Source: Frateuria hangzhouensis
Lineage (GTDB): Bacteria > Pseudomonadota > Gammaproteobacteria > Xanthomonadales > Rhodanobacteraceae
Length of the DNA stretch: 64,000 nucleotides
Reading direction: 5' to 3'
NCBI RefSeq assembly: GCF_026410505.1
Contig: NZ_JAPMIU010000004.1
Coordinates: 62,001-126,000, forward strand
Part shown: positions 1 to 64,000 of the stretch, piece after piece
How positions within the stretch are numbered: the first letter of the stretch is position 1
Layout of the letters: each line of letters begins with the position of its first letter
Notes under the pieces: generated by a model
Told to the model about the DNA's origin: nothing
What the model saw: only the letters and a program-made list of their open reading frames with translations
Database searches by the model: none
Made by a program: the position numbers and the translations under genes

Positions 1-1
1 G

Positions 2-511
2 TTCGGTTGGCTGACGGCCATCGGTGCGAGCCAGCTGGCGCTGGTCGCGGGATTGCGACTGCGCGGCGCGGTGTGGGCGGTCAGCGGCGCCATGGCCGTA
101 CTCTGGCTGGGTTGGAGCATCGGCATCACGCCGCGGTTGAACGATTCGAGCTCGTCCGCGGCCCTGATGGCGAAGGTGCGCGCGCAACTCGGGCCGGGCG
201 ACCAGCTCGGCCTGGTGGCCTGGAAGGAACAGAACCTGCTGATGCTCGATCGCCCCGCGGTGGATTTCGGTTTCAGCCAGCCATGGACACGGCAGTACGC
301 CGACGCCGTCGCCTGGCAGGCAAGCGACCCGGCGCATCGCTGGCTGTTCGTGCAGCAAGCGGCGATGGGCGAGTGCGTGCTTCGCCAGCGTGCGGTCGAC
401 CTGGGCCACGCCAACCGGCGGCAATGGTGGTTGTTCAAGGCCGGCGCCGTGGTGCCTGGCTGCCTGCCCGATGCCGATGCCGAAGCGGCCGACGCCAGGG
501 TGGGCGAATGA
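2..511 (+). CDS. GT39/ArnT-type glycosyltransferase, C-terminal part (5' end outside window)
   Basis: An open frame enters from the left edge and ends at TGA 509-511. It encodes the last ~169 residues of a membrane protein: a short hydrophobic stretch (AVWAVSGAMAVLWLGWSIG) and then a soluble tail. A terminal helix followed by a periplasmic domain is typical of dolichol-phosphate-mannose or ArnT-like glycosyltransferases of family GT39, which transfer sugars from polyprenyl phosphate carriers at the periplasmic face. The adjacent O-antigen ligase and a second GT39 gene at 3.7 kb support this. The stop overlaps the next ATG (ATGA), so the two are translationally coupled. The family call rests on a fragment and on context. 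Confidence 0.6.
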   Translation, partial: FGWLTAIGASQLALVAGLRLRGAVWAVSGAMAVLWLGWSIGITPRLNDSSSSAALMAKVRAQLGPGDQLGLVAWKEQNLLMLDRPAVDFGFSQPWTRQYADAVAWQASDPAHRWLFVQQAAMGECVLRQRAVDLGHANRRQWWLFKAGAVVPGCLPDADAEAADARVGE

Positions 512-1809
512 GCGGTGCAAGCAAGGCCCTGGGCGGCACCGGAGCGACGCGAGCCGCTTGGCGCGCCTGGCCGGACTGGACACTGTCCGCGTTGCTGGCG
601 TTGTTGCCGCTGTCGTTCTCGATCGAACTGGACATCAAGGCGTTGCCGGCGGCGCTGTTGTTCTTCAGCGGCCTGGCGCTGTTGTGGCGTGCACCGGTGC
701 GCCAGGCCTATCGCGCCGCCGCCGGGGTGATCGGTGCTTCGTTGTTGTTGCTCGCCGTCGATCTGGCCAACGTGTTGTGGCACGGGCTGGGCTGGCGGCC
801 GCTCGACCACGCCGCGCACGTGCTGCTGTATCTGGTCGTGGCCGCGGTGTTTGCGCGGCAACTTTGCATGACCGTGGTGTGGGTCGGCTTCAGCCTGACC
901 GCGATCGGACTGGGCGCCGTCTGCCTGGCACAACACTACGTGCTGGGCATCGACCGGGCCTACGGCCTCAACGGCGGCGGCTCCAGCGCGATCGAGTGCG
1001 CCACGCTGCTGCTCGGACTGGCCCTGCTGGCGCTGGTGCGCCTGCTGCACGAGCGCCCGTGGAGCTGGCGCTGGTGGCTGCATGGCGTAGGGATGGCGCT
1101 GGGCATGTACGGCGCGTTGCTGACGCAAAGCCGGGGCCCGTTGCTGGCGTTCGTGCCGGCGTTCCTATTGGTGCTGCTGGTGCAGGCCCGCCGCAGCGGT
1201 CGCTGGCGCTGGAGCCTGGCCCTGGGCGCCGCCGTCTGCCTGGGCGGCGTGGTCGCCACCGTGTCGCTGCATGGCGCGATGCTGGGCCGTTTCACCACCA
1301 TCCAGAAAGAGGTGGCCGGCTTCGACCAGGGCGATCCGGACGGCTCGATCGGCGAGCGGCTGGAAATGTGGCGCACGGCGCTCAGTGCATTCGCCGCGCA
1401 CCCGCTGGACGGCATCGGCATCGACCAGTACGCGGCCTACGCCCAGGCCGAGATCGGCGCCGGACGCAGCGACCCTTCGATCGCCCGCTACAACCAGCCG
1501 CACAACGAATACCTGCGCGCACTGGCCGCCGGTGGCGCGCCACTGCTGCTGGCGGTGCTGGCGATGTTCGCGCTGCCATTGCGCTACTTTGCCCGCCGGG
1601 TACGCCATGCCGACGGCACGATCGCCGCCACCGCCACGGCGGGCCTGGCGATCGTGGTGCTGTATCTGTTGTGCGCGTTGGGCGAAAGCGTGTTCTACCG
1701 CGTCATGTCGCAGTCGTTCTTCTTCTTCCTGGTACTCGGCCTGGCGTTGCGGGTGGGCTACCTGGAACGCCTCAGGGCCGCTGGCCGCGCTCCAGCAGCC
1801 ACAGCTTGA
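508..1809 (+). CDS. O-antigen ligase family protein (Wzy_C domain)
   Basis: A 433-residue polytopic membrane protein. ATG 508 overlaps the stop of the upstream transferase, and an in-frame extension upstream is only antisense-like noise. It has about ten to twelve hydrophobic segments. The large periplasmic loop carries the Wzy_C signature region, including ERLEMWRTALSAFAAHPLDG and the conserved PHNEYL motif. The family joins O-antigen or other glycans to lipid A-core (WaaL) or polymerises O-units (Wzy); sequence alone does not separate these. The 3' end overlaps the convergent GT2 gene by 38 bp. The surrounding LPS genes fit a role in surface polysaccharide assembly. Confidence 0.85.
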   Translation: MSGASKALGGTGATRAAWRAWPDWTLSALLALLPLSFSIELDIKALPAALLFFSGLALLWRAPVRQAYRAAAGVIGASLLLLAVDLANVLWHGLGWRPLDHAAHVLLYLVVAAVFARQLCMTVVWVGFSLTAIGLGAVCLAQHYVLGIDRAYGLNGGGSSAIECATLLLGLALLALVRLLHERPWSWRWWLHGVGMALGMYGALLTQSRGPLLAFVPAFLLVLLVQARRSGRWRWSLALGAAVCLGGVVATVSLHGAMLGRFTTIQKEVAGFDQGDPDGSIGERLEMWRTALSAFAAHPLDGIGIDQYAAYAQAEIGAGRSDPSIARYNQPHNEYLRALAAGGAPLLLAVLAMFALPLRYFARRVRHADGTIAATATAGLAIVVLYLLCALGESVFYRVMSQSFFFFLVLGLALRVGYLERLRAAGRAPAATA

Positions 1810-2539
1810 GCGCCTTGCGGCGCACGTATTCCACGCGTACCAGCGCGTAGACAAGCCCGCGCCAGCCGTCCAGGAATCCACCGCGCAGCACATAGCCGCG
1901 GACGAAGCGCCACCAGGGGTTGAGCAGGATGTGCCGCAGCCGCGCGCGCTTGCCGCGCGCGTACTGGTACTCGGCCATCATCTGCGCATAGCGTTCCTGC
2001 TTGGCCAGCTGTTCGGACAGCGAGCGGTACGGGTGGTGTTTCAGGTTGCCCGCTAGGCGGTGCACCGGGCCGTCGACGCTGACCGCCTCGTGGATCTCCC
2101 GGTCGCCGCGCCAGCCGCCACGGCGGCGGTCGAAAAGGCGCAGCACGCGGTCAGGATAGGCGTTGCCGTGGCGCAGGAAGGCACCGAAGTATTCGGACAG
2201 CCGCGCGAAACGATAGCCGGCCGCGTCCCCGAAACCGCCGGCGCACGCCGCCTCGATGCCCGCGCGCAGCGTGGCGTCGACCCGCTCGTCGGCATCCAGG
2301 CACAGCACCCAGTCGTGCCGCGCCTGCTCCACGGCAAAGGCCTTCTGGCTGCGGAAGCCGTCGAACGGGCGTTCCAGCACGCGCGCACCGTGCGCCGCCG
2401 CGCGCGTGCGGGTGTCGTCGGTGGAGCCGGAATCGACCACCACCACCTCGTCGCAAAACGCGAGCGAGGCCAGGCACTCGTCGATGCGGTCGGCCTCGTT
2501 GAAGGTGATGATGCAGGCGGAGATCGGGGTGAGGGTCAT
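1772..2539 (-). CDS. glycosyltransferase family 2 (WaaE/KdtX-like)
   Basis: A 255-residue cytoplasmic GT-A fold transferase. The N-terminus ISACIITFNEADRIDECLAS and VVVVDSGSTDDT form the nucleotide-binding Rossmann start. CLDADE near residue 90 is the metal and sugar-nucleotide acidic motif. The layout matches the WaaE/KdtX group, which adds a hexose to the LPS inner core, but the acceptor cannot be read from sequence. ATG 2539 is chosen because the family begins a few residues before the ITFNE motif; a much longer upstream frame is antisense to the next gene. It is divergent from the CDP-glycerol-type gene at 2636 and convergent with the O-antigen ligase gene. Confidence 0.85.
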   Translation of the reverse strand: MTLTPISACIITFNEADRIDECLASLAFCDEVVVVDSGSTDDTRTRAAAHGARVLERPFDGFRSQKAFAVEQARHDWVLCLDADERVDATLRAGIEAACAGGFGDAAGYRFARLSEYFGAFLRHGNAYPDRVLRLFDRRRGGWRGDREIHEAVSVDGPVHRLAGNLKHHPYRSLSEQLAKQERYAQMMAEYQYARGKRARLRHILLNPWWRFVRGYVLRGGFLDGWRGLVYALVRVEYVRRKALKLWLLERGQRP

Positions 2540-2635
2540 CCGGAAATCGACGGGTTGTGCGTGGGAAGCGGGCCCGTCCGGGACGGCGGCATTCGCGTGG
2601 GCGGCCCCGGCATAATGCCAGTTTGTTGCCGTGTG

Positions 2636-3688
2636 ATGCCCCCGATGGACTCGTGCCTGCTGTTCGCCACCGAACTCTACGCGCTGCCGATCCTGCGCCC
2701 GCTGGCTGCGGCGGCGCGGCGCGAAGGCCAGCGCGTGGGCTGGGTCGTGCCCGAGACCGTGGCCGGCTACCTGCGCGGGGACGAAACGCGGCTGCGCTCG
2801 GCGCGCGACGTGCGCGCCCTGGCACCGCAGGCGGTGTTCTGTGCCGCAAACTGGGTGCCGCCGGCGTTTCCGGGCGCCAAGGTGCAGGTGTTCCATGGCT
2901 TCAACGCGGAAAAGCGCGAGCCCGGTCGTGGCCACTTTCGCCTGCGCGGCTTCTTCGACCTGTACTGCACGCAAGGGCCGGCGACCACCGCGCCGTTCGA
3001 GGCGCTGGCGCGCGAGCATCGCTACTTCGCGGTGGCCGAAACCGGCTGGCCCAAGCTCGATCCGCTTTTCGCGCCGCCGCCGGGCGCGCCCGACCTGAAC
3101 CCTGCCGACGGCAAACCGGTGGTGATGTACGCGGCCACCTTCACCGAATCGCTCAGCTCCGCGCGCGCCATGTTCGATACGCTGCGCGGGCTGACCTCGC
3201 GCGGCGACCGCCACTGGCTGCTGACCCTGCACCCGAAGTGCGATCCCGGGCTGATCGCCCGCTACCGGACACTGGAGGGCCCGTACGCGCGCTTCTTCGA
3301 GTCGGACCGGCTGCTGGACATGCTGCGCGCCGCCGACGTGCTGGTCTGCGACACCTCCTCGGTGATCGACGAGTTCGCGGTGCAACTCAAGCCGGTGGTC
3401 ACGCTGCGCAATCGCCGGCCGAAGCCCTTCATGCTGGACGTGCAGGAGCCGGCGCAGGTGGACGCGGCGATCGACACCGCGCTGTCCCATCCGCCGGTGC
3501 TCGGGCGGGCGCTGGCCGAGCACGCCGCGGCCACGCATCCCAGCCGCGACGGCCGCTCCAGCGAACGGGTACTGGCGGCAACCGCACGCCTGCTCGCCGG
3601 CGATGGCGGCCCGCTGGCGCGCAAGCCGCTGAATCTGTGGCGGCGCTGGCAGGCCTCGCGCGACGCACGCGCGCTGCTGCCGGGCTGA
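2636..3688 (+). CDS. CDP-glycerol glycerophosphotransferase family protein
   Basis: About 350 residues. The C-terminal half has the PF04464-type signature VLVCDTSSVIDEFAVQLKP, and the middle has VQVFHGFNAEKRE, both typical of CDP-glycerol:poly(glycerophosphate) glycerophosphotransferases. In Gram-negative LPS clusters such proteins are thought to move phospho-polyols or to act as GT-B transferases; the substrate here is unknown. Possible ATG starts are 2615, 2636 and 2645, none with a clear Shine-Dalgarno sequence. A CATAAT box at 2611-2616 looks like a -10 element, which favours 2636 or 2645. It faces away from the GT2 gene and is followed after a short gap by the GT39 gene. Confidence 0.75.
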   Translation: MPPMDSCLLFATELYALPILRPLAAAARREGQRVGWVVPETVAGYLRGDETRLRSARDVRALAPQAVFCAANWVPPAFPGAKVQVFHGFNAEKREPGRGHFRLRGFFDLYCTQGPATTAPFEALAREHRYFAVAETGWPKLDPLFAPPPGAPDLNPADGKPVVMYAATFTESLSSARAMFDTLRGLTSRGDRHWLLTLHPKCDPGLIARYRTLEGPYARFFESDRLLDMLRAADVLVCDTSSVIDEFAVQLKPVVTLRNRRPKPFMLDVQEPAQVDAAIDTALSHPPVLGRALAEHAAATHPSRDGRSSERVLAATARLLAGDGGPLARKPLNLWRRWQASRDARALLPG

Positions 3689-3755
3689 TCCTGTCGCTCG
3701 GGTGCGAACGGCGAACAGGCTAGACTTGGCTTTTCCCACCAGCGACCTGCCGCCC

Positions 3756-5462
3756 GTGCCGCCAACCGCCTTCAGTCGAACCGAACACCTGCGCGCCCTG
3801 TGGCCGTGGCTGCCGTTGTGGACGGCGGTGGCGTTGCTGGCGATCTTCTCGCACGGGCCGATGCCGCTGTATTCGACCCGTACGCTGGCGGTGGCCTGGG
3901 AGATGTGGCAGCACGGGCACTGGCTGGTGCCGTTCAACAACGGCGTGCCGTACAGCGAAAAGGCGCCGTTGCTGTTCTGGCTGATCCATGCCGGCTGGTT
4001 CGTGTTCGGCGTCAGCGATGTGTGGCCGCGCGTGCTCGAGGTGATCTTCGGCGGCAGCCAGCTGGTGCTGCTCTCGGTGCTGGCGCGGCGGCTGTTCCCC
4101 GATCGCCCGTGGGTGGCCAAGGCGGCGCCGTGGATGCTGCTGGCGCTGGGCTACGCCTTCCTGTTCGGCCTGCAGATCATGTACGACGTGCTGCTGGCGA
4201 TGTGGTCGCTGGCCGCGCTGCTGTGCCTGACGCGCACGTCCACGCGCGGGGAGCCGCGCTGGTGGCTGTTCGGCGTGTGCCTTGGCCTGGGTCTGCTCAC
4301 CAAGGGCCCGGTGGCGGCATTGCACGTGGTGTTTCCGTGGGTGCTTGGGCCGCTGTGGAACGACTGGGCCAACCAGCATCGCGCGCGCTGGTACGGGCGC
4401 GGCCTGCTCGCCTTCGGGCTCGGCTTCGCGATGCTGCTGGCCTGGGCGCTGCCGGCCGGCTTCAGCGGCGGCGAGGCGTACCGGCAACGGCTGTTCTTCA
4501 CCCAGACCGCCGGTCGCGTGGTCAACGCATTCGACCACGCCCGCCCGCTGTGGTGGTACGTGCTGGCGCTGCCGGTGCTGATGTTCCCGTTCAGTGGCTG
4601 GCCGCGTGCCTGGGCGGCGCTGCTGCTGCTGCGCCGCCCGCTGGATGCCGGCGTGCGCTTCGCGCTGTGCTGGGTGGTGCCGGTGTTCGTCACCTTCTCG
4701 TTGATCAGCGGCAAGCAGTTGTACTACCCGCTGCCGGAGTTCGCCGGTGCGGTGCTGCTGCTGGCCGGCGCCATCGCGCTGCTGCGCGAACGGCGACCCG
4801 CGCTGTCCTACAACGGCTGGCTCGGCACCTGGCCGCTGGCGCTCGGCGGCATCGGTTTCGGCGTGTTCCTGTTCGTGCTGCCCTGGCTGGCCGCCGGCGG
4901 CTACCTGCACGGCGACTGGGTCGACGCGGCCGCCGCCTATAGCCGCTTCTTCGCCGTGGTGTTCTGGCTGCTGGGCGCGCTGCTGCTGCTGCGCGGCCGT
5001 GGCGAGATGCGCCGGCTGGCGTTTGCCGGGCTGCTCGGCACGCTGGCGATCAATACGCTGTTCACGCTTACGCTGTGGCCGCGCTACGACCTGGCCCAGG
5101 CGACCCGGTTGCTCAGTGCCGCCGATGGGCAGAATCGCGCCATTGCCTATACCGGCGTGTACGAAGGCCAGTTCCATTTCGCCGGACGCCTGCTGCATCC
5201 GATCACGGAGTTGCACGGGAGCGGCTCGGTCGAGGCGTTCGCCCGCGCCCATCCCGGCGGCCTGATCGTGACCCATCCGGACGAGCTCGACGCCGCCGCG
5301 CTGCGGTATCCGCTGCTGGCGCAGCGGTTCCGCTCCGGCTGGGTGGTGGTCTGGCCGGCGCGCGCGCTGGCCGACCTGCGCGCGGGCCATCGCCCGCCGG
5401 AGCCGGCGCAACCGACCCGCATCTACCCCAGCCCCGACGGCCGCTCGCGGCAGCTGCCGTGA
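3756..5462 (+). CDS. GT39/ArnT-like polyprenyl-phosphate glycosyltransferase
   Basis: A membrane protein of about 568 residues with roughly a dozen hydrophobic segments and a soluble C-terminal tail. The first periplasmic loop contains YSTRTLAVAWEMW and FNNGVPYSEKAPLLFW. That arrangement of an acidic catalytic residue and a Pro-Tyr-Ser-Glu-Lys motif is characteristic of ArnT-type transferases, such as the 4-amino-arabinose lipid A transferase and related enzymes. GTG 3756 is preferred because a TAGACT -10-like box lies at 3721-3726; an in-frame GTG at 3702 would give 586 residues. It overlaps the next small TPR gene (GTGA). The sugar and acceptor are unknown. Confidence 0.85.
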   Translation: MPPTAFSRTEHLRALWPWLPLWTAVALLAIFSHGPMPLYSTRTLAVAWEMWQHGHWLVPFNNGVPYSEKAPLLFWLIHAGWFVFGVSDVWPRVLEVIFGGSQLVLLSVLARRLFPDRPWVAKAAPWMLLALGYAFLFGLQIMYDVLLAMWSLAALLCLTRTSTRGEPRWWLFGVCLGLGLLTKGPVAALHVVFPWVLGPLWNDWANQHRARWYGRGLLAFGLGFAMLLAWALPAGFSGGEAYRQRLFFTQTAGRVVNAFDHARPLWWYVLALPVLMFPFSGWPRAWAALLLLRRPLDAGVRFALCWVVPVFVTFSLISGKQLYYPLPEFAGAVLLLAGAIALLRERRPALSYNGWLGTWPLALGGIGFGVFLFVLPWLAAGGYLHGDWVDAAAAYSRFFAVVFWLLGALLLLRGRGEMRRLAFAGLLGTLAINTLFTLTLWPRYDLAQATRLLSAADGQNRAIAYTGVYEGQFHFAGRLLHPITELHGSGSVEAFARAHPGGLIVTHPDELDAAALRYPLLAQRFRSGWVVVWPARALADLRAGHRPPEPAQPTRIYPSPDGRSRQLP

Positions 5463-5779
5463 GCGATGCGCTGATCGCCGGCCTGCGTGCGCAGTGCGGC
5501 GGTCCGCGCGACGGGGCGCTGCTGCGCTTTTCGCTGGGCAACGCCCTGCTGGGTGACGGCCTCGCGGCGGAGGCGGCCGAAGAGCTGCGCCGGGCGCTCG
5601 GTTTCGACCCGTCCTATTCGGCGGCGTGGAAGCTGCTCGGCAAGGCCTGCCTGGCGATGACCGACCGCGCCGGTGCAGCGGATGCCTGGCGGCAAGGAGT
5701 CGCTGTTGCGCAGCAGCGCGGCGACAAGCAGGCGGAGAGAGAAATGGCGGTGTTCCTGCGGCGGCTGGACCGGTCCTGA
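5459..5779 (+). CDS. small TPR-repeat protein
   Basis: A 106-residue soluble protein made of about three tetratricopeptide-like helical hairpins (LRFSLGNALLGDGLAAEAAE, LRRALGFDPSYSAAWKLLGK, a final AWRQGVAVAQQRGDKQ unit). GTG 5459 overlaps the TGA of the preceding GT39 gene, so translation is probably coupled. Small TPR proteins of this type are common in Xanthomonadales and act as protein-binding scaffolds. No signal peptide is visible. Its position suggests a link to glycosyltransferase function, but this is inference. Confidence 0.75.
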   Translation: MSDALIAGLRAQCGGPRDGALLRFSLGNALLGDGLAAEAAEELRRALGFDPSYSAAWKLLGKACLAMTDRAGAADAWRQGVAVAQQRGDKQAEREMAVFLRRLDRS

Positions 5780-5843
5780 CGAGCTGCCGGAGCGGGTGCG
5801 CTCGCGATGCTCTTGCCCGGTACTACGCACCGTGCACGGCCAC

Positions 5844-5866
5844 GTAGGGTGGGCTTCAGCCCACCG
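5844..5866. repeat. palindromic repeat, family A
   Basis: The core GGTGGGCTTCAGCCCACC (5848-5865) can fold into an 8-bp hairpin and is preceded by GTAG. The same unit recurs at 21152-21210, 22557-22578, 48310-48362 and 54085-54149. It sits between the convergent TPR and LpxL genes. Confidence 0.85.
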
Positions 5867-5904
5867 GCGCTTCGCACACACCGCATGAAGCCGCCTGACA
5901 ATGC

Positions 5905-6801
5905 TTACCCGTGCTTCGCCCGGTTGTACGGATTGGGCAACCCATGGCCCGACCAGCGCCGGTAATGCCACTGGTACTGCGGGAACGCCAACGCCACGCA
6001 CGCCTCCACGCCACGGTTCAACGCCGCGCAGGCACGTTGCGGATCGGCATCGTCCAGCCCCGCGGGCGCCGGCAGCAGGTGGATGCGGAAACCCTGCCCG
6101 CGTGGCAAACGCTCGGCAAAAGCAAACAGCACGGTGGCCCCGGTGCGCGCCGCCAGCCGCGGCAGCAACACCATGGTCAGCGCATTGCGGCCGAAGAACG
6201 GCGCCGGTTCGCCCTCCCCGGCGCGCGGCTTCTGGTCGGGCAGGATGCCGATCGTGCCGCCCGCGGCCAGGCGCTTGTACAGCGTACGCACGCCCGCACC
6301 CTCGGCGCGCACCTGCTCGGGCGCCAGCGCGCCACGCACCTTGCGCAGCAGCGGCTCGACCGCGGCAATGCGCGGCGGCCGGTACAGGATCGCCATCGGC
6401 ATGCGGCTGCATAGCCAGTAATTGAGCAGCTCCCAGCAACCCAGGTGCGGCGCGGCGATGATCACCCCCTTTCCGGTCGCCCGCGCGGCGTCCAGCAGCT
6501 CGCCGCCGCGCACCTCGCGCACCAGCCCCAGCGCACGCTCGGCGCCGGCGCCCCATACCTTGAGGATCTCGATGACGGACTTGCCGCCCTCGGCCATCGC
6601 CTCGCGCAGCAGCGCCGTGCGCGCCGGTTCGTCCAGGCCGGGCCGTGCGATCGCCAGGTTGGCCGCGGTGTCGCGTGCCGTCCCCCCATGCCACCACAGT
6701 GCCAGCTGCCCCATTCCAGCGCCCACGCCATGCAGCAGGCGCAACGGCAATCGCCCGAGCAGGCGCAGCAGGAGATAGAGCAAATAGATATCCGGGCGCA
6801 T
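5905..6801 (-). CDS. lipid A biosynthesis acyltransferase (LpxL/HtrB family)
   Basis: A 298-residue inner-membrane acyltransferase with an N-terminal membrane anchor ([15 protein letters not shown]). The catalytic H-x4-E motif is in [10 protein letters not shown] at about residue 115. Further conserved blocks are [15 protein letters not shown] and a C-terminal QYQWHYRRW motif. Family members add a secondary acyl chain from acyl-ACP to Kdo2-lipid IVA; whether this one is the LpxL, LpxM or LpxP type is not decided by sequence reading. Its location beside LPS glycosyltransferase genes fits. It is divergent from dtd. Confidence 0.9.
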
Positions 6802-6920
6802 CGAGGGTCTGCCGCTTGTGCACGTTCAAGTGCGAGGTCAAGGAAACAACCGCCCTGCCGTTATGGCAGGACGATCCCTTATTCTCGCAGGGACGCCCTG
6901 CCTTTCGTTACCGTTGCCCG

Positions 6921-7364
6921 ATGATCAGCCTGATCCAGCGCGTGCTGTCCGCCAGTGTCGAGGTCGACGGCGCCACCGTGGGTGCGATCGGCCCCGGCCT
7001 GCTCGCGCTGGTGGCAGTGCAGCCGGACGATGGCGAGCCGCAGGCCAGGCGCATGCTGGAGCGGCTGCTGGGCTACCGGGTGTTCGCCGACGAGGCCGGC
7101 CGCATGAACCGTTCGCTGGCCGACACCGGCGGCGGCCTGCTGCTGGTCAGCCAGTTCACCCTGGCCGCGGACACCCGTTCGGGAATGCGCCCCAGCTTCA
7201 CCAGCGCGGCACCGCCGGAGCATGGGCGGCGCTGGTTCGAGCGGCTGCTGGAGCTGGCCCGGGCCACGCACGCGGGAGGGGTGGAAACCGGACGCTTCGG
7301 CGCCCATATGAAGGTTCGGCTGGTCAACGATGGCCCGGTCACGTTCTGGCTCGAAGTGCCTTGA
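6921..7364 (+). CDS. dtd: D-aminoacyl-tRNA deacylase
   Basis: A 147-residue cytoplasmic enzyme that hydrolyses D-amino acids and glycine mischarged on tRNA. It shows the family start MISLIQRV, the catalytic-site block SQFTLAAD followed by RPSF, and the C-terminal [10 protein letters not shown] with the Gly-cisPro specificity motif. The length matches the family. ATG 6921 coincides with the conserved N-terminus. It is transcribed away from the lpxL-type gene and lies upstream of rpoD, which has its own promoter. Confidence 0.96.
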
Positions 7365-7468
7365 TCCGGTCCGCGACCCGATGGCAAGCGACACGCGATT
7401 CACCCACGCAAACGCCCGTCTGGCGCGATTTTTGCGTATAGGCCATGCGAAATTTTTCCCTTTAAAAC

Positions 7469-7497
7469 TGGTCAAAAAAGCGCCACATCGCTATACT
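7469..7497 (+). promoter_or_regulatory. predicted sigma70 promoter of rpoD
   Basis: A -35 box TGGTCA (7469-7474) and a -10 box TATACT (7492-7497) are separated by 17 bp, in an A/T-rich patch that stands out from the GC-rich flanks. The expected start point is near 7504, leaving a short leader before ATG 7527. Confidence 0.6.
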
Positions 7498-7526
7498 GAT
7501 CGGTTCCTGCATCCGCGGCGGTAGGT

Positions 7527-9386
<1,860 letters not shown>

Positions 9387-9407
9387 GCGCCGGCCGCACG
9401 CACCACC

Positions 9408-9440
9408 ACGACGCCCGCCCTCGCGCGGGCGTCGTCGTTT
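9408..9440 (+). terminator. predicted Rho-independent terminator of rpoD
   Basis: An 11-bp perfect stem (9408-9418 with 9425-9435) around a 6-nt loop is followed by TCGTTT. It lies 22 bp after the rpoD stop. Confidence 0.75.
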
Positions 9441-9457
9441 CGGGAGCCCGGCTCTTC

Positions 9458-9528
9458 GTAGGAGCCCACTTGTGGGCGATGCTCTTCCGCACGATGGCCC
9501 AGGAGCATCGCCCACAAGTGGCTCCTGC
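9458..9528. repeat. palindromic repeat pair, family C
   Basis: Two facing copies of the unit GTAGGAGCCCACTTGTGGGC, each itself palindromic, are joined by a short linker and can form one long hairpin. Related pairs lie at 35219-35276 and 56263-56322. Confidence 0.85.
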
Positions 9529-9592
9529 AAGAAGGCACCGCGCCGCACGGCACCTACCCACACGCCGCCACCCCAAGTACCATCCCCGCCAC

Positions 9593-9902
9593 GGGCCTAT
9601 AGCTCAATGGTTAGAGCAGGGGACTCATCGAAAGGTGCCGCCGCGCCGTAATGCGCGGACGGGAACGGGATGAATTCAGGGAAACCTCAGCGGCACGGCC
9701 GGTGGCAACCCTGAGCCAAGCCGGCGGTACACCGCCGGAAGGTGCAGAGACTACCTGGGGGCTAGAGCGCCCTTGATCACAGGCTGGAGCGTCCCGCGCC
9801 CCACCCACCGCAAGGCGGAGGGCGAAGAGATAGTCCGCGCCGGAGGGAAACCTTCGGACCACGCGAATCCCTTGGTTCCAGGTTCGAGTCCTGGTGGGCC
9901 CA
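9593..9902 (+). tRNA. tRNA-Ile2 (CAU anticodon), split by a group I intron
   Basis: The 5' exon is 9593-9628 and the 3' exon is 9866-9902; joined they give 73 nt. The acceptor stem GGGCCTA pairs with TGGGCCC. The D-arm is GCTC/GAGC. The anticodon arm is GGGGA-CTCATAA-TCCCT with anticodon CAT. The T-arm is CCAGG-TTCGAGT-CCTGG. The discriminator is A and CCA is not encoded. The D-loop and variable region (TGGTTAGAGCAGG, CTTGGT) resemble the isoleucine tRNA whose C34 is modified to lysidine by TilS, rather than elongator or initiator Met tRNA. A continuous-tRNA search may miss it because the anticodon loop is interrupted after position 36. Confidence 0.9.
9629..9865 (+). ncRNA. group I self-splicing intron in the tRNA-Ile(CAU) anticodon loop
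   Basis: A 237-nt insert without an open frame. P1 is formed by exon CAU plus intron C, a GAAA loop and GGUG, giving the required U-G wobble at the 5' splice site; the last intron base is G (9865). The conserved core strands are visible: P (TTCAGGGAAACCT, ~9675-9687), Q (AACCCTGAGCCAAG, ~9707-9720; TCAGGG pairs with CCCTGA as P4), R (GTGCAGAGACTAC, 9742-9754) and S (AGATAGTCC, ~9828-9836; GACT pairs with AGTC as P7). A P6-type hairpin lies at 9721-9738 and a P9 hairpin with a GAAA loop near 9839-9856. Insertion site and core match the known intron of Azoarcus tRNA-Ile(CAU). Confidence 0.92.
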
Positions 9903-9917
9903 CGAATTTGCGATACC

Positions 9918-10757
9918 TCACGCGCCGCCGCCGAGCGCGCGCGTGATGAGCCACGTCCCCGCGGCGATGGCCAACGCGCCGACCACACGCCGGCCGGCCT
10001 GGCCGCCGGGCGCGAGGCGCTCGACGGTGATGGCGCCGGTTACGGCGGCCATGGCACGCAGGTCCATGCAGCCGAGGGCGAGAAGGCTCGCGGTGAGGCC
10101 GGCGCAAGCGCAAACGCAATGGCGGCCGAGTCGCCAGCCCGCGCGCCAGGCGGACGCCGCGCCATCGGGCAGCGGGTCCGGATGCTGACCGGGTGCGGCG
10201 CGGCAGTAGGCCAGGTGTCGAGCCTTCCATCGGGAGAACTGGAGGAAGCCGGCTAGCGCGACGACGGTACCGACGACGAGCGGCGCGGACCGCGCCAACA
10301 CCGGCAGCCCACTCCCGGCGACCGTGGCCAACGCCACCACCGGATACGTCGCCAGCCCGAACAATACCCACACCGCGAAGTACGCCAACCCCATCAGCAT
10401 GATCCATCGTTGCGGCCGTGCGCCGTCGAACCGGTGCAGGGCCTCGCGATAGCGCCACAGCGAAGGCAGCAGCGAGGGCAGCATCATCGCGACCATCATG
10501 ACCAGCCACATGCCGGTGAACGAGGCCACCGCAGCCCACCCAGACCCGCCCGGCACCTGCAACCGTGCCACCGACATCGTCGGGTCATCGACCATGGGCA
10601 TCGCCGCCACGGATGCCCCATGGGCGAAGGTCGCCGCCGCGCAGATGGCGAAGAGCAGGACACCGGCGCCAAAGAACAGCCACCGTGCGCCCCGCCCGTC
10701 CGCCGGCGGATCGGGGACGGGCGGACCGATCGGCAGGCGTGCGTCCCGGACAGCCAC
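9918..10757 (-). CDS. DUF2182 family integral membrane protein
   Basis: A 279-residue protein with about seven hydrophobic segments. It carries the DUF2182 hallmark MWLVMMVAMMLPSL (Met-rich helix, residues ~83-96), a second motif GLAYFAVWVLFGL, and a Cys/His-rich stretch HCVCACAGLTASLLALGCMD near residue 220. The family is annotated as a predicted metal-binding membrane protein with no proven function. It lies 3 bp downstream of the DUF899 gene on the same strand, so the two form an operon. The divergent regulator gene at 11624 may control it. Confidence 0.85.
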   Translation of the reverse strand: MAVRDARLPIGPPVPDPPADGRGARWLFFGAGVLLFAICAAATFAHGASVAAMPMVDDPTMSVARLQVPGGSGWAAVASFTGMWLVMMVAMMLPSLLPSLWRYREALHRFDGARPQRWIMLMGLAYFAVWVLFGLATYPVVALATVAGSGLPVLARSAPLVVGTVVALAGFLQFSRWKARHLAYCRAAPGQHPDPLPDGAASAWRAGWRLGRHCVCACAGLTASLLALGCMDLRAMAAVTGAITVERLAPGGQAGRRVVGALAIAAGTWLITRALGGGA

Positions 10758-10760
10758 GGC

Positions 10761-11525
10761 TCAACGCTCGCCGTATTCGTCGTGGCGCCGCCACCACACG
10801 CCCTGCTCGTTGCGACCCTTGGGTGCGCGGTCGAGCCATTGGTACATGTTCCACAGGCCGTCCAGGCCGCGCGCGTAGGTGGAATAGGTGTGGAAGATGT
10901 CGCCGCCTTCGCGCACGAAGCTGCTCAATCCGGGGCGGTCGCGCACGTAGGTGGGCGCATCGGTGCCGCAGGTGGCGGCAAACTGGTGGACCGGTTCAGA
11001 GTAGGCCTCGGCGGCCATCGGGTGCCCGCCGCGGCGGTAGTTGTATTCGACGCCCCCGGCCTGCTGTTGCGCCTCGGTGATCGAGACGTTGAAGTCGTAG
11101 TTGAAGTCGCCCTCGGACGAGGACGCCCAGGGGAAGCGCCAGCCCATGCGCTGCCTGTACGCCTGCAGCTTGGCCAGCGGCGCGCGCGAGACCGCGCAGA
11201 GCGTGACGTCGTGGTGGGCCAGGTGGGCGACGATGCCGTCGAAACCGTCGGCGATGGCCGAGCAGGATGGGCAGCCGGCGGCATAGCCGGGGCCGAACAT
11301 GAAGTGGTAGACCAGCAACTGCGAGCGGCCCTGGAACAGGTCCGCCAGCGTGGCGCTGCCCTGGTCGGCGTCGAACCGGTAGGTCTTGTCGACACGGACC
11401 CACGGCATGGCCTGCCGCTGCCTTGCCAGCTCGTCGCTGCGCCGGGTCAGTTCCTTTTCCGCCTCCAGCAGCGCCAGTCGCGCTGCCAGCCATTGGTCGC
11501 GTGTTGCGAGGGTTGCCTGCGTCAT
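10761..11525 (-). CDS. DUF899 family thioredoxin-like protein
   Basis: A 254-residue soluble protein. Family blocks include an N-terminal helix rich in LLEAEKELTR, the motif MPWVRVDKTYRFD, the thioredoxin-fold core LVYHFMFGPGYAAGCPSCS (CPSC-type site near residue 85), AVSRAPLAKLQAYRQRMGW and GLDGLWNMYQWLDRAPKGR at the C-terminus. The family is uncharacterised and sometimes called DUF899 thioredoxin-like. It is transcribed together with the DUF2182 gene and is divergent from the HTH regulator. Confidence 0.88.
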   Translation of the reverse strand: MTQATLATRDQWLAARLALLEAEKELTRRSDELARQRQAMPWVRVDKTYRFDADQGSATLADLFQGRSQLLVYHFMFGPGYAAGCPSCSAIADGFDGIVAHLAHHDVTLCAVSRAPLAKLQAYRQRMGWRFPWASSSEGDFNYDFNVSITEAQQQAGGVEYNYRRGGHPMAAEAYSEPVHQFAATCGTDAPTYVRDRPGLSSFVREGGDIFHTYSTYARGLDGLWNMYQWLDRAPKGRNEQGVWWRRHDEYGER

Positions 11526-11623
11526 TGCCGTTCTCCGTGGTCGTAAGTGGCGTCGGCTACGCTAGACCCGGAGCGCGGAATGCGGGGAGTGACAACTGTG
11601 GCGCGATTGCGCGGCCGGACCGG

Positions 11624-12844
11624 ATGGATGCGCTGATCACTGCCGCGGCGCGCGCCTTGGCGGCGGGCGACCCGCTGGGCGCGTTGAACCGCGTCGCCCT
11701 GCGTGACGACGCGCCCGCGCTGGCCCTGCGCGGTACCGCGATGGCACAGCTCGGTGACTTGCCGCGCGCGAAGGCGCTGCTGCGCGCCGCGGCGCGTGCG
11801 TTCGGGCCGCGCGAGGCGCTGGCCCGTGCGCGCTGCGTGCTGGCCGAGGCGGAGATCGCGCTGGTCTCGCGCGACCTGCGTTGGCCGACGCGCGCGCTGG
11901 AGGCGGCGCGGATCGCGCTGGAGACACATGGCGACCGGACGAACGCCGCCCATGCGCGCAATCTGCAGGCGCGCCGGTTGCTGTTGATCGGGCGCCTGGA
12001 CGAAGCCGAGCGTGTGCTCGACGGGCTCGATCCCTCGCTCTTTCCCCCACCGCTGCGCGCGGCCCACGAACTGGTGGTCGCCGGCATCGCCGTGCGCCGG
12101 CTGCACACCGCGGCGGCGCGCACGGCGCTGGCGCGGGCCACGCAGGCGGCACGCCAGGCGCGGATCCCGGCGCTGGTGGCCGAAGCCGAAGACGCGGCGC
12201 GCGTGCTGGCAGCTCCCGCGGCGCGGCGCATCGCGCACGACGGCGAGCGGCTGCTGCGACTGGACGAGGTGGAGGCGCTGCTCGGCTCGGACGCGCTGGT
12301 GGTGGACGCATGCCGCCAGGTGGTGGGCGATGCACACGCGAAGGTGCCGCTGTCCAGCCGGCCGGTGTTGTTTGCGCTGGCGCGCGCGCTGGGCCAGTCA
12401 TGGCCCGGCGACGTGCCGCGCGACGCGCTGGTGGCGTTGGTCTTCCGCAGCCGCTATGCGGACGCCTCGCACCACGCGCGCCTGCGGGTGGAGATCGGCC
12501 GCCTGCGCGCGCTGTTGCGCGACGTGGCACAGGTGCGCGCGACCCGGCGCGGTTTCGAGTTGCTGCCGTTGCAGGCGCACTCGGTGGTGGTGCTGGCACG
12601 GCCGGTCGAGGAACGGCACGGGGGGGTACTCGCGCTGCTGGCCGACGGCGAGTCCTGGTCGAGCTCGGCGCTCGCGCTGGCGCTCGGCACGAGCCAGCGC
12701 AACGTGCAACGCGCGCTCGATGTGCTCGCGGCCGAGGGCAAGGTGCAACCGGTCGGGCGCGGGCGCGCGCGCCGCTGGATGACACCGCCCCTGTCGGGAT
12801 TCGCGACCACCTTGTTACTCCCGCCGCCGCCATCGGAGGGCTAG
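11624..12844 (+). CDS. TPR/winged-helix regulatory protein
   Basis: A 406-residue soluble protein. The first ~190 residues are Ala/Arg-rich helical hairpins that look like degenerate TPR units. Residues ~275-320 resemble an OmpR/SARP-type winged helix (LVFRSRYADASHHARLRVEI). The C-terminal ~40 residues contain a second helix-turn-helix (SALALALGTSQRNVQRALDV) followed by a basic wing GRGRARRWM. ATG 11624 is used; a CTAGACC box lies just upstream near 11564. Divergence from DUF899/DUF2182 and co-direction with the beta-propeller gene suggest a local regulator, which is inference. No ligand domain was recognised. Confidence 0.7.
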   Translation: MDALITAAARALAAGDPLGALNRVALRDDAPALALRGTAMAQLGDLPRAKALLRAAARAFGPREALARARCVLAEAEIALVSRDLRWPTRALEAARIALETHGDRTNAAHARNLQARRLLLIGRLDEAERVLDGLDPSLFPPPLRAAHELVVAGIAVRRLHTAAARTALARATQAARQARIPALVAEAEDAARVLAAPAARRIAHDGERLLRLDEVEALLGSDALVVDACRQVVGDAHAKVPLSSRPVLFALARALGQSWPGDVPRDALVALVFRSRYADASHHARLRVEIGRLRALLRDVAQVRATRRGFELLPLQAHSVVVLARPVEERHGGVLALLADGESWSSSALALALGTSQRNVQRALDVLAAEGKVQPVGRGRARRWMTPPLSGFATTLLLPPPPSEG

Positions 12845-12853
12845 GATCGCCGC

Positions 12854-13504
12854 ATGAAACCCACCGCCGCAAACATCCTCCAGGAACTGGGTCCCTTCCC
12901 GGGCGTCGATAACGTGCATGGCGTGAGCTACGACGGCGAGCGCGTCTGGTTCGCCTCCGGCGACCGCCTGAACGCGCTCGACCCGCACAGCGGCCAGACG
13001 CTGCGCTCGCTCGATCTGGCCGCGGACGCGGGCACCGCGTTCGACGGCCGGCACCTGTACCAGATCGCCGAGCGCGAGATCCACAAGATCGACCCGCAGA
13101 CCGGTCGCGTGCTGGCCACCCTGCCGGCACCGGGCGACGGCGGCGATTCCGGGCTGGCCTGGGCCGAGGGCTCGCTGTGGGTCGGGCAATACCGCGAGCG
13201 CAGGATCCACCAGGTCGACCCGCAGACCGGCGCGGTGCTGCGCACCCTCGAAACCAACCGGTTCGTCACCGGCGTCACCTGGATCGAGGGCGAACTCTGG
13301 CACGGCACCTGGGAAGGCGACCAGAGCGAGTTGCGGCGGGTCGACCCGCGCACCGGCGAGGTGCTGGAAAGCGTGGAGATGCCAGCCGGGGCGGGCGTGT
13401 CGGGGCTGGAATCCGACGGCGCGCAGCGGTTCTTCTGCGGCGGCGGCGGCAGCGGCAAGTTGCGGGTGGTGCAGCGTCCGCGGCGTTCGGTGGCGACGGA
13501 CTGA
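12854..13504 (+). CDS. beta-propeller protein (Vgb / glutamine cyclotransferase-like)
   Basis: A 216-residue protein with four to five blade-like repeats: FASGDRLNALDPHSGQTLRS, IHKIDPQTGRVLATL, IHQVDPQTGAVLRTLE, LRRVDPRTGEVLESVE. This I-D-P-x-T-G-x-V-L pattern is typical of PQQ-like, Vgb and glutaminyl-cyclase-type propellers. No signal peptide is visible, so it appears cytoplasmic. It starts 10 bp after the regulator gene and is probably co-transcribed with it. No catalytic motif can be assigned. Confidence 0.75.
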   Translation: MKPTAANILQELGPFPGVDNVHGVSYDGERVWFASGDRLNALDPHSGQTLRSLDLAADAGTAFDGRHLYQIAEREIHKIDPQTGRVLATLPAPGDGGDSGLAWAEGSLWVGQYRERRIHQVDPQTGAVLRTLETNRFVTGVTWIEGELWHGTWEGDQSELRRVDPRTGEVLESVEMPAGAGVSGLESDGAQRFFCGGGGSGKLRVVQRPRRSVATD

Positions 13505-13524
13505 TCGCTACCGGCGCGCCGACG

Positions 13525-15921
13525 TCATCGCGGCGCCTGCCAGCGCGCGCCGCCCGGCGGCGCGGCCACCGCGAATCGCACGCTCGCCCACGCGCCATCC
13601 GACGACAGCGCGGTCAGCGCGTGCGCGCCCGGATGGGCGAGCGCCAGCGCGAGGCTGCCCTCGCCTTGCGTGCTGCCTTGCAGGCGACCATCGAGTAGCC
13701 ACTGCACATGGGTCTGCGCGCCGAGCGCGCGGACGTCGATCCGCAGCGGCCGGTCGCTGTTGGGTGCCTGTCGCAGCGTGGCGCCATCGCGCAGCCCGCT
13801 GATGCGGATCGGGGTGGCGACGGCGAGCGAGTCGGGCGCGCAGCCGGGAGCCAGCGGTGGCAGCCGGGAGGCCGCGCGGTCGGCGGCGGTGAGCCACGGC
13901 GTGGCCAGGGCCGGCCAGCGGGCGAGGGTTACGCGTTGCTCGTGCGATGCGTGGCAACCGGCGCTGAGGCGGCGGCCCTCGGCATCGACCCGCAGTTCGA
14001 GGCGGCCGCTCATCCAGGCGCCGGGATCGCGTTCGGCGAAGGTGGGTGGCAGGGCGTTGTCCAGAGCCCAGGCCGTGCGGCGGTGGCGGCACAGATCGGG
14101 CTCAGTGCGGTCGGCGGGTTGGCCCAACGGCCAGCAGATGTCGACGGCGCGCACGCTGGTCGGGCGCGGCGCGTGCACGCCGCCGCGGCCGGGCAGCATG
14201 TCGACCAGCTGGAACAACAGAGGCAGCGCGGTGACGGCGCCGTATTGGCCCGGCGACGGGGTGCCGTCGGGGCGGCCGATCCACACGCCGATGGTCCAGC
14301 GGTCGGTGACGCCGATCGCCCAGGCGTCGCGGTAGCCGTAGCTGGTGCCGGTTTTCCAGGCGACGTTGGCGTGCCGCTGGATGGTGCCCTGCAGTGGCGC
14401 ACCCTCGACGTCGGCGGGGTTGCTGGCGAGGATGTCGCGGACGATCCACGCCGCACCCGGCGAGAGCAGGCGGCGCGGGCGCGCCGGCTGCCCGGGCGTG
14501 TACCGCGGCGCACCGGCGATGCCGCCGTTGGCCAGCGCGCTGTAGCCGCCGACGAGATCTTCCAGCCGCGCGGCCGTGCCGCCCAGGATGATCGAGAGGT
14601 TGGGACGCGCGCCGGCGGGCAGCTGCAGGTCGATGCCGCCGCTGGCCAGCCGCGCGACGAAGCGGTTCGGGCCGACGCGGTCGAGCATGTCCACCGCCGG
14701 CACGTTGAGCGAACGCTGCAGTGCCTCGGCCACGCTGACCGGGCCGCTGAAGGCCTCGTCGAAGTTGCCCGGGTGATAGCCACCGAAGTCCTGCGGCGCA
14801 TCGACCAGCAGGCTTTCGGAGGTGACCAGGCCATCGTCCAGCGCCAGCCCGTAGAGGAAGGGCTTGAGCGTGGAGCCGGGCGAGCGCGCCGCCCGCACCA
14901 TGTCGATGTGCCCGGCGCGCTCCGGGTCGGCGAATTCGCCGGTGCCGACGTAGACACGGGTGGCGAGCGTGGCGTTGTCCACCGCCAGCAGCGCGACCGA
15001 ACTGCGCGGCGGCAGCCGCGCGAGGTAGCTGGTGACGTGGTCCTCGGCGGCGCGCTGCAGGTTGGCGTCGAGCGTGGTGACGATGCGCCGCGCATGGGGC
15101 TGCTGCTGGTGCAGGCGCCCGGCCAGCAGCGCGGCGGTCAGCGGCGCGCGCAGCGAGCGGGCGACCACCGGTTCGATCGCCGCCTGGCGTACCTGTTCGG
15201 CCGTCCAGATGCCCTCGTCGCGCAGCCGGTGCAGTACCTTGTCGCGGGCGGCGCGCGCCCGTTCCGGGTGGCGGTCCGGGCGCAGCCGGCTGGGCGCTTG
15301 CGGCAGCACCGCCAACAGCGCGGCCTCGGCGCGGGAGAGCCGGCGGGCGCTCTTGCCCAGGTACGCCCACGAGGCGGCCTCGACGCCTTCGATCGTGCCG
15401 CCGAACGGCGCGTGGTTGAGGTAGAGCTCGAGGATCTGCGTCTTGCTGAGGTGCGCCTCCAGCTGCAGCGCGCGCAGGATCTGCCTGAGCTTGCCGCCGA
15501 AGGTGTGCGGGATCGGCTCGATGATGCGCGTGACCTGCATGGTCAGCGTGGAGCCGCCGGAAACGATGTGGCCGTGCAGCGCGCCCTGCATCGCGCCGCG
15601 GATCAGCGCGAAGGGATTGACGCCGGGGTGGTAGCGGAACCAGCGGTCTTCGTAGCCGAGCAGGGCCTGGCGGTACAGCGGCGAGACCTCGGCCGCGGTG
15701 GTGGGATAGCGCCAGACGCCGTCGCGGTCGGCGAAGGCGCGCAGCGGCGTGCCGTCGCGGGCGAGGACAACGGTGCTGCCGGTGCCGGGCGGCGGCAGCG
15801 GCAGCGGGAACAGGCGATCGAGCGCGAACGCGATTAGCAGGACGGCGACGAGGGTGATCGCCATGCCGCGCAGCCAGCGTTTGCGGCGGGAGCGGTGCTG
15901 CGGTGTGGAGCTATGGGTCAT
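13525..15921 (-). CDS. pbpC: penicillin-binding protein 1C (glycosyltransferase/transpeptidase)
   Basis: A 798-residue bifunctional peptidoglycan synthase anchored by one N-terminal helix (MAITLVAVLLIAFALDRLF). The GT51 domain shows EDRWFRYHPGVNP and GGSTLTMQVTR. The transpeptidase domain shows the SxxK motif in SPGSTLKPFLYG, the SxN-type motif SLNVPAV and the KTG box WKTGTSYGYRD. The C-terminal ~100 residues match the PBP1C-specific BiPBP_C domain. ATG 15921 precedes the basic anchor. It is followed in the same direction as, and downstream of, the alpha-2-macroglobulin gene, a pairing known in many Proteobacteria. Confidence 0.95.
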   Translation of the reverse strand: MTHSSTPQHRSRRKRWLRGMAITLVAVLLIAFALDRLFPLPLPPPGTGSTVVLARDGTPLRAFADRDGVWRYPTTAAEVSPLYRQALLGYEDRWFRYHPGVNPFALIRGAMQGALHGHIVSGGSTLTMQVTRIIEPIPHTFGGKLRQILRALQLEAHLSKTQILELYLNHAPFGGTIEGVEAASWAYLGKSARRLSRAEAALLAVLPQAPSRLRPDRHPERARAARDKVLHRLRDEGIWTAEQVRQAAIEPVVARSLRAPLTAALLAGRLHQQQPHARRIVTTLDANLQRAAEDHVTSYLARLPPRSSVALLAVDNATLATRVYVGTGEFADPERAGHIDMVRAARSPGSTLKPFLYGLALDDGLVTSESLLVDAPQDFGGYHPGNFDEAFSGPVSVAEALQRSLNVPAVDMLDRVGPNRFVARLASGGIDLQLPAGARPNLSIILGGTAARLEDLVGGYSALANGGIAGAPRYTPGQPARPRRLLSPGAAWIVRDILASNPADVEGAPLQGTIQRHANVAWKTGTSYGYRDAWAIGVTDRWTIGVWIGRPDGTPSPGQYGAVTALPLLFQLVDMLPGRGGVHAPRPTSVRAVDICWPLGQPADRTEPDLCRHRRTAWALDNALPPTFAERDPGAWMSGRLELRVDAEGRRLSAGCHASHEQRVTLARWPALATPWLTAADRAASRLPPLAPGCAPDSLAVATPIRISGLRDGATLRQAPNSDRPLRIDVRALGAQTHVQWLLDGRLQGSTQGEGSLALALAHPGAHALTALSSDGAWASVRFAVAAPPGGARWQAPR

Positions 15922-15972
15922 GGTCGAGGGCGGTCCGCGACCTGCGCTTGCCGCAGGGCGGCGCCTGCCGTT

Positions 15973-16034
15973 GCAGGAGCGCACCCCGTGCGCGACCGGG
16001 AGGATGGCGGTCGCGCACAAGGTGCGCCCCTACA
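15973..16034. repeat. palindromic repeat pair, family B
   Basis: GCAGGAGCGCACCCCGTGCG faces CGCACAAGGTGCGCCCCTAC across a short linker. It lies in the spacer between the alpha-2-macroglobulin and pbpC genes. Related copies lie at 27970-28041 and 30153-30225. Confidence 0.85.
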
Positions 16035-16074
16035 GGATCTTGCGCGAGCCGGGGCTTCCATGGCTGTCGTGCGA

Positions 16075-19000
16075 TCAGGGCTCGACCACGGTGATCTTCG
16101 CCGGCGCGGCCTTGCCGATGCCGCGCAGGGCCGGGCGGTACATGTCTTCGACCAGCGGCGGCGGCACGGTGTAGACGCCCGGGGTGACCGCGCGCACCAG
16201 GTAGAACACGTGGGCCGGATCGCCGCGGCGCAGGCGCAGCGCCGCGGCGTAGCGGTCGTCACGGTACTCCTCGTGGACCAGGTCGGCGGCGCCGGCGTGC
16301 TGGTCCATCTCGATGCCGTCGACCACCACGCCTTCCCATTGCTGCGCGCCGCCGAGGTTGAGGTTTTCCACTTCCAGGCCGCCGGGCAGCAGGTCGGTGA
16401 CCAGCGCGTCGGGCATGTCGGCGCGCGCCTCGATGGTGAGCTCGACGATCAGGCTGTCGCCTTCCTTCAGCGTGTCGGCCTCCCACGGCTTGCCGTCGGT
16501 GGTGAAGTAGCGGCGGCGCACGTCGACCTGGCTGGCATCGGCGGCCGGCGGCTGTTGCGGGATGCCGGCGATGTCCAGGGTGGCGAACACGGTGCCTTCG
16601 CCGGCCGGCTGCACGGTGATGCCGCCGGCGAGCTCGGCAAGGCTCAGCTCGCGCGTCCACAGGCGCTTGTCGGCCGGTGCAGCTTCGCGCTTGCCGGCGA
16701 TGGTGAGGTCGACCGCCAGCGGCGCGGCCTTGCCAGCGTCGAAGGCGCGGGCCACGCGGGCGATCGCGGCCTGCTCCTGGGTGGACAGGTAGGACCACGA
16801 CCAGTGGTAGTAGGGCACCTTCTGGTTCGTGGCGTGCTCGCGCGCGGTGGCGTTGCGCGCCCACTCGATCAGCTTGGCGTCGTAGGCGGGCTTGGCCAGG
16901 CCGTAGCGGTGGGTGAGCGCGACCATCAACGCCAGGTCGCGCAACTCCGAGCCGTAGTCACCGACATACCAGGGGTGCTCCCGGGTCCAGGCAAAGGCTT
17001 CGTCGATGGCTTTCTGCGCGCGCCCGCCATCGCCCATCAGCTTGAGCGCGACGCCGAGGTGCACCAGCGGCAGCGGCGCGACCAGCTTGCTGCGGTCGTT
17101 GTCGAAGATCGCGCGCAGAGTGCCCAGCGGGGCGCGATTGACGCGGGCCAGCACGAAACCGGAATAGGCCTCGTCGGCGATGCGCAGGTGATCGTGATGT
17201 TCGTAGCTGTAGTAGCGGTGGCCGCCGCCGAGCAAGTCGTCGCTCAGGCGCTTGAGCGATTTCTGCAGCACTTCCTGCGGCACGGCGAAACCTTCCTCGC
17301 GCGCATCGAGCATGAAGTCGACCACGTAGGGCGTGATGAAGGTCTGGATCGGGCTGGTGCCGCCCCAGAAGCTGTAGTGCCCGTTGCTGGCCTGGAACGA
17401 GGCGATGCGCGCCAGCGCGCCGTCGACCGCGGCCTTGCGCACCGCCTCGTTGGTGGACTGGCCCAGCGCCTTGGCGGTGGCCGGGTCCAGGATCAGCGCG
17501 GCGTAACCCTTGCTGGTGGTCTGCTCGATGCAGCCATAGGGGTAGTCGAGCAGGTGGCGCAGCGCCGAGCCGTAGGGCAGCGGCGGCAGCGTGCTGAGGG
17601 TGAGCTGGGCGCGCACGGTGGCGGGCAGCAGGCCTTTGGCGGCGCCGGCGTCGAGGTGGGCGGGCTTGCCGGCCTCGATCGCCAGCGGCACGGTGTGCTG
17701 CTGCTCGGGCCAGGCCGGACGCACGGCGAACTCGAAGTGGCGATCCACCACGTAGTCGTTGAGCGTGGCATGGATATCCAGCTTGGCCACGGCGGCACCG
17801 GCGCCGGCGGTGACCGGCATGCTCAGCACGGTGCCGGCACCGTCCTTCAGCGCCACCTCGCGGCTGGCGTTGGCGATGCTGATCGGGCCGCTGCCCTTGA
17901 CCACCACCCTGGCGGTGCCGTCGTGGCCGGAGAGGTTCTTCAGGTCCAGGCTGATGCGCGCCTTGTCGCCGGCGGCCATCACCCGCGGGGTGCCCGGCTC
18001 GACCACCAGCGGCGCCCGCACGGTGACGGCGCCCTCGGCGTTGCCAAAGCGGTCGGCGCTCCACGCCAGCGCGGCCAGCCGCAGGCGGCCGTTGAAGTCC
18101 GGCACCTCCACCCGCAGCGTCGCCTTGCCCTGCGCGTCGAAGGCGACCGGGGCGGCGAACAGGTCGACGATCTGCACCTTGGGATTGAGTCGCGCCGCGT
18201 GCGGCAGCGCCTTGCCGCTCATGTCGCCGCCGTAGCGCAGCCGGGCCTCGGCACCGTCCATCGCCTCGATGATGCGGCTGTACAGGTCGTAGGCGTCCAC
18301 TCCGAACGCACGCTTGGCGAACATCCACGCCCAGGCGTCGGGCACCGGGTAGCCGGTGATGTTGATGACGCCCTGGTCGACCGCCGCCAGGGTGACGTAG
18401 GCGCGCGTGTTGGCCAGGCCTCTGGCTTGCACGGTCACCTCGAGCGGATTGCCTGGCCGCATCCGGTCGGGCGCGGTGAGGGCGAGCGGGATGCGCCGGT
18501 CGTTGCGCTCCATGGTCACGTGCTGCACGCCCAGCGCGCGCGCCGGCGTGGTGTGCTCGGTAGCCTCGCCGCCACGGAAGACCAGCGCCGAGACGTACAC
18601 GTCGTGGCGCTCCCAATCCTTGGTCACCGGGATATCGAAGGTGGCGCCAGCCTTGGCGTCGATGTCGCGCACGTAGAGCAGATGGTCCGACTCGACCAAC
18701 AGCAGGCCGGGGCCCTCCTGCGGCGGCGTGACCGTCACTTTCATGGTGTCGCCGGCACGGTAGCGGGCCTTGTCCAGTTGCAGCTTGACCTTGTCCGGGC
18801 GCGCCTCCTTGCCCAGGTTCTCGTCCTCCCAGCTCCAGCCGGCGAAGAACGGGAACACGGTGGTGAGCTGCGTCTGCGGGTCGTACACCTCCAGCCGGTA
18901 GCCGCCCCACTCGACCGGAAACTCGACGTGCGCGCGCTGGCCGGCCGCCAGGTCGATGTCCTTTTCCTCGATCAGTTGCAGGCGCTGGTGGGCGTCGGAG

Positions 19001-21060
19001 CTCCAGCCGCCGCTGCGCTCGTACAGCCAGTAGAAGTCGCGCAGCTCACGCTGCAGGCGCACCTTCAGATGTTTGGCGGCGACCAGCTTGCCGTCGGCAT
19101 CGGCCCGCAGGATCTCGAACGCGGCCTGGCCCTCGCTCTGCGCGCCCTGCCCGGGATCGAACAGCGGGCGCACGCCGACCAGTTGCGGCGCCGGCCAGTA
19201 CACGCGCTCGAGCAGGCGGGTGACGGCGCGGCCGCCGCTCTCGAACACACTGCCGGAAAGGGTCACCGCCAGCGGCGCGAGCGGCTTGACGTCGGCCGGC
19301 AGCGTGATGTCCTGTGTGAGCTTGCCGTTCGCGTCGAGCCTGGAGTCGACGACGTCGCTGGCGCTCTTGGGCAGATCCACCGTGGGATCGCCGAAGAAAG
19401 TGTCCTTGAGCTGCTCCAGTGGATGCACTTCGGGCGCCACCAGCAGCTTGGCGGTGAAGCGGTTGCCTTCGGCGGGCGCGCCATAGAGGTAGCTCGAGGC
19501 CACCTCGAGCTTGAGCGGCTGGTTGGGCGCAAGCCGCGCCTGTGGGCTGTCCAGCGCAAGTTTGAGGCGTTCGGGCAGGAACTCCTCGACGTGGAACGGG
19601 AACGCCTCGACCGCCTCCTTCGCCGCCGGATCCAGGCGGAACTCGAGCTGCCACAAACCGGTGGGCGCGTCGGGCGGGACCACCTCGCTGAGCTGGAAGT
19701 AGTTGAGGTCGGCCGGCTGCAGCCGGGTGTCGGCCAGTGTGCGGCCGTCCGGCTGCTTCAGGCGCACGAACAGCGACTGCGGCTTCATCGGCTTGCCGTC
19801 GCCATCGCGCAGCAGCGCGGAGACGCGCATGGTCTCGCCGGGCCGGTACAGGTCGCGGCTGGACCAGGCGTAGACCTCGAACGGCGCCTGCCGGCGGCCG
19901 GTGACGTCGAAGTTGGAGATGTCCAGCGCCGGCCGGTTGAACGGCAGCACCGAGACGTCGTCGCCATGGCGCGCGATCAGCACGTCGGCCGGATCGAGCT
20001 TGTAGGCGATCAGCGCGTTGCCGTCGCCGTCGGTGGTGGCGGTGACCCGGGCCTCGCCGGAGGGCCCGTCGATGCGCACCTCCACGCCCGCCACCGGCGA
20101 GCCGTCACGCAACGAGGCCACGTGCAGCAGCGCGTTGTCGCGGTACACGCGCAGGTGCAGCCCGAGGTCGCTGACGAAGAAGATCGCGCTGTCGTAGCTG
20201 CCCTTGAAGGTGCCGCCCTGCTTGACCACCGCCATGTACACGCCGGGGCGCTGCAATTCGTGGATGTGCTGGATCGGCAGGTAAGTGACGGTGCGTTCGT
20301 TGTCCTCGCCGCCGAGCGCGAAACGGTTGGCGTAGACCGACTCGGCCATGTCGGTGATCGGCCGCTTCACCCGGTCGCCGTGCTCGCAGACGTTCCAGCG
20401 GTTGATGTCGTGGTCGAGCTCGTAGTTGTCGCGCTGCTTGTTGGACGGATAGGCGCAGTAGAGATCCGACAGCGCGTCGTCATGCACGCGGAAGAACTCC
20501 ACGTCGGCGTCGTGCACGTTGACCGACACCAGCGGCAGGCCGCGGCTGCCGCGCGCCGGCAGCACGCTGCCGTGCGAGGCGAAGCCCACCGCTGCCGGCA
20601 CGCTGCCCGAGTAGATGTCGCGCTTGAGTTCATGGCCCAGCGTGCGACCGTCGGCGGCGAGCAGGCCGGCATGCAGCAGCACGGCGTAATGGGTGTCCGG
20701 CTGCACGAACGGAAAGCGCAGCGTCCTGCCGTCGTCGCCCAGGCTCCAGCTGCCGCTGACGGACGCACCGTTCGGGCCGGTCACCGCGAGCTGGCGATCG
20801 AACGGCTGTGCGGCGGCCAACGGCACGTTGAAGCGCAGCACCAGCGCGGTGCGCGCATCGCGCCGGTCGGAACCGGCCGAGGCCAGCGCGAAGGCCGCCT
20901 TGCCCGGCGCGGACGCGGCGGAGGCGCTGGCTGCCGGGGCGCCCTGCAACGCCGGCTTGTCCTGCGATGGACGTTGGCAGCCCGCCAGCGTCACCAGTCC
21001 TGCCCATGCCAGACACAACACGACCTTGCGCGCCGAAAGCACGCGGAACGACTGCCACAT
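16075..21060 (-). CDS. yfhM: bacterial alpha-2-macroglobulin, lipoprotein (YfhM type)
   Basis: A 1661-residue periplasmic protease trap. The signal peptide ends in a lipobox (VTLAGC, Cys ~28), so it should be lipid-anchored. A long series of macroglobulin beta domains follows. The thioester motif is intact: YGCIEQTTS with the reactive Cys at residue 1177, as in type I bacterial macroglobulins. The paired PBP1C supports the known model in which the macroglobulin captures proteases that breach the outer membrane while PBP1C repairs peptidoglycan. The length matches E. coli YfhM (about 1650). The long open frame on the opposite strand is a GC-rich shadow. Confidence 0.96.
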   Translation of the reverse strand: MWQSFRVLSARKVVLCLAWAGLVTLAGCQRPSQDKPALQGAPAASASAASAPGKAAFALASAGSDRRDARTALVLRFNVPLAAAQPFDRQLAVTGPNGASVSGSWSLGDDGRTLRFPFVQPDTHYAVLLHAGLLAADGRTLGHELKRDIYSGSVPAAVGFASHGSVLPARGSRGLPLVSVNVHDADVEFFRVHDDALSDLYCAYPSNKQRDNYELDHDINRWNVCEHGDRVKRPITDMAESVYANRFALGGEDNERTVTYLPIQHIHELQRPGVYMAVVKQGGTFKGSYDSAIFFVSDLGLHLRVYRDNALLHVASLRDGSPVAGVEVRIDGPSGEARVTATTDGDGNALIAYKLDPADVLIARHGDDVSVLPFNRPALDISNFDVTGRRQAPFEVYAWSSRDLYRPGETMRVSALLRDGDGKPMKPQSLFVRLKQPDGRTLADTRLQPADLNYFQLSEVVPPDAPTGLWQLEFRLDPAAKEAVEAFPFHVEEFLPERLKLALDSPQARLAPNQPLKLEVASSYLYGAPAEGNRFTAKLLVAPEVHPLEQLKDTFFGDPTVDLPKSASDVVDSRLDANGKLTQDITLPADVKPLAPLAVTLSGSVFESGGRAVTRLLERVYWPAPQLVGVRPLFDPGQGAQSEGQAAFEILRADADGKLVAAKHLKVRLQRELRDFYWLYERSGGWSSDAHQRLQLIEEKDIDLAAGQRAHVEFPVEWGGYRLEVYDPQTQLTTVFPFFAGWSWEDENLGKEARPDKVKLQLDKARYRAGDTMKVTVTPPQEGPGLLLVESDHLLYVRDIDAKAGATFDIPVTKDWERHDVYVSALVFRGGEATEHTTPARALGVQHVTMERNDRRIPLALTAPDRMRPGNPLEVTVQARGLANTRAYVTLAAVDQGVINITGYPVPDAWAWMFAKRAFGVDAYDLYSRIIEAMDGAEARLRYGGDMSGKALPHAARLNPKVQIVDLFAAPVAFDAQGKATLRVEVPDFNGRLRLAALAWSADRFGNAEGAVTVRAPLVVEPGTPRVMAAGDKARISLDLKNLSGHDGTARVVVKGSGPISIANASREVALKDGAGTVLSMPVTAGAGAAVAKLDIHATLNDYVVDRHFEFAVRPAWPEQQHTVPLAIEAGKPAHLDAGAAKGLLPATVRAQLTLSTLPPLPYGSALRHLLDYPYGCIEQTTSKGYAALILDPATAKALGQSTNEAVRKAAVDGALARIASFQASNGHYSFWGGTSPIQTFITPYVVDFMLDAREEGFAVPQEVLQKSLKRLSDDLLGGGHRYYSYEHHDHLRIADEAYSGFVLARVNRAPLGTLRAIFDNDRSKLVAPLPLVHLGVALKLMGDGGRAQKAIDEAFAWTREHPWYVGDYGSELRDLALMVALTHRYGLAKPAYDAKLIEWARNATAREHATNQKVPYYHWSWSYLSTQEQAAIARVARAFDAGKAAPLAVDLTIAGKREAAPADKRLWTRELSLAELAGGITVQPAGEGTVFATLDIAGIPQQPPAADASQVDVRRRYFTTDGKPWEADTLKEGDSLIVELTIEARADMPDALVTDLLPGGLEVENLNLGGAQQWEGVVVDGIEMDQHAGAADLVHEEYRDDRYAAALRLRRGDPAHVFYLVRAVTPGVYTVPPPLVEDMYRPALRGIGKAAPAKITVVEP

Positions 21061-21151
21061 GACGATCCCCTTTCCTTGAGGTGCGGATGCATTATCGCCG
21101 GGATTCGTGGCAGCTCGCGGGCAGGGCGGGGACGCAGCGCTGACCGATTCC

Positions 21152-21210
21152 GTAGGGTGGGCTTCAGCCCACCATGTGCATCAGAGCCGGTGGGCTGAAG
21201 CCCACCCTAC
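21152..21210. repeat. inverted pair of family A repeats
   Basis: GTAGGGTGGGCTTCAGCCCA and its reverse complement face each other across a ~15-nt linker, giving a potential 22-bp stem. It lies 7 bp beyond the anti-sigma stop and upstream of the macroglobulin gene, where it may end or insulate transcription. Confidence 0.88.
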
Positions 21211-21216
21211 GATCGG

Positions 21217-21963
21217 CTAGATCAGCGGTTGCAGGGCGCGCGCGGCCACCTGCGCGTCGGCGTCATCGGCGCGGCTGACCATGGCGTAGTTGTAGCCGTT
21301 GCCCGAGCCGTATTGGGCCAGCAGGCCGCCGTCGATGCGCTCGCCGCGCGGCAGCAGGTGGCGGCGCGGACCGGGCGGACGCACGTAGAAGCTGATCGCG
21401 TGGCCGGCGGCGTCGCGGTAGAGCACCATCGCCGCGGCGCCCTGTTCGGTGGCGAACAGGCGCCCGCCGACCGGCCGGAAGTCGGCGGCGCGCAGGTCGG
21501 GCATCGCCACGCGGCGCTGGAAGTGGCGGTCCAGCCAGCCCTGCAGGTCACCGTCACGTTGCGGCACCAGATCCGGCCGGGTGCCGGGTTCCAGCGCGAG
21601 CAGGCGGTAGGCGGTCAGCGCGTCGCCCATCGGCAGAGCGGCGGCGCGCCAGCCGCGCACCTGCCAGCCGCCCAGTCCGCCGAGGCCGAGGCACAGCACC
21701 AGCGAGGCGGCCAGCGCCAGCCGCGCGACCGTGCGCTGGTGCCGGCGCCGGCGGATCGCGGCCGGGTCGAGCGCCGGGTTGTCCGGCAGCGCCGGGCCGC
21801 CGGCCAGGGAGGCGCGCAGGTGCTGGGCGTCGCGTTGCCAGGCCTGCAGTTCCGCGGCGCGTTCGGGGTGTCGGGCCAGGTAAAGCCCCACCGCCGCGCG
21901 GCGCTCGCCATCGAGACGGCCGTCGACGTAGGCATGGAGGTCGTGTTCGCTCGGTTGGTTCAT
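21217..21963 (-). CDS. anti-sigma factor, membrane-bound
   Basis: A 248-residue protein with a cytoplasmic N-terminal domain beginning HDLHAYVDGRLDGERRAAV, the typical start of proteobacterial anti-sigma factors of ECF sigmas. One transmembrane helix follows at residues ~80-102 (LALAASLVLCLGLGGLGGW), then a periplasmic sensor domain. No zinc-binding CxxC is present. ATG 21963 overlaps the stop of the sigma gene (ATGA), so the pair is translationally coupled, as expected for stoichiometric sigma/anti-sigma partners. The signal sensed is not evident. Confidence 0.88.
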   Translation of the reverse strand: MNQPSEHDLHAYVDGRLDGERRAAVGLYLARHPERAAELQAWQRDAQHLRASLAGGPALPDNPALDPAAIRRRRHQRTVARLALAASLVLCLGLGGLGGWQVRGWRAAALPMGDALTAYRLLALEPGTRPDLVPQRDGDLQGWLDRHFQRRVAMPDLRAADFRPVGGRLFATEQGAAAMVLYRDAAGHAISFYVRPPGPRRHLLPRGERIDGGLLAQYGSGNGYNYAMVSRADDADAQVAARALQPLI

Positions 21964-22475
21964 CGCAGCACCCGCAGGGTGGGAGTGGTGGTTTCGCCCT
22001 CGCCGAGGCGGCGCAACGCCTGGCGGGCGCGCGACAGCCGCGACATCACGGTGCCGATCGGCACCTCGAGGATCTGCGCGACTTCCTGGTAGCTCAAGCC
22101 CTCCACGGTGACCCACAACAGCAGGCTGCGCTGCTCGGGGTTAAGCCGCGCAAACGCCTGCAGCATCGCGTGCGCCACCGCCTCGCGCTCGGCCGAGGGC
22201 CACTGCGGCTCCTCTTCCGTGCGCAGGCGACCGAGCAGCCAGGCGTGGCGTTGCGCGCGGCGACGGCCATCGAGGAACTGCCGGTACAGAATCGCGAACA
22301 GCCAGCTGCGCAGCGAGGCGTCCGGGCGCCGGCTGGACCAGCGCGACAGCGCGCGCTCGAGCGTGGCCTGCACCAGGTCGTCGGCCGTGGTGGGGTCGCG
22401 CGTGAGCCACTGCGCGAAGCGCCGCAACCGCGGCAGCAGTTCGCGCAAGGCATCGTCGAGCGGGTGGTGAAGCAT
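21960..22475 (-). CDS. ECF-family RNA polymerase sigma factor
   Basis: A 171-residue sigma70-family factor with only regions 2 and 4. Region 2 is visible as RRFAQWLTRDPTTADDLVQA through WLFAILYRQFLDGRR. Region 4 has LLWVTVEGLSYQEVAQILEV followed by PIGTVMSRLSRARQALRR, the -35 recognition helix. The length is normal for ECF factors. It is immediately upstream of, and coupled to, its anti-sigma gene. ECF operons usually autoregulate, but no promoter motif could be assigned with confidence. Confidence 0.93.
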   Translation of the reverse strand: MLHHPLDDALRELLPRLRRFAQWLTRDPTTADDLVQATLERALSRWSSRRPDASLRSWLFAILYRQFLDGRRRAQRHAWLLGRLRTEEEPQWPSAEREAVAHAMLQAFARLNPEQRSLLLWVTVEGLSYQEVAQILEVPIGTVMSRLSRARQALRRLGEGETTTPTLRVLR

Positions 22476-22556
22476 GGCCGACTCCGGCGGGGGCTTGGTC
22501 GGGAGACGCGGTTCGGGGCCGATTATTCCATTGCGCTGCGACGCGGGTCCGTGGAT

Positions 22557-22578
22557 GGTGGGCTGAAGCCCACCCTAC
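22557..22578. repeat. palindromic repeat, family A
   Basis: GGTGGGCTGAAGCCCACC followed by CTAC; a single copy between the ECF sigma gene and the diguanylate cyclase gene. Confidence 0.82.
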
Positions 22579-22608
22579 GACGAGCGGCGGGCGGACGCGG
22601 TGACGGGA

Positions 22609-23571
22609 TTACGGCGCGGCGCGATGGCGGCCGCGCTTGGCGTCGAGCATCAGCAGATCCGCCTCGCGGTACGCCTCGCCCAGGTCGCGGCCCGGACCGC
22701 GCCAGCTGTAGCCGAGGGTGGCGGCCACCCCGGCCGCGCGCAGGGTCTGCTCGATGCGGGTGGCCTGGCGGGCCAGTTCGGTGGGGCCGACGTCCAGCAC
22801 CAGCACCACGAATTCGTCGCCGCCCAGGCGCGCGACCACGTCGACGCCGCGCACCGCGTTCGAGATCTCCTGTGCGGCGCGCTGGATCAACGCGTCGCCG
22901 GCGTTGTGGCCCTGGCTGTCGTTGGTCTGTTTGAGGCGGTCCAGGTCGACCACCACGACGCCGGCGGTGGTGTGTTCGTCGCGGCAGCGCTGCTCCTCCA
23001 GCGCGAGCAGTTCGCGCCAGCCGCGGCGGTTGAAGATGCCGGTCATCGGGTCGGTCATGGCTTCCAGCTCGGCCCGTTCGGCGCGGCGCTGGGTTTCCTT
23101 CAGGTCGACGTCGTGGCTCCACAGCGTGGCGAGCATCTGCGCGCACAGTTGCACGATCGGCAGCCAGCGCTCCACGTCCACCGGGACCGGCTGCGGATCG
23201 ATCGCGCAAAGCGTGCCGATCGCGCCATGGTCGAGCTGCACCGGCACGCCCAGGTAGGCGCCGATGCCGCGGCCGACGATCGGCGCGGCGGCGTACGGCG
23301 CATGCGCGGCGACGTCGGCCACCACGCACGGGCCGCCGCGCACCATGCGCGAGCAGATCGAATCGGCCCATTTCAGCGCTTCGCCGCTGCGCACGCCGTA
23401 ACGATCGTCCGAGGCGGCCAGCACCAGCCAGTCTTCGCCGTCGACGCGGGTGAAATACCAGGCGCCCACGCCGGTGCGCTCGCGCAGCATCGACAGGCAG
23501 GCCTGGGCCGCTTCGCGGAAGCCGCCGAACGAGGGCAGCGGAGGTAACAGCAATTCGGGCGGCGAGCTCAT
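22609..23571 (-). CDS. GAF-GGDEF diguanylate cyclase
   Basis: A 320-residue soluble protein. Residues ~20-150 form a GAF-type sensor (CLSMLRERTGVGAWYFTRVD, then GAYLGVPVQLDHGAIGTLCA). Residues ~165-315 form a GGDEF domain: DPMTGIFNRRGW, VVDLDRLKQTNDSQGHNAGD and the intact active site ARLGGDEFVVL. The predicted activity is synthesis of cyclic di-GMP from two GTP. No RxxD inhibitory site is obvious five residues before GGDEF. ATG 23571 is used; a longer frame upstream lacks family similarity. It stands alone between the ECF sigma operon and the oxidase operon. Confidence 0.9.
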   Translation of the reverse strand: MSSPPELLLPPLPSFGGFREAAQACLSMLRERTGVGAWYFTRVDGEDWLVLAASDDRYGVRSGEALKWADSICSRMVRGGPCVVADVAAHAPYAAAPIVGRGIGAYLGVPVQLDHGAIGTLCAIDPQPVPVDVERWLPIVQLCAQMLATLWSHDVDLKETQRRAERAELEAMTDPMTGIFNRRGWRELLALEEQRCRDEHTTAGVVVVDLDRLKQTNDSQGHNAGDALIQRAAQEISNAVRGVDVVARLGGDEFVVLVLDVGPTELARQATRIEQTLRAAGVAATLGYSWRGPGRDLGEAYREADLLMLDAKRGRHRAAP

Positions 23572-23694
23572 GGGCGGATCGATGCGATGGCGACAAACGG
23601 CGGCGGGTTTCACGAGGCCCGCCACGATCGTGCCGGCATGTCGATGAATTCCCCCCTGCCCGCGGCGCAGCAACTTCCATGCCACGGAGCCGGC

Positions 23695-24030
23695 TTACCA
23701 GGGCGCCAGCAGCGGCGCGCGCGTCAGCACGTCGGCCAACGCCAGCGCGATCATCACCGCCAGCCAGGCGAAGCCCGCACTGGCGACAATGCGCAGCAGC
23801 GCGTTGTCGGTTTTCAGGCGCATGAAGATCGTCAGCACGAGCAAGGCCTTGGCCACCGCGATGCCGAGGTTGGCCACGGTATTGAAGACCCCGAGCTCCA
23901 GCAGCGCACTGCCGGCGCTCAGGCCCAGCAGCACCAGCAGCGCGAGCAGCGTCCACAGGTTGCCGCCGAGCGAGGGCGGCCGCGGGCCGCTCCCGTGGCT
24001 GCGCTGTGGCCGCGCCGCGGGAGTGTTCAT
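23695..24030 (-). CDS. cytochrome c oxidase subunit IV (caa3-type)
   Basis: A 111-residue membrane protein with three hydrophobic helices (residues ~26-45, ~50-70, ~84-105) and the family segment LGIAVAKALLVLTIFMRLK. That matches prokaryotic COX4/CtaF-type subunit IV. ATG 24030 overlaps the stop of subunit III (ATGA). It is the last gene of the long leftward respiratory operon. It probably stabilises subunit III. Confidence 0.85.
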   Translation of the reverse strand: MNTPAARPQRSHGSGPRPPSLGGNLWTLLALLVLLGLSAGSALLELGVFNTVANLGIAVAKALLVLTIFMRLKTDNALLRIVASAGFAWLAVMIALALADVLTRAPLLAPW

Positions 24031-24670
24031 CCGGCCCTCCCGACCAGGTAGATCAGCGGGTAGACGAAGATCCACACGATGTCGACCAGGTGCCAGTACA
24101 GCGCGGTCAGTTCCAGCGGCGTGTGGTACCGGGCGTCGTAGGCGCGGTGCCAGGTGCGCCAGGCCATCACGATCAGCAGCACCACGCCGATGGACACGTG
24201 CAGGCTGTGGAAGAGCGTGATGAAGTAGTACAGGCAGTAGAAGATCTCCATGCCCTTCGCGTACACGCCCTGCTGGGTCCAGTGGACGGCCGGGATCAGC
24301 CCTTCCCGGTACTCGGCGTAGTACTCGAAGCCATGCATCACCAGGAAGCTGGCGCCCAGCGCCGCGGTGATCCCCAGCAATGCCGTGGCCAGCTGCCGGC
24401 CGCCCAGTTGCACCTCGCGCACGGACAGCGCCACGGCGCAGCTGCTGGTCAGCAGCACCGCCGTCTCGATCGTGCCCAGCAGCATGTCGGTATGCCGGCT
24501 GCCCGCGGCAAAGGCATCGGGAAAGCGCACGCGGCACAGCGTGTAGCCGGCGAACAGCACGCCGAAGAACAGGATCTCGGTGGCCAGGAACGCCCACATG
24601 CCCAGCGTCGCGGCCTCGCGCTGCTGCACGGGGTCGTCGAACTGCTCGGGCACGGGATGGAGGCGGGCGT

Positions 24671-24674
<4 letters not shown>
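24027..24674 (-). CDS. ctaE: cytochrome c oxidase subunit III
   Basis: A 215-residue membrane protein with five helices, the short form found in caa3 and bo3 oxidases. It shows [51 protein letters not shown] and the conserved C-terminal [23 protein letters not shown] 24674 overlaps the subunit I stop, and its own stop overlaps the subunit IV start. This subunit supports proton uptake and stability of the oxidase but carries no redox centre. Confidence 0.95.
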
Positions 24675-26258
<1,584 letters not shown>

Positions 26259-26275
<17 letters not shown>

Positions 26276-27191
26276 CGTTCTCCGTCTGCGTGCCGCGGGT
26301 CTTCAGGTAGGCCACCAGGGCCAGCACGTCCTCCTCGCCGATGCGGCCCTCGAAGCTCGGCATGATCGGTTCGTAGCCGGCCGCGATCTGCTTCTTCGGC
26401 AGCAGGATCGCGTCGTGCAGGTAGCGCTCGTCGGCCAGCGCCTGCGAGCCGTCGGCCAGCGGCACGGTACGGCCGTAGAGGTCGTCGAGGTCGGGCGCGT
26501 GCACGCCCGCCCGGGGATCGTGGCATCCGCTGCAGCCGAGCTGCCGGAACAGCGCCCTGCCCTGCGCGGCCAGGCCGACGCCCGCGTGTGCCTGCAGCCA
26601 GCGCGCGTAATCGCCCGCCGCCATGGCCACCACCCGACCGCGCATGCGCGAGTGGTCGGTGCCGCAGAACTCGGCGCAGAACAGATGGTAGGTGCCCGCC
26701 TTCGTGGCGGTGAACCACAGTTGCGTGTAGCGGTCGGGCAGCACGTCCTGCTTTACCCGGAAAGCCGGCACGTAGAAGCTGTGGATCACGTCCTGCGAGG
26801 TCATCATCAGGCGGATCGGCTGGCCCACCGGCACGTGCAGCTGGTCGATCTCGCGCTGGCCGCCGGGGTGCTGCACCTTCCACATCCACTGCTTGGCGAC
26901 GACGTAGACCGGTGCGGCGTCCTTCGGCGGCGTGCGCAACTTGATCCACAGATGCACGCTCCAGCCGAAGATGCCCATGAACAACACGAAGGGCACCAGC
27001 GTCCAGGTCAGCTCCACGCCCAGGTGCTGTCGCGGCGGCGTGCGCTCGGCGGCGGTGCCGCGGCGGTATTTCACGCAGAACACGATCATCACCGTGAACA
27101 CGCCGACCACCACCAGCGTGCACAGCGCCAGCAACGCGTTGAACAGGTCGTCGACGTTCGCGGCGACGCTGGAGGCCTGCGGCAGGATCAT
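26259..27191 (-). CDS. ctaC: cytochrome c oxidase subunit II with fused cytochrome c domain
   Basis: A 310-residue protein. Two N-terminal helices ([20 protein letters not shown] and [20 protein letters not shown]) lead into a periplasmic cupredoxin domain. The binuclear CuA site is intact in [13 protein letters not shown], with an earlier His in [11 protein letters not shown]. The C-terminal ~100 residues hold a cytochrome c domain with haem motif CSGCH, defining a caa3-type enzyme that needs no separate cytochrome c. ATG 27191 overlaps the Sco gene stop by 4 bp. The 3' end overlaps subunit I by 17 bp. Confidence 0.96.
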
Positions 27192-28003
27192 GCGCGCGCC
27201 CTCCGCCGCAGCCACATCAGCCAGCCGCCCAGCGCCAGCACGAACGCCACGCCCAGCACCTGCATGGTGCGGCCGATCGCCAGGCTGTAGCGGCCGGTGG
27301 AGGGGTCGTAGCCGCAACACAGCAGCACCAGGCGGTCGATCACGCTGCCCAGTTCGCCCTGCGAGGCGTGCACCAGTGCCAGGCGCAGCGAGGCCGGCGG
27401 CCAGGACACGCCGAAAAAGTACTGCGCCACCTTGCCGTCGGGGGTGATCGCCACCAGGCCGGCGGCGTGGGCGTACTGGTGGAGGTTCTCGTCGTAGAAG
27501 TAGCGGAAGCCGACCGCCCGGGCGAGCGCGGTAATGGACGGCTGGTCGCCGGTGAGGAAATGCCAGCGCGGCACCGACGCCTTCGGCTGCATGCGCGCGA
27601 GCATGGCCTGGGCGTGGCGGGCATCGGCCGGGGTTTCGGCCGGGTCGATGCTGACGAAGGCCACTTCGAAGTCGCGACCGGGTCGCAGGTCGAGTCCGGC
27701 GAGGGAGTGCGCCATGCCTTTGAGCACCACGTCGCACAGGTTGGGGCAGCGGTAATAGCCCAGCGCGAGCAACAGCGGCTTGCCGTTGGCGAGCGTGTGC
27801 AGGTCGACCGGCTTGCCGTTGACGTCGCGGAAGCCGGCATGCGCGGGGATCGAAGCGCCCAGGCGTTGGTCGAAGCCCGCGCGCTGGGTGAGATCCGGCG
27901 GCGGGAACGGCGCCTGCGTGGCCGAAACGACGGTCGCGACCAACAACAACACTAGCGCACGGAACCCTTGTAGGAGCGCACCCTGTGCGCGACCGCGACG
28001 CAT
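27188..28003 (-). CDS. SCO1/SenC-family copper chaperone
   Basis: About 271 residues. The thioredoxin fold carries the copper-binding CPNLC motif in GYYRCPNLCDVVLKGM, with the distal His in GDQPSI...HQYAHAAG. A C-terminal membrane anchor (MQVLGVAFVLALGGWLMWL) makes it membrane-tethered. It should deliver copper to the CuA site of the adjacent subunit II. The best start, ATG 28003, lies inside a family B palindromic repeat, which supplies the first ~12 residues (MRRGRAQGALLQG) before a hydrophobic core and an SATQA-like cleavage region. The original start may have been displaced by the repeat. The stop overlaps the subunit II start. Confidence 0.88.
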   Translation of the reverse strand: MRRGRAQGALLQGFRALVLLLVATVVSATQAPFPPPDLTQRAGFDQRLGASIPAHAGFRDVNGKPVDLHTLANGKPLLLALGYYRCPNLCDVVLKGMAHSLAGLDLRPGRDFEVAFVSIDPAETPADARHAQAMLARMQPKASVPRWHFLTGDQPSITALARAVGFRYFYDENLHQYAHAAGLVAITPDGKVAQYFFGVSWPPASLRLALVHASQGELGSVIDRLVLLCCGYDPSTGRYSLAIGRTMQVLGVAFVLALGGWLMWLRRRARA

Positions 28004-28041
28004 GGCGTTGCCCCCCGGTCGCGCACAGGGTGCGCTCCTGC
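27970..28041. repeat. palindromic repeat pair, family B, overlapping the Sco start
   Basis: GTAGGAGCGCACCCTGTGCG and its near-exact reverse complement flank a ~25-nt linker that contains the ATG used for the Sco gene. Confidence 0.88.
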
Positions 28042-28056
28042 AGGTGTCCCGGAGGA

Positions 28057-28410
28057 TCATCGGGCACGCTCCGTCGATGCGGCAGGCGCGGGCTTGGCGG
28101 CCAGCAATGCCATGGCCCGCGAAATCGGAATCCGCGCCACCGTGTGCGTACCATCCATCCACTCATAGCCATCCAGACGCGAACGCTGCAGCGCGCGCTC
28201 TGCCGCAATGTCGACGGCCGGGTCCTGCTGCAACCGCGGCTGCGGCGGGATCGGCCGCGCCGGCTGCTCACCCGCGGTCAGCACCGGCCGCGCCCACATG
28301 TACACCAGCAGCACGATCGCCAGCAGGCTGAGCGCCAGGATCGCCGCCGCCCAGTGCAGCAGGCCGGCGGCCACCGTGTAGGACTCATGCGAGTCAGGCT
28401 GCCGACTCAT
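28057..28410 (-). CDS. small membrane protein of the ACIII-oxidase operon
   Basis: A 117-residue protein with one hydrophobic helix (LLHWAAAILALSLLAIVLLVYMW) and a soluble tail. The tail contains PRLQQDPAVDIAAERALQR and YEWMDGTHTVARIPISRAM. That tail pattern (short linker Pro-Arg-Leu-Gln, then a Tyr-x-Trp-x-Asp ... Arg-Ile-Pro-Ile-x-Arg-Ala-Met motif) recurs, as I recall, in unnamed proteins beside alternative complex III or Sco genes. Its ATG overlaps the stop of actF (ATGA), so it is part of the operon. A role in assembly or as an accessory subunit is inferred from context only. Confidence 0.75.
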   Translation of the reverse strand: MSRQPDSHESYTVAAGLLHWAAAILALSLLAIVLLVYMWARPVLTAGEQPARPIPPQPRLQQDPAVDIAAERALQRSRLDGYEWMDGTHTVARIPISRAMALLAAKPAPAASTERAR

Positions 28411-29486
28411 GCCTGCGCCTCCAGCGCGGCACGGCGCCGCGCACCGAAGCCGAGCCACCAAAGCCCACCGATGCCGATCCACGCCAGCGGATCGCTCCAG
28501 GCCAGCGCGTGTTCGCGCAGGCCCGGCAGCACCAGCCAGCCGACGTAGCCGATCTGCGCGATGAACAGCCACAGCGCCACGCCGGCGAGCCAGGCCGCGC
28601 GCTGCCTGGCCTGCCGCGAAAGCAGCACGGCGAAGGGCAACGCCAGGTGGAACAGCACCAGGAACGCGCCCAGCCAGCGCCAGCCGGTGTTGACGCGTGG
28701 CAGGTACCAGACGGTTTCCGACGGCAGGTCGGCGATCCACACGGTCAGGTAATCCATGAACGCCAGGTAGCCCCAGGCCAGCACCAGCACCATCAGGATA
28801 CTGCCCAGGTCGTTCAGCCGTCTGGGCGTCCAACTGGCCGGCGCGGCGTTGCGCCCGGTCACGCTGATCCACACCGCCAGCCCGGCCGCGGCAAGCAGCT
28901 GTGCGGTGCCGAGCAGGATGCCGAGCGTCGTCGAATGCCAGCGCGGCACCAGCGACATCACCCAGTCCACCGCCGCCACCGAGACGGTCAGCGCATAGAG
29001 CACCAGGCCCCCGGCGGCGAACACCCTGGCCGAAGGCCATGCCGATCGGCGGCGGATCCCTCGCGCCAGCCACAGCCACAGCGCGAACACCACCACTGCG
29101 CGCACGATGAAGAACGGCACGTTGAGCCACCAGCGCTGGTGTTCGAGGTCGGGATCGGCCGCCTGTGCGTCCGCCCAGGGAAACAGTACCTTCGCGCCGA
29201 TCAGCACCGGCAGCAGCAACAGCGCCATCAGCGGTAGCCGCCGGCTGGCGGCGAGCAGCGCCGGGCGCAACGCCAGCCCCCAGTCGCCGCCGGTCAGCGC
29301 ATGGACCATCAGCAGGCCCACGCTGCCCAGCGCCGGCGCCAGCCAGAACAACCAGGCGAACAGATAGGACAGCAACACCTGGTGCGGTGCGCGCAGGCCC
29401 AGCACCAGGCAGGCGGCGAGGGCGAGCAGGCCGATCGCCGCGGCGATGCCTTCGCGGTGCGAGATGCGGGGCCAGTGGCGGTTCAC
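28407..29486 (-). CDS. actF: alternative complex III subunit ActF (membrane subunit)
   Basis: A 359-residue membrane protein with about ten helices, related to the NrfD-like but shorter second quinol-side subunit of alternative complex III. Visible features are HQRWWLNVPFFIVRAVVVF, VDWVMSLVPRWHSTTLGIL and a conserved WGYLAFMDYLTVWIADLPSE block. The GTG start at 29486 overlaps the stop of actE (GTGA). The position after actE and before the Sco and oxidase genes matches the canonical order. It should take part in quinol oxidation or proton handling in the membrane. Confidence 0.88.
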   Translation of the reverse strand: MNRHWPRISHREGIAAAIGLLALAACLVLGLRAPHQVLLSYLFAWLFWLAPALGSVGLLMVHALTGGDWGLALRPALLAASRRLPLMALLLLPVLIGAKVLFPWADAQAADPDLEHQRWWLNVPFFIVRAVVVFALWLWLARGIRRRSAWPSARVFAAGGLVLYALTVSVAAVDWVMSLVPRWHSTTLGILLGTAQLLAAAGLAVWISVTGRNAAPASWTPRRLNDLGSILMVLVLAWGYLAFMDYLTVWIADLPSETVWYLPRVNTGWRWLGAFLVLFHLALPFAVLLSRQARQRAAWLAGVALWLFIAQIGYVGWLVLPGLREHALAWSDPLAWIGIGGLWWLGFGARRRAALEAQA

Positions 29487-30247
29487 CGGTGCGCTCCCGC
29501 ATCTTTCGCCGGGGGGCCCGGCAGGCGTGCCAGATCCTGCGGCGCCAGCCGGTCGCGCGGTGCGTGCTGGCTGAGCTGCAGGGCGCGGACATAGGCCACG
29601 ATGGCCCAGCGGTCGTGCGGGCTGAGCCGGTCGGCGTAGGGGTACATCACTCCATAGCCGTGGGTGATCACCTGGTAGAAGTGGCTGTCCGGCGCGTTGC
29701 GCAGGCGTTCGGTGTGGTAGCTCGGCGGTGCCGGGAAGCCGCGGCGCACGATCATGCCGTCGCCGTTGCCGCTGCGGCCGTGACAGGGCGCGCAATAGAT
29801 GTCGAAGCGTTGCCGGCCACGCTGCAGCAGGGCCAGGGTGAGCGGCAGCGGGTTGGCGTAGCGGCGTTCGCCGACTTCGCCCTGGACGAGGTTGCGGCCC
29901 TGCGCGTCCAGCGGCAACGCGGGCCCGGGATCGGACGGCAGCGCGATCTGTCCGTGCCGCCCGCTGGCCGTGTCGGCGGCCGCGCCCTGCGCCATCGGCA
30001 CGCTGCCCGGGGGCGGCGTGCGCGCACTGTTGCCGTCGGCGAACAGCGGGCTGGGTTCCAGCGGCTTGTACTTCGGCTGCGAGTACATGTCGTGCATGGC
30101 CTGCTCGCAGCCAGTGAGCGCGAATAGCGCCGCCAGCACGAACAGGTGCCTTGTAGGAGCGCACCCTGTGCGCGACCGGATGCCGCGCCGGAGAAATGGC
30201 GGTCGCGCACAGGGTGCGCTCCTACAGAGGAGGGTTTGGCGCTTCAT
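29483..30247 (-). CDS. actE: alternative complex III subunit ActE (monohaem cytochrome c lipoprotein)
   Basis: A 254-residue protein with one haem c motif, CAPCH, in RFDIYCAPCHGRSGNGDG, and the conserved HGYGVMYPYADRLSPHDRWA distal region. The N-terminus is unusual. Residues 1-4 (MKRQ) are separated from the hydrophobic core and lipobox (LFVLAALFALTGC) by ~28 residues encoded by a family B palindromic repeat (30153-30225). Removing it would restore a normal lipoprotein signal peptide. The ATG at 30247 is fixed by overlap with the actD stop. The mature cytochrome should relay electrons from the Fe-S subunit toward the oxidase. Confidence 0.88.
   Translation of the reverse strand: MKRQTLLCRSAPCARPPFLRRGIRSRTGCAPTRHLFVLAALFALTGCEQAMHDMYSQPKYKPLEPSPLFADGNSARTPPPGSVPMAQGAAADTASGRHGQIALPSDPGPALPLDAQGRNLVQGEVGERRYANPLPLTLALLQRGRQRFDIYCAPCHGRSGNGDGMIVRRGFPAPPSYHTERLRNAPDSHFYQVITHGYGVMYPYADRLSPHDRWAIVAYVRALQLSQHAPRDRLAPQDLARLPGPPAKDAGAHR
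30153..30225. repeat. palindromic repeat pair, family B, inside the actE signal peptide
   Basis: GTAGGAGCGCACCCTGTGCG faces its reverse complement with a ~25-nt linker. The unit keeps frame with actE and contains no stop in that frame. Confidence 0.9.
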
Positions 30248-30795
30248 GAACCCACCCGGTCGATTGCCAGCGGCGCCAGCCGCGCGAGGTCGTCGTGGGC
30301 CAGGGCCGCATCGAAGCAGGGATCGTCCGCGCGCAACCACAGGAAGAAGCCGTCGCGGCTGGCCGCCTCGAAGCCCGGTACGTCGAACAGCGGGTGGTTG
30401 AGCCGTGGTAGGCCATTGGCGAAGAACATGCCGACGATGCCGAACAGCGCGGCAAACAGGATGGTCATTTCCAGCGCGGCGGGAATGAAGGCCGGCCAGC
30501 TCGCGTCCGGCCGTCCGCCCACATTGATCGGGTAGTCGATCACCGAGGCGTACCACTGCAGCAACAGCGTGCCGAAGCCGCCGGCCAGGCCGCCCAGCAG
30601 GACCAGCAGCGGGATGCGGTTGCGCATCGGCCCCAGCGCCTGCGCCAGCCCCTCCACCGGATACGGCGTATAGGCCTCCAGTTGCGTATAGCCGCGGCCG
30701 CGCAGTTCGCGCACCGCCAGCAACAGCGCGCCGGCGTCGTCGAACCGGGCCAGCCAGCCCCGCTCGTGCGGCCGGCTTTCGTATGGCGTATTCAT
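30244..30795 (-). CDS. actD: alternative complex III subunit ActD (DUF3341)
   Basis: A 183-residue DUF3341 protein. The N-terminal cytoplasmic part has FDDAGALLLAVRELRGRGYT and AYTPYPVEGL. Two membrane helices follow, at about residues 62-80 and 103-130, separated by DYPINVGGRPDASWPAFIPA, a conserved signature of ActD. Both ends overlap neighbours (actC stop, actE start) by four bases. It is a structural membrane subunit without cofactor. Confidence 0.92.
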   Translation of the reverse strand: MNTPYESRPHERGWLARFDDAGALLLAVRELRGRGYTQLEAYTPYPVEGLAQALGPMRNRIPLLVLLGGLAGGFGTLLLQWYASVIDYPINVGGRPDASWPAFIPAALEMTILFAALFGIVGMFFANGLPRLNHPLFDVPGFEAASRDGFFLWLRADDPCFDAALAHDDLARLAPLAIDRVGS

Positions 30796-32135
30796 GCGCC
30801 CTCCCGCTCGAGCCGGGCGCGCAGCTTGCGCAGCTCGAACATCGGCAGCAATGGCAGCAGCCGCACGAACAGCAGGAACAGCAGGAAGAACAAGCCGATC
30901 GATCCGGCCAGGAAGGCGATGTCCCAGAAGGTCGGGTAGAACATGCCCCAGCTCGACGGCAGGAAGTCGTGGTAGAGGCTGCTGACGATGAGCAGGAAGC
31001 GCTCGAACCACATGCCGATCAGCACCAGCAGCGCGATCGCGAACAGCGCCGCGTGGCTGCGCCGCACGCGGGGGAACCACAACGCCTGGATCGACACCGC
31101 GTTGCAGCCGATGATGGTCCAGTACACCCAGGCGTAGGCGCCGGTCAGCTGCTGCATGGCGTGCGCGATCTCGTAGCGGTCGCCGCTGTAGAACGCGTTG
31201 AACATCTCGCTGGCGTAGCTGTAGTCGACGAACAGGCCGGCGGCGAGCATCAGCTTGGCCAGGTTGTCCAGGTGCCGCTCGGTGATGAAATCGCCCAGGC
31301 CGAAGAAGTGCCGCAGCGGAATGCCCAGCACCAGCACCATGCCGAAGCCGGAGAACAGCGCGCCGGCGACGAAGAACGGCGGGAAGATAGTCGAGTGCCA
31401 GCCCGGCAGCAGGCCCTCGGAGAAATCCAGCGCCACCATCGAATGCACCGAGAACACCAGCGGCACGGCCATCGCGGCCAGCAGCAGGTTGAGCGTCTCG
31501 AAGCGCTGCCAGTGCCGCGCCTCGCCGCGCCAGCCGATCGCCAGCAGGCCGTAGAAGACCTGCTTGCCGCGCGTGCGCGCGCGGTCGCGCAGGGTGGCCA
31601 GGTCGGGAATCAGGCCTACGTAGAAGTACAGCACCGAAACGATCAGGTAGGCGACGATCGCCGAGAAATCCCAGAACAGCGAACTGCGCCATTGCGGCCA
31701 TAGGCCCATGCGATCGGGATACGGCGCCAGCCAGTAGAAGAACCACGGTCGCCCCAGGTGCAGGATCGGAAAGATGCCCGACACCGACACGGCGAACACC
31801 GTCATCGCCTCCGCGTAGCGGTTGAGCGCGTTGCGCCACCCCTGCCGCGCCAGGTACAGCCCGCCGGAGATGAAGGTGCCGGCCATGCCGATGGCGATCC
31901 ACCAGACGTAGTCGGCGATGGCGAAAGCCCAGGCCACCGGCATGTCCAGCCCCCAGATGCCCACACCCTTCGCCAGCAGCCAGACGATGCCGGCGCCGAG
32001 CCAGGCGGTGAGCACGAACGACAGCGCAAAGGCGAGCAGCCAGAGGCGGCCGGTGGGGCGTTCCAGCGTGATGTCGCTCACCCGGTCGGTGAGGGTCGCG
32101 AAGGTTTCGCGTGGCGCGAGCAGCGGCGTGTTCAT
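30792..32135 (-). CDS. actC: alternative complex III subunit ActC (NrfD-like quinol-binding subunit)
   Basis: A 447-residue integral membrane protein of the NrfD/PsrC family with about ten helices. It begins with a cytoplasmic segment (LTDRVSDITLERPTGRLW) and shows WIAIGMAGTFISGGLYLARQ, GRPWFFYWLAPYPDRMGLWP and VALDFSEGLLPGWHSTIFPP, typical of ActC and its quinol pocket. ATG 32135 is followed directly by family sequence. The stop overlaps actD. Together with actF it should oxidise quinol and pass electrons to the ActB Fe-S clusters. Confidence 0.93.
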   Translation of the reverse strand: MNTPLLAPRETFATLTDRVSDITLERPTGRLWLLAFALSFVLTAWLGAGIVWLLAKGVGIWGLDMPVAWAFAIADYVWWIAIGMAGTFISGGLYLARQGWRNALNRYAEAMTVFAVSVSGIFPILHLGRPWFFYWLAPYPDRMGLWPQWRSSLFWDFSAIVAYLIVSVLYFYVGLIPDLATLRDRARTRGKQVFYGLLAIGWRGEARHWQRFETLNLLLAAMAVPLVFSVHSMVALDFSEGLLPGWHSTIFPPFFVAGALFSGFGMVLVLGIPLRHFFGLGDFITERHLDNLAKLMLAAGLFVDYSYASEMFNAFYSGDRYEIAHAMQQLTGAYAWVYWTIIGCNAVSIQALWFPRVRRSHAALFAIALLVLIGMWFERFLLIVSSLYHDFLPSSWGMFYPTFWDIAFLAGSIGLFFLLFLLFVRLLPLLPMFELRKLRARLEREGA

Positions 32136-32163
32136 GCCGATGCTCCCGCATCGGCCGATACAA

Positions 32164-32205
32164 CTCCCTCTCCCCCATTCTTGATAAGAGACGGGGGAGA
32201 GGGAG
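32164..32205. repeat. palindromic repeat, family D short form
   Basis: CTCCCTCTCCCCC and GGGGGAGAGGGAG form a 13-bp inverted repeat around a ~16-nt loop in the actB-actC spacer. Confidence 0.75.
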
Positions 32206-32262
32206 CCTGGACGAGGCCAGCGCGGGACAGGTGCGAAGTGGGCGGGGCGACGCGAAGCGTGC

Positions 32263-35190
<2,928 letters not shown>

Positions 35191-35218
35191 GTCCGCGCCA
35201 CCCTCCCGCGGTGCGTCC

Positions 35219-35276
35219 GCAGGAGCCCGCCTGTGAGCGCCGAGTGCAGGAGCATCGCCCACAAGTGGGCTCCTAC
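35219..35276. repeat. palindromic repeat pair, family C
   Basis: GCAGGAGCCCGCCTGTGAGC faces GCCCACAAGTGGGCTCCTAC in the actA-actB spacer. Confidence 0.85.
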
Positions 35277-35299
35277 AGCGGAGCGCGGTTTCCGAGGGG

Positions 35300-35947
35300 T
35301 CAGCGATGACATACCGAGCAGTCCGTCAGGCGGCGGGTATCGATGTGGTAGCGCTCGACCAGCGCCAGGCCGAGCTTCTCCTGGTCTTTCGCCTTCCACC
35401 CCATGGTGAACACCTGCGTGCGCGGGCGCAGGTATTTCTGCGGCGCGCGGTGGCAGTCCAGGCACCACTCCATCGACAGCGACTGCGTGCGCAGGGTCAG
35501 CGGCATGCGGTCGACGCGGCCGTGGCAGCTTTCGCAGCCGACGCCCTTGGCGACGTGAATGGAATGGTTGAAGTAGACGAAGTCCGGCAGCTGGTGCACC
35601 CGGTTCCAGTGCAGCGCCACGCCGCGTTGCCAGCTTTCGACCACCGGCTGGAGCACGGCCTGGTCGGTGTACAGCTGCGAGTGGCAGGTCATGCAGGTGG
35701 AGATCGGCGGGATGCCGGCGAAGGAGGAGGTTTCCACCGTGTCGTGGCAGTAGCGGCAGTCGATGCCGTCGTCGCCGACGTGGTGCTTGTGGCTGAAGGG
35801 GACGGGTTGCTCCACCGCCTCGCCGACGCGGTGCGCCTCGTTGGTCAATCCACGCCATGCCAATACCGCGGCGCTGGCCAGGGCCAGCAGCGCGAGCAGG
35901 GTGAGCTTGACGACCAAGCCGAAACGCGGATGGAAGATCTGGGTCAT
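35300..35947 (-). CDS. actA: alternative complex III subunit ActA (pentahaem cytochrome c)
   Basis: A 215-residue protein with one N-terminal helix (VVKLTLLALLALASAAVLAW) and five haem c motifs: CRYCH, CMTCH, CESCH, CLDCH and CSVCH. Extra His residues in FSHKHHVGDDG and YFNHSIHVAKG fit bis-His ligation. The haem count matches ActA. It is the first gene of the long leftward operon that ends with oxidase subunit IV at 23.7 kb, about 12 kb away. The mature domain faces the periplasm and should distribute electrons to ActE or directly to the caa3 oxidase. Confidence 0.93.
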   Translation of the reverse strand: MTQIFHPRFGLVVKLTLLALLALASAAVLAWRGLTNEAHRVGEAVEQPVPFSHKHHVGDDGIDCRYCHDTVETSSFAGIPPISTCMTCHSQLYTDQAVLQPVVESWQRGVALHWNRVHQLPDFVYFNHSIHVAKGVGCESCHGRVDRMPLTLRTQSLSMEWCLDCHRAPQKYLRPRTQVFTMGWKAKDQEKLGLALVERYHIDTRRLTDCSVCHR

Positions 35948-36050
35948 CGCCCTCTCGTGGTGATCCCTTCAAGCGAGCGTTCGCCGTCTACCATGGCAGG
36001 CGTGGCGTGAAGCGCGTGCGGCTTTTTCAAGTAGCGCGGGCGCGAAGCGC

Positions 36051-36174
36051 CTCCTCTCCCCTGAGGGAAGAGGATTGAGGTGAGGGGTCGCTCTTGCGGG
36101 GAGCCCCCCACGGAAATCCTTCCCCGCAAGCCCCCCGCCCCTCACCCCTGCCCTCTCCCCGAAGGGGAGAGGGA
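36051..36174. repeat. palindromic repeat pair, family D long form
   Basis: Two facing units built of CTCTCCCC...GAGGTGAGGGG and its complement (CCCCTCACCCC...GGGGAGAGGG) surround a core TTGCGGGGA/TCCCCGCAA. The unit fills most of the spacer between the GMC operon end and actA. The same unit occurs three times inside lhr. Confidence 0.85.
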
Positions 36175-36194
36175 GCAGAGCGTGAGCAAAAGCA

Positions 36195-37514
36195 TCAGCC
36201 ATCCGGCGACTTGCGCAAGGTCTCGCGCAGATCCTCCACGTGGCCCGCATCCACCGCCTCGGCGTGGTTGCCCCAGGCGTTGCGGATATAGGTGGTGAGG
36301 GTGGCGATCTGGGCGTCGTCGAGGTGGTCGGCGAAGCCCTGCATGGCCAGCCCGGTCGGCTCGGCTTCGGTGCGGGGAATGCGCGCGCCGTTGAGGATCA
36401 CGCCGATCAGCGTGTCGGCGCTCTGGGCTTGCACGGCGGTGCTCTTGCGCAGCGGCGGGAAGGCGCCCAGTTCGCCCTGGCCCTCGCCGAGATGGCATCC
36501 GGCGCAGTTGTCGACGTACAACGCCGCGCCGCGGCCGAGGGTGTCCTTGTCGACGCTGGCGACGGATGCATCCTTGGTCGCCGGCAGGCTCTTGAGGTAG
36601 ACCGCGATGGCCTCGAGATCGGGCTTGCTCAGGTACTGGGTCGACTGCTCGATCACCTCGGCCATCGGCCCGGCGGCGGCGGTGCGGCCGTTCCGGCCGG
36701 TGCGCAGGTATTGCACGATGTCCTGCCCGGTCCATGTGCCCAGGCCGTCGCGAATGCCGCCGGCCAGGTTGGGCGCGAAGGCATGTTCGGCGAAGCCGCC
36801 GGTGAGCGGATCGTCCTCGTCGGTGGCGCCGGCCAGATTCTTGTCGCTGTGGCAGGCACCGCAGTGGCCCGGGCCCTTGACCAGATAGGCACCGCGATTC
36901 CACTGTGCCGAGCGGTCCGGATCGGGCCGGTAGGTGCCCTCGTCGAAGAACATGCCGTTCCACACCGCCAGCACGCCACGCTGGCCGAGCGGCCAGGGCA
37001 GTTCGTTTTCGCGATGGTTCTGGCGCACCGGCGCGAGCGTGTCCAGGTAGGCCTTGATCGCCCGCACGTCGTCGCGGCTCATCCGCGTGTACCAGGGATA
37101 GGGGAAGGCCGGGTACAGGTGGTTGCCGAGGCGGTCAATGCCCTCGTGCATGGCGCGATAGAAATCTTCGTCGGTCCAGCGGCCGATGCCGGTTTCCGGA
37201 TCGGGCGTGATGTTGCTCGAGTAGATGGTGCCGAACGGCGTGGGAATGGCGCGGTCGCCGGCGAAGGGCGCGCCGCCGGGCGCGGTATGGCAGGCCTTGC
37301 AGTCGCCGGCATGCACGAGGTAGCGGCCGCGGGAGATGTCGCCCCACGGGCCGGCGCTCATGCGCTGGCCAAGCTTGACGGTCGAGGGGGCGGCCGGTTC
37401 GCGGTCCGGGCTGCAGGCGCTGCAAAGCACGGCGGCGAGGAGCAGGCCCGCCAGCGCCAGGCTTCTGCGCAAGCCCATCCGCCGCTGCGAAAACCTGGCA
37501 AGCGAAGCCCTCAT
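36195..37514 (-). CDS. triheme cytochrome c subunit of a membrane-linked dehydrogenase
   Basis: A 439-residue cytochrome with a lipoprotein-like signal (LALAGLLLAAVLCSAC) and three haem c motifs: CKACH (~residue 73), CGACH (~223) and CAGCH (~340). Repeated family blocks are GRYLVHAGDCKACHT and NITPDPETGIGRWTDEDFY. The order of three haem domains matches the cytochrome subunit of gluconate, sorbitol or alcohol dehydrogenases of the FAD-GMC or PQQ type. ATG 37514 overlaps the stop of the GMC gene. It should carry electrons from the flavin subunit to the quinone pool or terminal oxidase. Confidence 0.92.
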   Translation of the reverse strand: MRASLARFSQRRMGLRRSLALAGLLLAAVLCSACSPDREPAAPSTVKLGQRMSAGPWGDISRGRYLVHAGDCKACHTAPGGAPFAGDRAIPTPFGTIYSSNITPDPETGIGRWTDEDFYRAMHEGIDRLGNHLYPAFPYPWYTRMSRDDVRAIKAYLDTLAPVRQNHRENELPWPLGQRGVLAVWNGMFFDEGTYRPDPDRSAQWNRGAYLVKGPGHCGACHSDKNLAGATDEDDPLTGGFAEHAFAPNLAGGIRDGLGTWTGQDIVQYLRTGRNGRTAAAGPMAEVIEQSTQYLSKPDLEAIAVYLKSLPATKDASVASVDKDTLGRGAALYVDNCAGCHLGEGQGELGAFPPLRKSTAVQAQSADTLIGVILNGARIPRTEAEPTGLAMQGFADHLDDAQIATLTTYIRNAWGNHAEAVDAGHVEDLRETLRKSPDG

Positions 37515-39271
37515 GCCGTCACCAGCGGGCCGGGGTTCTTCAGATAGCGCTTCATCGCCGCGGCCGACCAGAAAGTCAGCGCACCCACCGTGCCGGTGGG
37601 GTTGTAGCCGGCGTTCTGGGGGAATGCACAGGCGCCCATCACCCACAGGTTGGGCACGTCCCAGCTCTGCAGGTAGCGGTTGACCACCGAGGTCTTCGGA
37701 TCGTTGCCCATCACCGCGCCGCCGGTGTTGTGGGTGGTCTGGTAGGGCACGATCGAGTACGGCCCCTGGCGCTTCTTCTCGTGCACGGTGGCGCCGGGAA
37801 TCGCGCGGCCGATCTGCGCGGCCTTGTCGGTGAGGAAGCCCGACATCTTCAGTTCGTTAGGCTGGAAGTCGAAGGTCAGCCGCAGCAGCGGGTTGCCGTA
37901 GACGTCGCGCCAGGTCGGATCCAGGTCCAGGTAGCTGGAGCGGTAGCTCATCACACTGCCGTGGGTGACGACGGAGCAGGCGGTCAGATAGTTCTCATGC
38001 ATCGCCTTCTTCCAGCCGGCGCCCCACTTGGGCGCATTCTCGGGCAGGTAGTGCTGCAGGATCGGCCGCCCGCCGGTATTCCACAGCGCGACGTAGCCGC
38101 CGCCGATGAACCCTTGCGGGCCGTGGTCGAAGTTGTCGCCGTTGAACTCGTCGATGGCCTGGCCCAGCGCGCCGGCGCCCATGAACGGGTTGAGCCGCTC
38201 CTTCTGGAACACCTCGGCCGAGGAGGTGATCTGGTAGGCGTAGTTGCGCCCGACCACGCCGGTGTTGGAGACCGGGTCGTAGGGCTGGCCGATCTTCGAC
38301 ACCAGCAGCAGGTGCACGTTGTGCTGGGCGAAGGCGCACAGCACCACCATCTGCGCCGGCTGCTCGATCTCGTTGCCCTCGACGTCGACGTAGGTGACGC
38401 CGGTAGCGCGCTTGCCGGTGTGGTCGGTGTTGACGCGGGTGACCGCGCAGTGGGTCTTGAAGTGGAAGTTGTCCTTCTGCAGCAGCACCGGCAGGATCGT
38501 GGTCTGCGGGCTGGCCTTGGAGTAGTTGCCGCAGCCGAACCACTCGCAGTAGCCGCAGTAGGTGCACTGCCCCATCTGCACGCCCAGCGGGTTGCGATAC
38601 GGCCGCGAGGCGTTGGCCGCGGGGCACGGGAACGGCTTGAAGCCGACCTCGCGCGCGGCCTTGTCGAACAGCACGGTCGAGGCGCTGCGCTCCAGCGGCG
38701 GCAGCGGATAACCGCGCTGGCGGGCCCCTTCGAACGGGTTGCCGCCGGCCACCAGCTGGCCGCCCACGTTGCCGGCCTGGCCGGAGACGCCGCAGAGGTA
38801 TTCGAAGCGGTCGTAGTGCGGTTCGAGCTCCTCGTAGGTGACACCCCAGTCCTGCAGGTTCATGCCCTCGGGAATGAAGCCCTTGCCGTAGCGCTGCTCG
38901 GTGTGCGTGCGGATCACGAAATCCTGCGGCAGGAAGCGCCAGCACTGGCCGTTCCAGTGCACGCCGGCGCCGCCCACGCCGGCGGCGGGCAGGAACGAGC
39001 CCAGGTGGCGCATCGGCAGCGCGGTCTGGCTGGCGTCGTTGCGGAAGGTCAGCGTTTCGCGCTCGGGCGATTCGAAGATCTGCTTGCGCACCGCGTAGCG
39101 CAGCTCGTCCTGGATGTGGTCGGTGGCGAAGTCCGGCACGGTGTCGCGCCAGGCGCCGCGCTCGAGCGCCAGCACCTGCACGCCGGCGTCGGTCAGCTCC
39201 TGCGCGATGATCGAGGCGGTCCAGCCGAAGCCGACCAGCACCACGTCCACCGGCGGCATGCGCCGCGCCAT
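37511..39271 (-). CDS. GMC-family FAD-dependent dehydrogenase (gluconate 2-dehydrogenase-like large subunit)
   Basis: A 586-residue GMC oxidoreductase. The FAD-binding start is VDVVLVGFGWTASIIAQEL, followed by VLALERG. A Cys-rich insert MGQCTYCGYCEWFGCGNYSK near residue 230 is the site for the 3Fe-4S cluster seen in related periplasmic dehydrogenases. The active-site His/Asn region is TTHNTGGAVMGND and the C-terminal FAD block NPTGTVGALTFWSA. It has no signal peptide and is probably exported together with the Tat-bearing small subunit. The sugar or alcohol substrate is not predictable. Confidence 0.9.
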   Translation of the reverse strand: MARRMPPVDVVLVGFGWTASIIAQELTDAGVQVLALERGAWRDTVPDFATDHIQDELRYAVRKQIFESPERETLTFRNDASQTALPMRHLGSFLPAAGVGGAGVHWNGQCWRFLPQDFVIRTHTEQRYGKGFIPEGMNLQDWGVTYEELEPHYDRFEYLCGVSGQAGNVGGQLVAGGNPFEGARQRGYPLPPLERSASTVLFDKAAREVGFKPFPCPAANASRPYRNPLGVQMGQCTYCGYCEWFGCGNYSKASPQTTILPVLLQKDNFHFKTHCAVTRVNTDHTGKRATGVTYVDVEGNEIEQPAQMVVLCAFAQHNVHLLLVSKIGQPYDPVSNTGVVGRNYAYQITSSAEVFQKERLNPFMGAGALGQAIDEFNGDNFDHGPQGFIGGGYVALWNTGGRPILQHYLPENAPKWGAGWKKAMHENYLTACSVVTHGSVMSYRSSYLDLDPTWRDVYGNPLLRLTFDFQPNELKMSGFLTDKAAQIGRAIPGATVHEKKRQGPYSIVPYQTTHNTGGAVMGNDPKTSVVNRYLQSWDVPNLWVMGACAFPQNAGYNPTGTVGALTFWSAAAMKRYLKNPGPLVTA

Positions 39272-39984
39272 CAGGCGGCCCCTGCGGCGTGCGCCATCGC
39301 CGCGGTCGGCGCGCGTCCGATCAGGCTGACGAACGGTTGCTGGTAGGGCTTCCCGTACTGGCCGATCTCGCGCACGTAGTTGTAGCGCGGGCCGGGGAAG
39401 CCGATCAGCTTCCAGCCGGCAAAATCGCGGTTGCCGCCGTAGGCCGGATCGGCAAGAAAGCCCTCCTGGGTGTTCTGCCAGAGCAGGTCGAGGAAGGTTT
39501 TCGAATGCAGGTCGCCGAGCTTCACGTTGCCATCCTCGAGCGCGTGCAGCACTTCGTCCTGCTGGTCGGCTTTCAGTTTGGCGAACGGTTGCCGGTAGTG
39601 TGCCTGGCAATGCTTGTCGATGCCGGCGATGGCCTGGCGATAGATCTGCGCCGGCGTGTAGCGCAGCTGATAGCCCTGGCTGTTGCTGCCGCGCGGCCAG
39701 GGACCCTTCATGTACCAGCGCTCGGCGCGGCCGTAGGGCCCGGCCAGTTGCAGGTCCAGGAATTCGGGCACGCCGGCCTCGTCCGCGCCGGGACCGAGCG
39801 CGTCCTTGGGGATCAGGCGTCCGGTCGCGGCGCGGATGAAGTCCATTTCCTCCGGCGCGAAGAAGGCGTTTGCCTGTCCATGGGCGCCGGTGTCCCGGCC
39901 GCCGCAGGCGCACAGCACCATGCTGGCCGGTACCGCCACGCCGACGAGCCGAAGGAAATCCCGACGTGCCGGATCATGCCTCAC
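39271..39984 (-). CDS. gluconate 2-dehydrogenase subunit 3 family protein (Tat-exported small subunit)
   Basis: A 237-residue protein with a twin-arginine signal RRDFLRLVGVAVPASMVLCA and the subunit-3 blocks FFAPEEMDFIRAATGRLIPK and GPYGRAERWYMKGPWPRG. GTG 39984 is preferred over an upstream start at 40050 because AGGAG lies nine bases before it and the signal then begins MRHDPARRDF. The subunit acts as chaperone and Tat escort for the GMC flavoprotein, with which it overlaps by one base (TGATG). It is the first gene of the three-gene operon. Confidence 0.88.
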   Translation of the reverse strand: MRHDPARRDFLRLVGVAVPASMVLCACGGRDTGAHGQANAFFAPEEMDFIRAATGRLIPKDALGPGADEAGVPEFLDLQLAGPYGRAERWYMKGPWPRGSNSQGYQLRYTPAQIYRQAIAGIDKHCQAHYRQPFAKLKADQQDEVLHALEDGNVKLGDLHSKTFLDLLWQNTQEGFLADPAYGGNRDFAGWKLIGFPGPRYNYVREIGQYGKPYQQPFVSLIGRAPTAAMAHAAGAA

Positions 39985-40340
39985 GATCTGCCGCTCCTGT
40001 CCGTTGAAAGAAACGAGCCTAGGCAGGTGACGGTGAAAGGCCGGCGTCATCCAGGTGAATATCCGGTGTTAACCCGGCGCAAATTTTTTGCGGTTTCCTT
40101 CAAGGGTTTACCGCCAGAAACGCGCTGTCGAAGAGCCCGTTGATCCGTTACCGACGGATTCTTAAGACTACCGATAGCAGCCTCGGCCCAACGGCGATCC
40201 ACGGGACATGACATTTCTGAACCGCTGACCGAAGATCGGCTGCTCGATGCTTGACGCAGCAGCGCTTCAGCCTGCACGCTTCTGTCACTTCTGTGTCGTC
40301 AGGATTCACGGTTCTGGCCGCGCGGGCGAGTGGAGGGGTC
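39985..40340. other. 356-bp divergent intergenic region
   Basis: It lies between the start of the dehydrogenase operon and the response regulator. It holds a perfect inverted repeat CGCAAA-TTT-TTTGCG at 40078-40092 in an A/T-rich patch, a possible operator, and scattered A/T-rich stretches near 40155-40175. No open frame with coding features and no confident promoter was found. Confidence 0.4.
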
Positions 40341-40766
40341 ATGGCGAAGGACAACCTTGTATTGCTGGTGGAAGACGACTCGGACACGCGCGAGGTTATG
40401 GCGCTGTTGCTTGACGCGGCCGGCTACCAGGTGCTTTCCGCACGCGATGCCAGCAGCGGCATCCGGCTCATGGACGAACAGCCCCAGATCGACGTGATCG
40501 TCACCGACGTCAACATCGGCGGCGGCCAGGACGGCATCAGCATGACCGAGGAACTGCGCCGGCGCGGCTCGAACGCCGCCGTGGTGGTGATCTCCGGCGA
40601 TCCGGAAGCCTCCAGCGACCGGCTCGGCCCGACCGCCACCTTCCTGCCCAAGCCGTACGATCGCAAGGCGCTGCTGGCGGCCATCGCCGACGCCCGCGCC
40701 AAGAACGCCCGCGCCTGCGCCGTCGCGAATGAGGGCACGCCGCCCTATCCCGGTTTATCTCGCTAG
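40341..40766 (+). CDS. single-domain response regulator (REC)
   Basis: A 141-residue stand-alone receiver domain. It shows the acidic pair in LLVEDDSD (12-13), the phospho-acceptor Asp56 in VIVTDVNIGG, Ser/Thr in VVVISGD and the conserved Lys in LPKPYD. No output domain follows. ATG 40341 has a good Shine-Dalgarno sequence (GGAGGGG). It lies directly upstream of a PAS hybrid histidine kinase on the same strand, so it is probably a phosphorelay partner of that kinase. Confidence 0.9.
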   Translation: MAKDNLVLLVEDDSDTREVMALLLDAAGYQVLSARDASSGIRLMDEQPQIDVIVTDVNIGGGQDGISMTEELRRRGSNAAVVVISGDPEASSDRLGPTATFLPKPYDRKALLAAIADARAKNARACAVANEGTPPYPGLSR

Positions 40767-40907
40767 CTACTTGAGGTAGCTTCGGTTGGAGCCCGCCATG
40801 CGCAACCCGGTCGCGCCGCGGCTGCAATCCTTTTGCCCGGGACCCAGATACCGATGACACCGTCGTGGACGGCCGTGGCGCGGTGCTTGCTGTGCAAGGA
40901 CGGTGGC

Positions 40908-42851
40908 ATGGAGACGAGCGCAACCAACGCCTACCAACTGCTGGTGCAGTCCATCCGGGACTACGCCATCTTCATGGTCGACCGCCAAGGCCGCATCCGC
41001 AGCTGGAATGCCGGCGCCGAGCAGATCCACGGCCATCGAGCCGCCGACATCGTCGGCCGGGCGTTCGCGTTGCTGCATACCGAAGAGGAGCGCCACGGCG
41101 GTCGCCCCGAACTGATCCTGCACATGGCCGCCGCGCACGGCCGCTTCCAGGAGGAGGCCGAACGGCTGCGCCGCGACGGCAGCCGCTTCTGGGCGCACGT
41201 GGTGTGCGACGCGATGCGCGACGAGCACGGCAGCCTGCTCGGCTTTGCCATGGTTACCCGCGACATCACCGAGCGGCGGCTCACCGAAACGCAGTTGCGC
41301 GAGGTGGATCGGCGCTTCCGCCTGTTCGTCGACGGCGTCACCGACTGCGCGATCTGCATGCTCGACGCCAACGGCATCGTCACTGACTGGAATACCGGTG
41401 CCGAACGCATCAAGGGCTACACCGCCTCGGAGATCATCGGCCGGCCGCTGTCGCAGTTCTTCGTCAATCCGCTGGTGGCGCAGACCGCGATGACGGTGGC
41501 CAGCGAGGCCGGCCGCTACGACGTGGTCGACTGGCAGGTGCGCAAGGACGGCTCGCGCTTCATGGCCGAGATCGCCGTCGACGCGATCCGCGACAACGAC
41601 GGCCGACTGCTGGGCTTTGCCAAGATCACCCGCGACATCACCGAGCGCGTGGATGCCGAGCGGCACCTGGAGGACACCCGCGCGCAGCTGTTCCAGTCGC
41701 AGAAGATCGAGGCGCTGGGCCAGCTTACCGGCGGCATGGCGCACGATTTCAACAATCTCCTGCAGGGCATCATCGGCTCGCTGGAAGTGGTCGAGATGCG
41801 TCTGGCCGCCGGCCGCCAGGACGTCGACCGCTTTCTCGGCAACGCGCTGGAGTCGGCCAAGCGGGCGGCCACGCTGACCCATCGCCTGCTCGCCTTCGCG
41901 CGGCGCCAGCCGCTGGCGCCGCGCAGCGTCAACCTGAACGATCTGGTCGCGCAGATCGCCGAACTGCTGCCGGCCACGCTGGGCGAACGGGTCGAGCTGA
42001 AGCTGGATCTGGCGCCCTCGCTGCTGCCGGTGATGTGCGATCCCAACCTGCTCGAGAGCGCGATCCTCAACCTTTCGATCAATGCCCGCGACGCCATGCC
42101 CGAGGGCGGCCGCCTGACCATCCGCACCGCTTCGGTGCCGCCGGGCGAAGGCCCGCTGCACCGGCCGCACAGCCTGCGCGATGCGCCGACGCTGCTGCTG
42201 CAGGTCAGCGACACCGGCGTGGGCATGAGCGCCGACGTGCGCGCGCGCGCATTCGATCCGTTCTTCACCACCAAGCCCAAGGGCCGCGGCACCGGGTTGG
42301 GGCTGTCGATGATCCATGGCTTCGTCAGCCAGTCGCGCGGTGCCATCGAGCTGGACAGCGAACCGGGCCGCGGCACCACCGTGTCGGTCTACCTGCCCAG
42401 CGGCGAGCGCCGCAGCATGCGTGCGCTGGACGACCGCAACCCGGGCCGGGACTGGGAACCTGCCGCCGGCGAAACCATCCTGCTGGTGGAGGACGAGGAC
42501 GTGGTGCGCGACCTCATCGCCGGCAAGCTGCGCGAGCTGGGCTACCGCGTGATGGAGGCGCGCGACGGCCACGCCGGCCTGTCGCGGATCGAATCGGCCG
42601 AGCACATCGACATGGTGGTCTCCGACATCGGCCTTCCGGGCCTCACCGGCCTGCAGATGATCGAGATCGGGCGGCATCACCGGCCGGACCTGAAGGTGCT
42701 GTTCGTGACCGGCTACGCCGAGACGATGCCGGAGGACTGGACGCTCGACGCCAACACCGACCTGCTGACCAAGCCGTTCGAGTTCGACACCCTGGTCCAG
42801 CGCATGCGCACGCTGCTGCCTACTCCGCTCGAGCGCGCGCAAATCCCATAG
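40908..42851 (+). CDS. PAS-PAS hybrid histidine kinase with C-terminal receiver
   Basis: A 647-residue soluble kinase with no membrane segment. Two PAS domains (residues ~8-125 and ~130-250) each end in a DITER linker. The phospho-accepting His279 is in MAHDFNNLL. The ATPase domain shows LSINARDAMPEGG (N box), SDTGVGMSADV (G1) and GRGTGLGLSM (G2). A receiver follows from ~residue 520 with phospho-Asp573 in VVSDIGLPG. ATG 40908 is chosen because AAGGA precedes it; an in-frame ATG also lies at 40854. PAS domains suggest cytoplasmic redox, light or small-molecule sensing; the signal is unknown. Possible targets are the neighbouring REC protein and the sigma54 activator. Confidence 0.9.
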   Translation: METSATNAYQLLVQSIRDYAIFMVDRQGRIRSWNAGAEQIHGHRAADIVGRAFALLHTEEERHGGRPELILHMAAAHGRFQEEAERLRRDGSRFWAHVVCDAMRDEHGSLLGFAMVTRDITERRLTETQLREVDRRFRLFVDGVTDCAICMLDANGIVTDWNTGAERIKGYTASEIIGRPLSQFFVNPLVAQTAMTVASEAGRYDVVDWQVRKDGSRFMAEIAVDAIRDNDGRLLGFAKITRDITERVDAERHLEDTRAQLFQSQKIEALGQLTGGMAHDFNNLLQGIIGSLEVVEMRLAAGRQDVDRFLGNALESAKRAATLTHRLLAFARRQPLAPRSVNLNDLVAQIAELLPATLGERVELKLDLAPSLLPVMCDPNLLESAILNLSINARDAMPEGGRLTIRTASVPPGEGPLHRPHSLRDAPTLLLQVSDTGVGMSADVRARAFDPFFTTKPKGRGTGLGLSMIHGFVSQSRGAIELDSEPGRGTTVSVYLPSGERRSMRALDDRNPGRDWEPAAGETILLVEDEDVVRDLIAGKLRELGYRVMEARDGHAGLSRIESAEHIDMVVSDIGLPGLTGLQMIEIGRHHRPDLKVLFVTGYAETMPEDWTLDANTDLLTKPFEFDTLVQRMRTLLPTPLERAQIP

Positions 42852-42872
42852 GGCGGGCTTCGGTCCACCGGG
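42850..42872. repeat. degenerate family A repeat
   Basis: ATAGGGCGGGCTTCGGTCCACC overlaps the stop codon of the hybrid kinase gene (TAG 42849-42851) and is a decayed copy of the family A unit. Confidence 0.5.
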
Positions 42873-42914
42873 CCACACGCGCGTGGATGGACTGAATGGC
42901 GATCCCCTGACTTG

Positions 42915-42932
42915 CAGGCAGGCGCCTGCCTG
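42915..42932. promoter_or_regulatory. perfect 18-bp palindrome, candidate activator-binding site
   Basis: CAGGCAGGC-GCCTGCCTG is a perfect palindrome with flanking TT/AA symmetry (TTG...TAA). It lies ~75-95 bp before a -24/-12 promoter-like site, a usual distance for a sigma54 enhancer. A GCCTGCCTG half-site recurs at 46813-46821, upstream of a second such promoter. It lacks a loop and T-tract, so it is not a terminator. Confidence 0.35.
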
Positions 42933-43007
42933 TAAAAACTGCCGGGCCCGGTAAAAGCTGCAACGGCCGTACGCGTGGCCGGGCCTGTCGCCGTTCGCGC
43001 AGCGTGC

Positions 43008-43024
43008 TTGGCACGTGGCTTGTA
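43008..43024 (+). promoter_or_regulatory. candidate sigma54 (-24/-12) promoter before the proline-rich gene
   Basis: TTGGCACG-TGGC-TTGTA matches the consensus TTGGCACG-N4-TTGCW except T for C in the -12 GC. GG (43010-43011) and the -12 G (43022) are 10 nt apart. The start point would fall near 43035, 26 nt before ATG 43061. Confidence 0.5.
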
Positions 43025-43060
43025 TGACCCAAGGGTGATCCTCCTTCCACGAGGTCTCCC

Positions 43061-43330
43061 ATGCATCTGTTCCTGCCCTGTCCGCCGGCCGTCCGACCGA
43101 TCCGCATGCCACGCATGCCGATCGGTGGGATGGTGCCGTCCAAGCCGGTCGGCGATCCCGAATCGCTACCGCCCGATCCCACGCCACCGCAGCCCTACGA
43201 CCCGGGAGACCCGGTACGCGCGCCGCGGCCGCGCGAGCCGGACATGCCGGCGATCGATCCGCATGAGCCCGGCCTGCCGGTGCCGCGCATCGGCGAGCCC
43301 GGCACACCCACGCGCTGCTGGTTGAACTGA
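43061..43330 (+). CDS. proline-rich small protein, unknown function
   Basis: An 89-residue protein, about a quarter proline, with repeated acidic-proline turns (PTPPQPYDPGDPVRAPRPRE, DPHEPGLPVPRIGEPGTPTR). It has no recognisable domain, signal peptide or membrane helix, and is likely disordered. ATG 43061 has a GAGG ribosome-binding site. A near-consensus sigma54 promoter lies just upstream, and a second one lies between this gene and the BON-domain gene. It is not recognised as a named family. Its coding nature rests on start signals, context and the absence of a better frame. Confidence 0.55.
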   Translation: MHLFLPCPPAVRPIRMPRMPIGGMVPSKPVGDPESLPPDPTPPQPYDPGDPVRAPRPREPDMPAIDPHEPGLPVPRIGEPGTPTRCWLN

Positions 43331-43350
43331 CGCAAAAGTTGACATCGACG

Positions 43351-43367
43351 CTGGCAATTTTTTCGCA
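43351..43367 (+). promoter_or_regulatory. candidate sigma54 (-24/-12) promoter before the BON-domain gene
   Basis: CTGGCAATTTTTTCGCA keeps both invariant pairs, GG (43353-43354) and GC (43365-43366), with 10 nt between them, and has a T-rich spacer. The -12 box is TCGCA instead of TTGCA. The start point would be near 43378, 32 nt before ATG 43410. Confidence 0.5.
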
Positions 43368-43409
43368 CGTTGCCATCCGACGTGGCCCATTGCCCCCAAA
43401 GGAGTCCCC

Positions 43410-44411
43410 ATGAGCCGACACGACGACGACGAACGCTCGCGCTACCGCACTCGCGGTGACGATATCCGCGAACGCAACCTGCGCGATCCCTACGAGGCGC
43501 GGCGGCAGGTACGCACCTACGAAAGCGACGACGGCTGGGCCGCCGAGCATCCCTGGCAGGCCGCGCATCCGCCCCGCGACGAGGGCCGCCGGGCCGAACG
43601 GTCGGCCCGCGACGGCGGCTACCGCGACGACGAGGAGCTGTGGTCGCGCCCGCGCGATGCCCGCGGCGACGCGCGCTACGGGCTGGATACCGAGGCCGAA
43701 CGTCATTTCGCACAGGAGCATCCGAACCCGGGCTCGCGCCACCGCGAGCACGGCCGCGACCGCGGCGACCACCGCCAGAGCAACAGTGGCTACGACGCCA
43801 CGCGCGCCTATGGCCAGGGCAGCCGGCAGGACGATGCGCGCAGCGACTACGCGCACGCGAGCTGGACGCAGGAACACGACTACCAGGGCCCGCGCTACGG
43901 CACGACCCACCGGCCCGGTCGCGGCGGAGAAGGCAGCCAGCGCGCGCACGAGGACACCTACGGCAGCGCGGGGTTCCGCCAGCAGGGCAAGCGCTACTGG
44001 TTCGACGGCAGCGACGAGCGCGGCCACTTTCGCGGCACCCCGCCGCGGGGCTACCAGCGCAGCGACGAACGCCTGCGCGAGCTGGCCTGCGAGCGCCTCA
44101 CCGACGCCGACCTGGATGCCAGCGACATCGAGGTCAAGGTCAGTCAGGCTACGGTCACACTCGAAGGCAGCGTGAGTGCGCGCTGGATGAAGCATCAGGC
44201 CGAAGACCTCATCGACGACCTGGGCGGCGTCAAGGACATCCAGAACCACCTGCGCGTCGATCGCGGCGAGGGCGACGCGGGCGGCGCGCAGGCCTTGCCT
44301 GGCGCCATCGGTTCGCCGGCGCAAGGCAGCAGCGCCGGCGGCGGTTCATCGAAGCCGGCGACCGGCGCGAGCGATCCGGGAGGCGATATCGGCGGACGCA
44401 GCAGACATTAG
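43410..44411 (+). CDS. BON-domain protein with long hydrophilic N-terminus
   Basis: A 333-residue very hydrophilic protein. Residues 1-205 are rich in Arg, Asp, Gly and His with short repeated patterns (such as AEHPWQAAHP and AQEHPNPGSRHREHGRD) and look disordered. Residues ~212-285 form a BON domain: LRELACERLTDADLDASDIE, VTLEGSVSARWMKHQAEDLI and a final VKDIQNHLRV. BON domains bind phospholipid or surface polymers; this one lacks a signal peptide, so its location is uncertain. The tail is Gly/Ser-rich. A strong AAAGGAG lies before ATG 43410. Relatives occur near stress genes in Xanthomonadales and Burkholderiales. Confidence 0.85.
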   Translation: MSRHDDDERSRYRTRGDDIRERNLRDPYEARRQVRTYESDDGWAAEHPWQAAHPPRDEGRRAERSARDGGYRDDEELWSRPRDARGDARYGLDTEAERHFAQEHPNPGSRHREHGRDRGDHRQSNSGYDATRAYGQGSRQDDARSDYAHASWTQEHDYQGPRYGTTHRPGRGGEGSQRAHEDTYGSAGFRQQGKRYWFDGSDERGHFRGTPPRGYQRSDERLRELACERLTDADLDASDIEVKVSQATVTLEGSVSARWMKHQAEDLIDDLGGVKDIQNHLRVDRGEGDAGGAQALPGAIGSPAQGSSAGGGSSKPATGASDPGGDIGGRSRH

Positions 44412-44662
44412 GGGTGTCGCCGGATGCCCCGGGGGGCGGACACGCGTGCGGCATGCGCTGAGCGCGTGTCAGGCATCGCCTACAAGCTAGAACAACTCTT
44501 CGACGCAGCTTGCACTTCGCTTGCGGCAAGGTCGGTGCTGTCCACGCCGATCCGCCATGCGCTGCACAGCTGCGGCTGTCGCCGTGGATGCACGGGTACG
44601 CATGGCGCACCCGCTCCCTCCACGCGACAGCCTGTGGTCGATGACCCCACCCCGGTGAAATT

Positions 44663-46003
44663 GTGCCGACGAACGCTTCCATCCTGCTCGTTGACGACGA
44701 CCTCCAATTCCTAGACGTGGTAACTGCCTTCGCCGAATCGAAAGAATGCACCGTCACCGGCGCCGCCAGCCTTGCGCATGCGCTCAAGCTCGTCGCCGAA
44801 CAACGCTTCGACCTGCTGATGCTCGACCTGTCACTACCGGACGGGCACGGGCTGGAGCTGATCGGCCGGCTGGACCCGCAGCAGGCTGGACAGGTGGTCG
44901 TGGTGACCGGACACCCCTCGGTGGAGACCGCCGTGCGCGCACTGCAACTGCCCGTGCTGGATTACCTGATCAAGCCGATCGACGGCGTCCAGCTCAACCG
45001 CCTGCTCGACCAGGCGATCGCCGCGGCCAAGCTGTGTGCCGCGCCGGAGGGTGGTGACGAGCGCTGCGGCGAGCTGATCGGCGCCAGTGCGGTGATGCAA
45101 CGCCTGTTCGACAAGATCCGCCGCGTCGCGCCGCTGGACGTGACCGTGCTGATCTACGGCGAAAGCGGCACCGGCAAGGAGCTGGCCGCGCGCGCGCTGC
45201 ACGAGTTCAGCGAGCGCAGCGGGCGCTTTGTCGCGGTCAACTGCGGCGCGATCGCGCCGGACCTGCTCACCAGCCAGTTGTTCGGCCACGAGCGCGGCAG
45301 CTTCACCGGCGCGGTGAAAGACCACGCCGGCTTCTTCGAACAGGCACAGGGCGGCACGCTGTTCCTGGACGAATGCACCGAGATGCCGCTGCAGTTGCAG
45401 ACCCACCTGCTGCGCGTGTTGGAGGAGCGCGACGTCACCCGCGTCGGCGCCAGCGCCAGCAAGCCGGTGGACGTGCGCGTGATCGCCGCGACCAACCGCG
45501 ACCCGCTGCAGGCTGTGCGCGAGGGCGTGCTGCGCGCCGACCTCTACTACCGCCTGATGGATTTTCCCCTGGCGATGCCGCCGCTGCGCGACCACGCCAG
45601 CGACATCCCGCTGCTGGCCCAGCGCTTCCTGGACCGGCTCAATGATCGCTACGGCACCACGCGGCGGTTCGCGCCCGATGCCACGCGCCGGCTACTGACT
45701 TACGACTGGCCCGGCAACGCGCGCGAGCTCAAGCACGCCGTGCAACGGGCCTGGGTGATGTCCGGCGAAGAGCTGGACATGCACATCGCACAACCGCCGC
45801 AGCACCCGCTGCACCAGGCACACGAGCACGGCAGCATGCCTTTCCGCATCGGCATGACCATCGAGGAAATGGAAAAGCAGATGCTGCTGCGCACGCTGGC
45901 GCATTTCGACAACGACAAGACGCGAACGGCCGAGGCGCTGGGGGTCAGCCTCAAGACGATCTACAACAAGCTGTCGCGCTACCAGCACGAAGACCGCGAA
46001 TGA
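44663..46003 (+). CDS. sigma54-dependent response regulator (NtrC family, REC-AAA+-Fis)
   Basis: A 446-residue enhancer-binding activator. The receiver (1-120) has acidic residues DDD 11-13, phospho-Asp55 in LLMLDLSLPD and Lys in LIKPID. The AAA+ domain shows Walker A GESGTGKE at ~166-173, the sigma54-contact loop GSFTGA at 212-217, Walker B GGTLFLDECTEM and the arginine-finger region. The C-terminus carries a Fis-type helix-turn-helix (TRTAEALGVSLKTIYNKL). GTG 44663 is used. Its intact sigma54 loop and the three -24/-12 sites in flanking spacers suggest it drives nearby genes. The overlapping GAF gene follows. Confidence 0.93.
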   Translation: MPTNASILLVDDDLQFLDVVTAFAESKECTVTGAASLAHALKLVAEQRFDLLMLDLSLPDGHGLELIGRLDPQQAGQVVVVTGHPSVETAVRALQLPVLDYLIKPIDGVQLNRLLDQAIAAAKLCAAPEGGDERCGELIGASAVMQRLFDKIRRVAPLDVTVLIYGESGTGKELAARALHEFSERSGRFVAVNCGAIAPDLLTSQLFGHERGSFTGAVKDHAGFFEQAQGGTLFLDECTEMPLQLQTHLLRVLEERDVTRVGASASKPVDVRVIAATNRDPLQAVREGVLRADLYYRLMDFPLAMPPLRDHASDIPLLAQRFLDRLNDRYGTTRRFAPDATRRLLTYDWPGNARELKHAVQRAWVMSGEELDMHIAQPPQHPLHQAHEHGSMPFRIGMTIEEMEKQMLLRTLAHFDNDKTRTAEALGVSLKTIYNKLSRYQHEDRE

Positions 46004-46004
46004 C

Positions 46005-46721
46005 ATGAATGCACGCCCGGCAAGCTCCGCCATCACCCCCATCCCCCTGCCGCTGCCGACCACCCTGCAAGCGCTCGACGCCTCCTCCGCGGATCAGGCG
46101 ATCACCCGCCTGTTGCAGCACGTCGGCATGCAGTGGCACGCCGAGGTCTGCCTGCTGGTGGCGCCGCATCGCCCGAGCGGGCAGGGCCGCTATTGCTGGC
46201 AGCTGCCGCCGCCGCCAGCCACGCGCCGCGAGGCGCGCGCGCTGGCCGGGCAACTGGCCGCGCAATCACTGCGCACGGCGCGCACCGTGGAGCGCACCGA
46301 TGCACATGAGCGCAGCGGCACCGCCCGCCTGCGCGCGATCGCCCTGCCCTGCCGGCGCCAACGCCGGCCTGCCGCCGCGCTGGGCCTGGCGCTGTACCGG
46401 CCGCGCACGCTCGACGCCGAGGAACGCGCGGCGCTGGCCCATGTCGGCGCCTGGCTGGCCGTGCTGCTGCAGCGCGAACGGCGCGAAGCCAACGAACAGG
46501 AACAGAGCGCCGACCCGGTGCCAGTGGTCGACGCGATCAACAACGCGCTCAACGTCATCCTGATGCGCACGGACCTGGCCGCGCTGATGCTCGAACGCGA
46601 GGAACACGCCAAGGTGCTCGCCGTGCTCAACCAGATCGGCCGCGGCTGCCTGCGCTGTGCCGAACTGGCCCGCGGCCTGCTCGCCGACCCGCCCCCGCCA
46701 CCCCCGTCCGAAATCAACTGA
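46005..46721 (+). CDS. GAF-like protein ending in a degenerate histidine-kinase dimerisation domain
   Basis: A 238-residue soluble protein. Residues ~25-165 look like a GAF-type sensor (QAITRLLQHVGMQWHAEVCL, then LGLALYRPRTLDAEERAALA). Residues 173-230 align well with the kinase helix pair: DAINNALNVILMRTDLAALM corresponds to HDFNNLLQGIIGSLEVVEMR of the hybrid kinase here, ending in a matching LARGLLA. The phospho-His is replaced by Asp176 and no ATPase domain follows. It starts 1 nt after the sigma54 activator stop, so they are co-expressed. It may bind or modulate kinases or the activator; this is inference. Confidence 0.7.
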   Translation: MNARPASSAITPIPLPLPTTLQALDASSADQAITRLLQHVGMQWHAEVCLLVAPHRPSGQGRYCWQLPPPPATRREARALAGQLAAQSLRTARTVERTDAHERSGTARLRAIALPCRRQRRPAAALGLALYRPRTLDAEERAALAHVGAWLAVLLQRERREANEQEQSADPVPVVDAINNALNVILMRTDLAALMLEREEHAKVLAVLNQIGRGCLRCAELARGLLADPPPPPPSEIN

Positions 46722-47114
46722 CGCTTCGCCGCGAGCGACCTGCCCGGCTCAAGGGCGGCTGACCCGCTAGGCCTTGGCGCGAATGTTCGCCTTCATGCTT
46801 TGCGACTGCGCTGCCTGCCTGCCCTCGCCCCGCCCGGCCATCCAAACGTCTACCCGCGCTGCACGCTGCCGTCACCGCCCCTAGCTGCCCGACTCGGCAA
46901 GTTTTCCAAGCGGCTTTGTAGTTTTGCCGCGACCGCTTCCGAGCAGGCACGACAGCGTTCAGCCTGTCGACGACGTTGCCGGCGTTACGGCGGCGTTCGC
47001 CGCACTTTCGTTACTGGCATGGATGTTGCGATCACCCGGCAGCCGCCGCGCAACGCGGCGTGCCGTCGGGCCCCCGCTGCTCGACGTCCCCGAACGCACA
47101 AAGAGAGCACCGAC
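46722..47114. other. 393-bp intergenic region upstream of the KGG gene
   Basis: It contains a -24/-12 promoter-like site at 47014-47030, a CTGCCTGCCTGCC stretch at 46811-46823 related to the palindrome at 42915, and an inverted repeat GACAG/CTGTC near 46950. Open frames that cross it show no family features and appear non-coding. Confidence 0.45.
47014..47030 (+). promoter_or_regulatory. candidate sigma54 (-24/-12) promoter before the KGG gene
   Basis: CTGGCATG-GATG-TTGCG matches the sigma54 consensus at both invariant pairs, GG (47016-47017) and GC (47028-47029), with the required 10 nt between them. The start point would be near 47041, about 74 nt before ATG 47115. Confidence 0.6.
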
Positions 47115-47420
47115 ATGTCCAGCAAGAACCCAGGCAGCGGCACCAGCAAGCGCGGCTTCGCCAGCATGGACGAGGAACGCCAGCGCGAGATCGCCAGCGA
47201 AGGTGGCCGTGCGGCGCATGCCAGCGGCCACGCCCATCAGTTCACGTCCGAGGAGGCGCGCCGCGCCGGCCAGAAAGGTGGCGAGGCGGTGAGTTCCAAC
47301 CGCGAACACATGGCAGCGATCGGCCGCAAGGGCGGCGAAGCCAGCCATGGCCGCCGCGGCGGCGAGGGCGTGCAGGCCCGGTCCGGCCGGGAGGGCCAGA
47401 AGAACGAGGAAGGCGATTGA
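47115..47420 (+). CDS. KGG-repeat stress-induced hydrophilic protein
   Basis: A 101-residue glycine-rich hydrophilin with three KGG-type repeats: FASMDEERQREIASEGGRAA, FTSEEARRAGQKGGEAVSSN and HMAAIGRKGGEASHG. These match the PF10685 KGG motif of GsiB and YciG-like proteins, which are induced by stress and starvation and are probably disordered protectants. ATG 47115 has a GAGAG ribosome site. A good sigma54 promoter candidate lies upstream, and the DUF4142 gene follows after 52 bp, probably in the same transcript. Confidence 0.9.
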   Translation: MSSKNPGSGTSKRGFASMDEERQREIASEGGRAAHASGHAHQFTSEEARRAGQKGGEAVSSNREHMAAIGRKGGEASHGRRGGEGVQARSGREGQKNEEGD

Positions 47421-47472
47421 CCGGGCCCCGCGCAAGCGGCGGCCCCGCAAACCCCCCACATAGGAGAACGAC

Positions 47473-48123
47473 ATGACCGCACGACGCATCACGCTGATGC
47501 TCGGTACATTGCTGCTGGCCGGCTTGGCCTGCACGGCTTTCGCGCAGGGCAACGCCAGCCCGGACCGCAGCGACAGCATGAGCAGAAGCATGAGCGGCAA
47601 CGGCAACCATGACGCGATGTTCATGCGCCACGCCGCCGCCGATTCGATAGCCGAGATCCGGATGGGCAAGATCGCGCTGGACAAATCGTCCTCGACGCAG
47701 GTCAAGCAACTGGCCCAGCGCATCATCGCCGACCACACCAACGCCAACAACCAGTTGATGAGCATCGCCGCGCGCAAGCAGGTCACCCTGCCGACCGAGC
47801 CGATGCCGATGGCCAGGCAGGAGGCCGACCGCCTGCAGGCGCTCAGCGGGACCGCCTTCGACCAGGCCTATGCCGACACCATGGTCAAGGATCATCGCAA
47901 GGCCATCAAGATGTTCGGCATGCAAAGCCAGAACGCCAGCGACAGCGACCTCAAGCAGTTCGCCAGCACCACGCTGCCGGCGCTGAAGACCCATCTTCAG
48001 ATGGCCGAGCAGATCGCCGGCAACCCGGACCGCGGACACGATGCCATGAGCCACCCCGATGGCACGCCGATGGACAACAGCGGCTCGATGGGCATGCCCG
48101 CTTCCGGCAGCAGTTCGCGTTGA
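47473..48123 (+). CDS. DUF4142 periplasmic protein
   Basis: A 216-residue exported protein with a clear Sec signal peptide (RRITLMLGTLLLAGLACTAF, cleavage after AFA). The DUF4142 helical domain spans residues ~50-185 (AADSIAEIRMGKIALDKSSS, LAQRIIADHTNANNQLMSIA, AYADTMVKDHRKAIKMF), a ferritin-like four-helix arrangement. The Met/Ser/Gly-rich tail may bind metal, though this is not shown. ATG 47473 has an AGGAG site. DUF4142 proteins often sit beside general stress genes, as here behind the KGG gene. Confidence 0.9.
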   Translation: MTARRITLMLGTLLLAGLACTAFAQGNASPDRSDSMSRSMSGNGNHDAMFMRHAAADSIAEIRMGKIALDKSSSTQVKQLAQRIIADHTNANNQLMSIAARKQVTLPTEPMPMARQEADRLQALSGTAFDQAYADTMVKDHRKAIKMFGMQSQNASDSDLKQFASTTLPALKTHLQMAEQIAGNPDRGHDAMSHPDGTPMDNSGSMGMPASGSSSR

Positions 48124-48127
48124 TGCC

Positions 48128-48313
48128 GTGAACGCCACCGCCCACCAGCGCTGCGCCCACCCGGCCTGTCACTGCAGCGTGCCGGTCGGTGACACCTACT
48201 GCTCCGACCACTGCCGCCAGGTCGTCGACGAGCCGGCCAAGGGCCCCTGCGGTTGTGGCCACACGCCCTGCGAATCGAACGATCCGCGCGTCGGCCCCGA
48301 CGTCCCACCGTAG
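48128..48313 (+). CDS. metallothionein-like cysteine-rich peptide
   Basis: A 61-residue protein with eight Cys and several His: RCAHPACHC, TYCSDHC and GPCGCGHTPC. This spacing resembles bacterial metallothioneins (SmtA/BmtA type), which bind Zn or Cd in the cytoplasm. GTG 48128 lies 4 nt after the stop of the DUF4142 gene, so it is probably coupled. Its TAG stop (48311-48313) is part of the family A repeat that begins at 48310, so the C-terminus may have been set by repeat insertion. The short length and GTG start make the exact boundaries less certain. Confidence 0.65.
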   Translation: MNATAHQRCAHPACHCSVPVGDTYCSDHCRQVVDEPAKGPCGCGHTPCESNDPRVGPDVPP

Positions 48314-48362
48314 GGTGGGCTTCAGCCCACCGTCGCGATCCGACGGCGGTGGACCGAAGCGG
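48310..48362. repeat. family A repeat with a degenerate second half
   Basis: GTAGGGTGGGCTTCAGCCCA followed by a decayed facing copy (GGTGGACCGAAGC). It overlaps the stop of the metallothionein-like gene and separates it from the convergent hydrolase gene. Confidence 0.82.
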
Positions 48363-48379
48363 GGATCCGTCACGCCTGT

Positions 48380-49264
48380 CTAGGAATGCGGCACGGGCAC
48401 GCCCCGCATGGCGCCCAGGTTTACCTCCAGCCACTGCGCCAGCTGGGCCAGCACCTCGCTGCGTGCCGGCTCCGCCTCGTTGAACAGCTCATGGCACAGC
48501 GTGTCGAATACGCGCATGGTCAGCTTCCCGCCAGCCTGGGCGGCCGCGGCGAAGGCGCAGCTGCCGCGGGCGTCGACCAGCCGGTCGGCGCCGGCCACCA
48601 GCAATAGCGTGGGTACGGACAGTTCCGCGGCCCGCGCGATGCAATGCCGTCCACCGTCGAAGATGAACCGCGCCAGCCGCGGCGTGATCCAGCCCGAGCG
48701 CAGCGGATCCTTGCGGTAGGCCGCCACCACCGCGGCATCGTGCGAAAGCGCCTCGAACGGCAGTCCACTGCGCAGCGGCAGGTTCGGCAGCAGGCGCGCC
48801 AGCCGCGTGGCCAGGGCCTGTTCCCAGCGCGGCTCCCAGGTGCGCAGCGCCGGCGAGGAGAGCACCAGCGCGCGCGGCGCCACGTAGCCGTCCAGCACCG
48901 CGCGCAGCGCGACCAGCCCGCCCATGCTGTGGCCCAGCAGCAGCGGTGGCGTCGCCAGCGTTGCTGCGAAGCGCCGGTGCACCTCGGCCAGGCCATCGAG
49001 CAGTTCGAGCGGCCGCGAAAGCGCGCCGCGCCGGCCTGGCGAGCGGCCATGGCCGCGCTGGTCGTAGCTGCGCACGGTATAGCCGCGCGCATTGAACCAG
49101 GCCGCCAGCCGCCCATAGCGCCCGGCGTGTTCGCCCAGGCCGTGCACGATCAGCACGCCAGCACGCGCATCCGGCAGCGGCCAGTCATGCAGGCACAGCC
49201 GCCGGCTGTCGGCCAGGGTCAGCCAGTCGAGCTTGCCCCCGCTTGCCTGTCGTACAGCTTCCAC
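48380..49264 (-). CDS. alpha/beta hydrolase, monoacylglycerol-lipase-like
   Basis: A 294-residue soluble hydrolase. The oxyanion-side motif is [20 protein letters not shown]. The nucleophile Ser is in [10 protein letters not shown], the acid in VAGADRLVD and the catalytic His in TLCHELFNE. This set, together with [14 protein letters not shown], is typical of the lysophospholipase/monoacylglycerol lipase group (serine aminopeptidase S33 family). No signal peptide is present. The start is GTG 49264. It is divergent from lhr, with 124 bp between them. Confidence 0.9.
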
Positions 49265-49388
49265 GCGCCTGCCTTTGCGTTCCCGAACCCGTACCGTAGC
49301 CCGATCGCGACAAGCTGAACAGGCACTCGAAGCAAAGCCGCCGCGCCCCTATATCATCGGTTCCGCCCGCATCCGCTCTCAAGCCGCC

Positions 49389-52300
49389 GTGCCGCTCGAA
49401 CACTTCCATCCCGCCGTCGCGCGCTGGTTCCAGCGCAGTTTTCCGGCGCCGACCGCGGCGCAGGCCGGCGCGTGGCCGAACATCCATGCCGGCCGCCACA
49501 CGCTGGTGGCCGCGCCGACCGGCTCGGGCAAGACGCTGACCGCCTTCCTGGCGGCCATCGATGCGCTCGTGCGCGAGGGCGTTGCCCACGGCGGCGCGCT
49601 GCCGGACCAGACGCGGGTGGTCTACGTGTCGCCGCTGAAGGCGCTGTCCAACGACATCCACATCAATCTTGAAGCGCCGCTGGAGGGCATCCGCGCGGAA
49701 CTGGAGCGCGAAGGCCTGCCCGACGTGGCGATCCGCACCGCCGTGCGCACCGGCGACACGCCGCAGGCCGCGCGCGCGCTGATGCGCAAGGTCAGCCCGC
49801 ACATCCTGGTGACCACGCCCGAATCGCTGTACGTGCTGCTGGGGTCGGCCTCGGGACGCGCAATGCTGGAAAGCACGCGCACGGTGATCGTGGACGAGAT
49901 CCACGCACTGGCCAATTCCAAGCGCGGCACGCACCTGGCTTTGTCGCTGGAACGGCTGGAATCGCTGTGCCAGCGGCCGCTGCAGCGGATCGGCTTATCG
50001 GCGACGCAGAAGCCGATCGATGAGGTGGCGCGGTTCCTGGTCGGTGCGCGCCCGCCTTTATCAGAGCTTTCGCAGCGCGAAGCGCCGCCTTCGCCTCCTC
50101 GCCCCTCCGGGGAGATGATTGAGGTGAGGGGCCAATCTTGCGGGGATCTCTTGCCGCGAATCCCCGCGAGCCCCGACCCCTCATCCGACCCTTCGGGCTA
50201 CCTTCTCCCCGGATCGGAGAAGGAATGGTTGCGCTGCGCGATTGTTGACGTGGGCCACACCCGCCAGCGCGACCTCGCCATCGAAGTGCCGCCCGTCCCG
50301 CTCGAAGCGGTGATGTCCAACGACGCCTGGGACACCGTCTACGACCGCCTCGCCCAGCTCGCCCGCGAACACCGCACCACGCTGGTATTCGTCAACACCC
50401 GTCGCATGGCCGAACGCGCCGCGCGGCACCTGGCCGAGCGGCTGGGCAAGGAAGCGGTCGCCGCGCACCACGGCAGCCTGGCCAAGGAACTGCGTCTCGA
50501 CGCCGAACAGCGCCTCAAGCGCGGCGACCTGAAACTGCTGGTCGCCACCGCCTCGCTGGAACTGGGCATCGACATCGGCGACGTCGACCTGGTCTGCCAG
50601 CTCGCCTCGCCACGCTCGATCGCGGCCTTCCTGCAGCGAGCCGGCCGCTCCGGCCACGCGGTCAGCGGCACGCCCAAGGCGCGCCTGTTTCCGACCAGCC
50701 GCGATGACCTGCTCGAATGCGCCGCACTGCTGGACTGCGTGCGCCGCGGCGAGCTCGATGCGCTGGTGCAACCGGTGCAACCGCTGGACGTGCTGGCCCA
50801 GCAGCTCGTGGCGGAAATCGCCTGCCAGGAATGGGACGAAGACGCGCTGTACGCGCTGGTGCGCGGCGCCCATCCCTACCGTGAACTGCCGCGCGAGCAG
50901 TTCGACGCCATCGTGCGCATGCTCGCCGAGGGCTTCAGCACCCGCCGCGGCCCTCGCGCGGCCTACATCCACCGCGACGCGGTGCACCGGCAATTGCGGG
51001 CGCGGCGCAATGCGCGGCTGACCGCGGTCACTTCCGGCGGCACCATTCCCGACACCGCCGATTACCTGGTGGTGCTGGAACCGCAATCGACCATCGTCGG
51101 CTCGGTCAACGAGGATTTCGCGGTCGAGAGCCTGGCCGGCGACGTGTTTCAGCTGGGCAACACCAGCTACCGCATCCAGCGTGTGGAACGGGACCGGCTG
51201 CGTGTGGAGGACGCGCACGGCGCGCCGCCGAGCATTCCGTTCTGGCTGGGCGAGGCGCCCGGGCGCAGCGACGAGCTGTCCTCCGGCGTGGCGCGGCTGC
51301 GCGAGGAGGTGGCCAACCTGCTCGATGCCGGCGGGCTGCCCGCGGTGATGGAGTGGCTGCGTACCACGCTGGCGATGAACGAGGCGGCCGCGCAACAGCT
51401 CGCCGACTACCTGCACCGCGCCAAGGCCGCGCTCGGCGTGCTGCCGACCCAGCACACGATCGTGTTCGAGCGCTTCTTCGACGAAGCCGGCGGCACCCAA
51501 CTGGTGATCCACACGCCGTTCGGCAGCCGCATCAACCGCGCCTGGGGTTTGGCGTTGCGCAAGCGCTTCTGCCGCCAGTTCAACTTCGAACTGCAGGCGG
51601 CGGCGACCGAAGATGCCATCGTGCTGTCGCTCTCGACCAGCCACAGCTTTCCGCTGGAGGAAGTGTCCCGCTACCTGCATTCGAATTCCGCCGAGCACGT
51701 GCTGGTGCAGGCGCTGCTGGACGCGCCGCTGTTTCCCGCACGCTGGCGCTGGAACGCAGTGACCGCGCTGGCGCTGCCGCGCTACACCGGCGGCAAGAAG
51801 ACGCCGCCGCAGATCCAGCGGATGAAGAGCGAGGACCTGCTCGCCACCGTGTTCCCCGATCAGGTCGCCTGCCTGGAGAACATCGTCGGCGAGCGCGAGA
51901 TTCCCGACCACCCACTGGTCAACCAGACCCTGCACGACTGCCTGCGCGAAGCGATGGATGTCGACGGTCTGCTGCGCATCCTGCGCGGTTTCGAGACGGG
52001 CGCGATCACGGTGGTCGCGCGCGACCTCACCGGCCCCAGTCCGCTCGCCTCGGAAGTGCTCACCGCCGCGCCCTACGCCTACCTCGACGATGCGCCACTG
52101 GAAGAGCGCCGTACCCAGGCGGTGCAGAACCGGCGCTGGAATGCCGAGGACGCCGACGACCTGGGCCGGCTCGACCCGGAGGCGATCGCCGCCGTGCGCG
52201 AGGAGGCCTGGCCGCAGGTGCGCAGCGGCGACGAGATGCACGAGGCGCTGACGTTGCTGGGCTTTGTCACGGACAGCGAGGTACGCGACAACACCGGCTG

Positions 52301-54083
52301 GCAGGAACGTCTGGAGGCGCTCGCCAGGCACCACCGCGCGACGCGCCTGGTGCTTGCTCCCTCTCCCCCGGCTTCCATCAAAGATGGGGGACAGGGCTGG
52401 GGTGAGGGGCCGCGCTTGCCGGGAACCACCCAAGAGCAAACTGCAAGCGGAAGGGCCGGGGATGTGTGGGTCGCGGCCGAAGTGTTGCCGCTGTGGCATG
52501 CCGTGCATGCGAACGCCACGGCACACCCGCCCATCGGCGTCCCACCCGACTACGCGGCCCAATGCTGGAGCCGCGACGACGCCTTGCTCGAACTGGTCCG
52601 CCGCCGCCTTGGCGGCCTCGGCCCCGTCAGCGTCGATACGCTCGCCGCCTCGCTCGCCGTCGCAGCGGACGATATCGATCCGGTGTTGCTGCGGCTGCAG
52701 TCCGAAGGCTACGTCATGCAGGGCCGCTTCACCCCGGACGCGCCCGCCATCGAATGGTGCGAACGCCACCTGCTCGCGCGCATCCATCGCTACACCATCG
52801 GCCGCCTGCGCCGCGAGATCGAACCGGTCAGCCGCCGCGACCTGCTCCGCTTCTTCGCCGACTGGCAGCACCTGTCGCCCGACACGCGGCTGGAGGGTCC
52901 CGATGGCCTGATCGCTGCGCTGCATCAGCTGGAGGGCTTCGAGGCCGCCGCAGGTGCGTGGGAATCCGAAGTGCTGCCCGCGCGCGTGGGCGATTACACC
53001 AGCCGCTGGCTGGACGAGCTGTGCCGCGCCGGCCGCTTCGGCTGGAACCGCCTGCGCGCCGGCGGCGGCAGCGCGGGACCCGTTCGCGCCACGCCGATCG
53101 TGTTGCTGCCGCGCCGGCAGATGGCCGTCTGGACGTCCATGGCGTCGGACGGACAGGCGCAGGAGGCCCTGCTCTCCTCGCGCGCGCAGGCCGTGGCCGA
53201 TGCGCTGGCCGCGCACGGCGCTCTGTTCTTCGACGAGCTGCTCGATGCCACGCGCCTGCTGCGTACCGAACTGGAGAACGCGCTGGGCGAACTCGTCGCC
53301 GCCGGGCGCGTCAGCGCGGACAGTTTCGCCGGCCTGCGCGCGCTGCTGCTGCCCGCGGCCAAGCGCGATTCTCGACCGCACCGGCGTGCGCGGCGCCATG
53401 CTCTGAGCGAGATCGAGGATGCCGGGCGATGGTCGCTGGCGCGCCCTGTCCTTCTCCCCGCCGGGGGGAAGGTGGCCCCGAAGGGGTCGGATGAGGGGTC
53501 GGTGCTTGCGGGGAATCAACCTAGCGCTGGCTCTGGGTTGGGCCAAGGCAAGAGCGACCCCTCACCCCAACCCTCTCCCCGGAGGGGAGAGGGAGCAGAA
53601 GATGCGGAGCACATCGCACGCGTGCTGCTTCGCCGCTATGGCGTGGTGTTCTGGAAGCTGCTCGAGCGCGAGGCCCCGTGGCTGCCCTCCTGGCGCGAGC
53701 TGCTGCGCGTGTACCACCGGCTGGAGGCTCGCGGCGAGATCCGCGGCGGACGCTTCGTGGAAGGACTGGTCGGCGAGCAATTTGCCTTGCCCGAGGCGAT
53801 CGGCGCCTTGCGCGCGGTGCGCCAGCGACCGCCTTCACAGCAGCTGGTGTGCGTGAGCGGTAGCGACCCGCTCAACCTGGTCGGCACGGTGCTGACCGGC
53901 GACAAGCTGCCCGCGCTTGCCGGCACCCGCGTGCTGTACGAAGACGGCGTGCCGGTGGCGGCGCTGGTGGCGAACAAGCCGCAATTCCTGCAGGACGCCG
54001 ACGGCGCCACCCAGCAACGCTGGCGCAACGCGCTGCTGCGCCGAGCCGGCAGCGAGGCGCATGGGATCGGCCTGGCGGTGTGA
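49389..54083 (+). CDS. lhr: Lhr-family ATP-dependent helicase with three in-frame repeat insertions
   Basis: About 1564 residues. Superfamily 2 motifs are visible: Walker [13 protein letters not shown], Ia [35 protein letters not shown], then [27 protein letters not shown] and RAGRSGH. The Lhr-specific winged-helix and C-terminal domains follow ([17 protein letters not shown], THSxF-like [13 protein letters not shown]). Lhr acts in DNA repair. Three blocks (residues ~235-279, ~989-1015, ~1355-1403) are translated family D repeats, the first just after motif III. GTG 49389 is chosen from the family N-terminus; TATATCAT near 49351 may be a -10 box. Confidence 0.9.
50091..50223. repeat. family D repeat inside lhr (block 1)
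   Basis: It contains CTCCTCGCCCCTCCGGGGAG, GATTGAGGTGAGGGG, TTGCGGGGA, and a facing half CCCCTCATCC...CTTCTCCCC. It is ~133 bp and keeps the lhr frame. Confidence 0.85.
52354..52431. repeat. family D repeat inside lhr (block 2)
   Basis: CTCCCTCTCCCCCGGCTTCC ... GGGGTGAGGGG with CTTGCCGGGAA; ~78 bp, one-sided copy, in frame. Confidence 0.8.
53451..53597. repeat. family D repeat inside lhr (block 3)
   Basis: A two-sided copy: CTTCTCCCCGCCGGGGGGAA and GGTCGGATGAGGGGT face CCCCTCACCCCAACCCTCTC and CCCGGAGGGGAGAGGG; ~147 bp, in frame. Confidence 0.85.
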
Positions 54084-54084
54084 G

Positions 54085-54149
54085 GAAGGTGGGCTGAGGC
54101 CCAACCTACAAGTCACGGCGGCGCGTAGGGTGGGCTTCAGCCCACTACC
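54085..54149. repeat. two family A repeats
   Basis: AGGTGGGCTGAGGCCCAACC and GTAGGGTGGGCTTCAGCCCA lie ~18 bp apart between the convergent lhr and NTF2-like genes. Confidence 0.82.
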
Positions 54150-54157
54150 CATCCGCC

Positions 54158-54529
54158 TCAGGTGCTGATATCGGCGATGTGGATCAGCAGCCCGTCATGC
54201 ACACGGAACTCGCTGCGCCCGTCCAGCGCGATCGCCTGGCCGGCGCGCGCGCCGTTGGGCAGGTCCAGCGCGAACACGCCCTCGAAAGCGATCGCCACCT
54301 CGGCCACGCCGTCGCGTTCGGCATACGCCGTCACCGTCTGCCGTCGCCGCGCGAACAGCGGCAGCGTGCTCTGCGCCAACCGGCGGAACTCCTCGATGCC
54401 ATGCGTACTGACCGTGGTGACGCCCGCGGTGATGTTCTCGAAAGTGACCTGCGGATGCAGCGTCGCCAGCATGCCTTGCACGTCCAGGCGGTTGTAGGCG
54501 TCGATATAGCGTTCGATCAAATGGCGCAT
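54158..54529 (-). CDS. NTF2-like/SnoaL-like small protein
   Basis: A 123-residue soluble protein. The start MRHLIERYIDAYNRLDVQGM and LATLHPQVTFENITAG, followed by beta strands ending in DGLLIHIADIS, match the nuclear-transport-factor-2 cone fold used by many ketosteroid-isomerase-like and polyketide-cyclase-like proteins. No catalytic Asp/His set can be assigned. ATG 54529 is chosen over an upstream in-frame ATG at 54595 because the fold begins there. It stands alone, convergent with lhr. Confidence 0.8.
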   Translation of the reverse strand: MRHLIERYIDAYNRLDVQGMLATLHPQVTFENITAGVTTVSTHGIEEFRRLAQSTLPLFARRRQTVTAYAERDGVAEVAIAFEGVFALDLPNGARAGQAIALDGRSEFRVHDGLLIHIADIST

Positions 54530-54647
54530 GGGACTTGGTCTGCATCGAGGGCGCCGGGAGCATAGCGCGACCGCGGTGATGGCAGGCTCGCGCAAGGGCG
54601 GCAGGGCGTCGCCGGCCCGTGCGGTCCTGCGAAAAGCGGCATGATGC

Positions 54648-55511
54648 TCAGCCGCGCGCGAGCAGGGCGATCGCCAGCACGGCCAGCGCCAGGGCCACCA
54701 GGTTGAGCCGCGACAGCCGCTCGCGGAACACCAGCAGGCCCGCCAGCGCGCCGAGCGCCACCACGCCCAGGTTCATGCCGGCGAACACCAGCGCGGGACG
54801 CCCGGGCAAAGCCTGGTGCGCGCGCAGGTAGAACAGGATGTTGCCGAAGTTGAGCAGGCCCAGCAGCAGGCCGGCCGCCAGGCTGCGTCCGCCCAGGCGC
54901 ACCTGGCCGCTTGCCAGCCGCCAGCCCTGCAGCACCAGCGACACCAGCAGCGCCATCACGAACATCGCCAGCAAGGCCGCGCCCAGCGGTACGCCGGCCT
55001 GGGCGACGCGCTTGAACAGCACGTCGATCACGCCAAAGCCGACGAACACCAGTAGCGGATAGACCCACCGGCCCGCGCCGTGCAATCGTTCGCCCGCATG
55101 GTGCGAGGATCGCCACACCAGGCCCAGCAATGCCGCGAAGCCGGCGGCGATGCCCCAGACCTTGGTGACGCTCAGCGGTTCGCCGAACAGGACGAATGCC
55201 GCCAGCAGCGAGATCAGCAGCGACAGCCGCTGGGCCACCTCGGAACGCACGATGCCGGCGTGGCGTACCGAACCGGCCAGCGCCAGGAAAATGGTCGGCA
55301 GCAGCAACCCCAGGCCGAGCAGCGCCGGCCACGCCGCAGTGGCTTGCCGCAACGCGGCGGGTGCCGGCGCGAACACCAGCGCGCTCGCGGCAGCGGCGAT
55401 CACGTAGTTCCAGGCGATCGCCTGGCCCACGTCGACGTCGAGCCGGCGGGCCAGCTTGAGCAGCACCGAGACCAGCACGCTGCATAGCGCGGCGGCCAGG
55501 AGGAAGGGCAT
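54648..55511 (-). CDS. EamA/DMT-superfamily transporter
   Basis: A 287-residue membrane protein with ten hydrophobic helices in two EamA halves. Each half ends with the typical LLISLLAAFVLFGEPLSVTK or LVFRERLSRLNLVALALAVL pattern (Glu and Arg/Leu after a long helix). Family members export amino acids, nucleosides or other metabolites; the substrate cannot be predicted. ATG 55511 is chosen because the hydrophobic core starts there; a TTG lies 18 bp further upstream. It follows eda by 75 bp on the same strand and may belong to the same transcript. Confidence 0.85.
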   Translation of the reverse strand: MPFLLAAALCSVLVSVLLKLARRLDVDVGQAIAWNYVIAAAASALVFAPAPAALRQATAAWPALLGLGLLLPTIFLALAGSVRHAGIVRSEVAQRLSLLISLLAAFVLFGEPLSVTKVWGIAAGFAALLGLVWRSSHHAGERLHGAGRWVYPLLVFVGFGVIDVLFKRVAQAGVPLGAALLAMFVMALLVSLVLQGWRLASGQVRLGGRSLAAGLLLGLLNFGNILFYLRAHQALPGRPALVFAGMNLGVVALGALAGLLVFRERLSRLNLVALALAVLAIALLARG

Positions 55512-55586
55512 GGTCGTGATCCAGGGCAAAGCGCAAAGGATAGCGGCACGCGCAAGGCTGGCCGCGCCCGCCCGGGAACGGCGCCC

Positions 55587-56234
55587 TCAGGTGCGGGGCA
55601 AGGATGCCGCGGCTCGCGCCAGTTGCTCGATCCCGGCCCAGTCGCCCGCGGCGAGCTTGTCCGCCGGTGTGAGCCACGAGCCGCCCACGCACAGCACGTT
55701 GGGCAGGGCGAGGAACTCGCCGGCGCTGGCGGCGCTGATGCCGCCGGTGGGGCAGAAGCGCAGTTGTGGCAGCGGGCCGCTCCAGGCGGCGAGCAGCCTG
55801 GCTCCGCCGGCGGGCACGGCCGGAAAGAATTTCAGGTGGCGATAGCCGCGCTCGAGCAATGCCATTGCTTCGCTGGCGGTGGCCGCACCGGGAAGCAACG
55901 GCAACGCGATGTCCTCGGCCGCGTCGAGCAATCGCGCGGTCGCGCCCGGCGATACCGCGAAGCGCGCACCGGCTTCGTGCGCCGCGCGCAGGTCAGCTTC
56001 GCAAAGCACTGTCCCCACGCCGACCACCGCGCCCTCGACCTCGGCGGCAATCGCACGTACCGCCTCCAGCGCCACGGCGGTGCGCAGGGTGACCTCGATC
56101 GCGGGCACGCCGCCGGCGACCAGCGCGCGCGCCATCGGCACCGCGGCGTGCGCGTCCTCGATCACCACCACCGGAATTACCGGCGCCAGGCGCAGGATGC
56201 CGGCAAGTTCGTTCTGGCGGGCGTCCGACGTCAT
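55587..56234 (-). CDS. eda: KDPG aldolase (2-dehydro-3-deoxy-phosphogluconate aldolase)
   Basis: A 215-residue class I aldolase that splits KDPG into pyruvate and glyceraldehyde-3-phosphate. The catalytic Glu is in AIEVTLRT and the Schiff-base Lys in HLKFFPA. The phosphate-binding loop is [11 protein letters not shown] 56234 has GGGAG seven bases upstream; another ATG is at 56246. It is the final step of the Entner-Doudoroff pathway, next to edd. A family C repeat fills the edd-eda gap. Confidence 0.96.
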
Positions 56235-56262
56235 GCAATCTCCCATGTCGCGTCTGTTTTTT

Positions 56263-56322
56263 GTAGGAGCCCACTTGTGGGCGATGCTCTTGTCCCGGTG
56301 CATCGCCCACAACGGGCTCCGC
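56263..56322. repeat. palindromic repeat pair, family C
   Basis: GTAGGAGCCCACTTGTGGGC faces GCCCACAACGGGCTCCGC between edd and eda. The hairpin could tune relative expression of the two genes. Confidence 0.85.
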
Positions 56323-56337
56323 ACGATAACCGGTGGT

Positions 56338-58155
<1,818 letters not shown>

Positions 58156-58216
58156 GGCAGGGAACTCCGGGGAAATGCCGGTCGACGCGAACGCAGCCCG
58201 GCGGTCGACAACGAAT

Positions 58217-58930
58217 CTAGGGACACCAGTACACCGCCAGCGGCACCGGCGAGCGCTCCAGCACCGCGCGCACCGGGTAGTGCGCGGCGTCGCCCCCGCC
58301 CAGGCGGGCCTGGGCGAGCACATCGCGCTTGGCCTCGCCCTCGATGTGCAGGAACAGGTGGCGGGTCTCGAGCAGGGTGGACAGGGTCAGCGTGATGCGG
58401 GGTTCGCCGGCACCGGGCGCACGCATCGGCACCGCGCCGTTGGGCAAATTCAGGTCCAGGGCCGCCTCGAGCTGGTCGCCGCCGGGGAAGAACGAAGCGG
58501 TGTGGCCGTCCAGACCCATGCCCAACACCACCGCGTCGAACGGCAACGGCAACGCATGCACGCGCCGGCCAGCCTCGGGCTGCCCTTCCTCCGGTGTGGC
58601 ATCGCCGGTGTACAGCGGCACGAAACGGGCGGCTGCCGCGGCGTTCTGCAGCAGGTGTTCGCGCACGAGCCGCGCATTGGAGCGTGGATCATCGCCGTCC
58701 ACCCAGCGCTCGTCGACCAGGGTCACCTGCACCCTGGACCAGTCCAGCGTCGCCTGCGACAGCAGGTCGAAAAACTGCAGTGGCGTGCGGCCGCCGGAAA
58801 CGGCCAGCAGCGCGAAATCGCGTTCGACGAGGCCGGCGCGCAGGCGATCGGCGACGCGCTCGGCCAGCGCCACGGCGAGCGCGCGGCCGTCGGTGAAGTT
58901 GTGGATGGATACGTTGAGCGAAGGGGTCAT
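58217..58930 (-). CDS. pgl: 6-phosphogluconolactonase
   Basis: A 237-residue NagB/DevB-family hydrolase that opens 6-phosphogluconolactone. It shows [34 protein letters not shown] and [15 protein letters not shown], the classic substrate and catalytic motifs. ATG 58930 fits the family start; a slightly longer form begins at 58945. It lies between zwf (71 bp upstream) and edd, so the upper Entner-Doudoroff steps are encoded in pathway order. Confidence 0.94.
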
Positions 58931-59001
58931 GGGCGCAGGGGGCAAAAAAAGGTCCGACTACTGTGGAAAGCGCAATGCCGGTACCGGGTGAAAACACCTG
59001 G

Positions 59002-60468
<1,467 letters not shown>

Positions 60469-60531
60469 GGTTCACCTCGATTGCGTTTGGGACAGACGGA
60501 ATGGACCATCCCGTCTCGGCGCCAAGGATGG

Positions 60532-60622
60532 TACCAGTGAAATACCAGATTACGCAGCCATGCGTCGATGGGATGCATACGTTTTCATAGCTGCTTGCTG
60601 CAAATGGTGTGAGATTGGTATT
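60532..60622. promoter_or_regulatory. candidate GntR-type operator half-sites in the zwf-gntR spacer
   Basis: TACCAG occurs at 60532-60537 and again at 60543-60548, exactly 11 bp apart (one helical turn). The inverse TGGTATT lies at 60616-60622, next to the regulator start, with AATACCA at 60541-60547. TTGCTG (60595-60600) and TATTGT (60619-60624), 18 bp apart, may be the regulator promoter, which would give a nearly leaderless mRNA. Confidence 0.35.
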
Positions 60623-60630
60623 GTTTCGGC

Positions 60631-61383
60631 ATGGAAACCGCGCTCGCCGCCGAATATCGCCGCCTCTGCGAAAGCTCCGAGACGCGCCAACCACTGGCCT
60701 ACCTGCGGCTGCGCCGGGCGATCCGCACCGTGGTCGAGCATCGCGACATCGAACCGGGCCAGGCGCTGCCCAGCGAGCGCGACCTGTCGCAGGCGCTGGG
60801 CCTGTCGCGGGTCACCGTGCGCAAGGCCATCGCCGGGCTGGTCGAGGAAGGCCTGCTGACCCAGCGCCACGGCGCCGGCACCTTCGTGGCCGAACGCATC
60901 GTCAAGCCGATGTCGCGGCTGACCAGTTTCACCGAGGACCTGCGCGCGCGCGGGCTCAACCCGCGCTCGGAATTCTTCGAGCGCGGCATCGGCGAGGTGA
61001 CCCCGGAAGAATCGATGGCGCTCAACCTTTCGCCGGGCGTGGCGGTGGTGCGCCTGCACCGCGTGCGCTACGCCGGCGACGAGCCGGTGGCGATCGAGCG
61101 CAGCGTGGTGCCGGCGAGCATTCTGCCCGACCCCCTGTTGGTGCACGATTCGCTCTACGAGGCGCTGGAGCAGCGAGACTGCCGTCCCTGCCGCGCGCTG
61201 CAGCGCCTGCGCGCGGTGTCCCTGAGCGCCCAGCACGCGCGCCTGCTGCACGTGGCCACCGGCAGTGCCGGCCTGAGCATCGAACGACGCAGCTTCCTGG
61301 ACGACGGGCGCGTGGTGGAATTCACCAGCTCCTGGTACCGCGGCGACATCTACGATTTCGTGGCGGAGCTGCATACCGACTGA
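60631..61383 (+). CDS. GntR-family transcriptional regulator (HutC subfamily, UTRA domain)
   Basis: A 250-residue repressor-type protein. The N-terminal winged helix shows LPSERDLSQALGLSRVTVRK and LLTQRHGAGTFVAERI. Residues ~95-250 form a UTRA ligand-binding domain (SFTEDLRARGLNPRSEFFER, HRVRYAGDEPVAIERSVVP, and a C-terminal FTSSWYRGDIYDFVAEL). UTRA regulators often respond to phosphorylated sugars. Its divergence from zwf suggests it controls the Entner-Doudoroff genes in response to a sugar phosphate; this is inference. ATG 60631 is used. Confidence 0.92.
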   Translation: METALAAEYRRLCESSETRQPLAYLRLRRAIRTVVEHRDIEPGQALPSERDLSQALGLSRVTVRKAIAGLVEEGLLTQRHGAGTFVAERIVKPMSRLTSFTEDLRARGLNPRSEFFERGIGEVTPEESMALNLSPGVAVVRLHRVRYAGDEPVAIERSVVPASILPDPLLVHDSLYEALEQRDCRPCRALQRLRAVSLSAQHARLLHVATGSAGLSIERRSFLDDGRVVEFTSSWYRGDIYDFVAELHTD

Positions 61384-61457
61384 GGGCGCGCCGTACCAGG
61401 ATCGGCCGGCAGGTGGCAGCACGGACGCGGATCGCCCTGCGGCAGCCGCGCGACCGA

Positions 61458-63083
61458 TTACTTGCCTAGGCCCGCGATGGCGAGATGGCGATCGAGCGCC
61501 GCTTGCAGTTCCGTCAGGTGCTCGGCGTAGTTGCGCCATTGCCCTAGCGCGCGGGTGTGGATCGGCGCCCGCACCTGCACGCTGCTGGGCGTGAGAACCG
61601 GTGCAGCGTTGTGTTCGGGAGACAGGCAGCCTGTTTCGAAATCCAGCCCGCAATAGTCGAGCACCCGACGCAGCGTCGCTTCGGGCTCCTGCACCAAGGC
61701 AGCGTAGGAAACATCCAGCATGGGTTGCGGCAAGGTGGCGCGCCAATGGTCCGCCTGGCGGGCGTACTGGGCGTAGTAATGGGCCATCGCATCGATCTGG
61801 TAGCTGTAGGCCGAGATGCTGCCGAACATGGCCTTGAGGTTGGAAAAGCAGACATCCATCGGATCCCGCACCAGATGCAGGATGGGCGCGTGCGGCAACG
61901 CGCGCCGGATGAACGGGACCATCTGGATGTTGGAAGGCAGCTTGTCGATGTAGTGGGACCGCCCTTGCGCGCGCCACTGGGTCTGCTTGAGATAGCGTGC
62001 CCCCAAGGTCGCGAAGTCGATGTCCCGGCTACGCTCGATCGCCTTCAGCAGCCCTTGGGTGCCTGTCGGGGGAATTTCGGTCGCGCTGAGCAACTGGCGC
62101 CGGAAGTCGTTGATCTCGCCTGCGGACACCACGCGCGAGTGGCTGGAAAGCATGCGATCGAGCAACGTGGTGCCTGATCGCGGCAGGCCGACGATGAAGA
62201 TGGGGGTGGGACCTTTGTGGGAAGGACCCATGCCCGGGTTTCCCCTCCCGTCGGGCGCCGACGCGCCGGTGAGTGCGGCAGTGAGTGCTGCCTCGCTGGG
62301 CGCGTCATAGGGGTTGAGCGCGTGCATCAACGCATTGCTGCGCGCCAGGGCCGACCATGCTTCCTCGTAGCGCCCGAGGTCGTCGAGTTCCTTGAACAAG
62401 GCGGACTCGAACTCGGCGCGGACCAGGTTGTCTGCCGGATGGCTGGTGCCCTGGGGGATCCGTTCCAGCTGCTGATGCAGGAAATCGAGGTCATGGGTTG
62501 CTGCAGTCTGCTTGCGCAGGTTCGCCAGCGCCATGGCGGCGCCCCCGAATAACGGCCAGCGGCGCAGGCAGGTCTCGAGCGCTTCCTGTGCGGCAGCCAG
62601 CTCGCCGCTGTACTGCAACAGCACGGCGTGCTGGAAATGGTCGTCCGGCGTATCGGCCCCTGCTGCGATCGCTCGCTCCATCAGGGATTTCGATTCTGCG
62701 ACTTCGCCAAACATCTTCCGCAGGCCCGCTTGCGCCGAGAGCACATCGGCAGGCAAGCCGGGGATGGTGGCGAGCCGGTCCAGGCAGGTGCGCGCCGCCA
62801 GGGTTTCGCCACTGTTGTAGAGGGCGCGCACCAGCTCAAGGATCCGTCCGGCCTCATCGAGCGGCATCTTTGCGACTTGCAGCAACTGGCTCGTCGAAGC
62901 CCGCAACTGCCCCCGCCTGAACATCACGTCCGCCAGCTCCATTCGAGCGGACGCATCGTTCGGTTCAAGCTGCACGAGAGATTCCAGCGTCGCCTGCGCG
63001 GCGGCCAGCTGCTGCGTGTCGATGTAATGCCGGGCGCGGCGGCGCCGGCGGCATTCAGCCGTCGAAGAGTCTGGTGTGTTCAT
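61458..63083 (-). CDS. TPR-containing sulfotransferase family protein
   Basis: A 541-residue soluble protein. Residues ~1-260 are TPR-like helical repeats (ATLESLVQLEPNDASARMEL, MERAIAAGADTPDDHFQHAV). Residues ~285-535 form a P-loop sulfotransferase: the PAPS 5'-phosphate loop is FIVGLPRSGTTLLDRMLSSH, the 3'-phosphate region HLVRDPMDVCFSNL, and the general base may lie near YIDKLPSN. No signal peptide is seen. Such proteins occur next to TonB receptors in Xanthomonadales, as here. The acceptor (tyrosine, glycan or lipid) is unknown. Confidence 0.88.
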   Translation of the reverse strand: MNTPDSSTAECRRRRRARHYIDTQQLAAAQATLESLVQLEPNDASARMELADVMFRRGQLRASTSQLLQVAKMPLDEAGRILELVRALYNSGETLAARTCLDRLATIPGLPADVLSAQAGLRKMFGEVAESKSLMERAIAAGADTPDDHFQHAVLLQYSGELAAAQEALETCLRRWPLFGGAAMALANLRKQTAATHDLDFLHQQLERIPQGTSHPADNLVRAEFESALFKELDDLGRYEEAWSALARSNALMHALNPYDAPSEAALTAALTGASAPDGRGNPGMGPSHKGPTPIFIVGLPRSGTTLLDRMLSSHSRVVSAGEINDFRRQLLSATEIPPTGTQGLLKAIERSRDIDFATLGARYLKQTQWRAQGRSHYIDKLPSNIQMVPFIRRALPHAPILHLVRDPMDVCFSNLKAMFGSISAYSYQIDAMAHYYAQYARQADHWRATLPQPMLDVSYAALVQEPEATLRRVLDYCGLDFETGCLSPEHNAAPVLTPSSVQVRAPIHTRALGQWRNYAEHLTELQAALDRHLAIAGLGK

Positions 63084-63456
63084 GAGTCATGTCATCCGGC
63101 GTGTTCATCCGGAAAGATCCTCCCGACCGGCAGAAGGATCATCCCCGCCATAAGCTTCGCGCACGCCTGGCGCACGCATCGCTGACCAGTCTGATCGAAT
63201 ATGGCCTGCACTTCCAGTTGGAAAGATGGGCCGGGCCGGGTGTCTTTCGCCTCTGGTCGCGGCGACATGGGATCGCTGACGGACCCAGTCGGAACCGCCA
63301 CTGTCGACAGGCCCGGCCTCATGTAGCCCGCCCTCAAAGGCCGCCGCGGCCGGGTCGCGTGATGTGCAGCGTGGCGCATGACGAAGAAAAAAAAGCGCCA
63401 CCCCTGCGGGTGGCGCTTCCTGTGACTCTCACGAGTCGCTACCGCTACTTTGCCTA
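63084..63456. other. 373-bp intergenic region
   Basis: It holds the terminator of the TonB-receptor gene (63386-63418) and the upstream region of the sulfotransferase gene. No coding frame with family features and no confident promoter was found. Confidence 0.5.
63386..63418 (-). terminator. strong Rho-independent terminator of the TonB-receptor gene
   Basis: Read on the minus strand, an 11-bp GC-rich stem (63408-63418 with 63393-63403) with a 4-nt loop is followed by a run of nine T (the A-tract at 63386-63394). It lies about 40 bp beyond the receptor stop codon. Confidence 0.9.
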
Positions 63457-64000
63457 TCAGTAGTCGTAGGACACCGACAGACGCATGTAACGCGGATCCT
63501 GGAAGTACAGAGCCTCGTGGTACGTGTTGCTGATGGTGCTACCGGACCGCGGATACAGATGCGGTTCGGTCTGCAGCACGGTCTGCTTGTCGAACACGTT
63601 GAACACGTCAAGCTTGAACGCCAGCTTGTGCTCGGCGAAGGCCGGACGGTAAGCCAGGCTCAGGTCGACGCGGGTCTGCCAGGGGTTGGTACCCGCCGAG
63701 CCCGGGGGCGACGGCACGCCACGGCACCAGTGGTAATCGGTACCGTAGGCACCGCCCGGATTGGTCTGCTCGGGACCGAACCAGCCCAGGCACGATTCGG
63801 GCGCGCCCGACTGCACCAGCGCCGTGCCGGCCACCAGCCATTCCGGCGTCACCTGCCAGGCACCATAGGCCTTCAGCTGGTGCTTGCGGTGGTTGGCCAG
63901 ATAGCCACGGGAGCTGCTCATCAGCTCGACGTAATCCCAGTCCTCGGTGACCGAGACGTCGGTCTGGCCGATGTCCGAGCGCACCTGGCCCTCGGCGTTG
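63457..64000 (-). CDS. TonB-dependent receptor, C-terminal part (5' end outside window)
   Basis: The frame enters from the right edge and ends at 63457. It encodes the last ~180 residues of an outer-membrane beta-barrel: alternating strands (HQLKAYGAWQVTPEWLVAGT, TRVDLSLAYRPAFAEHKLAF), the conserved DVFNVFDKQT turn, and a terminal strand PRYMRLSVSYDY ending in an aromatic residue. These are hallmarks of TonB-dependent receptors of the OmpA-like/CarO-type barrel group. A disulfide-like Cys pair lies in SCLGWFGPE and DYHWCRG. The substrate is unknown; the neighbouring TPR-sulfotransferase is a recurring partner. Confidence 0.88.
   Translation of the reverse strand, partial: NAEGQVRSDIGQTDVSVTEDWDYVELMSSSRGYLANHRKHQLKAYGAWQVTPEWLVAGTALVQSGAPESCLGWFGPEQTNPGGAYGTDYHWCRGVPSPPGSAGTNPWQTRVDLSLAYRPAFAEHKLAFKLDVFNVFDKQTVLQTEPHLYPRSGSTISNTYHEALYFQDPRYMRLSVSYDY

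Follow-up and report, generated by a model that had tools for sequence, protein, structure and literature searches.

The window analysed here is a stretch of 64,000 nucleotides from Frateuria hangzhouensis, a soil bacterium. The features that concern us all lie on its forward strand:

40341–40766 (+), single-domain response regulator (Response_reg, E 6.8e-17)
40908–42851 (+), hybrid histidine kinase, PAS-PAS-HisKA-HATPase-REC by Pfam, a candidate phosphate donor
43410–44411 (+), BON-domain protein (PF04972, E 4.5e-12)
44663–46003 (+), sigma54 response regulator, with REC, AAA+ and Fis HTH domains by Pfam and the motif GSFTGA
46005–46721 (+), the gene studied here, 238 aa from an ATG start, with a GAF-like N-terminus and a DHp hairpin
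46095–46472 (+), its GAF-like part, residues 31–156 (boundaries set by us on a weak GAF_3 match)
46530–46685 (+), its DHp-type helix pair, residues 176–227, from profile–profile matches and two predicted helices
46530–46532 (+), codon of Asp176, in the column of the phospho-acceptor His
46542–46544 (+), codon of Asn180, at His+4, the phosphatase residue of HisKA kinases
47015–47030 (+), sigma54 promoter-like site TGGCATGGATGTTGCG, from a motif scan with a spacing control over 41 stretches
47115–47420 (+), KGG-repeat stress protein (PF10685, E 3.5e-15), starting 84 nt behind the sigma54-like site
47473–48123 (+), DUF4142 protein (PF13628, E 6.9e-43)

The stop codon of the sigma54 activator occupies positions 46001–46003, leaving the gap of 1 nt to the 46005–46721 gene that the first-pass annotation had reported. 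The phospho-acceptor Asp of the regulator is present, as it is in all 40 aligned homologues, and an alignment that included four of the six Frateuria regulators shows eight Frateuria-specific columns, none of them at the phospho-acceptor or the catalytic motifs. For the hybrid kinase, CckA-type models are among the best NCBIfam matches, below their cut-off.

Pfam and NCBIfam scans find no ATPase (HATPase) domain in the 238-aa protein, as first noted, so it is not a complete sensor histidine kinase. NCBIfam returns no match at all, and the sole Pfam match is a weak one to GAF_3 over residues 72–156 (E 0.022, 15.6 bits against a cut-off of 27). One of eight aligned family members matches GAF_2 at 1.1e-7. 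The original description of a GAF protein is thus reasonable at the level of the family and weak for the Frateuria sequence itself. HisKA (PF00512, curated cut-off 26.9 bits) is not among the Pfam matches listed for the protein at E up to 10, nor is the monomeric HPt domain PF01627 among those listed for it and 10 relatives at the same limit. HisKA does appear below the cut-off in eight of the 10 relatives scanned, the best scoring 22.8 bits, which may explain why these hairpin proteins go unnamed. A scan of the source genome for monomeric HPt domains gave eight matches, six of them above the cut-off, in open frames of 275–2026 codons that all lie elsewhere; the 275-codon frame (L217) holds a 225 aa protein whose start looks, by eye, like a receiver. 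The 2026-codon frame (G000:C6:86807-90769) has four HPt matches and is perhaps, at a guess, a large chemotaxis-type kinase.

The case for the helix pair comes from profiles. In hhalign, the family hairpin with the Frateuria sequences left out matches a set of 10 kinase DHp domains at 94.9% (E 4.8e-8). For the Frateuria hairpin by itself the probability is 97.9% (E 3e-13) against the family but only 53% (E 1.4e-4) against the kinase DHp domains; three reversed controls gave 0.1–4.2%. In the aligned ranges Asp176 falls in the column of the kinase His, and the family alignments concur. A model of residues 165–231 consists of two helices, 172–195 and 199–227, with a pLDDT of 77, so the absence of a helical hairpin, which would have spoken against the first-pass annotation, was not what structure prediction returned. 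The full-length model, built with four close sequences, is poor (pLDDT 41) and uninformative. Foldseek found nothing at E ≤ 0.001 for the hairpin model, and the kinase DHp domains that it listed (GacS, ZraS) stood beside unrelated hairpins. A profile search of solved structures put designed helical proteins first (E 2e-4), which is a composition effect, with kinases appearing only from E about 0.06. Judged by the profile comparisons, then, the protein carries a genuine DHp-type hairpin that is homologous to the DHp domains of histidine kinases, as had been proposed from the letters alone.

The proposal had, however, been based on an almost gap-free alignment with the hybrid kinase of the window, and that alignment proved unspecific: it has 8 identities in 52 positions and an ungapped score of −7, a value reached at 10 of 620 offsets, and the local alignment score is reached by 52% of shuffles. 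We dropped the pairwise match as evidence of homology because it is not significant, and argue homology from the profiles instead; the likeness to this kinase is the generic HisKA relationship, visible only by profiles. This bears on the idea that the protein and the hybrid kinase pair through their hairpins in a mixed dimer, which would block or tune the kinase, in the style of RetS and GacS. The two hairpins are of the same fold class, and foldseek lists the RetS–GacS DHp complex (7n0e), at E > 1. The likeness is generic rather than specific, though, and the gene usually found beside the hairpin is that of the regulator and not of a kinase, so we regard such pairing as very improbable.

The gene was found in all six Frateuria genomes examined, the source genome included, and the other five copies are 83–89% identical to it. 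Each of those five has the same frame and the same end, with slight variation in the last residues, which rules out a kinase truncated in one strain. All six carry the motif DAINNALN at the position of the His, and the codon of Asp176 is GAC or GAT depending on the species. Over the 15 Frateuria pairs the median dN/dS is 0.148 for the whole gene, 0.131 for the GAF part, 0.167 for the entire hairpin and 0.031 for helix 1; constraint is thus strongest on helix 1, where the Asp sits, and more relaxed on helix 2. The loss of the His, and the failure of Pfam to recognise the hairpin in the window protein, are what one might expect of a functionless, decaying remnant. A gene that is intact in six genomes at such divergence and under strong purifying selection on helix 1 makes decay the least credible of the explanations considered here. 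Gene order is also kept: the window and two further loci (L107 and L108, where genes were labelled by likeness to those of the window) share the series single-domain regulator, hybrid kinase, BON, regulator, hairpin, KGG and DUF4142. A third locus (L109) runs from the hybrid kinase, inside which its contig begins, to a DUF4142-like gene, with a 138 aa gene in the KGG position.

To see how widely such proteins occur, a profile of the protein was run against 233 genomes of Frateuria's family, and hairpin profiles against 398 genomes of the order and 297 of a second family, presumably the Xanthomonadaceae. Matches at E ≤ 0.001 were obtained in 26, 44 and 162 of these genomes, respectively; many are complete kinases matched weakly, and many of the frames in the second family span 400–1000 aa. 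The hairpin profile was made from 30 of 36 aligned hairpins (L075, L112, L124, L155, L157 and L158 were left out), and because it was built from those members their E-values follow from its construction. From the matches we assembled 65 loci, all picked as short frames and with close species unthinned: 15 come from Frateuria's own family (six being Frateuria), and the second family contributes 50, namely the 30 best by score and 20 weaker short frames picked by hand. The gene caller was trained on four genes of the window, the target among them; the starts that it assigns are guesses, and the hairpin genes at L122/L190 and L136 escaped it.

Hairpin proteins without an ATPase motif occur in 15 of the 233 genomes of Frateuria's family, so neither a truncation confined to one strain nor orthologues with a full ATPase domain account for the Frateuria protein. 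Twelve of these genomes, including the six Frateuria, have proteins of 216–238 aa with the GAF–hairpin plan or a similar one, two have proteins of 182 aa and one has a protein of 78 aa. In the second family the proteins inspected are, by called starts, 56–112 aa long and mostly a bare hairpin, three being of 165 aa. One regular expression for the ATPase motif finds it in none of the 65 hairpin frames. In 55 of the 65, the gene immediately upstream, in the same orientation, encodes a sigma54 regulator with a receiver, and by called starts the hairpin genes mostly overlap the stop of the regulator or start within about 60 bases of it; the ten loci without such a neighbour are L026–L028, L138, L141–L143, L146, L147 and L158. 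Hairpin proteins that lack an ATPase domain and stand beside an NtrC-type sigma54 regulator form a sizeable and apparently undescribed family. Among open-access titles and the beginnings of abstracts, which are weak evidence of absence, we found no account of a hairpin-only family linked to a sigma54 regulator, nor one of a natural member with His replaced by Asp. A search of 369 genomes of the class gave 10 matches at E ≤ 1e-6, one being the source genome and the other nine having open frames of 387–840 aa; this search missed the hairpin-bearing genome G018, and absence beyond the order cannot be inferred from it. Among the weaker hairpin-profile matches, L029, L033, L035 and L043–L046 are complete kinases, none of them directly behind a regulator of the window type; L029, L033 and L035 are small, sensor-less kinases with an ATPase domain.

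The phospho-acceptor column is His in 59 of the 65 loci and Asp in the remaining six, all of which are Frateuria. The substitution that the first-pass annotation had reported is thus present throughout the genus as sampled, and absent from the other orthologues surveyed. The "half-kinase" of that annotation does lack both the His and the ATPase domain; its oddity lies elsewhere than had been thought, since the Asp is an exception in a hairpin-only family that keeps its His, and the question shifts from an odd half-kinase to an odd member of a family of partner proteins. Asn is found at His+4 in 65 of 65 loci, and an acidic residue at His+1 in only 24, being missing in 41, whereas the 10 kinase DHp domains, all reading HDFNN, have Asp there. 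In HisKA kinases the Thr or Asn at +4 is required only for phosphatase activity and the acid at +1 only for kinase activity, according to the available text of PMC3510030. The pattern would fit a family that no longer holds strictly to the kinase residue but retains the one for phosphatase activity, with Frateuria one step further. This argument is suggestive only, because PhyT, which has the motif HRxxN and a degenerated ATPase domain, is described as transferring phosphate with no phosphatase activity on PhyR (PMC5898713, available text); the HRxxN motif also occurs in several members of the hairpin family.

A His kept in 59 of 65 loci is needed more by a phosphotransferase than by a phosphatase, and it is the main argument for another reading, in which the family consists of hairpin-only phosphotransferases, akin to Spo0B, ChpT and PhyT, that take phosphate from a hybrid-kinase receiver and deliver it to the sigma54 regulator; the Frateuria protein would then be a pseudo-phosphotransferase, a passive binder of the receiver or a competitor for it. 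Relay carriers of this kind may be HPt proteins or pseudo-kinases (PMC9981736, in the text available), so pseudo-kinase phosphotransferases as such are already known. A hybrid kinase lies upstream in the window and in L107–L109, and in the second family one with ATPase and receiver domains by profiles directly adjoins the hairpin–regulator pair at seven of the 31 wide loci (L179, L183, L185, L193, L195, L196 and L199). At L203 (the same place as L138) and L142 the gene directly before the hairpin is a hybrid kinase, and the stretch has no sigma54 regulator. Against this, 23 of the 31 wide loci have no adjacent hybrid kinase, several of these stretches being cut by contig ends, and the reading would have to be modified for Frateuria, since none of the six genomes has the His. 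What is reported of PhyT also speaks against a passive binder: its H341A variant lost its association with PhyR in cells, the His being needed to hold PhyR at the membrane (PMC5898713). We consider the relay origin with a passive Frateuria member doubtful, though it stands next after the reading that we favour.

The regulator does not depend on the hairpin everywhere. Strong homologues of the window regulator (E ≤ 1e-110) are present in 35 of the 233 genomes of Frateuria's family, and 31 regulator loci were compared, leaving out four of these genomes (G063, G074, G251 and G253). Twelve of the 31 (the six Frateuria, G019, G023, G137, G250, G252 and G018) have a hairpin without an ATPase motif behind the regulator, and in the other 19 the profile search found none within the 1.5 kb examined. 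The hairpin is thus an accessory partner, gained or lost, rather than a fixed part of the system. A kinase on the opposite strand accompanies several of the hairpin-less regulators (L058–L060, L062, L066, L071 and L076; L058, L059 and L066 by eye). Behind four of them (L058, L059, L062 and L066) lie, on the opposite strand, HDxNN proteins of 218–244 aa, with an ATPase part recognised by eye in L058 and L059 and by motif in L062, only the start of the protein being seen in L066. These small kinases, like those of L029, L033 and L035, are possibly the state before the loss of the ATPase domain.

The probable targets of the regulator can be read from promoter-like sites. The pattern TGGCAY-N5-TTGC was counted in 40 wide loci and the window, 700 kb in all, and occurs 58 times at the correct 5-base gap against 2, 1, 3 and 0 times at gaps of 3, 4, 6 and 7; 39 of the 58 correctly spaced sites lie 20–130 nt ahead of a called gene. 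We rely on this spacing control for the sites because a looser scan of the window alone, allowing up to two mismatches, was little above chance (47 matches against 35.1, sd 6.0, expected, with 3 of 100 shuffles reaching 47). In relatives the genes behind such sites resemble BON, KGG and similar genes by eye, the domain scan having been made on the window copies only. With correctly spaced sites ahead of these stress genes, the regulator probably drives them, and KGG, BON and DUF4142 would then make up a likely sigma54 stress regulon.

Our preferred reading of the Frateuria protein, held tentatively and at somewhat less than even confidence, is that it acts as a GAF-gated brake, binding the phosphorylated receiver of the regulator and speeding the loss of its phosphate through Asn180; the relatives in the family are probably hairpin-only partners for phosphotransfer or phosphatase activity. 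Two hairpins would form a four-helix bundle, on which the receiver of the regulator docks. In the His-bearing relatives the bundle could exchange phosphate with the receiver in either direction, or strip it off. The replacement of the His by Asp in Frateuria excludes phosphate transfer on that residue and is the reason why a brake is favoured. A signal sensed by the GAF part would decide whether the protein binds the phosphorylated receiver, phosphate would be lost by way of Asn180, as with the isolated DHp domains of EnvZ and NtrB, and the brake would in this way control the supply of activator to the sigma54 promoters of the stress genes nearby. Dimerisation, receiver binding, phosphate loss and gating are all steps that we infer.

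Several observations agree with a brake of this kind: the homology to kinase DHp domains, the regulator placed directly upstream in 55 of 65 loci, the invariant Asn at +4 beside an acid at +1 in a minority, an intact and phosphorylatable regulator, and promoter-like sites at the correct gap. Purifying selection has continued after the loss of the His, most strongly on helix 1, with the Asp kept through both of its codons. In the available text of PMC3510030, EnvZ or NtrB needs no more than its DHp domain to act as a phosphatase; the His enhances this activity and is not required for it. The same text adds that the ATPase domain greatly raises the phosphatase activity of EnvZ and NtrB, and that CrdS H371A has less of it, both of which count against the brake. 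The Asn at +4 is not specific to phosphatases, as PhyT illustrates, and the loss of PhyR association in PhyT H341A speaks against receiver binding without a His (PMC5898713). Constraint is uneven as well, the hairpin as a whole having a higher dN/dS than the GAF part, and the regulator manages without a hairpin at 19 of 31 loci of its own family.

DivL of Caulobacter is a further warning against the brake. It has Tyr in place of the His and keeps receiver docking, is reported to have neither kinase nor phosphatase activity, and binds and stabilises DivK~P (PMC4211667, available text). The Frateuria protein resembles DivL in its replaced phospho-acceptor and in having no kinase role, and it might likewise read the phosphorylation of the regulator, leave it unchanged and relay the information, for example to the hybrid kinase. 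DivL, however, has PAS and ATPase-like domains, whereas the Frateuria protein has Asp and ends after the hairpin, and the data indicate no partner for such a sensor; we think this role improbable. In order of decreasing probability we therefore place the brake first, followed by the pseudo-phosphotransferase, the DivL-like sensor, pairing with the kinase and decay.

Several known systems resemble the family. Like Spo0B, ChpT and PhyT, it combines a DHp-type helix pair and the lack of working ATPase activity with a receiver partner, and outside Frateuria it has the His. Unlike ChpT and PhyT, which keep a degenerate ATPase-like domain (PMC9981736 and PMC5898713, in the parts available), it has nothing after the hairpin, and unlike all three it has many members of only 56–112 aa and, in Frateuria, no His to carry phosphate. 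By profiles it shares the hairpin of HisKA DHp domains (PF00512), such as domain A of EnvZ, including the Asn at His+4. It differs from these domains in being a natural stand-alone protein rather than an engineered fragment, in lacking the kinase-specific acid in 41 of 65 loci, and in that every member scanned scores under the Pfam cut-off.

Two acid–amide pairs are described in other receiver phosphatases, ExxN in CheX and DxxxQ in CheZ (PMC3510030, available text), and Frateuria has both D176xxN179 and D176xxxN180; the likeness is one of residue spacing only and we claim no relationship in sequence. It allows a bolder proposal, which we rate as rather unlikely: that dedicated receiver phosphatases have evolved from histidine kinases pared down to the DHp hairpin alone, and that the change of His to Asp in Frateuria built a CheX/CheZ-like acid–amide pair, gated by GAF, for a sigma54 stress activator.

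Two-component signalling usually pairs a kinase with a regulator, and here a gene coupled to the regulator encodes a docking hairpin only. Members of 56–112 residues would rank with the smallest natural proteins that allow receiver docking, phosphotransfer and phosphatase activity to be separated. Frateuria offers a natural His-to-Asp experiment, in which comparison with the His-bearing relatives would test whether the histidine is needed, and the related regulators without a hairpin offer a further natural comparison.

Some minor observations concern the same kinds of site and gene. The 16-base site TGGCATGGATGTTGCG is identical in three genera, at 47015–47030 of the window, at 12184 of L171 and at 7591 of L172, and in the window and L171 it lies shortly ahead of KGG-like genes. 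A second sigma54-like site of the window, TGGCATGGAAGTTGCT at 23669–23684 on the minus strand, is 97 nt before a gene of 320 aa that overlaps a minus-strand GAF match. In three genomes outside the 35 with a strong regulator match (G101, G106 and G111; loci L173–L175), two hybrid kinases flank a GAF–hairpin gene on the opposite strand, and the stretch contains no sigma54 regulator.
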